Below, in pieces: positions 1-34,738 of a DNA stretch of 34,738 nucleotides. Position 1 is the first letter of the stretch, and every line of letters begins with the position of its first letter. The notes beneath the pieces were generated by a model that saw nothing but the letters and a program-made list of their open reading frames with translations, was not told where the DNA came from and did not search any database. The stretch spans positions 1-34,738 of the forward strand of contig CASFBR010000068.1 of NCBI GenBank assembly GCA_949292795.1, written 5' to 3'. A program made the position numbers and the translations under genes. Origin of the DNA: an uncultured Eubacteriales bacterium (GTDB lineage: Bacteria > Bacillota > Clostridia > Lachnospirales > Lachnospiraceae).

Positions 1-1110
1 GCTTAAATAGGAAAATGTACGGCTGTAATCACAGGAAACCACAGGCGATGTCCCGTTTTTTACAACCGCATCCGGAAGGGCCTCCGGCTGCTCATCCCGA
101 TAGAGCGTACAGTTGGCAAAGCCATAATTTAAAAGTGTTTCCGCTTCCGAAAAACGGGTTTTATAATCCGGAGCCGCCATGACTACGGCAATCAGCTCCA
201 CATCGCCGCGCTTGGCCGTTGCGGACAGGCAGTATTTTGCCAGGCTTGTGGAGCCGGTCTTTAGCCCGGTGCAGCCCTCATAGGATTTTAACAGCTTATT
301 CGTATTTGCCAGACCAAACTCAGACGTGCCCTGAGCGGTCACATGGGTAATGTTCTCCATCCAGATCGTCGAATAATCATGAATCTGAGGATGCTTTACC
401 GACAGCTCCCGGGACATGACCGCCACGTCGTGTGCCGACGTATAATGCTCCTGCGATTCCGTCAGGCCGCAGCAATCTTCAAAATGCGTATCATTCATGC
501 CAAGCTCCTTTGCCTTCTGATTCATCTGATTGACAAATTCCGCTTCACTTCCGCTAATATATTCGGCCATAGCTACCGAGGCATCATTGCCTGAAGCTAC
601 AACAATACACTTGATCAGCGTCTCAACCGTCTGCTTTTCCCCTTCCTCCAGATAGACCTGGGAGCCGCCCATGCTTTTGGCATAAGCGCTTGTGGTCACT
701 TCATCAGAAAGCTTGATCTTCCCGGCATCCAGCGCCTCAAAAATAAGGATCAGCGTCATAATTTTAGTAATGCTTGCCGGGCTCAGCCGTTCACTGGCAT
801 TTTTTTCGTAAAGCACTGTTCCGGTACTGGCTTCCATAAGCACACAGGCCTTTGCCGTAATCCCAAGCTCCACAGCGCTGCTGCTCTGGCCCGCGGCCTC
901 ATTCTCCTGCACGGCGCCGCTCTGGCCTGCGGCTTCACTCCCCTGCACGGCGCCGCTCTGGCCCACAGCCTCACTCCCCTGCACGGCGCCGCTTTGCCCT
1001 GCGGCCTCACTCTCCTGCACGGCGCCGCTTTCTTCCGCCCGGGCAGTGTGGGGCAGGCAAAGCCCGAGGAGCATCGCGGCGATCATCCATACGGCGATCC
1101 ATCGTTTCAT
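1..1110 (-). CDS. dacF: D-alanyl-D-alanine carboxypeptidase (DacF/PBP5 type), 3' end outside window
   Basis: Penicillin-binding protein of the S11 peptidase family, which trims the terminal D-Ala from peptidoglycan stem peptides outside the membrane. The gene runs off the window, so 370 N-terminal residues are visible. A signal peptide covers about residues 1-25 (hydrophobic core, then ARA before EE). The three active-site motifs are present in order: SITK (nucleophile Ser113), SGN (173-175) and KTG (284-286). Residues 28-75 are an unusual low-complexity spacer of four 12-residue repeats (consensus SGAVQxSEAAGQ) between signal peptide and catalytic domain. The ATG at 1110 is preceded by AAGGAG with suitable spacing. 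Family assignment is firm; dacF rather than another dac paralogue is inferred from common naming in spore formers. It is divergent from nothing nearby; pyk lies upstream on the same strand behind its own terminator. Confidence 0.93.
   Translation of the reverse strand, partial: MKRWIAVWMIAAMLLGLCLPHTARAEESGAVQESEAAGQSGAVQGSEAVGQSGAVQGSEAAGQSGAVQENEAAGQSSSAVELGITAKACVLMEASTGTVLYEKNASERLSPASITKIMTLILIFEALDAGKIKLSDEVTTSAYAKSMGGSQVYLEEGEKQTVETLIKCIVVASGNDASVAMAEYISGSEAEFVNQMNQKAKELGMNDTHFEDCCGLTESQEHYTSAHDVAVMSRELSVKHPQIHDYSTIWMENITHVTAQGTSEFGLANTNKLLKSYEGCTGLKTGSTSLAKYCLSATAKRGDVELIAVVMAAPDYKTRFSEAETLLNYGFANCTLYRDEQPEALPDAVVKNGTSPVVSCDYSRTFSYLS
884..1027 (-). repeat. Four tandem 36-bp in-frame repeats in dacF
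   Basis: Units at 884-919, 920-955, 956-991 and 992-1027 differ by a few, mostly synonymous, substitutions. They encode the Gln/Ser/Ala/Glu-rich spacer after the signal peptide. Length is a multiple of three, so copy-number change would keep the frame. Confidence 0.95.
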
Positions 1111-1502
1111 AAAGGACTCCTTAAAGAAAATCGTTCTTACATTATTTTAATAGCCCGGCCGTTTAAATATGCAAAAAAGCATCCGACCCGACAGGCTTCT
1201 GTGCCCCCGGCAGGCCCATAAGCGCCAGCTTCCGTCCCGCCTCAGCACAATCGCTTTTTCCGCGATTTTCCGCGAAATAAAGAGTTCCGCCTGCAAAACT
1301 AAAGCGCCAGGCGCGGTCGCTTCAGCGACAATTTTCTTCTCGCGCGCGTGCGCATCTTAAGTGAAGCTTTTTCATTGCATAGAAACGCAGTTGCCTATGC
1401 AATGAAAAATGCTGCATCCGCGTCTTTGCCGCCGACGCGGATGCAGCACTATTTTTAAGAAATCAGGCGTTCATTCATCGCCATTAGGCCGGAAGCAAGT
1501 GA
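1111..1502. other. Intergenic region between pyk and dacF
   Basis: No convincing gene. The dacF-proximal part (1111-1170) is AT-rich and should hold the dacF promoter and its AAGGAG site, but no clear -35/-10 pair stands out. The middle (1180-1350) is GC-rich with short self-complementary stretches (for example GTCGC-TTCA-GCGAC near 1316-1329). The pyk-proximal end has two abutting perfect hairpins, 1368-1409 and 1410-1448, described separately. Confidence 0.6.
1405..1448 (-). terminator. Intrinsic terminator of pyk
   Basis: A perfect 15-bp stem (1410-1424 with 1434-1448, 9-nt loop) is followed on the minus strand by five T residues (complement of 1405-1409). It lies about 55 bp past the pyk stop. 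Its T-tract is one arm of a second perfect 15-bp inverted repeat, 1368-1382 with 1395-1409. Confidence 0.85.
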
Positions 1503-3245
1503 CTAGCGGTTGCAGCACACAAGCCCCTCGCCGCTGTCAATGCTCACCACAGCGCCGGACTTTAATATCTTCACCGCATGCTCCGCACCTAAAATAACCG
1601 GAATATCCAGCGACAGTCCGACAATCGCGGCGTGAGAATTATAGCCTTCCGCCTCCACGATCAGGCCGGCTGCCTTCTTAATATAAGGAAGCATGTCGTT
1701 ATCGGTTTCCCTGATAACGATAATATCACCCTGCTTAAAATTCTGTTCAAGGTCCTCTTTGGACTGGCAGACGCAAAGCGGCCCCGTAGAAGTCTTATCT
1801 GAAATTCCCTTGCCCTTGATCAAAATATGGCCTGCCACATGTACCTTGATCAGGTTTGTTGTTCCTGAGATGCCTAAAGGAACACCCGCTGTGATCACGA
1901 CAAGCTCACCCTGATGAACGAGCCCGGCCTTCACTGCCGCATCTACGGCATGGTCAAAAAGATCGTCCGTATTTTGTTCTTCCTGGATCAGCAAAGGCAC
2001 AACGCCCCAGGAAAGATTGAGCTGCCGGCATACATAGTCCTCCGTTGTGCAGCCGATGATCGGACATTCCGGACGGTACTTGGAGATCATACGGGCCGTT
2101 TTCCCGGATTTGGTTACTGTAATGATACCTGCTGCTCCAAGGTCCGTTGCGGTCGTACATGTTGCGTGGGAAATGGCATTGGTTACATCCGGACGCTCGT
2201 CACTCTCGCGGGATTTAAAGCGCTTGCGGTAATCGATGTCTTTTTCCGTACGCACTGCGATGCGAACCATCGTCTTTAATGCCTCTACCGGATACTGGCC
2301 GGCCGCCGTTTCACCGGAAAGCATGATGGCACTTGTGCCGTCATAGATCGCATTGGCAACATCCGTCGCCTCGGCACGGGTCGGTCTTGGATTCTTAATC
2401 ATAGAATCCAGCATCTGTGTTGCTGTAATGACCTGTTTGCCCGCATTGCAGACCTTTTTAATGATCATCTTCTGAATGACCGGCACATCCTCCAGCGGAA
2501 TCTCCACACCCATATCGCCGCGGGCAACCATAATGCCGTCCGCAACGCGGATACTATCATCAATGTTTTCAACACCCTGCATATTTTCAATCTTGGCAAT
2601 GATATTCATGGACTTGCAGCCCTTTTCCTGGAATATCCGACGAATCTCAAGAATGTCATCCGCCGTTCTTGTAAAGGATGCCGCAATAAAATCAAAGCCA
2701 TTTTCAATACCAAAAACAATATCATCATAATCCTTCTGGCTGATAAAAGGCATCGAAAGCTTTGCGCCCGGGATATTGACACCCTTTTTGTCGCCAAGGA
2801 CACCGCCGTTAATGACCTTGCAAATAATGTCCGTGGATGTCATTTTGTCCACTTTCATCGCAATCAGGCCGTCATCCAGCAGGATCGTCATACCTTCCTC
2901 CACATCCTGAAGAATATCCTTATAGGATACCGATACCTGATTTTCATCACCGGTAATATCCTTCGTTGTCAATGTGAAAAGCTGGCCCTTCACAAGCTCA
3001 ACCTTGCCATTTTCAAACTTGCCAATACGGATCTCCGGCCCCTTTGTGTCAAGCAGGGCAGCAACCGGCAGCCCAAGCTCTTCACGGATACGTTTTAAAC
3101 GGTCAAAGCGCCGCTTCTGTTCGGCATGATCGCCATGAGAGAAATTGAAACGCGCCACATCCATACCTTCCAGCATCAGCGTACGGATAATCTGATCGTT
3201 TTCCAGCACCGGACCCATTGTGCAAATAATTTTTGTCTTTCTCAT
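1503..3245 (-). CDS. pyk: Pyruvate kinase with C-terminal PEP-utilizer-like domain
   Basis: Catalyses phosphoenolpyruvate plus ADP to pyruvate plus ATP, the last step of glycolysis, in the cytoplasm. The 580-residue protein begins with the typical KTKIICTMGP segment and contains NFSHG, the IAKIEN active-site lysine region, VARGDMGVEIP, ATQMLDSM and the GTSAIMLSGETA segment. About 105 residues extend beyond the usual 470-residue core; this tail has EGYNSHAAIVG around His538, matching the phospho-histidine domain of PEP-utilizing enzymes, as in Bacillus/Geobacillus-type pyruvate kinases. The ATG at 3245 follows GGAGG by nine bases. It appears monocistronic, with a candidate promoter at 3309-3336 and a strong terminator at 1405-1448. 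Confidence 0.97.
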   Translation of the reverse strand: MRKTKIICTMGPVLENDQIIRTLMLEGMDVARFNFSHGDHAEQKRRFDRLKRIREELGLPVAALLDTKGPEIRIGKFENGKVELVKGQLFTLTTKDITGDENQVSVSYKDILQDVEEGMTILLDDGLIAMKVDKMTSTDIICKVINGGVLGDKKGVNIPGAKLSMPFISQKDYDDIVFGIENGFDFIAASFTRTADDILEIRRIFQEKGCKSMNIIAKIENMQGVENIDDSIRVADGIMVARGDMGVEIPLEDVPVIQKMIIKKVCNAGKQVITATQMLDSMIKNPRPTRAEATDVANAIYDGTSAIMLSGETAAGQYPVEALKTMVRIAVRTEKDIDYRKRFKSRESDERPDVTNAISHATCTTATDLGAAGIITVTKSGKTARMISKYRPECPIIGCTTEDYVCRQLNLSWGVVPLLIQEEQNTDDLFDHAVDAAVKAGLVHQGELVVITAGVPLGISGTTNLIKVHVAGHILIKGKGISDKTSTGPLCVCQSKEDLEQNFKQGDIIVIRETDNDMLPYIKKAAGLIVEAEGYNSHAAIVGLSLDIPVILGAEHAVKILKSGAVVSIDSGEGLVCCNR

Positions 3246-3308
3246 CTGATTATTCCTCCATGTGAATGTCCATCGTTGACACTTAATTTTAACACTTTTG
3301 CCGTTGAT

Positions 3309-3336
3309 TTTATAGGGGCTATTTTAATTTCATCAA
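3309..3336 (-). promoter_or_regulatory. Candidate sigma-A promoter of pyk
   Basis: On the minus strand TTGATG (3331-3336) and TATAAA (3309-3314) are separated by 16 bp, about 65 bp upstream of the pyk ATG. Sequence-based only. Confidence 0.5.
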
Positions 3337-3421
3337 TTTGTTTAAGAATTATTTCCTCCGGCGCCAATTCTCTCTCATTTTGACTAATATTTAACAATCC
3401 GTTATTTTCCCCAAATACCGC

Positions 3422-3479
3422 TCTGCTTTTTGGCGTGCCTCTTTCATTTCTGCTTTTTGGACGTGCCGTCTTCATTTTT
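3422..3479. repeat. Imperfect tandem repeat of about 28-30 bp upstream of pyk
   Basis: CTGCTTTTTGG-CGTGCC-TCTTTCATT and CTGCTTTTTGG-ACGTGCCG-TCTTCATT follow each other between the divergent pyk and DAHP synthase promoters. Could be a two-site operator or a chance duplication; function unknown. The rest of the 375-bp gap 3246-3620 holds the two promoters and no convincing gene. Confidence 0.6.
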
Positions 3480-3538
3480 TTCACGCATCAAAAAGCTGCG
3501 GCCATTTGCTTTACAATGGCAGTGAGTTAAAATATCTT

Positions 3539-3567
3539 TTGACCCCAATGAAAAAATATATTATAAT
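3539..3567 (+). promoter_or_regulatory. Sigma-A promoter of DAHP synthase gene
   Basis: TTGACC (3539-3544), 17-bp AT-rich spacer, TATAAT (3562-3567); transcription start expected near 3574, 47 bases before the ATG. Confidence 0.85.
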
Positions 3568-3620
3568 AAAGACCGATTGTAGCGTTACTTATTATATTTA
3601 CATATGAAGGAGTTAAAAGT

Positions 3621-4652
3621 ATGAGTTTTACATTTAATCAAAAGCTGCCGGTACCAAAGGAAATCAAAGCCCAGTATCCGGTATCTGAAAAGCTCGCCGC
3701 AATCAAGGCCGGCAAAGATAAAGAACTGATCGATGTGATTTCCGGAGCTTCCGATAAATTTTTAGTAATCATCGGCCCATGCTCTGCGGACAACGAGGAA
3801 GCTGTCTGCGATTATATCAGCCGCTTAAAGCGCGTCCAGGAAAAAGTCGCTGACAAAGTCATCTTAGTTCCGAGAATCTATACAAATAAGCCCCGTACAA
3901 CCGGAGAAGGCTATAAAGGGATGCTCCATCAGCCGGACCCGGAGAAGGCACCTGATCTGCTCGGCGGTCTTATCGCGATCCGCAAGATGCATATGCATGC
4001 CCTTGAAACCTTTGAAATGCCCATTGCCGATGAAATGCTCTATCCTGAAAACTATTGGTATCTTGAGGATGTGCTTTCGTATGTCGCCGTAGGCGCCCGT
4101 TCCGTGGAAAACCAGCAGCACCGCCTTGTCGGCAGCGGTATTCATGTGCCGACCGGCATGAAAAATCCGACCAGCGGTGATTTTTCCGTCATGCTCAATT
4201 CCGTTATCGCTGCTCAGCACAGCCACAATTTTCTTTTCCGCGGCTGGGATGTAACGACCACCGGAAATCCTTATGCGCACACGATCCTGCGCGGCGCGGT
4301 TAATAAGCACGGTCAGTCGAACCCGAATTACCATTATGAAGATATGATCCGCCTGCTGAACATGTACAATGAGCTTGGCCTTAAAAATCCGGCCTGCATC
4401 GTCGACGCCAACCACTCCAACTCCGGCAAGCAGTTTAAGGAGCAAATCCGCATTGTCAAAGAAGTCCTCCACAACCGGAAGTATTCTAATGACATCCGCC
4501 GCCTTGTAAAAGGTGTGATGATCGAAAGCTACATCGTAGAAGGCAGCCAGAAGATCGGCCCATGTCATGTATACGGACAGTCCATCACAGACCCATGTCT
4601 TGGCTGGGAGGATTCCGAGCAGCTCATCTACGATATTGCAGAACGTTGCTAA
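3621..4652 (+). CDS. aroF: 3-deoxy-7-phosphoheptulonate (DAHP) synthase, class I alpha
   Basis: Condenses phosphoenolpyruvate with erythrose 4-phosphate to DAHP, the entry step of the shikimate pathway to aromatic amino acids. The 343-residue length fits the AroF/AroG/AroH family. Visible hallmarks are IGPCSADN near residue 51, VPRIYTNKPRTTGEGYKG (PEP-binding loop), GARSVENQQHR, GIHVPTGMKNPTSGD and the metal-site segment DANHSNSGKQ. The ATG follows AAGGAG (3607-3612) by eight bases, under a near-consensus promoter. Paralogue letter cannot be decided from the sequence alone; feedback specificity (Phe, Tyr or Trp) is not predictable here. No leader peptide or attenuator is seen between promoter and start. 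Confidence 0.96.
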   Translation: MSFTFNQKLPVPKEIKAQYPVSEKLAAIKAGKDKELIDVISGASDKFLVIIGPCSADNEEAVCDYISRLKRVQEKVADKVILVPRIYTNKPRTTGEGYKGMLHQPDPEKAPDLLGGLIAIRKMHMHALETFEMPIADEMLYPENYWYLEDVLSYVAVGARSVENQQHRLVGSGIHVPTGMKNPTSGDFSVMLNSVIAAQHSHNFLFRGWDVTTTGNPYAHTILRGAVNKHGQSNPNYHYEDMIRLLNMYNELGLKNPACIVDANHSNSGKQFKEQIRIVKEVLHNRKYSNDIRRLVKGVMIESYIVEGSQKIGPCHVYGQSITDPCLGWEDSEQLIYDIAERC

Positions 4653-4745
4653 TATCCATCACTTCGTCCAAAGCACCGCGTGGTGCCGCCAGGTTTCGCG
4701 CAGGCACAGCGCAGCGTTTTTGGCGTGTAAAATATGGGAGGTATT

Positions 4746-6971
4746 ATGGAACACACAAAAAACAACGGGGGATTTACATATGAGGAAGCTGCTGCTCTGG
4801 CCCGCAGGAAAAACGAGACGGTCGTCCCGGGCTTTTGCAGCATGTGCGGCCCTAATGGCGGGTGCGGCATCTATGCCTTTGTCAAAGACGGAAGGCTCAT
4901 CCGGGTTGCCGGTATGGCAGAGTCCCCAAAAAACAAAGGCAGTCTTTGTGCCAAGGGGCTGGCGTCCGCACAATGGCTCTATTCCCCGGACCGTCTGAAA
5001 TATCCGCTGCTTCGGAAAGGGAAAAAGGGCGAAGGGATTTTTGAGAAAATATCCTGGGATGACGCGATTTCAATCATCGCAGATAAGCTTTCCGAACAGA
5101 AACGCTTATACGGGCCCGAGTCTCTGGCGATCCTCGCCCCTGCCCTGCGCACCTACAATCCGCTGATGCAGCGTTTTCTGACCGTTCACGGCAGTCCCAA
5201 TTACGGGCACAGCGGCATTTGCGCCATGCAGCGGATGTTCGGCTTCTCCTACACCATCGGCGGTTATCCGGCCTGCGATTATGAACACAGCGATCTGATC
5301 ATTTACTGGGCCAGACAGCCGGTCTATTCCGGGCCTGCGACAGAAATTGCAAAAAGTCTTGTGCGCGCCGTCAAACGCGGTGCAAAAATAATCACGATCA
5401 AGCCTTCGCTGGAAGCGGACGGCGAGCTTGGCAGTCTGTGGCTGCCCATCCGTCCCGGAACCGATGCGGCCCTTGCCCTGGCAATGCTTCATGTGATCAT
5501 CACCGAGGACCTTATCGACCATGACTTTGTGTCACAGTGGTGTTATGGCTATGACCGGCTAAAACAGCATATTGCCCGGTACAGTCCTCAATGGGCTCAG
5601 GACATTTGCGGAATACCGGCAGAGCAGATTCAATCTACGGCCCGCCTGTATGCCCGCACAAAGGCCGCTGCTATTGATGTCGGCAACGGTGTCGAGCACG
5701 CACCGTCATCGTGCGATGCGATCCGTGCGATTGCCATGCTGATGGCCATTACCGGACATTTAAACCGCCCGGGCTGCAATATGGTCGGACAGCCTCCGGC
5801 GGTTCCCTCCCCTGCGCCTCTGCATTTAAACGAACGTTATACGCCGGAAATGGTCGACCGGCTTGTTGCCCCGGAATTTCCAAAGGCATTCCAGCCGTTT
5901 ATGGAGGGGACTTCTTCCGCTTATTTCCGTATTTTTGAAAGCGTTCTGACCAAAAAGCCTTATCCGATCCGCGCCATCATTGCACCGGGAACGCAGCCGC
6001 TTGTAAGTACCCGCGGCTCCGGACTTGTAATGGAAGCTTTGCGGCAGCTGGATTTTTTCGTCACTGTGGATGTCACACGTCCTGCTGAGATGAATTACGC
6101 GGACATTGTTCTGCCCACAACGACCCCCTATGAAGCCGATCATCCCTTCGAGGCTCAGGGTAACTGGATCATGGCACGCCGCAGGATTGTTGAACCTCTG
6201 GGCGACTACAAATCGATTTTTGAATTTATCCTGGAGCTTGCCGTGAAAATGGGCTATGGCGCTGATTTCTGGAACGGGGATATTAAAGCCATGGAAGCAT
6301 ACCGCCTTGCGCCTTTACACATCACCCCGGAAGAGCTTTACAGCCATCCCCAGGGAATCGTGCTGACCCCAAAGCCCCAGCCGGCTGTTGACTTTAAAAC
6401 CGCATTCGGACGGAAAAGTCCGCGTCTGGCACACGACCGCTTCCTGCCTCAGCAAAAGGTCGCTTTATACAATATACTGTTTGAGCAGGAGGGCTTTGAG
6501 CCGATGCCTGTATGGCGGGAGCCTCCGGAAAGCCTGACGGCAACGCCTCATCTGAGAGACCGTTATCCTCTGATTTTGACCGACTATCATACGACAAAAT
6601 CCTTTACCGCTTCCTGGCAGCGCAATGTTGTTTCGCTCAGAGAGATTCAGCCGGAACCGACCGTCCATATCCACCCGGACACTGCCGCACAAAGAGGCAT
6701 TAAAAACGGCGACTGGGTACGGGTCGAATCTCCTCACGGCTGGCTTAAAGTGCGTGCCGAGCTTTATCCCGGCATCCGTCCGGATACCGTCATGATCCAG
6801 CACGGCTGGTGGCAGGGCTGCGGTGAGCTTGGCCTGCCGGATACGCCAATCCTTGACGGCGGCGCCAATGTCAATCATTTATACAGCACTGATCCCCAAA
6901 AGGCTTATGATCCCCTTGTGACAGCCATGTCCAGCCAGACGTTAGTGGAGGTAAGTTTGTATGAGCAATAA
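4746..6971 (+). CDS. Molybdopterin-dependent oxidoreductase catalytic subunit, no Tat signal
   Basis: Large subunit of the DMSO reductase superfamily, binding a bis-pterin Mo or W cofactor. Near the N-terminus four cysteines fit a [4Fe-4S] site: C31, C34, C40 in a CxMCGPxxGC pattern, and C68 in GSLCAKG. The metal ligand is probably Cys159 in HSGICAMQR. The C-terminal cofactor-binding domain is visible from about residue 605 (LTDYHTTKSFTASWQRN, IKNGDWVRVESPHG, IQHGWWQGC). No twin-arginine leader is present, so it should be cytoplasmic. GGGAGG at 4736-4741 lies just upstream of ATG 4746; an earlier in-frame ATG at 4734 would place that site inside the gene and is less likely. The partner iron-sulfur gene overlaps its end by 11 bp. 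Resemblance is to the thiosulfate/polysulfide reductase, acetylene hydratase and transhydroxylase-like branch, but substrate and whether Mo or W is used are unknown. Confidence 0.9.
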   Translation: MEHTKNNGGFTYEEAAALARRKNETVVPGFCSMCGPNGGCGIYAFVKDGRLIRVAGMAESPKNKGSLCAKGLASAQWLYSPDRLKYPLLRKGKKGEGIFEKISWDDAISIIADKLSEQKRLYGPESLAILAPALRTYNPLMQRFLTVHGSPNYGHSGICAMQRMFGFSYTIGGYPACDYEHSDLIIYWARQPVYSGPATEIAKSLVRAVKRGAKIITIKPSLEADGELGSLWLPIRPGTDAALALAMLHVIITEDLIDHDFVSQWCYGYDRLKQHIARYSPQWAQDICGIPAEQIQSTARLYARTKAAAIDVGNGVEHAPSSCDAIRAIAMLMAITGHLNRPGCNMVGQPPAVPSPAPLHLNERYTPEMVDRLVAPEFPKAFQPFMEGTSSAYFRIFESVLTKKPYPIRAIIAPGTQPLVSTRGSGLVMEALRQLDFFVTVDVTRPAEMNYADIVLPTTTPYEADHPFEAQGNWIMARRRIVEPLGDYKSIFEFILELAVKMGYGADFWNGDIKAMEAYRLAPLHITPEELYSHPQGIVLTPKPQPAVDFKTAFGRKSPRLAHDRFLPQQKVALYNILFEQEGFEPMPVWREPPESLTATPHLRDRYPLILTDYHTTKSFTASWQRNVVSLREIQPEPTVHIHPDTAAQRGIKNGDWVRVESPHGWLKVRAELYPGIRPDTVMIQHGWWQGCGELGLPDTPILDGGANVNHLYSTDPQKAYDPLVTAMSSQTLVEVSLYEQ

Positions 6972-7467
6972 AGAACTTGGGTTTGTATTTAAAAAAGAAT
7001 TGTGCATCCAATGCCATGCCTGCGAAAGCGCCTGCAAAAACTGGCATCACACAGGGCCCGGGGTAAAATGGCGCCGCATCGCCCACCGGTGGCAGGGCAA
7101 CTACCCTTTCGTTTCGGGATATACACTGTCTCTGGCCTGTATGCACTGTTTAAATCCGGAATGTACCCGGGTCTGTCCCGCCGGCGCCATAAAAAAGCAT
7201 CCGGACACCGGGGCAGTCCTTGTGGAACCCTCCAAATGTATCGGATGCGGGCGCTGTCTAAAAGCCTGCCCGGTAAAAGCGCCGCAGTTTGGCGCCGACG
7301 GACGGATGCAAAAATGTGATCTGTGCTATGGCGATCCGGCAGTTTTTGACACGTCTGAGCCTCCATGTATCCGTGCCTGTCCCACACAGGCGCTCTCGCT
7401 GCAATGGCGTACCCCGCAGGAAAAAGCGGACGATGAGCGGCAGATGACAGACTTAGCGAAAGACTGA
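6961..7467 (+). CDS. 4Fe-4S ferredoxin-type electron-transfer subunit (DmsB/PhsB-like)
   Basis: A 168-residue iron-sulfur protein with four cysteine groups for four [4Fe-4S] clusters: CIQCHACESAC (C15-C25), CMHCLNPECTRVC, CIGCGRCLKAC, and CDLC followed by CIRACP. This is the standard small subunit that wires electrons to or from molybdopterin enzymes. It overlaps the catalytic-subunit gene by 11 bp with its own site GTGGAGG at 6945-6951, so the two are translationally coupled and surely form a complex. No membrane anchor subunit (DmsC/PhsC/NrfD) follows: the next gene is on the other strand. The electron donor or acceptor is therefore probably a soluble carrier. Confidence 0.93.
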   Translation: MSNKELGFVFKKELCIQCHACESACKNWHHTGPGVKWRRIAHRWQGNYPFVSGYTLSLACMHCLNPECTRVCPAGAIKKHPDTGAVLVEPSKCIGCGRCLKACPVKAPQFGADGRMQKCDLCYGDPAVFDTSEPPCIRACPTQALSLQWRTPQEKADDERQMTDLAKD

Positions 7468-7525
7468 CCTTCCAGATTACAATAACGGCTGACTTTCCAG
7501 ATTACAATAACGGCTGACCTTCCGG
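7466..7525. repeat. 25-bp tandem duplication within a terminator region
   Basis: Copies at 7466-7490 and 7491-7515 differ by one base; a third begins at 7516. Each carries the 13-base left arm (AATAACGGCTGAC) that can pair with 7539-7551. Confidence 0.9.
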
Positions 7526-7551
7526 AAAAATCCGGTTTGTCAGCCGTTATT
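7506..7551. terminator. Bidirectional terminator between the oxidoreductase and the ABC permease
   Basis: A 13-bp perfect stem (7506-7518 with 7539-7551) sits between convergent genes, with an inner CCGG-AAAAAT-CCGG stem. AT-rich stem ends supply U-rich tails in both directions. Position 7481-7493 offers an alternative left arm. Confidence 0.75.
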
Positions 7552-7574
7552 ATTTGTGCGCCTGTTATTATCAT

Positions 7575-8381
7575 TTAGCGTCCGTCATTATCAACAAATT
7601 CCAGACTGATAATCGAAATAAGGCCATAGGCCATGGCAAAAATCAGCAAAATCCCCCAGCACAGGATCAGATTTGAAAATACATGGTCATACTCGGATAA
7701 GCCGCCCATGGGATTCATCGCATTGACATCTGCAATGGCACAGAGGGCATTTAACCCCCATTTGCTGATCGTAAGCTGGGAAATGCCTTTGGCGATACCT
7801 TCCAGTTCAAAGATCATCCCGCACATAATCAGCTGGATGATTAGTGCAAAGGGCATGACCGTCATGGCCGTATTTTCATTTTTGACAATGGATGAAATCA
7901 CCAGTCCAAGACAGTCCGAAGAAAATACAATAAAGAAAAAGGTGATAAACATCTCGAATTCTGCCGGCATGATAATGCCATCTGCCGGGAAATGACTGAA
8001 ATTGGCAATGCGCACAATGACAAGCACGATCAGCGCTTCCCCGAGACAGATACAGGCTTCATACAGCCAGTGGGCAATCACATAGGCTGAAATATGAAGC
8101 CCTGTACGATGCTCCCGCTTAATAATATCTCTTTCCTTGCAGATGGACCGGATCGAATTAAAAATACCAATCCAGATGCAGGCGCTCATCAGAGCGAAGC
8201 TTCCGTTGCGCGTCGGCTGATATTCCGAAAACATGGCGGAGCCGGTCACTGTGGAGATCAAAATCGTAATCAGCGCTGCACTGACAAACGATTTCCAGCC
8301 CTTTTCATTTTTAAAAATACGAAAACACTTCTTTGTATAGATCAGTGTCTGTCGAAATCTTGAAATATGTACCTCTGCCAT
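7575..8381 (-). CDS. ABC-2 type permease of the LRR-kinase/FHA-ABC cassette
   Basis: A membrane protein of 268 residues with six predicted hydrophobic segments: SFVSAALITILISTVTG, the SACIWIGIFNSI segment, EALIVLVIVRI, FITFFFIVFSSDCLGLVI, VMPFALIIQLIMCGMIF and ILCWGILLIFAMAYGLIS. This matches half-size ABC-2 (ABCG-like) permeases that pair with a separate ATPase. ATG 8381 has AGAGGG nearby with good spacing; an in-frame GTG at 8390 overlaps the stop of the ATPase gene as GTGA but would leave the ribosome site too close. It is the last gene of the three-gene operon and ends at the shared terminator 7506-7551. Cargo is unknown; direction of export is inferred from family. Confidence 0.85.
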   Translation of the reverse strand: MAEVHISRFRQTLIYTKKCFRIFKNEKGWKSFVSAALITILISTVTGSAMFSEYQPTRNGSFALMSACIWIGIFNSIRSICKERDIIKREHRTGLHISAYVIAHWLYEACICLGEALIVLVIVRIANFSHFPADGIIMPAEFEMFITFFFIVFSSDCLGLVISSIVKNENTAMTVMPFALIIQLIMCGMIFELEGIAKGISQLTISKWGLNALCAIADVNAMNPMGGLSEYDHVFSNLILCWGILLIFAMAYGLISIISLEFVDNDGR

Positions 8382-8386
8382 ACCAT

Positions 8387-10153
8387 TCACCCTCTGAATT
8401 TATTAATATAGTAATCCGACAGGCCATCGCCGCCCTCATCCGTACGATTGACCTTTTTGACAATACCTTCCAGTGTTGTCGTATCAAAAAAACGGTAAGC
8501 CTCCCTGATGCCGCCGTAAAATGCCAGATGGCCGCAGTCATCAACATTGCTCTTAGCCAGAACGATCACCTTATTAAATAAGTCGGCCGCCCGGTCCGGG
8601 CCATGGGTAATGACCATGACGATTTTTCCCATATCGGCAATGGAACGCAGATTTTCCATCAGGCTCCGCGCCATAATGCCGTCCAGCCCTGAGTCCGGCT
8701 CATCCAGGAAAAACAGGCTCGGATTGCCCGCCAGCTCCGTGGCAATACTCAGTCGCTTGCGCTGGCCGCCGGAAAGCTTGACCACAAGCGAATCCTTCTC
8801 CCGCTCCAGCCCCAAAAGCTGCATGATTTCCTCAACCCGGTTCCGGTAATCGTTCAGTGATGAGGACGCCGGCATTTTCATCTGAGCGGCATTAAACAAT
8901 GTATCATAAACCGTATCGGTCTGCCGCAGAAGATCCTGCTGCGGCACAAAGCCGATCTCATATTTCATCTGCTCATACTGTTCATAAATATCCGTGTCAT
9001 CGTAGGTGATCTTTCCAGTCGCCTTCTCATAGCCCATCACCGCATTCATAAACGTTGTCTTTCCGGCGCCGGACCCTCCGAGGATCAGAACCATATCCTT
9101 GCTCTGGACATCCAGAGAAATATCTTTAAGCAATGTTTTTTTCTTAAAACGCGACCATACATTACGTTCTTCGATGTTGATCACAAGATGGCTGTCCGCA
9201 GCAGATGTGCCGGATGTTTGCTTCCCTGCGCGACCGCCGTCCCGCGGATTTGATCCGGGCGTCGCTCCTGCGCGCCCGCCGCCCCATGAATCTGACTCAG
9301 GTGCCGCTCCCGCGCGCCCGCCGCCCCACGGATTTTGCTCTGGCGACGCTCCCGCGCGCCCGCTGCCCCAGCCGTCGCTTTCGTGGGAAGCGGGCCTAAA
9401 GCTATCCTCACCTGAAAAAACACGGTCGTCTGCCGACATTCCTTCCATACGGATTGTCTGTCCGGGACTGCGGCCAATAATCAGCTTCTCACCTGTATAG
9501 ACAAAGATTGTATGGGTAATAGCAACCACGTCCATTGGTTTTAAATATGCCGGGGACATCAGCCGCTGATGATTGACGAAAACGCCGTTGGTGCTTTGAT
9601 GATCGATAATACTCCACCCCTTCTGGGCGAGGAAAAATGATGCGTGAAGTGCCGATACTGATGGATCGGCCAGCTTAAAATCACCCTGCTCACGCCCTAC
9701 TGTGATTTCCGCATAGGAGCGGTGCAGCTTAAGCGCTCTCCAATCAAGTCCCTTCTTCGGATAGTTCCCGGCCAGCACAAACGCCAGCTCCGCCGGCGCC
9801 CACTCCGGCCGGCGGGCTTTAAAGGAAAGTACATCACCGTCAGACAGCAGATAGGGCCGTTTCGGTTCGCACAGCTTCCCGTTCAGCCATGAGCCGTTGG
9901 TACTGCCATTATCATAATAATAGCACTGGCTCCCGTTCACATAGAAATAGCCGTGCTTTCGGGAAATAATCGCGTTGCTTACGGAAATATCCGTCTTTCC
10001 TTCCGAGGAGAGCCGGCCGAAGCTTTGCTGGCCGGCAAGAAGGATGTCGCTGATATGCCCGCTGCTGTTAAAGCACAGCAGCGCCGGACGAAGCAGCGGT
10101 TCTCCGGAATATACTACGGTTTTATTGTACGGATGATTGTTCGTTTCCATCAT
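8387..10153 (-). CDS. Double-FHA ABC transporter ATPase
   Basis: A 588-residue fusion. FHA domain 1 spans about residues 25-115 (FGR at 45-47, SRKH at 64-67, NGSTNGSWLNG near 82-92). FHA domain 2 spans about 140-222 (VGRE at 152-155, ALHASF, STNGVFVN). A repetitive Gly/Arg/Ala/Pro-rich linker covers 255-312. The ABC ATPase follows: Walker A GGSGAGKTT at 359-367, signature LSGGQRKR at 460-467, Walker B LFFLDEP near 480-486, then an H-loop THGPD. FHA domains bind phosphothreonine, so this ATPase should dock on, or be controlled by, the kinase encoded just upstream. Start 10153 (MMETN) follows GGAGGTG by eight bases; it overlaps the kinase gene by 32 bp. Architecture recalls mycobacterial Rv1747, except that the permease is a separate protein here. 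Confidence 0.92.
   Translation of the reverse strand: MMETNNHPYNKTVVYSGEPLLRPALLCFNSSGHISDILLAGQQSFGRLSSEGKTDISVSNAIISRKHGYFYVNGSQCYYYDNGSTNGSWLNGKLCEPKRPYLLSDGDVLSFKARRPEWAPAELAFVLAGNYPKKGLDWRALKLHRSYAEITVGREQGDFKLADPSVSALHASFFLAQKGWSIIDHQSTNGVFVNHQRLMSPAYLKPMDVVAITHTIFVYTGEKLIIGRSPGQTIRMEGMSADDRVFSGEDSFRPASHESDGWGSGRAGASPEQNPWGGGRAGAAPESDSWGGGRAGATPGSNPRDGGRAGKQTSGTSAADSHLVINIEERNVWSRFKKKTLLKDISLDVQSKDMVLILGGSGAGKTTFMNAVMGYEKATGKITYDDTDIYEQYEQMKYEIGFVPQQDLLRQTDTVYDTLFNAAQMKMPASSSLNDYRNRVEEIMQLLGLEREKDSLVVKLSGGQRKRLSIATELAGNPSLFFLDEPDSGLDGIMARSLMENLRSIADMGKIVMVITHGPDRAADLFNKVIVLAKSNVDDCGHLAFYGGIREAYRFFDTTTLEGIVKKVNRTDEGGDGLSDYYINKFRG
9225..9392 (-). repeat. Four 42-bp in-frame repeats in the FHA-ABC linker
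   Basis: Units at 9225-9266, 9267-9308, 9309-9350 and 9351-9392 encode a 14-residue motif around WGGGRAGAxPE, forming the linker between FHA domain 2 and the ATPase. Confidence 0.88.
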
Positions 10154-13100
10154 CCGGCTCACCTCCCAGCGATGCTCTGATTTCGTCGCGCAGAGAATCC
10201 ATTGTGGCATCTGCCATCTCTCGGGTAACAAATTCCGGCCCTGAAGAAACCGTTCCGCGCAGCTCCTTTGCCTGGCGCTGGATTGCAGCCTGTTCTTCAA
10301 CCGGTGTATCAACAATATAAAAGTTTGAACCAAAGCCCGCCTCCAGAAGCGGCGTGACATCGGCCTGTGCATTATAGCTGATATAAATCATATCCCAATA
10401 ATAATTAATCTCACTCCATGTGCTTATCGGTGAGTAATCGCTGATGGGATTCCCGTAAATAGCCAGCTTATAATTTAACGTTGACGGAAGGCTTGAAAGA
10501 CTTGTAATCTGGTTATTTTCAAGCAGCAGCGCCGTCTGGGCATACAGCCCGCTCTTTTCCCCGGCAAGGCCGGAAAGAACCGATATATCGGAAATCTGAT
10601 TGTTTCCAAGATCAATATACTGCAATTCTGCCATCGACGTACTAAGCGCTGAAATATCGCTGATCTGGTTATTGTTGGCCATAATACCTTTAAGTTCCGG
10701 TTTATTTTCAAGCCCGTCAAGGCTTGTAAGCTGATTATTGGCCACAAGGACGGCCCGAAGCTTCGATGACTGGGCAAGACCGGAAATGTCTGCGATCTGG
10801 TTATCGGAAAGATTGACATAGCGCAGCTCCGGAAAGCCATTTGAAAACATGCTGACATCGCTGATCTGATTATTCTGAAGATCCAGCGTCAGCAGAGATG
10901 TGGCGCTTATAAGGCTGCTCACATCGGTCAGCGCATTGTTGGCACCCCAGAAGCCTACAAGATTGATCATCCCTTTGCACGCATCCAGATTTTGAATCTG
11001 GTTGTTGCGGATATTCAGATTGGCAAGCTTGATCATCGCTGTCAGAGGGGTCAGATCGGTAATCTGATTATTATCCACATAAAGGTCGAACATCTCCATC
11101 ATTCCTGCCAGAGGGCTTAAATCCGTAATCTGATTGCCGGACAGATAGAGATTGGTCATCTGTGTCATTCCCGCCAGAGGGGTCAGATCAGAGATGGCAT
11201 TATCCTTCAGGTACAGGGTTCTAAGACCGGTCATACCTGCCAAGGGCGTCAGATCGGTAATCCCGCAGCCATTTAAGTCCAGACTGCTCATATTTACATT
11301 GGCAGCCAGCACGGTCAGATTGGAAATTCCGGTATTGGCAGCCGAAAGCTCCTCTAAAGCCGTGCAGCCGGCAAGCGCCGAATAATCCTTATCCCCAAGG
11401 GGAATATCATAAATGAACAGGCGGTTAAGCCCCGGCATTGCCGCTAAAAAATTAAGGTTTTCCACACCCTTTGAGCCTGGAATATAAAGTGTCGTCAGAC
11501 TTGGGAAGTTGGCAAGAAAATCCGTGCCTGTGGAAAATGTCACCTGATCTCCAAGGGAAAGATTGGTGACCGTGGGAAAGGGCACTGAAAAAAGTGCCGC
11601 CCCGTCCATCGTTCCTCCTGATTCCACATATACCGACAAGGCTTCCAGTGCAGGCATGGAGGCCAGCGCATTCAGCGATGTAAAGCCGCTGCAATTATCC
11701 AGACTGATCTTGTAAACATTCGTGTTTTTTGCCAGCTCGGCCAGAAGCTCATCGGTAATGACGCAATCGGAAAAGCTTACGATCTCCGTATATTCATCGT
11801 GATTGATCGTATCGATCATCTTATCGGTAACAGTCAGCTCCTTTAAGTAGGAATTGCTGCTGTCAGCCTCCCGGTAGGGGTTGCTTCCCACACCGCCGGA
11901 TAAAAGCAGAACAAGACATAACGCCACGATGATCACTCCGGCGCCCGCAAGGGAAAGCCATAATACCTTTTTATTTTTCTTCCCTCCGGATGCTTTCCCA
12001 CGGCTTTTGCCGCCTGCTGCGGGCTGCGTGCCGGACGTTGCCGCTCTCTGCTCACCTGCTGCGGGCTGCGCTCCGGCCATTGTTACGGTCCGGCCGTCTT
12101 TCTCCGGCTGCGCTCCGGGCATTGCTGCACCCCGGCCGTCTCCTGTGTGCTGCGCTCCGGCCATTGTTACGGTCCGGCCGCCTTTCTCCGGCTGCGCTCC
12201 GGGCGTTGCTGCTCCCTGGCCGCCTCCTATGTGCTGCATTCCGGACATCGCTGCCCCCCGGCCGCCTCCTGCACTTTGACTGCCAGCCGCAGCGCCTGCA
12301 CAGGCTCCCGCCGGCCCCGTCAGTCCCTGGATCAGTTCTTCCATGGAACGGATGCGCGCTTCTTTATGTACCGCAAGGCCGTGAAATAAAACCTGCTGAG
12401 CATACTCGGGAACATCCGCGCCAAAATGAGACGGCGGCGGCAGCTGATCCTCAAACATCCGCGACAGGCTGTCCTGCGGCGTTTCTCCCGTAATACACTT
12501 ATAAAAGGTTGCGCAGGCCGCATAAACATCCGTCCACGGCCCGATACCGCCTTTGCCCTGATACTGCTCCGGCGGCGCATAGCCGGGCTTGAGCATCACG
12601 GTCATTGTTTTTAACAGCTCACCGCTCACATCCGCGGCAGCGCCGAAATCAAGCAGCTTAATGCTGCCGTCCTTAAGCATCATAATATTATCCGGGCTCA
12701 CATCTCTGTGGACATATCCGGCTTTATGGATTTTCCCAAGTACTTCAAGCACCGGCAGCATAAATGTCAGCGCCTGATCCCATGAAATCGGGCCAAACCG
12801 GGTAATATACTCCTTCAGCGTCATCCCTTCAAGATACTCCATGACAATGAACGCTGTTCCATTGGCCTCAAAAAAATCCCGGACATTCACAATGCCGGAC
12901 TGTCCGGCAAAACGGGCCATCGCACGGGCTTCTCTTAAAAAGCGCTCTTTTCCGCCCGCAGCGCCTTCCGTATACTCCTTAACCGCAACCTTCATATCCA
13001 GATTCAGGTCGCGTCCAATATAGGTCATGCCGAAGCCGCCGGCGCCCAGCGGATAGCCAATAAGATACCTGCCGTTTAATATTGTTCCCGGCGGTGTCGC

Positions 13101-13196
13101 CCCGGGAATCGGCGGTTCGCCCTTCCTGGAACGGTCGCACCCGCACGGGCCGTTTCCGGAAAGCTCATCCATGCAATAATAACAATAATTTTCCAT
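10122..13196 (-). CDS. Transmembrane Ser/Thr protein kinase with leucine-rich-repeat ectodomain
   Basis: A 1024-residue receptor-like kinase. Residues 1-25 hold a small zinc-ribbon-like CYYC...CGC group. The Hanks-type kinase domain (about 43-292) is complete: glycine loop GAGGFG (51-56), VAVKEY lysine 73, HRDVSPDN (163-170), DFG (183-185), and a PGYAPPEQY P+1 segment. Residues 305-405 are a Gly/Ala/Gln repeat linker, followed by Lys-rich stop sequence and one membrane helix (411-433). The rest lies outside the cell: more than a dozen 21-23-residue leucine-rich repeats of the internalin/SDS22 type (pattern LxLxxNxIxDLTPLAGM), then a charged tail. It is first in the operon with the FHA-ABC ATPase and permease, so it likely senses an external ligand and phosphorylates threonines read by the FHA domains. 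That coupling is inferred. The ribosome site before ATG 13196 is weak (AGCGGGAA). Confidence 0.93.
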   Translation of the reverse strand: MENYCYYCMDELSGNGPCGCDRSRKGEPPIPGATPPGTILNGRYLIGYPLGAGGFGMTYIGRDLNLDMKVAVKEYTEGAAGGKERFLREARAMARFAGQSGIVNVRDFFEANGTAFIVMEYLEGMTLKEYITRFGPISWDQALTFMLPVLEVLGKIHKAGYVHRDVSPDNIMMLKDGSIKLLDFGAAADVSGELLKTMTVMLKPGYAPPEQYQGKGGIGPWTDVYAACATFYKCITGETPQDSLSRMFEDQLPPPSHFGADVPEYAQQVLFHGLAVHKEARIRSMEELIQGLTGPAGACAGAAAGSQSAGGGRGAAMSGMQHIGGGQGAATPGAQPEKGGRTVTMAGAQHTGDGRGAAMPGAQPEKDGRTVTMAGAQPAAGEQRAATSGTQPAAGGKSRGKASGGKKNKKVLWLSLAGAGVIIVALCLVLLLSGGVGSNPYREADSSNSYLKELTVTDKMIDTINHDEYTEIVSFSDCVITDELLAELAKNTNVYKISLDNCSGFTSLNALASMPALEALSVYVESGGTMDGAALFSVPFPTVTNLSLGDQVTFSTGTDFLANFPSLTTLYIPGSKGVENLNFLAAMPGLNRLFIYDIPLGDKDYSALAGCTALEELSAANTGISNLTVLAANVNMSSLDLNGCGITDLTPLAGMTGLRTLYLKDNAISDLTPLAGMTQMTNLYLSGNQITDLSPLAGMMEMFDLYVDNNQITDLTPLTAMIKLANLNIRNNQIQNLDACKGMINLVGFWGANNALTDVSSLISATSLLTLDLQNNQISDVSMFSNGFPELRYVNLSDNQIADISGLAQSSKLRAVLVANNQLTSLDGLENKPELKGIMANNNQISDISALSTSMAELQYIDLGNNQISDISVLSGLAGEKSGLYAQTALLLENNQITSLSSLPSTLNYKLAIYGNPISDYSPISTWSEINYYWDMIYISYNAQADVTPLLEAGFGSNFYIVDTPVEEQAAIQRQAKELRGTVSSGPEFVTREMADATMDSLRDEIRASLGGEPDDGNEQSSVQ
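12022..12273 (-). repeat. Six 42-bp in-frame repeats in the kinase juxtamembrane linker
   Basis: Six units of 42 bp (12022-12063 through 12232-12273) encode GAQxxxxGRxxxMxG-type 14-mers. Two variants alternate, giving an 84-bp higher-order period in 12064-12231, a sign of recent duplication. Confidence 0.88.
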
Positions 13197-13226
13197 AGTT
13201 CCCGCTCTTACTTTCTGTTTTAATAT

Positions 13227-13398
13227 GATGCCGGGGCCTTTGACCCGGGCATCTTAATATCGCGATACGCCCGAAGGACGATCGCCGTGCTTGCACGGGC
13301 GGGCATCCGACGGGCAACGGTCATCGAGTGGCAATGCCGCGAGATGAGCGAGGCATCGCGATGATCGGGTAGGGGAAGGAATCTTCCCCTATCCGATC
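13227..13398 (-). other. Highly structured leader/intergenic region upstream of the kinase operon
   Basis: Four successive hairpins can form. From the upstream side of the operon: 13363-13378 with 13383-13398 (16 bp, one mismatch); GCAATGCC/GGCATCGC around 13331-13358 with a wobble; a GCCCG-bounded stem with inner CCGTGC/GCACGG near 13271-13318; and 13227-13236 with 13244-13253. GC content is above the flanks. No convincing protein is encoded. It could be a structured 5' leader or a dispersed repeat. Confidence 0.6.
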
Positions 13399-13422
13399 GG
13401 CATAACTGCCGCATCATTTATC

Positions 13423-13449
13423 ATTATAGCATAAAAAAAACCACATCAA
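13423..13449 (-). promoter_or_regulatory. Candidate promoter of the kinase operon, overlapping the xerD terminator
   Basis: TATAAT on the minus strand (13423-13428) with TTGATG (13444-13449) only 15 bp upstream. The -35 lies in an arm of the xerD terminator hairpin. The spacing is short, so support is modest. It would give a 5' leader of roughly 220 nt. Confidence 0.4.
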
Positions 13450-13476
13450 AAGATGCTTTTATCACTTTTGATGTGG
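13433..13476 (-). terminator. Intrinsic terminator of xerD
   Basis: A perfect 12-bp stem (13441-13452 with 13465-13476) starts 11 bases after the xerD stop and is followed on the minus strand by eight T residues (complement of 13433-13440). Confidence 0.92.
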
Positions 13477-13486
13477 CTGCTTTCTC

Positions 13487-14371
13487 TTATGCTCTTGGAT
13501 GCGCTTTGGCATAAACTTCTCTGATCCGGTTATTGGTGATCCTGGCATAAATCTGTGTTGTGGAAACATCGGAATGGCCAAGCATCTCCTGAACCGAATG
13601 CAGGTCCGCGCCGTTTTCCACAAGGTGCGCGGCAAACGAATGTCTGAGCGTATGCGGTGTAATATCCTCCTCAATCCCCGCGCGCTTGGCATACTGCTTA
13701 AGCACCTTCCAAAAGCCCTGACGGCTCATGGGCTGACCGCTGCAATTTGTAAATAAAACAGTCTCGTCATCCGATGCGATCATGCCGGTCCGTGCATTGC
13801 TCAGATAATTTTTCAGCGCCTGCTTCGCGACACTTCCAAAAGGGATCACCCGCTCGCGGCTGCCTTCCTGAACACGGATGTAACCGGATGTCATATTCAG
13901 ATCATCCAGTGTCAGTGAAATCAGTTCGCTGACCCGTATTCCGGTCGCATAAAGCAGCTCCAGCATCGCTTTGTCACGAATCTCTTTATTGCTGTTTCCG
14001 GAAGGCTGTGAAAGAAGCAGCGTAACCTCCTCCACTGTCAAAATTCCCGGTATCTTTTTCTCAACCTTCGGCGCTTTTAAACGCTCTGCCGGGTCATGTT
14101 CAAGGATGCCCTGCTTAAACAGGTAATTAAAAAACGCCTTAAGCGTCGCAATGTTCCGGGAGACCGTCGATGGTGCGAAATTTTCTCTTTCCATATAAAG
14201 GATATAAGAATTGAGGCTTGTATTATTCACTTTTTTAATGTCCGTGATTCCCGCATCCCCGAGATACGCAAAAAACTTACGCAAATCTCTCTGATAGGAC
14301 AATATCGTATTCTTTGAGGATTTTTTTATCTCAGTCAGATATTTCACAAATCCTTCTATGTAAGATTCCAT
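13487..14371 (-). CDS. xerD: Tyrosine recombinase XerD-like
   Basis: Site-specific recombinase of 294 residues, the expected XerC/D size, normally acting at dif to resolve chromosome dimers. An N-terminal SAM-like core-binding domain (about 1-95) precedes the catalytic domain. Catalytic residues seen are R146 (ATGIRVSEL), H240 and R243 (TPHTLRHSFA), H266 (MLGHSD) and the nucleophile Y275 (TQIYARI). The beta-hairpin lysine, usually in GKGxKER, is missing: the segment reads RVQEGSRERVIPFG and is one residue shorter. ATG 14371 follows AGGGAG; an upstream in-frame ATG lacks such a site. Adjacent spoIIM-like gene matches the Bacillus arrangement in which spoIIM and xerD are close, supporting XerD over an integrase of a mobile element. 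Confidence 0.9.
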   Translation of the reverse strand: MESYIEGFVKYLTEIKKSSKNTILSYQRDLRKFFAYLGDAGITDIKKVNNTSLNSYILYMERENFAPSTVSRNIATLKAFFNYLFKQGILEHDPAERLKAPKVEKKIPGILTVEEVTLLLSQPSGNSNKEIRDKAMLELLYATGIRVSELISLTLDDLNMTSGYIRVQEGSRERVIPFGSVAKQALKNYLSNARTGMIASDDETVLFTNCSGQPMSRQGFWKVLKQYAKRAGIEEDITPHTLRHSFAAHLVENGADLHSVQEMLGHSDVSTTQIYARITNNRIREVYAKAHPRA

Positions 14372-14439
14372 TGCGCACTCCCTCATTTGTAAAGTTATCC
14401 TGTATCGCAAGCGTCGGTGTACACTGGCGCTACAATCCT

Positions 14440-14468
14440 ATTATAGTCAATTTTTTATACAAAATCAA
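14440..14468 (-). promoter_or_regulatory. Sigma-A promoter of xerD
   Basis: Minus-strand TTGATT (14463-14468), 17-bp spacer, TATAAT (14440-14445). A near-palindrome centred on GTGTACAC (14411-14430) lies just after the expected start and may be an operator. Confidence 0.7.
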
Positions 14469-14470
14469 AC

Positions 14471-14508
14471 AAAAAAAATCCGCCAAAACGCTGTAAATAC
14501 AGGGTTTT
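14471..14508 (-). terminator. Probable terminator of the spoIIM-like gene
   Basis: Minus-strand hairpin AAAAC-C-CTGTA / TACAG-C-GTTTT (14485-14508), then GGCGGA and eight T residues (complement of 14471-14478). The gap between stem and T-run makes it imperfect. Confidence 0.45.
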
Positions 14509-14552
14509 TCACAAAATCCACAAGATACTGTTACGTTGACGAATTATGTCTA

Positions 14553-15587
14553 CTATATATTGGAAAAAAATTTTATCCAGATCGGATTTACATAACACTC
14601 CAGCACACAGCCTGCCGCTATCAGCAGGGCTGCCAGCAAAAATGCCGCCGCAGTTTCACGCCATACAAGACGCCTGCCCGCCTGACGGGAACCGTTTTTT
14701 GCGCGGTTTTTACGGAAAGCATTGATTTTGTCTGCCTGACGGGCCAGACAGATAAATGCCGGAATATAGAGCATGTAATGCGGCAAAAGCAGCTGCAGGA
14801 GCATCAGCAATCCCGATGGGCCGTAGGACACTGCGGCGGAGGAAATGACCACTCCGAAACAGAAGCCAAAATATGCCGTAGATAGATATAATAGCAGACT
14901 CCGGCGCCAAAGTAAAGTTATTCCTGCAAGAAAAATAAAAATTCCGCCTCTTTTCAGAAGAATACGGATGAAAGTCTCCACATTCCCGTCAAAATCAAGA
15001 ACTTTTCCGGTCAGTTCCTCCATCCAATCCCCACTTAAGTTTGCCCAGGTATCAGCGGCAGTATTCATGAACAGCGTCCCTGCAGTCAGCCCGGCTGCAA
15101 AAATAAGCAGCCACACATACCGCCCATAACCAGCCCGGAGCTTATGGGCCCTTTGGCTCTGTCCGTATGCTCCAAAAGATAACGGAATATCCTGTGCTTC
15201 CTGCACCACAAGCATTTCCGGCTCTGCCGCCTTCCCCTTCTCCCGCAGATGTCCCGGCTGATCTAGTCTCTGTTCCCGCAGCTGTCCTGGCTGATCTAAC
15301 CTCTGCTCCCGCAGCTGCCCTGGCTGAGCCATCCTCTGTTCCCGCAGCTGTCCTGGCTGATCTAGCCTCTGCTCCCGCAACTGCCCCGGCCAAGCCAGCT
15401 CCTGCTCCGGCGACGATCCCATCGGATGCGCCCGCTCCTGTACCGGTTCCTTTGTCCGCCTTAAATCGCCGCCATCCTCTGCTGCACCATTGTTGACTTC
15501 GTAAAACACCGCATCCCCCTGCTCACTTACAATCGACCGGGGCATGGCGGCTATATCTTCATCCGGTATCATACGCATCCCATCCAT
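14553..15587 (-). CDS. SpoIIM-like membrane protein with repetitive N-terminal extension
   Basis: The C-terminal 190 residues carry five hydrophobic segments and resemble the SpoIIM (DUF95) family: YVWLLIFAAGLTAGTLFMN, a central GGIFIFLAGITLLW helix, YFGFCFGVVIS, LLLPHYMLYIPAFICL and a final AFLLAALLIAAGCVLECYV ending in NPIW. SpoIIM acts with SpoIID and SpoIIP in septal peptidoglycan remodelling during engulfment. Location next to xerD fits the Bacillus order. The N-terminal 150 residues are unlike SpoIIM: a hydrophilic extension with five 11-residue repeats (QLREQRLDQPG) that should lie in the mother-cell cytoplasm. Start is uncertain: ATG at 15587, 15578 and 15572 are all in frame near an AGAGG. 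The family call rests on topology, motif feel and context, not on a database search. Confidence 0.65.
   Translation of the reverse strand: MDGMRMIPDEDIAAMPRSIVSEQGDAVFYEVNNGAAEDGGDLRRTKEPVQERAHPMGSSPEQELAWPGQLREQRLDQPGQLREQRMAQPGQLREQRLDQPGQLREQRLDQPGHLREKGKAAEPEMLVVQEAQDIPLSFGAYGQSQRAHKLRAGYGRYVWLLIFAAGLTAGTLFMNTAADTWANLSGDWMEELTGKVLDFDGNVETFIRILLKRGGIFIFLAGITLLWRRSLLLYLSTAYFGFCFGVVISSAAVSYGPSGLLMLLQLLLPHYMLYIPAFICLARQADKINAFRKNRAKNGSRQAGRRLVWRETAAAFLLAALLIAAGCVLECYVNPIWIKFFSNI
15242..15406 (-). repeat. Five 33-bp in-frame repeats in the spoIIM-like gene
   Basis: Units at 15242, 15275, 15308, 15341 and 15374, each 33 bp, encode the Gln/Arg/Leu-rich 11-mers. Two sequence variants alternate. 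Confidence 0.92.
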
Positions 15588-15637
15588 CGCCTCTTTTCAG
15601 ATACAATTCATGCAGCCCGCCTGCATAGCCATAATAC

Positions 15638-15666
15638 ATTATATGTATCGTATCAGAGAAAATAGA
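15638..15666 (-). promoter_or_regulatory. Possible sigma-E-type promoter of the spoIIM-like gene
   Basis: Minus strand TCTATTT (15660-15666), 14-bp spacer, CATATAAT (15638-15645). This resembles the mother-cell SigE consensus (ATA-type -35, CATACAnT-type -10, 14-bp spacing), which would suit a SpoIIM. About 50 bp upstream of the ATG. Confidence 0.4.
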
Positions 15667-15684
15667 CGTGGTTTTCTCATAAGA

Positions 15685-15726
15685 CAAAAGCCTCTCCCGG
15701 CTTATTCGTCCTTAGGAGAGGCTTTG
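15685..15726 (-). terminator. Terminator of yebC
   Basis: An 11-bp stem (15687-15697 with 15715-15725), AAAGCCTCTCC type, about 55 bp after the yebC stop; the stem itself ends in a T-run on the minus strand. It could also work on the plus strand. Confidence 0.7.
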
Positions 15727-15781
15727 TTATGTTTTACCGGGAACAGTCACCGCTTCAAGCTTAAAGGACTGCGGTTATTCA

Positions 15782-16510
15782 TCATTCATCCCAGTTATGA
15801 TAGACGTTCTGTACGTCATCATCCTCATCGAGAAGGTCAAGAATACGGTTCATTTTGCGAATGTCCTCCTCGTCGGATAATGTATTCCATGTCTGAGGGA
15901 TCATCGTCACCTCGGCAGATGCCATAGGAATCCCTGCGGCTTCAAGATTTTCGCGCACCGTTCCAAGATCATCCGGTGCTGTGGTAATCTCATAGCTGTC
16001 CTCTTCCTCGGAAAAATCCTCTGCTCCGGCATCCAGCGCAGTCATCATCAGTTCATCGGCATCGCCTTCATATTCTTCCTTATCAACGATGATCAGACCT
16101 TTGGAATCAAACATGTAAGATACGCAGCCCATAGCGCCTACGGAACCGCCGCCCTTCGTAAAAGCATTGCGGACATTGGCTGCCGTACGGTTCCGGTTAT
16201 CCGTCAGTGTTTCTACGATAATCGCAATACCGCCGGGGCCATAGCCTTCGTATGTAGCGTTCTCGTAATTCACTGAACCAATATCTCCGGCTGCTTTTTT
16301 GATACCGCGCTCAATCGTATCGTTAGGCATATTGTTGGCCTTTGCTTTGGCGATCACATCGCGCAGTTTACTGTTATTATCCGGGTTTGGGCCGCCTTCT
16401 TTAACTGCAACGGCGATTTCCTTTCCGATAATGGTAAAAATCTTACCTTTTGCTGCATCGTTCTTTTCTTTTTTATGTTTTATGTTGGCAAATTTGGAAT
16501 GGCCTGACAT
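15782..16510 (-). CDS. yebC: YebC/PmpR family (TACO1-like) protein
   Basis: A 242-residue protein starting with the family signature [14 protein letters not shown] and containing [19 protein letters not shown] and [16 protein letters not shown]. The family binds nucleic acids; members have been described as transcription regulators and, more recently, as translation factors helping ribosomes through difficult peptides. ATG 16510 follows AGGAG by seven bases; an in-frame ATG nine codons upstream lacks support. It seems to be its own transcription unit, separated from mazF by the 16619-16674 hairpin and ending at the 15685-15726 terminator. Confidence 0.96.
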
Positions 16511-16612
16511 AATAACACTCCTTTCATCGAACTTCAACTCCGTTCACACTAGCTTATATAGTCTACCACCAAATTTTTCTCCGCGCAAGCCCATTTTTCG
16601 CTGCCAGTATTC

Positions 16613-16674
16613 AAAAAATAACGATTCAGCCATGCATCCCGCATTTGCGCTGCAGCCGCATGACTGAATCGTTA
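16613..16674 (-). terminator. Terminator of mazF (shared GGCTGAAYNGTTA arm)
   Basis: A 17-bp inverted repeat (16619-16635 with 16658-16674, one mismatch) is followed on the minus strand by a T-run (complement of 16613-16618). Its outer arm belongs to the recurring intergenic motif seen near 20000, 25130, 28950 and 33090. Confidence 0.82.
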
Positions 16675-16701
16675 CTTCAAAAGCGGGCGGGATATATCCT
16701 G

Positions 16702-17046
16702 CTATGTATCCAGCTCGAGACTGATCGTCAGCGCCTTATCGACCTTTTTTAAAATCTCGCAGTCCAGATGACATACCTTCTCCTTCAGCCGCTTTTTATC
16801 GATCGTGCGCACCTGCTCCAGCAGGATCACCGAATCCTTCACGAGGGCGTAGCGGCTGGCAGACAGCTCCACATGCGTTGGCAGCTTCGCCTTATTCATC
16901 CTTGAAGTAATCGCTGCACAGATCACAGTGGGACTGTGCCGGTTCCCGGTATCGTTTTGTATGATCAAAACCGGACGCACTCCGCCCTGCTCGGAACCAA
17001 TGACCGGGCGCAGGTCCGCATAATAAATATCACCGCGTTTTATCAT
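16702..17046 (-). CDS. mazF: MazF/EndoA (PemK-type) endoribonuclease toxin
   Basis: An mRNA interferase of about 114 residues, very close in pattern to Bacillus Endo[50 protein letters not shown] and [17 protein letters not shown]. The catalytic Arg and Thr of the family fall in the GGVRPVL and AAITS segments. It follows alr, as in Bacillus, where the antitoxin gene lies between alr and the toxin. Here the 143-bp gap is too short for an EndoAI-type antitoxin. The start is ambiguous: ATG 17046 is 12 bases past AGGAG, TTG 17049 is nine bases past it and GTG 17055 is too close. Confidence 0.93.
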
Positions 17047-17189
17047 CAATGACACTCACTCCTGCTAACATTTTATTACATAAGGGACTTCGTTCCTATG
17101 GAATTATCCTTTCCAATAAATCACATGTATATTCACAGTCCGAACAAAGAGTTCCTTCTGTCAAATGAGGACCTTCGTGTCTTAAGCGG

Positions 17190-18374
17190 TCAGCATGATG
17201 CAAAAAATGTTTCGCACCAGGACATTTTCTGCGGCCGTCCGTCCTTTACATAAACTCTTGGGACTCTGCGCCCCACATCGCAGGCCAGCTCGTAGCTGAT
17301 CGTCCCGGCAAGGCCTGCAAGTTCATCCATCGTAATACATTCATCGCCGTCACTGCCTACAAGCGTCACCTCATCGCCTTCGCAGACATCGCTGATGCCG
17401 CTAATATCGACCATAAACTGATCCATACAAACGCGGCCGATAATCGGTGCACGGTGTCCGCGGATCAGCACAGCGCCCCGGTTGGATAAAAGTCTTGGGT
17501 AGCCATCGCCGTAGCCCACCGGAATGGTCGCTACGACCGTCGGCCGACTGGTCGTGTAAGTATAGCCATAGCTGATCCCCTCGCCGGCCGCCACAGTTTT
17601 AATATATGTAACATGGCTTTTAACGGACATTACCGGGCGCAGGGACAGCTCTGATCTTGGCATTTCCTCAGACGGGTACAGGCCATATAAAATAATACCG
17701 GCCCGCACCATATCCTTGTGCATCGCAGCCGCATCCATAATCCCCGCACTGTTGGCGCAGTGCTTAAGCGGGATAAAAAGGCCGCCCTCCAAAAGCCACT
17801 GTTCCATCTGGCAAAACTGTTCATACTGATGCCGGGTAATCGCCCTGTATGTCTCGGACGCCATATCCGCACATGCAAAATGTGTAAACATCCCCTCGAT
17901 CTCAATGTTGGACAGCCGGCTGATCTGAAGAATCTCCTGTGCATTTTCCCATGTTACGGCATAGCCAATACGGCCCATCCCTGTATCGATCTTAATATGG
18001 ACGCGAAGGCACTTTCCCTGCGCTGCTGCCGCCGTATTCATAGCCTGCGCCATCTTCATGGAAAACACCGTAGGCGTAATGTCATAGCGAAGCAGCTCCT
18101 CATACTGCTCAGGCGCACAAAAGCCGAGCACAAGAATGGGCAGGCCGATCCCGTTTTTGCGCAGTTCAATACCCTCGTCTACACAGGCAACGGCCAGCCA
18201 TCCGGCCCCGAGTGCCTCCAGCTCCCGGGCAAGCATGACGGAGCCATGTCCGTATGCGTTTGACTTTACAACGCCCATAAGTGTCACAGACGCGCCGATC
18301 TTTTTCTTAATTTCGATCACATTGTGCCGGAACGCATCCAGATCGATGCGGGCACAAACTCTATATGTATTCAT
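17190..18374 (-). CDS. alr: Alanine racemase
   Basis: PLP enzyme converting L-Ala to D-Ala for peptidoglycan. The 394-residue protein has the PLP lysine K37 in VVKSNAYGHG and the catalytic tyrosine in GISYGYTYTT (about residue 265), plus the VCMDQFMVD motif near the substrate site. Its ATG is 15 bp after the nnr stop, with a GGAAGG ribosome site, so it is co-transcribed with nnr. It is followed by mazF in the conserved Firmicute order. The C-terminus (KMSWCETFFASC) extends a little beyond the usual RVPRVY end. Confidence 0.97.
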   Translation of the reverse strand: MNTYRVCARIDLDAFRHNVIEIKKKIGASVTLMGVVKSNAYGHGSVMLARELEALGAGWLAVACVDEGIELRKNGIGLPILVLGFCAPEQYEELLRYDITPTVFSMKMAQAMNTAAAAQGKCLRVHIKIDTGMGRIGYAVTWENAQEILQISRLSNIEIEGMFTHFACADMASETYRAITRHQYEQFCQMEQWLLEGGLFIPLKHCANSAGIMDAAAMHKDMVRAGIILYGLYPSEEMPRSELSLRPVMSVKSHVTYIKTVAAGEGISYGYTYTTSRPTVVATIPVGYGDGYPRLLSNRGAVLIRGHRAPIIGRVCMDQFMVDISGISDVCEGDEVTLVGSDGDECITMDELAGLAGTISYELACDVGRRVPRVYVKDGRPQKMSWCETFFASC

Positions 18375-18389
18375 TTTCTGACGCCTTCC

Positions 18390-19955
18390 TTATCTCAAAA
18401 CGTTCGATAAGTATTGTATAATATCTGACGCCAAAAGTCCATAGGCACCTTTGACACTTCGCGCCGCATCGCCCGCGCAGCCATGTACAAAGCAGCCAAG
18501 CGATGCCGCCCGAAGCGGCGCAAGACCGCCGGCGAGGAAAGCGCCGATGATCCCGGACAGCACATCACCGCTGCCCCCAGTCGCCATGCCGTCATTGCCT
18601 GAAAGATTGATCCAGGTCTGCGTCCCGTCGCTGATTACGGTCCGGGCATCCTTGAGCGCACAGACAACATGGTGCTCCCGTGCAAAATCCCGGCAGGCTC
18701 CGATAATATCCGATGTCAGCGCCTCTGCCTTACGTCCGGTCAGGCGGGACATTTCCCCGATATGCGGTGTCAGGACGGCCCCGCCGGGCACCAGCTCCCA
18801 AAGCTTTGGCTCTTTTGCAAGCAGGTTCAGGCCATCGGCATCGATGACCATCGGTACCCGGCAGTTTTTCAGCGTATATGCCACAAGACGGCCGGCATAT
18901 ACGTCCGTGGAAAGCCCCGGCCCGAGCACAACGCTGTCCGCCCATGAAAGCGCTTCCTTAAGCATCGCCTCCGCCGCATCCATCTGCTGTGGGTCGTAGA
19001 TTGAAAGCACGGCTTCCGGAAGCTTTTCAAGAATCACGTCATGATTTTCCCGCACAGTAAATACCCGCACAAGACCGCAGCCACAGCGATATGCAGCGCC
19101 GGCGGAAAAATAGCACGCACCGGCCATGGTCGGCGAACCGGCAATCACAAGCACCCGTCCATAGCTGCCTTTATTGGAATAAGCCCTGCGTGCCGGAAGC
19201 AGCGCCGAAATATCTGCCATCTCATAAGCAAACGTATGTATTTCCACAATGTCCGCCGCTTCCGGAGCAAAGCCGATATTTTCCACAGATACCTGCCCTG
19301 CAAGGCCGGCCCCGGGATAAAGTACCAGCCCCGGTTTAAGCTTGCCGAAGGTCACGGTAAAATCCGCCTGCACCGCGCTGCCGGGCGCCTGGCCGTTATC
19401 CGCGGACACGCCCGACGGCATATCCACGGCGCAGACAAGCGCCGCAGATCGGTTCATCGTATCAATCACCTCAGCGAAATGGCCGCTTACCGGACGTGTC
19501 AGCCCGATGCCAAAAAGGGCGTCGACTAAAACCTCTGCCTCCATCAAATCCTGCGGATAGCTGCACGGTCCGATGCCAAGATTTTTTAAAATAGCGATCT
19601 GCTGCCGGGTCTGTTCCGTTGCCCGGGACATATCTCCGGCCATATACCACGACACTTTATAGCCCATCGTATATAAAATACGCACCGCCGCCAGACCATC
19701 GCCGCCATTATTTCCGCTGCCGCACACGGCAATGACCTGAAACCCGCCCCGGCTGTCCCTGCTTCGCTGTGTACTTTCGCGGCCCTTATGCACACCGCAA
19801 TTTTTATCACCGTGTGTATGCTCAAGTACGCTGCGTATTTTTAAGGCGACCGCATATGCAGCTCTCTCCATAAGTACCATCGATGGTATCCCGACCGTAT
19901 CGATCGAATAGCTGTCGATTGCCTTCATTTCCCTGCTGTCTGCCAGACCGATCAT
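18390..19955 (-). CDS. nnr: Bifunctional NAD(P)HX epimerase / ADP-dependent NAD(P)HX dehydratase
   Basis: Repairs hydrated NADH and NADPH. The N-terminal YjeF-type epimerase domain (about 1-235) has VCGSGNNGGDGLAAVRIL and VDALFGIGLTRPVSG. The C-terminal ribokinase-fold dehydratase (about 250-521) has VLGPGLST, VIDADGLN, LTPHIGEM and the NDGMATGGSGDVLSGIIGAFLAGG signature. An insertion of about 25 hydrophilic residues (HTHGDKNCGVHKGREST region) sits before the GSGNNGGDG motif and is not typical. ATG 19955 follows GGAGG by seven bases. It leads an nnr-alr-mazF run, downstream of the rex terminator. Confidence 0.95.
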   Translation of the reverse strand: MIGLADSREMKAIDSYSIDTVGIPSMVLMERAAYAVALKIRSVLEHTHGDKNCGVHKGRESTQRSRDSRGGFQVIAVCGSGNNGGDGLAAVRILYTMGYKVSWYMAGDMSRATEQTRQQIAILKNLGIGPCSYPQDLMEAEVLVDALFGIGLTRPVSGHFAEVIDTMNRSAALVCAVDMPSGVSADNGQAPGSAVQADFTVTFGKLKPGLVLYPGAGLAGQVSVENIGFAPEAADIVEIHTFAYEMADISALLPARRAYSNKGSYGRVLVIAGSPTMAGACYFSAGAAYRCGCGLVRVFTVRENHDVILEKLPEAVLSIYDPQQMDAAEAMLKEALSWADSVVLGPGLSTDVYAGRLVAYTLKNCRVPMVIDADGLNLLAKEPKLWELVPGGAVLTPHIGEMSRLTGRKAEALTSDIIGACRDFAREHHVVCALKDARTVISDGTQTWINLSGNDGMATGGSGDVLSGIIGAFLAGGLAPLRAASLGCFVHGCAGDAARSVKGAYGLLASDIIQYLSNVLR

Positions 19956-19992
19956 CGCTTTTCCTCCTCCCTCACAGCTTTCCTGTGATATG

Positions 19993-20035
19993 AAAAATGT
20001 AACAGTCCAGCCTTTTTTGGGGCTGAACTGTTACA
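19993..20035 (-). terminator. Terminator of rex (shared GGCTGAAYNGTTAC arm)
   Basis: A 15-bp stem with one mismatch (19998-20012 with 20021-20035) and 8-nt loop lies about 35 bp after the rex stop, followed on the minus strand by TTTTT (complement of 19993-19997). Confidence 0.87.
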
Positions 20036-20070
20036 GCAAATAAACGTTTCATCATTTTACATCGTTACAA

Positions 20071-20733
20071 TCAATCTTCCATGTAAGATTTGTAACTGTA
20101 TTTTTCCTTTCCGCGGTTGCGGAAATTATAAGACAGAGTCATCAGACTTTCATCCAGATGGACATTTTTAACACAGACATCCTCAGACACATGAAGATCC
20201 GTCGGCGCGAAATTCCAGATCGCCCGGATTCCCCATTCTTCCAGCTGTCTGGCAATGCTCTTGGCCTGCTTCTTTGGCACAGTCAGCGTAGCCACATGGA
20301 TGTCGTGAGACTTAATAAAGCTCTCCAGCTCATCCACCATCTTAATCTCCACGCCGCGCACCGCCAGTCCCTCAAGCCGGGGATTGACATCAAAAATGCC
20401 GATCACCTTAAAGCCAATGCGGTCAAAATCGTAATTTGCCAGCGCCTGGCCAAGATTTCCGGCGCCGATGATGATCATATTCTGAGTCGTATCCAGTCCG
20501 AGTATCTTGCCGATCTCATTATGCAGATATTCCACATTATAGCCATAGCCCTGCTGCCCGAACCCGCCGAAATTATTTAAATCCTGGCGAATCTGGGATG
20601 CGGTCACCTTCATACGGATACTCAGTTCTTTAGAAGAAATACGCACAACATCGTTTTCCAAAAGCTCGCCCAAATAACGGTAATATCTTGGCAGTCTTTT
20701 AATTACCGCAGATGATATTTCTCTTTCGCTCAC
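20071..20733 (-). CDS. rex: Redox-sensing transcriptional repressor Rex
   Basis: A 220-residue NADH/NAD-sensing repressor that typically controls fermentation and anaerobic energy genes. The N-terminal winged helix contains ISSKELSIRMKVTASQIRQDLNNFG, a strongly conserved Rex segment, followed by the Rossmann motif IIGAGNLGQALANY. The start is GTG at 20733, nine bases after GGGAG; no better start is seen. A consensus promoter lies at 20815-20843. No full Rex operator (TTGTGA-N6-TCACAA) was found in its own upstream region; only a TCACAA half-site near 20775. Confidence 0.97.
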   Translation of the reverse strand: MSEREISSAVIKRLPRYYRYLGELLENDVVRISSKELSIRMKVTASQIRQDLNNFGGFGQQGYGYNVEYLHNEIGKILGLDTTQNMIIIGAGNLGQALANYDFDRIGFKVIGIFDVNPRLEGLAVRGVEIKMVDELESFIKSHDIHVATLTVPKKQAKSIARQLEEWGIRAIWNFAPTDLHVSEDVCVKNVHLDESLMTLSYNFRNRGKEKYSYKSYMED

Positions 20734-20814
20734 AGCTATGCACTCCCTTGTTTACGTTCACTGATTGTATTCGATCACAAAAATCTTTTCAGCCAAAAGC
20801 CGCAATCTATATTC

Positions 20815-20843
20815 ATTATAATGAATTGTCGTAAAATTGTCAA
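20815..20843 (-). promoter_or_regulatory. Consensus sigma-A promoter of rex
   Basis: Perfect TTGACA (20838-20843), 17-bp spacer and perfect TATAAT (20815-20820) on the minus strand; predicted leader about 75 nt. Confidence 0.92.
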
Positions 20844-20989
20844 ACTTTCTTTTAATGATTGCTATGAAAATCCACAATTTTTTTCAAAACTCCAGTTACT
20901 TTTTTATGCATTTATTACACATTTGCATAACATTAATTCAAATTCGTTATGACTTCTTCTTTTATTATGATGACTTCTTCTTTTACAGC

Positions 20990-21018
20990 TTTACTTCCCC
21001 CTTTATAAATGATATGAT
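20990..21018 (+). promoter_or_regulatory. Probable promoter of the ABC-F gene
   Basis: TTTACT (20990-20995), 17-bp spacer, TATGAT (21013-21018); about 55 nt of leader before ATG 21081. Confidence 0.55.
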
Positions 21019-21080
21019 AAATGATGCCTGATTATTACTTAATACATATGCGAAATAAATATACGAAGGGTTGAAATTTT

Positions 21081-23033
21081 ATGATACTTTCATGCCAGAA
21101 CATATCAAAATCCTTTGGCACGGATCTCATTTTAGATCATATTTCCTTTCATATAGAGGATCACGAGAAAGCAGCGATCGTCGGCATCAACGGCGCCGGA
21201 AAATCAACGCTGCTAAAGATCATCACCGGCGAGCTTGCACCGGACGAGGGCCAGGTCGCCATATCCCGCACAAAAACGCTGGGCTATCTCTCCCAGCTTG
21301 CCACAGTATCCTCCGGAAATACGATCTATGACGAGGTTATGGAAGCCAAAAAGGATGTTATTGAGATTTACCACCGGATGAAAGCTTTAGAGCAGGAAAT
21401 CCAGCACGCTTCCGGCGATGCCCTCGAATCTGCCTTAAATGCCTATGCCCGTCTGACCCACGCTTACGAGGATGCCAACGGCTATGCCATTAACAGCGAG
21501 GTGACCGGTGTGCTGACCGGCCTTGGCTTTGATGAAACGGAGTTTTCCCGGAAGGTGGATGAGCTGTCCGGAGGACAGCGCACCCGTATTGCTTTAGGTA
21601 AGCTTTTACTGTCCAAGCCGGACATTATCCTCCTGGATGAGCCGACCAACCACCTGGATATGAGCTCGATTTCGTGGCTTGAATCATTCCTTAAAGGTTA
21701 TAAGGGCGCCGTCATCATCGTTGCCCATGACCGCTATTTTCTTGACAAAATTGTGACAAAGGTTATCGAGATCGACCGGCACAAGGGCCATGTCTTTTCC
21801 GGAAATTACACCGATTACGCACAGAAAAAGGCGCAGCTGCGCCAGATCGAATTAAAAGCCTGGCAAAACCAGCAGCTTGAAATCCGCCATCAGGAGGAGG
21901 TCATTGCCAAGCTAAAGTCCTTTAACCGCGAAAAATCCATCAAACGCGCTGAAAGCCGCGAAAAAATGCTTGCAAAAATCGAACGTCTTGACCGGCCGGC
22001 CGAAGAAAATGCATCCATGCAGCTTTTGCTGGAGCCGTCCGTTGTCAGCGGCAATGACGTGCTGATGGTTGAAGACCTTGCCAAGTCCTTTGGCAGCCTC
22101 CAGCTCTTTTCCCACATTTCCATGGACATCAAACGCGGGGAAAAGGTTGCGCTCATCGGCAATAATGGTACCGGAAAAACGACAATCTTAAAAATCATCA
22201 ACGGCCTTGTCCCGGCAGACAGCGGCACTATCCGCCTGGGAGCCAAGGTCCATATTGGCTACTATGACCAGGAGCATCAGCTCCTGTCCCAGGAAAAAAC
22301 CATTTTTGAAGAAATTTCCGATGCCTATCCGTCATTGGATAATACGCGCATCCGCAGTGTCCTGGCCGCCTTTTTATTTACCGGCGACGATGTGTTTAAA
22401 TGCATCAGCGAGCTTTCCGGCGGCGAGCGCGGCCGCGTATCCTTAGCCAAGCTCATGCTCTCAGATGCCAATTTCCTTATACTGGACGAACCGACCAACC
22501 ATCTGGATATGGTGTCCAAGGAAATTCTTGAGGACGCTGTGCGCAATTACACCGGTACGGTGCTTTACGTCTCCCATGACCGCTATTTTATTAATACAAC
22601 AGCGACCCGTATTCTTGATCTGACTGAAGGGGGCCTGAAAAATTATCCCGGCAATTACGATCAATACCTGGAAAAGCAGGCCAATCCTGTTACCTCCGGC
22701 ACCGGCGGCGGTTTTGATAAACAAAGGGGCAGCCAGACACCGGACGCTTTAAAGGCTTCCTCCGGCCAGACGTCTGAAAGCAGCGCCAAGGCCGACTATC
22801 AAAGACAAAAGGAAGAGGCCGCCCGGCTGCGCAAGCGCCAAAATGACATTGCCAAAATCGAAAAACGCATCGATGATATTGAGCAGCGCATCGCAGAGCT
22901 TGACGCCCTGCTTTCTGATGAGCAGGTCTATACAAATGTCAGCCGCCTGATGGAAATTAACGATGAGAAATCCGCACTTGACGAAGAGCTTCTTGAGCTT
23001 ATGGAGAAATGGGAAGCGCTCGAGAGTGAATAA
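21081..23033 (+). CDS. ABC-F family ribosome-associated ATPase
   Basis: A 650-residue cytoplasmic protein with two ABC domains and no membrane segments. Domain 1: Walker A GINGAGKST (35-43), signature LSGGQRTRIALG, Walker B IILLDEPTNHLDM. A charged arm/linker follows (about 225-320, KSFNREKSIKRAESREKMLAK). Domain 2: Walker A GNNGTGKTT near residue 360, signature LSGGERGRVSLAKL, LILDEPTNHLDM. The C-terminal 90 residues form a predicted coiled coil rich in Lys, Arg and Glu. ABC-F proteins act on the ribosomal E site as translation factors or antibiotic protection proteins. The closest pattern is the YdiF-like housekeeping type; resistance cannot be claimed. AAGGG precedes the ATG by ten bases. 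Confidence 0.94.
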   Translation: MILSCQNISKSFGTDLILDHISFHIEDHEKAAIVGINGAGKSTLLKIITGELAPDEGQVAISRTKTLGYLSQLATVSSGNTIYDEVMEAKKDVIEIYHRMKALEQEIQHASGDALESALNAYARLTHAYEDANGYAINSEVTGVLTGLGFDETEFSRKVDELSGGQRTRIALGKLLLSKPDIILLDEPTNHLDMSSISWLESFLKGYKGAVIIVAHDRYFLDKIVTKVIEIDRHKGHVFSGNYTDYAQKKAQLRQIELKAWQNQQLEIRHQEEVIAKLKSFNREKSIKRAESREKMLAKIERLDRPAEENASMQLLLEPSVVSGNDVLMVEDLAKSFGSLQLFSHISMDIKRGEKVALIGNNGTGKTTILKIINGLVPADSGTIRLGAKVHIGYYDQEHQLLSQEKTIFEEISDAYPSLDNTRIRSVLAAFLFTGDDVFKCISELSGGERGRVSLAKLMLSDANFLILDEPTNHLDMVSKEILEDAVRNYTGTVLYVSHDRYFINTTATRILDLTEGGLKNYPGNYDQYLEKQANPVTSGTGGGFDKQRGSQTPDALKASSGQTSESSAKADYQRQKEEAARLRKRQNDIAKIEKRIDDIEQRIAELDALLSDEQVYTNVSRLMEINDEKSALDEELLELMEKWEALESE

Positions 23034-23058
23034 ATCCGAGCGAAAAAATCCGTACGAC

Positions 23059-23100
23059 ACAGGAGAGGGCCGGGAACCACGATTCCCGGCCCTCTCCTGT
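23059..23100. terminator. Long perfect hairpin between convergent ABC-F and acyltransferase genes
   Basis: An 18-bp perfect GC-rich stem (23059-23076 with 23083-23100) and 6-nt loop. There is no T-tract on either side, yet position and symmetry fit a bidirectional terminator. Confidence 0.7.
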
Positions 23101-23118
23101 TAATGACCGCCCTGCCGT

Positions 23119-23913
23119 TTACGGCCCGGGGCGGTCAAAGACTTCCTGCATTTTTTCATGCACGAGCGCGCAAAGCCGCTCAGTTTCATATTTTTTATTA
23201 TTTTCTGTATTTGGATAGACCGGGTCCAGGATATACAACCGCATGACCGGCTTTCGGTGGAGCAGCCGCTCCCATCCATCAGGCTCCACATAACGGATCA
23301 CATAAGGGATAACCGGTACGTTGCAGTCATACGCCAGCGTAAAGGCCCCCCGTTTAAACTTCCGGATGCCATTGTAGCGCGGATACAGCACAGCCTCCGG
23401 ATAAACATGAACAAGATGCCCTTCATTGATATAGCTTACAAGCGCTTCATGCATCCTGCGGAAAGGCCGTATATGCTCCGGCAGCGGGATGCCGCCTAAA
23501 ATACGGACCAGATGCCGCACAAACGGTATACAAAAATTCGATTCCAGTGTCGGAATACATATCCTGCGGCGGTTCATGGCACAGGCGACAACACCGCAGT
23601 CAAGCATATGCACATGATTGCAGACCGTCACTCCCTTTTGGGGAAGGTTCTTAAGCTTCTCCCGCCCGATGATTTTCAGGCCGAAAAACAGCTTAAAGAT
23701 CACGGGGCCGAAAATATAGATCACATACCGAAGAACCAGATTCATACAGCGAAACATCCGACTCTTTGGAAAATAACAATAATCCTGGGGCGTTGAAAAA
23801 TGCAGCGGCGTCCACATCTTCACAATATGTTCTTCATCCCGGTTGATCGTGTGAAGCATTTTTTGCGCTGCCTTTTGCTGCTGACCTTTCTTTTGAAATC
23901 TTCCCTCGTTCAT
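23119..23913 (-). CDS. PlsC-like lysophospholipid/glycolipid acyltransferase
   Basis: A 264-residue protein of the 1-acyl-glycerol-3-phosphate acyltransferase superfamily. The catalytic motif I is NHVHMLD (about residues 97-103, in the HX4D pattern) and the acceptor-site motif appears as VYPEAVLYPR rather than the usual PEGTR. A hydrophobic segment near residues 60-78 (YVIYIFGPVIFKLFFG) would anchor it to the inner membrane face. Its ATG shares one base with the stop of the glycosyltransferase gene (TGATG) and has AGGAG five bases ahead, so the two are translationally coupled. This suggests a joint role in making an acylated glycolipid, by inference. The acceptor is unknown. Confidence 0.85.
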   Translation of the reverse strand: MNEGRFQKKGQQQKAAQKMLHTINRDEEHIVKMWTPLHFSTPQDYCYFPKSRMFRCMNLVLRYVIYIFGPVIFKLFFGLKIIGREKLKNLPQKGVTVCNHVHMLDCGVVACAMNRRRICIPTLESNFCIPFVRHLVRILGGIPLPEHIRPFRRMHEALVSYINEGHLVHVYPEAVLYPRYNGIRKFKRGAFTLAYDCNVPVIPYVIRYVEPDGWERLLHRKPVMRLYILDPVYPNTENNKKYETERLCALVHEKMQEVFDRPGP

Positions 23914-25073
23914 CAGTACTCCTGAGCCGGACGGATCTCCTGCTCCTGCCGGTTCTTAATGATGGCATCCTCAAACATTGCTTCCATCTGGCGCACACAG
24001 TAATCCAGCGCGTATTTTTTCCCATGCTCACTATATACCTGTTCCATACGCTGGCGCTCCTGCTCATGCTCGATCCAGTAGTCGATCTGCCGGGCCAGAT
24101 CATCACTGCTTCCGGCTTTAAAAAGGCTGTGACGGCAAAGCGCAAACTGCGGTGTCGCCGACTTTTCACTGTCCGCAATCACCGGCACAAGGCCGCTTGA
24201 AAATGCTTCGATACACGAAATCGCCTCGATCTCCGCATCCGCGGCATGGACATACAGATCACTCATGGCAATCACGTCAAGCAGCTCCTCGTGGGAATAA
24301 AAGCGGATAACCGGCGGATTTTTAAGCGCACGCCCGCGGCGGACAAGTGCTTTGTATTTTGGTCCCTGCCCGGCAAGCATCAGCTGGATATTTTCACTGT
24401 ATCTTGACTTTTTAATGGCATCGATCAGTACATCCTGGCGCTTTTCATTGGAGAGACGCCCGATCATTAAAATCACAAATTTCCCCTGAAGCTGCGGTGT
24501 TTTTTCGATCTTCCGGTAAACAAAGTCCCCGTCCACGCCGTTGGAGATTACATGGAGCTTTGCGGTGTAGCCGTGCTCCCGAAGCTGTCCGGCTATAAAT
24601 TCGCTTGGGCAATGCACATGGGTAAACTTATTAAAAAATATTTTCCGGAAGAAATAGTAAAGTCCCTCATTTGCCAGTCGGCTGCGGCCCATATGCAGGG
24701 TATATGTAATATTTTCCGGCTGCACATGAAACGCCGCTGTCACAGGCACGCCTAACTCCCGGGCAATGCGCAGTCCCGTCCAGGACAGCCAGAACGGCAT
24801 CAGGAAATGAACCACATCCGCCCCGGCGATGGCCTTGCGCAGCACGTCCTCATCCGGCCGGGCAAGAATCATCCCCTGTGAATGTACAATATGGCGCACA
24901 ACCGGCGGCATGTAAATCTCCTTCACCACATACTTGTTGGCAGCCGGCGCGCCTGTGCTGACCACCGACACCTTATGACCATGTTTTACAAGCGTCTGCG
25001 CCAGGCGGCGGGCCGTCATGGTCGTCCCGTTATTATCCGCATCAAACTGGTCAATAATCAATAAAATCTTCAT
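23913..25073 (-). CDS. Glycosyltransferase, GT4-like (GT-B fold)
   Basis: A 386-residue retaining-type glycosyltransferase. The N-terminal domain starts MKILLIIDQFDADNNGTT and the C-terminal domain has VILMIGRLSNEKRQDVLIDA (nucleotide-sugar binding) and the EX7E motif in EIEAISCIEAFSSGLVPV near residues 282-290. The overall pattern is close to diacylglycerol glucosyltransferases and related membrane-surface enzymes, but the donor and acceptor are not determined. ATG 25073 follows GGAGG by seven bases. It is first in a two-gene operon with the acyltransferase. Confidence 0.88.
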   Translation of the reverse strand: MKILLIIDQFDADNNGTTMTARRLAQTLVKHGHKVSVVSTGAPAANKYVVKEIYMPPVVRHIVHSQGMILARPDEDVLRKAIAGADVVHFLMPFWLSWTGLRIARELGVPVTAAFHVQPENITYTLHMGRSRLANEGLYYFFRKIFFNKFTHVHCPSEFIAGQLREHGYTAKLHVISNGVDGDFVYRKIEKTPQLQGKFVILMIGRLSNEKRQDVLIDAIKKSRYSENIQLMLAGQGPKYKALVRRGRALKNPPVIRFYSHEELLDVIAMSDLYVHAADAEIEAISCIEAFSSGLVPVIADSEKSATPQFALCRHSLFKAGSSDDLARQIDYWIEHEQERQRMEQVYSEHGKKYALDYCVRQMEAMFEDAIIKNRQEQEIRPAQEY

Positions 25074-25117
25074 TCATTTTCCTCCCTGATGAATAGCATC
25101 GGCATACACCAACGCCG

Positions 25118-25142
25118 GTAACGGTTCAGCCCGAACGGTTAC
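25118..25142. repeat. Orphan copy of the GGCTGAAYNGTTAC motif
   Basis: GTAACGGTTC-AGCCC-GAACGGTTAC, a 25-bp imperfect palindrome between the divergent glycosyltransferase and purF genes. Unlike other copies it is not at the 3' end of a gene. Confidence 0.7.
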
Positions 25143-25196
25143 ACTGTTAAGATTCTAGCACTAATAAGCAAAAGCGTCAATTTTTTTCAAAAAACA

Positions 25197-25226
25197 TTGA
25201 CAATGAAAGTACTTCCGGGATATACT
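25197..25226 (+). promoter_or_regulatory. Sigma-A promoter of purF-asnB
   Basis: Perfect TTGACA (25197-25202), 18-bp spacer, TATACT (25221-25226). Start of transcription expected near 25233. ATAAGCAAARGCG occurs at 25164-25176 and again at 25234-25246. Confidence 0.8.
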
Positions 25227-25240
25227 ATGGTGCATAAGCA

Positions 25241-25278
25241 AAGGCGCTTTGAGTTTCGGCTCAAAGTGCCTTTTTTTT
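25241..25278 (+). terminator. Terminator-like hairpin in the purF leader (possible attenuator)
   Basis: A 13-bp stem with one G-T wobble (25241-25253 with 25260-25272), 6-nt loop, then eight T residues to 25278. It lies between the purF promoter and the AAGAAGG-type ribosome site, only about 8 nt from the predicted start of the RNA. Confidence 0.75.
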
Positions 25279-25295
25279 GAAAGAAGGTTTAAGCT

Positions 25296-26690
25296 ATGGA
25301 GCACTTTGATAAGCCAAAGGAGGCCTGCGGCGTCTTTGGCATCTATGATTTTGACGGAAATGCTGTGGCCCATTCCATCTATTATGGCCTGTGTGCCTTA
25401 CAGCACCGGGGACAGGAATCCTGCGGCATTGCGGTCAGCGACACCTCCGGCCCTAAAGGAAATATCGGAAATCACAAGGGGATGGGGCTTGTCAGCGAGG
25501 TTTTTAAGGAAGACACCCTGCGCCGGCTTTGCGGCAATCTTGGTATCGGCCATGTACGCTACTCCACCACCGGTGATTCCAGTCTGAAAAATGCGCAGCC
25601 GCTGGTGACCAATTACATCAAGGGCACCCTTGCCCTGGCACATAACGGGAACCTGATCAATGCAGCCGCGTTGCGCGCTGCGCTGGAAGCCCAGGGCGTC
25701 CTCTTCCACACCACAACCGATTCCGAGGTCATTGCCTGTGAGATCGCCCGGCAGCGGGTTCACACCGCCACAGTGGAGGAGGCCATCATCCGCACCGCCC
25801 GGCAAATACGCGGCGGCTATGCCCTGGTCATCGCCAGTCCGAGAAAGCTCATTGGCGTGCGTGACCCTCTCGGATTAAAGCCATTATGTCTTGGGAAACG
25901 GGGCAACAGTTATATTCTAGCTTCGGAAAGCTGCGCCCTGCACAGTGTCGGCGCCGAATTTATCCGCGACATTCTTCCCGGGGAAGTCATCTCCATCACG
26001 CCAAAAGAGATTGCTTCCGACCGCTCCATGTGCTGCGGCCCGAAAGCTCACTGTATTTTTGAATATATTTACTTTGCCCGCCTGGACAGCCGTATGGACG
26101 GCATCAACATTTATGACGCCCGCTTCCGCGCCGGCGCTGCCCTTGCCGGTGCTGCCCCGGCAGATGCAGACATTGTCTGCGGCGTTCCGGATTCCGGTAT
26201 TCCCGCGGCGTTTGGCTACGCCGCCGCTTCCGGTATTCCCTTTGCCATAGCCTTTCATAAAAACAGCTATGTTGGCCGGACATTCATTAAGCCAACACAA
26301 AAAGAGAGGGAAACGAGCGTGGCACTCAAGCTGAATGTCTTAAAACCGGTGGTGGAAGGAAAACGCATCGTCCTTGTGGATGACTCGATTGTCCGCGGCA
26401 CGACGATTGCCCGGCTCATTGTGATGCTTAAGGAGGCCGGAGCCAGAAGTGTTCACGTCCGCATCAGTTCACCGCCTTTTTTATATCCATGCTATTTTGG
26501 CACGGATATTCCTTCCAACAAGCAGCTCATTGCCTCCAGCCATTCCACTGAGGAAATCTGTGCCGCGATCAAAGCCGATTCCCTGGCCTATCTGAGTATC
26601 GATGATTTTGAGTCCATGGTGGGTACGCTTCCGCTGTGCCGTGCCTGCTTTGACGGACACTACCCTATGGACGTAAATAAACCAAGTTAA
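25296..26690 (+). CDS. purF: Amidophosphoribosyltransferase
   Basis: Catalyses the first committed step of purine synthesis, PRPP plus glutamine to 5-phosphoribosylamine. The 464-residue protein has a ten-residue propeptide before Cys11 (KEACGVFGI), the N-terminal nucleophile after processing. The glutaminase domain shows LQHRGQESCGIA and IGHVRYSTTG, and the phosphoribosyltransferase domain has the PRPP loop VLVDDSIVRGTT near residues 358-370. Cysteines in CCGPKAHCIFEYIYFA, PCYFGTD and LCRACF fit the [4Fe-4S]-containing Bacillus-type enzyme. Only 14 bp separate it from asnB. Promoter 25197-25226 and a leader hairpin suggest attenuation. Confidence 0.96.
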   Translation: MEHFDKPKEACGVFGIYDFDGNAVAHSIYYGLCALQHRGQESCGIAVSDTSGPKGNIGNHKGMGLVSEVFKEDTLRRLCGNLGIGHVRYSTTGDSSLKNAQPLVTNYIKGTLALAHNGNLINAAALRAALEAQGVLFHTTTDSEVIACEIARQRVHTATVEEAIIRTARQIRGGYALVIASPRKLIGVRDPLGLKPLCLGKRGNSYILASESCALHSVGAEFIRDILPGEVISITPKEIASDRSMCCGPKAHCIFEYIYFARLDSRMDGINIYDARFRAGAALAGAAPADADIVCGVPDSGIPAAFGYAAASGIPFAIAFHKNSYVGRTFIKPTQKERETSVALKLNVLKPVVEGKRIVLVDDSIVRGTTIARLIVMLKEAGARSVHVRISSPPFLYPCYFGTDIPSNKQLIASSHSTEEICAAIKADSLAYLSIDDFESMVGTLPLCRACFDGHYPMDVNKPS

Positions 26691-26704
26691 GAGAGGATGA
26701 TATT

Positions 26705-28285
26705 ATGTGTTCAATTATGTGCTATTGCAGCGCCCAGGCCGATGAGGAGCAGTTCATGAAGGGCTTTTCAAAAACTATTTCCCGGGGCCCGGATGCCACC
26801 CGCGTCATTCATACCGGCAGCGGCCTTATGGGATTTGAACGGCTGTCCATTATGGGGCTGACCGACGAAGGGATGCAGCCCTTTTCCTTAAATGGCAATA
26901 TGCTCATTTGCAACGGCGAAATCTATGGCTTCCGCCCGTTAAAGGAGGCGCTGATCCGCCAGGGCTATACCTTTGCCAGCGACAGTGATTGTGAGATTCT
27001 TCTCCCCCTTTATGAGCAATACGGCGTACAGATGTTTGACATGCTTGACGCGGAATTTGCCCTGGTGATCTACGATCATTCCACCGGCAGCTATATTGCT
27101 GCCCGGGACCCCATCGGCATCCGCCCGCTTTATTACGGCTATGACGCCGACGGCGCTGTTATTTTTGCCAGCGAGCCTAAAAATCTTGTAGGCCTGGCTC
27201 AGACAATTTACCCATTCCCGCCGGGCCATTATTATAAAGATGGCGCTTTTATATGCTATCGGGATATAACCTTGGTCAAAAATATCCACCGCGAACCAAC
27301 CGATGTCCTGTGCAAAAATATACATGATAAGCTCATTGCCGGCGTACGCAAACGTCTGGACGCCGATGCCCCTCTTGGCTTTTTGCTCAGTGGTGGACTG
27401 GATTCCTCGCTTGTATGCGCCATCGCCGCCAGAATCCTTAAAAAGCCCATCCGCACCTTTGCCATCGGCATGGACAAGGATGCCATTGACTTAAAATATG
27501 CCCGTGAGGTGGCTGATTATATCGGCAGCATCCATACGGAAGTCATCATCACAAAGGACGATGTGATCCGTGCGCTCCCGGATGTGGTTGCCGCCCTTGG
27601 AACCTATGACATTACCACGATCCGTGCCTCCATTGGCATGTATCTTGTCTGCAAATATATTCATGAGCACACCGACATCCGCGTTCTGCTGACCGGCGAA
27701 ATCTCCGATGAGCTTTTCGGTTACAAATATACGGACTTCGCGCCGTCTGCCGAAGAATTTCAAAAAGAATCCCAAAAGCGTATCCGCGAACTCCACATGT
27801 ATGATGTACTGCGCGCCGACCGCTGCATCAGCGTTCATTCGATGGAAGCGCGCGTTCCCTTCGGCGATCTTGACTTTGCCTCCTACGTCATGGAAATCGA
27901 CCCGGCCCGGAAAATGAATATTTACAACAAAGGCAAATACCTGCTCCGCCGCGCCTTTGAAGGCGATTATCTCCCAAGAGACATCCTGATGCGGGAAAAG
28001 GCCGCTTTTTCCGACGCAGTCGGTCATTCTATGGTCGACGATCTAAAAGCCTATGCTGATACATGCTACACTGATACCGAGTTTGAGCAAAAATGCCGGC
28101 TCTACACCCACGCTGCACCGTTTACAAAGGAATCCCTGCTGTACCGGGAGCTTTTCGAGCGCTTCTACCCCGGCCAGTCGCAGATGGTCACCGGTTTCTG
28201 GATGCCAAATCAGGCATGGGAAGGGTGTAATGTCAGCGACCCATCCGCCCGTGTACTGTCCAACTACGGCGACAGCGGGAAATAA
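26705..28285 (+). CDS. asnB: Asparagine synthase (glutamine-hydrolysing)
   Basis: Makes asparagine from aspartate, glutamine and ATP. The 526-residue protein begins MCSIM, exposing the Cys2 nucleophile of the class II glutaminase domain (about 1-190, with GFERLSIMG, CNGEIYGF and SDSDCEILLPLYE). The synthetase domain carries the pyrophosphatase loop LSGGLDSS (about 228-235), LLTGEISDELFGY and SMEARVPFGD. GAGAGG precedes the ATG by eight bases; it is co-transcribed with purF, so two glutamine-dependent enzymes with N-terminal nucleophiles share an operon. C-terminal sequence FWMPNQAW is typical of the short (about 525-residue) AsnB class. Confidence 0.95.
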   Translation: MCSIMCYCSAQADEEQFMKGFSKTISRGPDATRVIHTGSGLMGFERLSIMGLTDEGMQPFSLNGNMLICNGEIYGFRPLKEALIRQGYTFASDSDCEILLPLYEQYGVQMFDMLDAEFALVIYDHSTGSYIAARDPIGIRPLYYGYDADGAVIFASEPKNLVGLAQTIYPFPPGHYYKDGAFICYRDITLVKNIHREPTDVLCKNIHDKLIAGVRKRLDADAPLGFLLSGGLDSSLVCAIAARILKKPIRTFAIGMDKDAIDLKYAREVADYIGSIHTEVIITKDDVIRALPDVVAALGTYDITTIRASIGMYLVCKYIHEHTDIRVLLTGEISDELFGYKYTDFAPSAEEFQKESQKRIRELHMYDVLRADRCISVHSMEARVPFGDLDFASYVMEIDPARKMNIYNKGKYLLRRAFEGDYLPRDILMREKAAFSDAVGHSMVDDLKAYADTCYTDTEFEQKCRLYTHAAPFTKESLLYRELFERFYPGQSQMVTGFWMPNQAWEGCNVSDPSARVLSNYGDSGK

Positions 28286-28293
28286 TTTATTTA

Positions 28294-28322
28294 TTGCCTT
28301 TCCGGAGAAAAAAATTTATAAT
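28294..28322 (+). promoter_or_regulatory. Sigma-A promoter of the TetR gene
   Basis: TTGCCT (28294-28299), 17-bp spacer, perfect TATAAT (28317-28322). The predicted RNA start, near 28329, excludes ATG 28328 as the translation start and favours TTG 28364. Confidence 0.75.
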
Positions 28323-28363
28323 AGAAGATGCGTACACGTTTACCGGGAAGGGAGGAACTATCT

Positions 28364-28912
28364 TTGTCGGATTCAAACATCACCAAACAGGCGCTTGCAT
28401 TTGCTTTAAAGGATCTGTTAAAGACCACGCCCCTTGAAAAAATCACCGTGGCGCAGATCTGCGAGACCTGCGGCATTAACCGGAAAAGCTTTTATTATCA
28501 TTTTAAAGACAAGTACGACCTGGTCAACTGGATTTATTATACGGAATTTATTGCGCGCATCCAGCCAAATACATATGAACGTCCCTGGTCTATGATCGAG
28601 GCTTTCTGCGATTATTTTTTTGAAAACAGGGAATTTTACCGTAAGACGCTGCGGATGGAAGGACAAAATTCCTTTTCGGATTATCTCAGAGACCTGATGA
28701 CGGCGATCATGACGGAGGAGCTTTCGGGTACATTCAGTGAAGAGCCGTCCATCCGGCCCTTCGCTGAATTTTATGCGGACGCTTTTGTCTGTGCACTGAA
28801 GCGCTGGCTGCTCCAAAAGGACTGTCCGTCCGGCAGTGAATTTGCCCTTTTTCTAAAAAAATGTCTCTATGGCGTCTCCCGCCAGATCATCATGCAGTTG
28901 CCGGAACCATGA
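28364..28912 (+). CDS. TetR/AcrR-family regulator (DhaS-like)
   Basis: A 182-residue DNA-binding regulator. The N-terminal helix-turn-helix is clear: ITKQALAFALKDLLK, then PLEKITVAQICETCGINRKSFYYHFKDKYDLVNWIYY. The C-terminal ligand domain (about 60-182) is the short DhaS-type form. The likely start is TTG 28364, eight bases after GGGAGG; an ATG 12 codons upstream lacks a ribosome site and coincides with the predicted RNA start. It converges on, and overlaps by 46 bp, the gene for the radical SAM-like pseudoenzyme. It is a candidate regulator of that radical SAM pair, by proximity only. Confidence 0.88.
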   Translation: MSDSNITKQALAFALKDLLKTTPLEKITVAQICETCGINRKSFYYHFKDKYDLVNWIYYTEFIARIQPNTYERPWSMIEAFCDYFFENREFYRKTLRMEGQNSFSDYLRDLMTAIMTEELSGTFSEEPSIRPFAEFYADAFVCALKRWLLQKDCPSGSEFALFLKKCLYGVSRQIIMQLPEP

Positions 28913-29961
28913 ACGGTCATCTTGCCGTTTGCAGCAGTTTGGCCGGGCTGAACAGTTACAGCACTTTTTAAAATCTGGGACAGCGGCGTTTTCTTTAAAT
29001 TAAACGCATCGCCGGAAAATAATCCGTGCCATGTCCACAGGCTTCCTTTTCGATCAAAGCCAATAATTCCCGTATCCCGGGTAATCTCATCATTGATTAC
29101 AGCCATATCCTGAGCCAGCTCCATTACAAACGCCGGACAGGTCTGCTTTTTCCTTAAGTCCAGCGTATAGCCATACACCTGATGCCTGATTTCCGGCGGG
29201 CAGTCCTTTTCAGGAATTAAAAACATAAACTGAGGATGGCTGTTTTTCAGTGAGGCTGTCCATTGTCCGGTACAGATTGCTGCCGCATCGCCCATGCCAT
29301 ACTGGCGGGAAACGCCGTAAAGCATCCGGGCACGGCGGAGCTGTCTGCAATTCTCCATGCGGTTTTCATCATCATTTACAACAAACATCATATTTTTGCA
29401 GGTGCGAAAGTGTTCAAGGCACTCCGGCGTCAGCTGCTGCCCGCCCAGCCATAAAACAAATGCGCACTCCGGGAAATCCTGAAGCAACGGCAGCAGCATA
29501 TCTGCGGGGCCTGACTGAGCGACAAGAATATACGAATAAATCCCAAGTGCCATTCCCTCATTCATCAGCCGGTAAAGTAAAGGAAGTGCTTCATCCATGT
29601 GGCTGTCATCAACAACGGCAGTCAGCATCCACGGGACACATAGCCCGCTCTTGTCACGGAGGCCGCGCATTTTCCGCGAGCCAAGGACAGCGCCATTGTA
29701 ACCGACATTCATCCCAAAACGGATCATACTGTCTGTGTCCACATGCTCTGCCGCATCTTCCAGTAGTGTATAATAAGCGCTTTTTGAATTTCTAAGCATG
29801 GACTGGGCGCTGTACAAAAATTTGGTCTGAAAAGGGCCTTCGGAAAACCGAACGCCCAGATCAACCAGCTTTCTTAAAGACCTGCGGGGATCTTTTTCAA
29901 GGTCTGCGGATACCTTCTTTAAAATGCCCTCAACCAGCAGCTTGTTCATATCATTTTTCAT
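28867..29961 (-). CDS. Radical SAM-like pseudoenzyme, paralogue of the upstream gene
   Basis: A 364-residue protein with no catalytic motif. It aligns by eye along most of its length with the radical SAM protein encoded just upstream: LEKDPRRSLRKLVDL with LDKDPETNMVKVMNL; GLCVPWMLTAVVD with GCNVPWAILLDPT; ALGIYSYILVAQSGP with AIGTYMYIFTGGEP; DFPECAFVLWLGGQQL with KHSDCEFLSFTNGTL; and IIGFDRKGSLWTW with YFHINARGDVEPC. The CxxxCxxC cluster site is gone, replaced by VDDSHMDEAL, and the C-terminal auxiliary cysteines are absent too. ATG 29961 has GGGGG nine bases ahead; the 64-bp gap implies an operon with the active enzyme. Its C-terminus (SAVTVQPGQ) is read from a copy of the GGCTGAAYNGTTAC repeat. 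It may be a scaffold or regulatory partner. Confidence 0.8.
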   Translation of the reverse strand: MKNDMNKLLVEGILKKVSADLEKDPRRSLRKLVDLGVRFSEGPFQTKFLYSAQSMLRNSKSAYYTLLEDAAEHVDTDSMIRFGMNVGYNGAVLGSRKMRGLRDKSGLCVPWMLTAVVDDSHMDEALPLLYRLMNEGMALGIYSYILVAQSGPADMLLPLLQDFPECAFVLWLGGQQLTPECLEHFRTCKNMMFVVNDDENRMENCRQLRRARMLYGVSRQYGMGDAAAICTGQWTASLKNSHPQFMFLIPEKDCPPEIRHQVYGYTLDLRKKQTCPAFVMELAQDMAVINDEITRDTGIIGFDRKGSLWTWHGLFSGDAFNLKKTPLSQILKSAVTVQPGQTAANGKMTVHGSGNCMMIWRETP

Positions 29962-30025
29962 CCCTACATGCCCCCTTACGAAACGGTAACGGCCCGGCCC
30001 AACCGGACCGCCAAAGCCAAATCAT

Positions 30026-31396
30026 TTAAAGCTGTCCGCCCTTTTTCTTGCAGGTCGCATCCCACAGCGCATCCGCCTGCGGTTTCCACTGATCTGCATA
30101 AGGTGTGCACCGGTCGCAAAGTGTATCGACATCCTCCGGCGCCTCATAATCGGTCGATTTTGCTTTTGTCTCTTTTACCATCGCACGAAGCTTTTCTGGA
30201 TTTTCAAGCATCGGGCACGGGCGCAGCATATTGCCGTTAAACGGCTGTCCGTCGTGGTAAGCCATAAACAGAGGGCTCTTTAAGGCGTCAAGCAGCGTGC
30301 ACTCACGGATATTGACATTTGAATAATGGATAAATACGCACGGTTCCACATCGCCGCGGGCATTGATATGAAAATATCTGCGTCCTCCGGCAATACATCC
30401 GCCTACATACTCTGCATCGTTCTGGAAATCCATGGAAAAGATCGGTTTTGTCTGACGGAACTTGCGGATACGTTCGTAAACCTCGGTCCGCTGCTGCGCT
30501 GTCGGAAGAAGCTCGGGCGCTGCACCGTTGCCTACTGGCATATAATGGAAGAACCATATAAATAAAGCGCCGGCATCCACGATCATATCAAAAAATTTCT
30601 CACTACTGATGTCCTTATAATTCTGGCTTGTATAACATGTCGAAATACCAAACGGAAGCTTATGTTCCTTAAGAAGGGCCATCGCACGGCGCACCTTCTC
30701 GTATACACCGCTGCCGCGGCGTCCGTCATTAGCGGTCTCAAAGCCTTCCAGGCTGATAGCCGGAACGAAGTTTTTCACCCGCAGCATTTCCTGACAAAAT
30801 TCTTCGTCGATCAATGTTCCGTTCGTAAAGCTTAAAAATTCACAGTCGGAATGTTTTTCACACAGGGCGATAATATCCTTTTTTCTCACCAGAGGCTCAC
30901 CGCCGGTAAAGATATACATATATGTACCGATCGCCTTGCCCTGAGTTACAATGGAGTCCATTTCTTCCAGAGAAAGGTTCAGACGGTTGCCATATTCTGC
31001 GGCCCAGCAGCCGGTACAATGAAGGTTACATGCGGATGTTGGGTCCAGAAGGATCGCCCAGGGCACATTGCAACCTTCCTTTTCCTTTGTCTCTTCCTGA
31101 AGAGCGGTGCCGGACAGGCTGGCGTTTACGATAAAATTTTTAAAAAATGAATTTCTTACACCCGGGTCCAGGTCCCACACTCTTAAAATCAGATCGTGCC
31201 AGTTATTATTTTTATCTTCAATGACCTTGCGGAATGCATTTCTCTGGGGCACATACCAGCCCTCAGGAGCAACCTTATCTACAAGATTCATAACTTTGAC
31301 CATATTTGTCTCAGGGTCTTTATCCAAATACTGCAGTGCCTTATTCAGAGACACGGAGATTGCCGCATTTTTTGCTTTTTCTACTAAACTGCTCAT
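30026..31396 (-). CDS. Radical SAM protein with SPASM-like C-terminal cysteines
   Basis: A 456-residue enzyme. The SAM-binding [4Fe-4S] motif CNLHCTGC (C123, C127, C130) is followed by the TGGEPLVR segment and ISLEGFE. The C-terminal third has further cysteines (GGCIAGGRRYFHINARGDVEPC, RECTLLDAL, LRPCPML, LCDRCTPY), like SPASM or twitch domains that hold extra clusters. Around 100 helical residues precede the barrel. ATG 31396 (MSSLVEK) follows AGGAG by nine bases; an upstream in-frame ATG is unsupported. No peptide precursor or obvious substrate gene is adjacent, so a RiPP role is not supported. Downstream is its cysteine-less paralogue and the convergent TetR gene. Substrate unknown. Confidence 0.92.
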   Translation of the reverse strand: MSSLVEKAKNAAISVSLNKALQYLDKDPETNMVKVMNLVDKVAPEGWYVPQRNAFRKVIEDKNNNWHDLILRVWDLDPGVRNSFFKNFIVNASLSGTALQEETKEKEGCNVPWAILLDPTSACNLHCTGCWAAEYGNRLNLSLEEMDSIVTQGKAIGTYMYIFTGGEPLVRKKDIIALCEKHSDCEFLSFTNGTLIDEEFCQEMLRVKNFVPAISLEGFETANDGRRGSGVYEKVRRAMALLKEHKLPFGISTCYTSQNYKDISSEKFFDMIVDAGALFIWFFHYMPVGNGAAPELLPTAQQRTEVYERIRKFRQTKPIFSMDFQNDAEYVGGCIAGGRRYFHINARGDVEPCVFIHYSNVNIRECTLLDALKSPLFMAYHDGQPFNGNMLRPCPMLENPEKLRAMVKETKAKSTDYEAPEDVDTLCDRCTPYADQWKPQADALWDATCKKKGGQL

Positions 31397-31459
31397 ATGT
31401 ATACACTCCTTGCTTTTTTGTTTAGTGTTATCATAGGTCAGAAGTGTCAAAAATGCACC

Positions 31460-31570
31460 GGACAGCTTGCGAAATCTGTCGTTTTTTAGGACAAAACCGA
31501 TTTTTTGTCCACTTTTGGGACATTTATGTCATTTTGTGGTTTTTTTGGACAATCCTGCATATTTGTCCCA
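31460..31570. other. Cluster of GGACA/TGTCC boxes between radical SAM gene and foldase terminator
   Basis: Six GGACA or TGTCC elements in about 110 bases (near 31460, 31489, 31506, 31519, 31547, 31564). Two hairpins form: GGACAAAA/TTTTGTCC (31489-31510) and TTTTGGACAA/TTTGTCC-AAAA (31543-31574). T-rich. Lies upstream of the radical SAM gene. Confidence 0.55.
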
Positions 31571-31574
31571 AAAG

Positions 31575-31619
31575 AAAAATCCCGTTTTGCTGCACAGTCT
31601 GTGCTGCCAAAACAGGATT
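31575..31619 (-). terminator. Terminator of the PrsA/SurA-like gene
   Basis: Arms 31578-31589 and 31608-31619 pair with one wobble (AATCCYGTTTTG type), with an inner GCAC/GTGC stem, followed on the minus strand by T residues; about 25 bp after the stop. Confidence 0.8.
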
Positions 31620-31644
31620 CTTTCTTATTTTATATTTTTTTTAT

Positions 31645-32955
31645 TTAGTTAGTTTCATCAACGCTGCTGTCTGTATCCGCACTGCTGTCATCGGCAGTAC
31701 CGGTTTCATTGGCGCTGCTGTCATCGGCAGTACCGGTTTCATTGGCGCTGCTGTCATCGGCAGCGCTTGTCTCATCGACATAAAGATATTTTAAATGCTT
31801 GCCCATATCGGTTACTTCATAATCCACAAGCAGATCATCGATATAAGACTGTACCTTTTCCGTTGTCAGTGTCCCGGCAATATCAGAGGGGTCTGTCTCC
31901 AGATCGTACGGTGTCTTGGCATCAAAGATGACAATAAAACATGCCTCATTGGACTCATCGCGGTAAACCATGCCATCTCCGGCCTTACGGCTGTCATCTG
32001 CAAGCCAGTCAAAATAGTTGGAGCTGATGGTCGTCTGTGTTCCTCCGGTAACCTCCGTGGGATCTCCCTCGTTTTCCGGATCATAATTATCCTTTGCCTC
32101 ATCAATGGCATATTCATAGCAGAGTTCACGCCAGTCCTCGCCGTTTTCATAGCGCTCAAGCATCTCATAGCTGCGCTCCTCGGCAGTGTCCATAGCAGCC
32201 TCAAGCTCCTCGTCCGTCGCATCATCCTCAGCATTGGCGCCAATGGAATACAGATGATAATCGATCGTGTCATAAAGCTGTGGATTGGTCTCGTATTCTT
32301 CCTTAACCTCATCGTCTGTCGTTGCATTGTCTGTCTCAAGCTGTGCGTAGTATGCCTGGGAAGTCAGATACTCCTTAACATAAGGCTCCAGTCTGGACTC
32401 CGTAGCATATTCGCCGAAATACTGCTCATAATAATAAGAGCTGCTCACACCGGCGGAAGAAATGCTGGAAGCAATGCTGCTGATATAGGAATCATAATCG
32501 GAAGTTACATCGTACTCAAAGCCTTTTGCCTGTGCATCGTCACACAGCGCCTTTACCTGCTGGATCATGGGGACAGTGGACTCCACGAAATAGTCCTTCC
32601 ATGTGAGGTTCTCATCATAAATACATGTCTGTTCATCCAGCGGCTGTGATGCATCGATACCCATAAACAGCAGCGATGTGGAATCCTGGGAGAGATACTG
32701 ATTGGTGATCATACTATAATAGTAGTCAAATTCTACCTGTGTGATCTCATGCTCTCCGACTTTAATATACGTTTTGCTGGTCGCGTTATATTTTTTCACA
32801 AAATAAATACATGCCACAACCACGACAAAAAGGACAATGATCCCGATAATAAACCAGAATGTCCAGTCTCTTTTTGCCTCTTTTTTCCCTCTGCCCTTTC
32901 CGGCTGTACCTGTGCCAAAAGGTGAGGCCTGATGTGCTTTGTTACTTGTTCCCAT
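31645..32955 (-). CDS. Membrane-anchored PrsA/SurA-like peptidyl-prolyl isomerase (foldase)
   Basis: A protein of about 436 residues. A Lys-rich cytoplasmic N-terminus (GKGRGKKEAKRD) precedes one membrane helix (about 31-53, WFIIGIIVLFVVVVACIYFV), leaving the bulk outside. The outer region starts with a SurA-N-like helical part (ITQVEFDYYYSMITNQYL) and continues with a parvulin-like stretch (DYHLYSIGANAED, AEERSYEMLERYENGEDWRELCYEYAID). The C-terminus is acidic with 11-residue repeats. Such proteins help fold secreted proteins. The start is uncertain: ATG 32955 (MGTSNK) and ATG 33030 (MTQLAD) both lack a ribosome site, while a strong AAAAGGAGG near 32976-32984 fronts no in-frame start. The promoter (TATGAT near 33041) is very close to 33030, favouring the shorter form. 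Confidence 0.82.
   Translation of the reverse strand: MGTSNKAHQASPFGTGTAGKGRGKKEAKRDWTFWFIIGIIVLFVVVVACIYFVKKYNATSKTYIKVGEHEITQVEFDYYYSMITNQYLSQDSTSLLFMGIDASQPLDEQTCIYDENLTWKDYFVESTVPMIQQVKALCDDAQAKGFEYDVTSDYDSYISSIASSISSAGVSSSYYYEQYFGEYATESRLEPYVKEYLTSQAYYAQLETDNATTDDEVKEEYETNPQLYDTIDYHLYSIGANAEDDATDEELEAAMDTAEERSYEMLERYENGEDWRELCYEYAIDEAKDNYDPENEGDPTEVTGGTQTTISSNYFDWLADDSRKAGDGMVYRDESNEACFIVIFDAKTPYDLETDPSDIAGTLTTEKVQSYIDDLLVDYEVTDMGKHLKYLYVDETSAADDSSANETGTADDSSANETGTADDSSADTDSSVDETN
31681..31779 (-). repeat. Three 33-bp in-frame repeats in the foldase C-terminus
   Basis: Units at 31681, 31714 and 31747 (the last diverged), plus a fragment at 31662, encode SSANETGTADD-type acidic 11-mers. 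The first two copies are nearly identical, a sign of recent duplication. Confidence 0.92.
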
Positions 32956-33089
32956 AGCTTTGTAGGCTAATGCCGCGCCTCCTTTTATATCATTACTTAC
33001 GTCCGCACCGGCATCTGCCAGCTGCGTCATTCTTGTCTATCATAGCATTTTTTCAGCCATTTTTAAAGCTTTTTCACATTTTTTTCATA

Positions 33090-33253
33090 ACTATTCAGCC
33101 ATGCGGCCAAAGCTGCAAACGCCCTGCAAGTTTACTTGCGCAGGCGATTTTGCAGCTTGGACATACGGCGTTTAGCCGTGATCGAGCGTTTAGCCGCATA
33201 TGCGGCGAAAAGCTGCCAAAGCAGCGAAAACGCGAGATGCATGGCTGAATAGT
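33090..33253. mobile_element. MITE-like element bounded by 15-bp inverted repeats
   Basis: ACTATTCAGCCATGC (33090-33104) and its exact reverse complement (33239-33253) bound 164 bp with no coding capacity and strong internal secondary structure. No clear target-site duplication is seen. It fills most of the gap between tyrS and the foldase gene (32956-33333). Confidence 0.55.
33099..33172. repeat. 74-bp repeat, copy A
   Basis: Starts CCATGCGGCCAAAGCTGC and can fold into a long hairpin (AAGCTGCAAA ... TTTGCAGCTT with an inner GCAAG-TTTA-CTTGC). Lies inside the inverted-repeat element; matches copy B with four differences. Confidence 0.9.
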
Positions 33254-33262
33254 AACTCCCCG

Positions 33263-33335
33263 CCATGCGGCCAAAGCTGCAAACGCCTGCAAGTTTACTT
33301 GCACGGGCGATTTTGCAGCTTGGACATACGGCGTT
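33263..33335. repeat. 73-bp repeat, copy B, reaching the tyrS stop codon
   Basis: Near-identical to copy A (one deletion, about three substitutions) in the same orientation, 164 bp apart. Its last two bases are part of the tyrS stop codon, so it supplies the tyrS 3' hairpin; no T-tract follows. Confidence 0.9.
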
Positions 33336-34560
33336 ATTTTGCCATAACGATACGTCTGAAGTTTTTCTTTCCGCGCTTAACGATCATTCCATCGCCATCT
33401 AACTGGTCGCCGGCATATTCCATTTTAAAATCAGTACCCTTCTCTCCGTCCACAGATACACCGCCCTGCTCCACAGCCCGGCGGCCTTCGGAACGGGAGG
33501 ACACAAGACCGGATTTTACAAGGATGGAAACAATATCGATCTTCCCATCGGTCAGATCATCCCCGCTCAGCGTCGTTGTGGGCATCTGCGCGGCATTTCC
33601 CGAGGAAAACAACGCTCTTGCGCTTTCCATTGCCTTATTGGCTTCTTCCTCGCCGTGAACAAGCTTTGTCAGTTCAAACGCCAGTATTTCCTTCGCTTTG
33701 TTGAGCTGGCTGCCTTCCCAGTGATCCATCTCATCAATCTGTTCCAGCGGCAGGAAGGTCAGCATACGGATACAGCGCAAAACATCCGCATCGCCCACAT
33801 TTCTCCAGTATTGATAAAACTCAAACGGTGATGTCTTGTTCGGGTCAAGCCATACTGCGCCCTTCTGGGTTTTCCCCATTTTTTTGCCCTCGGAATTTAA
33901 AAGCAGGGTAATGGTCATGGCATAGGCATCTTTTCCAAGCTTTCTGCGGATCAGCTCCGTACCGCCAAGCATGTTGCTCCACTGGTCGTCGCCGCCGAAC
34001 TGCATGTTGCAGCCATATTTCTGGAACAGCATATAAAAGTCATAGCTTTGCATAATCATATAGTTAAATTCCAGGAAGCTTAAGCCTTTTTCCATGCGCT
34101 GCTTATAGCACTCGGCCGTAAGCATACGGTTGACGCTGAAATGCGGTCCGACTTCTCTTAAAAGCTCGACATAGTTTAAGCCAAGAAGCCAGTCTGCATT
34201 GTTGACCATCAGTGCCTTTCCGTCGGAAAAGTCAATAAACTTGCTCATCTGTTTCTTGAAGCATTCACAGTTATGCTCGATGATCTCCGGCGTCATCATT
34301 GAACGCATATCGGTACGGCCCGATGGGTCGCCAATATAGCCGGTACCGCCGCCGATCAGGGCAATGGGCTTATTGCCCGCCATCTGAAGGCGCTTCATCA
34401 GACACAGCGCCATGAAATGACCGACATGAAGGCTGTCCGCAGTGGGGTCAAAGCCAATATAAAAAGTAGCTTTTCCGTTATTGACAAGTTCACGGATTTC
34501 CTCTTCATCTGTAAGCTGAGCTAAAAGCCCTCTGGCCTTTAATTCCTCAAAAATTTGCAT
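33334..34560 (-). CDS. tyrS: Tyrosyl-tRNA synthetase
   Basis: Charges tRNA-Tyr with tyrosine in the cytoplasm. The 408-residue protein has the class I HIGH-type motif HVGH (45-48), [12 protein letters not shown], the tyrosine pocket region [11 protein letters not shown], and the KMSKS-type motif KKMGKTQ near residue 230. The C-terminal 70 residues form an S4 RNA-binding domain ([21 protein letters not shown]). ATG 34560 follows AGGAGG by eight bases; an in-frame ATG 15 codons upstream is unsupported. The upstream 178 bases contain repeats and no recognisable T-box antiterminator (no TGGnACCGCG), though the leader may continue beyond the window. Confidence 0.97.
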
Positions 34561-34604
34561 TTTCCTTACCTCCTGAAAAAATTTTCTTTCCAAATAACAC
34601 CGCA

Positions 34605-34738
34605 TTACCTGCTCTAGCTTCGCCCCATAAGGGGCTCGCTTTCGCTAAGTGCCTGTATGGGAATACACCGCTCCTCTAACCTCGCTTCGCGCTCGCTAAG
34701 GGTCGCGGTGTGCGTTCGCACTAACCTCAAGCTTCGCC
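34605..34738. repeat. GCGAAGC/GCTTCGC repeat block upstream of tyrS
   Basis: CTAACCTCGCTTCGCGCTCG and variants recur three times (GCTTCGCC at 34617-34624, CGCTTCGCG near 34681-34690, GCTTCGCC at 34731-34738), with GCGGTGT/ACACCGC arms around 34667-34712 and CCCC-ATAA-GGGG at 34623-34634. No gene. It runs off the window. Confidence 0.6.

Follow-up and report, generated by a model that had tools for sequence, protein, structure and literature searches.

A leucine-rich-repeat receptor kinase encoded with a split double-FHA ABC transporter in a Lachnospiraceae genome: a candidate signal-gated exporter

PknF and Rv1747 of mycobacteria provide a precedent for the pairing of a kinase with an FHA-bearing exporter, and the Hanks kinases of these organisms show cross-talk (PMC3908365). 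Binding of an FHA domain to a nearby tail has been described for DgcB, whose tail binds its own FHA domain and in which the +3 residue is important (PMC6733907). The joining of a kinase to leucine-rich repeats (LRR) is also known in a bacterium, in the Ser/Thr kinase gi 9948555 of Pseudomonas aeruginosa (PMC1262709).

Here we describe a cassette from an uncultured Eubacteriales bacterium (Lachnospiraceae; assembly GCA_949292795.1, contig CASFBR010000068.1), contained in a window, the whole stretch of DNA analysed, of 34,738 nt. ORF calls and Pfam confirmed the three genes on one strand at 7575-13196 reported in a preliminary description; all are on the minus strand, running from 13196 to 7575 in the order kinase, double-FHA ABC ATPase, ABC-2 permease:

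10122..13196, minus strand: LRR-ectodomain transmembrane Hanks Ser/Thr kinase, 1024 aa (ORF, Pfam, motifs, relatives)
8387..10153, minus strand: double-FHA ABC ATPase with ABCG-like nucleotide-binding domain, 588 aa (ORF, Pfam, NCBIfam, model, Foldseek)
7575..8390, minus strand: ABC-2 permease, 271 aa, alternative start ATG at 8381 (ORF, Pfam, start inspection)

The kinase and ATPase genes overlap by 32 bp (10122-10153), GGAGG precedes the ATPase ATG, and judged from this overlap the kinase and transporter genes appear to form one operon. The overlap had been noticed before, together with a stop/start overlap between ATPase and permease; the latter, of 4 bp, requires the permease GTG start at 8390 and disappears with the ATG at 8381, which has the better Shine-Dalgarno spacing. 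At the gathering score, Rfam matched nothing in the window. A foreign base composition was ruled out, GC3 of the cassette being within the range of the adjoining genes, as was a Y1 transposase (PF01797) as the origin of a repeat upstream, none being found in the genome.

The kinase gene matches Pkinase (117 bits) and LRR_4 (162 bits), both above cut-off, and its product is divided as follows:

12321..13094, minus strand: cytosolic kinase domain, residues about 35-292, activation loop K196-T-M-T-V (Pfam, NCBIfam, alignment, motifs)
12064..12267, minus strand: juxtamembrane linker of 14-aa (42-bp) tandem repeats with two RTVTM motifs (repeat analysis, motif positions)
11892..11972, minus strand: one membrane-spanning helix, residues about 409-435, with a Lys-rich flank towards the kinase (hydropathy)
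10350..11576, minus strand: internalin-like LRR ectodomain, residues about 541-949 (Pfam, NCBIfam, PDB sequence matches)

The sequence bears the Hanks-type Ser/Thr kinase signature of G-loop (51-56), catalytic Lys (K73) and Asp (HRD 163-165) and DFG (183-185), with N170 also intact. At a position usually occupied by Lys in Hanks kinases, the catalytic loop HRDVSPDN carries Ser, as do three aligned relatives. The protein falls outside the PASTA-kinase class (PknB/Stk1/PrkC), with no PASTA match in Pfam and an NF033483 score of 185.8 bits against a cut-off of 450. Because its one transmembrane segment (hydropathy, from residue 409) is preceded by a Lys-rich stretch, we infer that the kinase domain lies inside and the LRR outside the cell. 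Internalins are among the best PDB sequence matches of the ectodomain. By analogy only, an LRR ectodomain recalls plant receptor kinases. A single-sequence structure model of the LRR-kinase was discarded (mean pLDDT 44). The RTVTM motifs of the linker are possible autophosphorylation sites.

In the ATPase, Pfam recognises two FHA stretches and ABC_tran (PF00005), and in the permease ABC2_membrane (PF01061, 72 bits), each above cut-off:

10118..10120, minus strand: Thr12 in the disordered N-terminal tail of the ATPase, candidate phospho-acceptor (model, tail comparison)
9821..10021, minus strand: FHA domain 1 with canonical pThr-binding residues (FHA search, residue check)
9518..9706, minus strand: FHA domain 2 with canonical pThr-binding residues (FHA search, residue check)
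9223..9370, minus strand: disordered linker from FHA2 to ABC, 14-aa (42-bp) tandem repeats (repeat analysis, model)
8693..9130, minus strand: ABC_tran domain (Pfam)

With Walker A (359-366), LSGGQ (460-464) and Walker B (480-486) intact, the anatomy proposed earlier of an LRR kinase, a double-FHA ABC ATPase and a permease is upheld, as is, by sequence, the assignment of phosphothreonine-binding residues to both FHA domains (R47/S64/H67/N86 in FHA1 and R154/S167/H170/N189 in FHA2). In NCBIfam the ATPase matches TIGR00955 best, at 168 bits, far under the full-length cut-off of 736, and Foldseek with the predicted model returned ABCG proteins as its top two matches. The FHA part matches the Rv1747 FHA structure 6ccd (E 0.0019, PDB sequence search) and, best of all in PDB, DgcB. 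Like Rv1747, the transporter has two canonical FHA domains (R, S, H, N) ahead of the nucleotide-binding domain, an ABCG-type nucleotide-binding domain and an ABC-2 membrane domain; unlike it, ATPase and membrane domain are in two genes. The earlier comparison with Rv1747 and PknF holds (PMC3908365).

Residues 1-20 of the ATPase have pLDDT below 50 in the model, as a disordered tail, in which Thr12 (motif KTVVY) is a possible phospho-acceptor. Of the 11 split proteins whose FHA is canonical, 6 have a polar-Thr-hydrophobic tail motif, picked post hoc (mean of shuffles 1.9, fraction 0.003); none of the eight longer chains tested has it. L083, with the tail ERTIAF, fell outside this test, which was anchored on an FHA1 Ser that L083 does not have.

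From these domains and residues, the gene layout and the conserved linkage, we infer every dynamic step, and likewise ligand, cargo and sign of control. An outside signal probably switches the export pump through the LRR receptor kinase and phosphorylation of the FHA-ABC ATPase. The LRR domain of the one-pass kinase would sense something extracellular, upon which the kinase would dimerise or cluster and autophosphorylate, and its phosphothreonines (activation loop KTMTV, juxtamembrane RTVTM repeats) would draw in the ATPase through both of its FHA domains. The kinase would then phosphorylate the ATPase, likeliest in the N-terminal tail (Thr12) or the linker. Binding of the resulting phosphothreonines by the FHA domains, in cis or in trans, would change how the ATPase couples to the ABC-2 permease, or how active the permease is, and would thereby gate export. 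For an ABCG-like exporter the default guess of cargo would be a lipid or some other hydrophobic component of the envelope.

The disordered repeat linkers of kinase and ATPase, together with two FHA domains, would also permit multivalent contacts, as expected if the FHA domains served mainly as a docking scaffold. Transporters, perhaps with further phosphoproteins, would then assemble around the phosphorylated receptor in a cluster or condensate at the membrane, the rate of each pump remaining unswitched. Rv1747 reportedly phase-separates, and a review of bacterial phase transitions mentions it. We consider this unlikely, if the strongest of the alternatives, and the FHA-ABC linker argues against it, being poorly conserved and nearly missing in G270, L083 and L084.

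Among 397 genomes of the family, kinase matches spanning the LRR part came from three genes, and the adjacency seen in the preliminary description holds for all three, each lying next to genes for a double-FHA ABC protein and a permease; another 59 kinase matches are confined to the kinase part. The profile behind the LRR-kinase count was made from these same three kinases, with the best 2 candidates per genome scored; the genome scans scored the best candidates per genome only (about 4, 3 or 2 by scan), and further relatives may be missed, mostly in kinase-rich genomes. The LRR-kinase cassette is not a one-off and recurs in other genomes of the family: an orthologous cassette (G026:C39) has an LRR-kinase, FHA-ABC protein and permease 40%, 52% and 61% identical to those of the window, and a second lies at G270:C1.

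The cassette site is empty in all three same-genus genomes, and the locus is accessory. This would suit a competition unit, in which the LRR would detect a neighbour or a peptide and the pump would secrete or expel a peptide; ABC-2 exporters are able to transport peptides, and the ATPase resembles bacteriocin-export ATPases of NCBIfam, a similarity that is generic. Such a role seems very improbable to us, no peptide-maturation or biosynthetic gene having been recognised by eye among the adjoining ORFs of at least 80 aa.

We also compared the neighbourhoods of 50 ABC relatives. A same-strand kinase lies within 8 kb at 14 of the 20 with canonical FHA residues versus 3 of the 30 without (L068, L070 and L099, with non-canonical FHA), and at 0 of the 18 without any FHA. 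No kinase neighbour was found at six canonical loci (L097, L195, L205, L206, L207, L208), L097 and L208 having little flank. Leaving out the flank-poor loci L082, L108, L196 and L208, and L100, a duplicate of L069, gives 14/19 vs 3/26. L098, with two FHA regions canonical by eye and two opposite-strand kinases within 8 kb, is outside these counts, its gene being masked by an antisense ORF in the ORF calls. The wider ABC scan contributed 15 loci (L097-L111) out of 80 among the matches listed, the other 65 being excluded as matches to the ABC part alone (24-32% identity). PP2C genes, sought by phmmer with one Pfam-confirmed PP2C, occur at 7 of the 50 loci, and none was found in the window. The Fisher value is 1.7e-5 over all 50 rows, which are not independent by descent; a tree of the ATPase domains shows about 4 changes of the canonical-FHA state (independent-pair sign test p 0.25-1), too few independent ones for a tree-aware test. 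Since only 3–4 contrasts are phylogenetically independent, and not significant after correction, the link between canonical FHA residues and kinase neighbours is suggestive.

This tracking bears on whether the kinase is a general receptor with its main targets elsewhere, the transporter being just one of its clients or merely co-transcribed with it. Pkinase matches number 8 in the genome, that of the window included, and FHA stretches 5: two lie in the cassette ATPase, and of the three in other proteins two accompany DUF6382 and one FtsK/SpoIIIE domains. Cross-talk between Hanks kinases is on record for mycobacteria (PMC3908365). We nevertheless regard a general receptor as doubtful, somewhat more so than the scaffold, given that the LRR-kinase is found only with the FHA-ABC transporter (3/3 genes), that the two genes overlap, and that kinase neighbours track canonical FHA residues.

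Returning to the signal-switched pump, because kinases beside such transporters carry different ectodomains (LRR, SH3, PASTA, TPR, F5/8-like), the sensors may be swappable on a kinase–FHA–exporter chassis. We tentatively extend this to a modular receptor-kinase platform in the family, whose interchangeable ectodomains might directly license a pThr-reading ABCG exporter, giving ligand-gated export with no transcription step. If true, the cassette would be a compact example of ligand-gated export under a bacterial receptor kinase outside mycobacteria, with the genes of sensor and phospho-reader adjacent. With several ectodomains paired to one kind of transporter, the signal sensed by each and the exchangeability of the sensors become open to study, and the cassette offers a route to finding what FHA-ABC exporters of gut-type commensals carry and which ligands they answer to.

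Among known systems, GarA, OdhI and DgcB resemble the ATPase in the short Thr-bearing tail ahead of an FHA domain; they are not transporters, and tail phosphorylation in the window ATPase is predicted. The available part of the source on P. aeruginosa gi 9948555 (PMC1262709) makes no link to an FHA transporter. The split transporter, first taken as distinctive, is not: split forms are common among relatives, and fused FHA-ABC-permease chains also occur (10/50 chains, phmmer). Of nine clostridial fused chains (L197, L198, L199, L202-L207; permease part by phmmer), four (L197, L198, L199, L202) have a kinase on the same strand within 8 kb and three have PP2C nearby; the ectodomains of these kinases are F5/8-like, DUF5050 or NHL, unlike the LRR of the window, and L203 and L204 lack canonical FHA residues. 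The LRR arrangement had been thought undescribed, and no description of an LRR version of the kinase–FHA–ABC cassette was found among the open-access literature matches listed, subscription literature being mostly beyond the search; kinases with other ectodomains also adjoin such transporters. The closest likeness is PknF–Rv1747 of Mycobacterium tuberculosis, whose two-gene operon pairs a Hanks kinase with a double-FHA exporter of the ABCG family, and by analogy the cassette may work in the same way. It differs in its split transporter, the large LRR ectodomain of its kinase and its clostridial host. Kinase with FHA exporter was thus already known from PknF–Rv1747, and split and fused forms from Clostridia; the new part is the LRR receptor with a split transporter.

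The preliminary description proposed a cassette of an LRR kinase, a double-FHA ABC ATPase and an ABC-2 permease. In the source genome of the window, a 2.89-Mb draft of 171 contigs, open reading frames, Pfam matches and intact residues establish that this three-gene cassette is real:

10122-13196, minus strand, transmembrane kinase of 1024 aa (Pfam Pkinase and LRR_4)
8387-10153, minus strand, double-FHA ABC ATPase of 588 aa (Pfam, two FHA stretches and ABC_tran)
7575-8390, minus strand, ABC-2 permease of 271 aa (Pfam ABC2_membrane)

The Pfam matches of all three proteins lie above cut-offs, and key residues are intact in the kinase, both FHA domains and the ATPase. By hydropathy, the kinase domain is followed by one TM segment, which is flanked by a Lys-rich stretch; under the positive-inside rule, the natural topology would place the kinase domain inside and the LRR outside. 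The nearest PDB sequences to the LRR part are internalins and other bacterial LRR proteins, and the best Foldseek matches of the nucleotide-binding domain are ABCG transporters.

The minus-strand cassette lies, with plus-strand genes for a molybdopterin oxidoreductase and a 4Fe-4S protein (Pfam), in an accessory segment of about 8.8 kb (4653-13486) between the DAHP synthase gene and xerD. This segment is absent from 3/3 same-genus genomes, in all of which these two genes are directly adjacent and the flanks otherwise collinear with the window; with four species compared, gain in the window's lineage is likelier than three losses. The XerD-like tyrosine recombinase gene at the insert edge marks the site and not the insert, because it is found in all four species, and no other recombinase was recognised by eye among the window ORFs called. 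The insert genes show no unusual GC3. Immediately upstream of the kinase gene, a dispersed repeat of ~138 bp (13261-13399) has 47 matches in the window's genome, itself and short partial ones counted, and its minus-strand RNA is predicted to fold very stably (z -6.4). The window has no Rfam match and its genome no Y1 transposase gene; the repeat may be MITE- or REP-like. Separately, 33-bp tandem repeats (15240-15408) lie inside the coding region of a SpoIIM-like gene (14553-15587).

ATPase relatives at E up to 1e-60 occur in 19/299 family genomes, the window's included (about four candidates scored per genome), and in one of the four genomes of the window's genus. Contig C39 of genome G026 carries the same three genes in identical order, with 40% identity for the kinase, 52% for the FHA-ABC protein and 61% for the permease. 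Contig C1 of G270 keeps the gene order, its LRR kinase having about five TM segments by hydropathy, and in G296 an SH3-domain kinase adjoins the FHA-ABC and permease genes in a different order. The cassette is conserved across three genera. A profile made from the three cassette LRR kinases themselves matched 64 rows in 49 of 397 family genomes (334 genera; about two candidates scored per genome). Only five rows, from three genes, all of them cassette genes, covered the LRR part; the remaining 59 stop at position 407 or earlier, ahead of it. A motif count over the kinase-bearing ORFs of 30 loci, some cut by the 1.5-kb flanks, agrees that the LRR kinases are the cassette kinases: at least two LRR motifs were found only in L035, L036/L064 and L037, and exactly one in three other ORFs.

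We examined 51 loci, the window plus 20, 15 and 15 from three homologue searches (the 15 of the second search being among the matches listed); counts rest on 50, L098 being left out because ORF calling missed its gene. The split transporter had been held to be distinctive, which is not borne out: fused and split forms both occur among these ATPase relatives, and since the permease part lies within the ATPase chain at 10/50 (L101, L197-L199, L202-L207), the split is not the unusual feature. At least one canonical FHA domain (R, S/T, H, N) is present at 20/50 loci. A kinase gene lies within 8 kb on the same strand at 14 of these, at 3 of the 12 loci with a detectable but non-canonical FHA and at none of the 18 without detectable FHA. 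By eye, 14 of these 18 carry a hydrophobic N-terminal domain in place of the FHA region (L072-L074, L076-L081, L104-L107, L200), with no Pfam match in the two tested (L072, L074) and no kinase found near any of them. The association between FHA integrity and a kinase neighbour is clear in the data (14/20 versus 3/30; simple Fisher 1.7e-5, a value that takes no account of kinship). It is unproven as repeated co-evolution, because the ATPase-domain tree (47 rows) holds about four changes of FHA state, too few to power paired tests. Counter-examples run both ways, with a kinase but no canonical FHA at L068, L070 and L099, and a canonical FHA with no kinase seen at L195, L205, L206 and L207, as also at L097 and L208, where flanks are short.

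Ectodomains of kinases near these transporters
LRR: window, L065, L066
SH3: L083
PASTA: L109, L194
TPR match: L070, L084, L099; L098 (opposite strand)
F5/8-type C-like: L197, L198
NHL match: L202
DUF5050 match: L199

The L109 and L194 kinases also have solute-binding matches under the Pfam cut-off, and those of L067, L110 and L201 had no ectodomain match in the scans made. These differing ectodomains suggest a kinase-FHA-exporter chassis whose sensors may be swappable. A phmmer search started from one Pfam-confirmed PP2C called PP2C genes at 7/50 loci and none in the window. At the second FHA-ABC locus of G026 (L067, contig C46), genes for two kinases, for a PP2C phosphatase and for a VWA protein form a single run. 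Elsewhere in the window's genome, contig C42 (L086) encodes an FHA-bearing ATPase of the FtsK/SpoIIIE type, which we take to be EssC-like, with a Hanks kinase gene about 5 kb away.

We infer every phosphorylation step proposed for the cassette. The ATPase model has two FHA folds (pLDDT mostly 75-91) and disordered residues 1-20 and 236-319, the former including Thr12 in NKTVVY. Several relatives have similar tails (SKTLLF, DKTVLY, EKTIMM, ERTIAF), with a bulky hydrophobic residue at +3 from the Thr. Of 11 split proteins, 6 have the motif, which was picked after seeing the data; shuffling gives an expectation of 1.9 (fraction 0.003). It is present in 0/8 longer chains. The linkers of both kinase and ATPase are 14-residue tandem repeats, those of the kinase containing two RTVTM motifs. 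In DgcB, the tail binds the protein's own FHA domain and the +3 position is likewise stressed (PMC6733907). The studied precedent of the kinase/FHA-ABC pair is PknF-Rv1747 of M. tuberculosis, for which kinase and transporter in one operon, an interaction requiring both FHA domains of Rv1747, phosphorylation of the transporter and positive control are described (PMC3908365). Rv1747 is a fused chain whereas the window's transporter is split, and by analogy the cassette mechanism would most likely vary the PknF-Rv1747 theme by using an LRR receptor.
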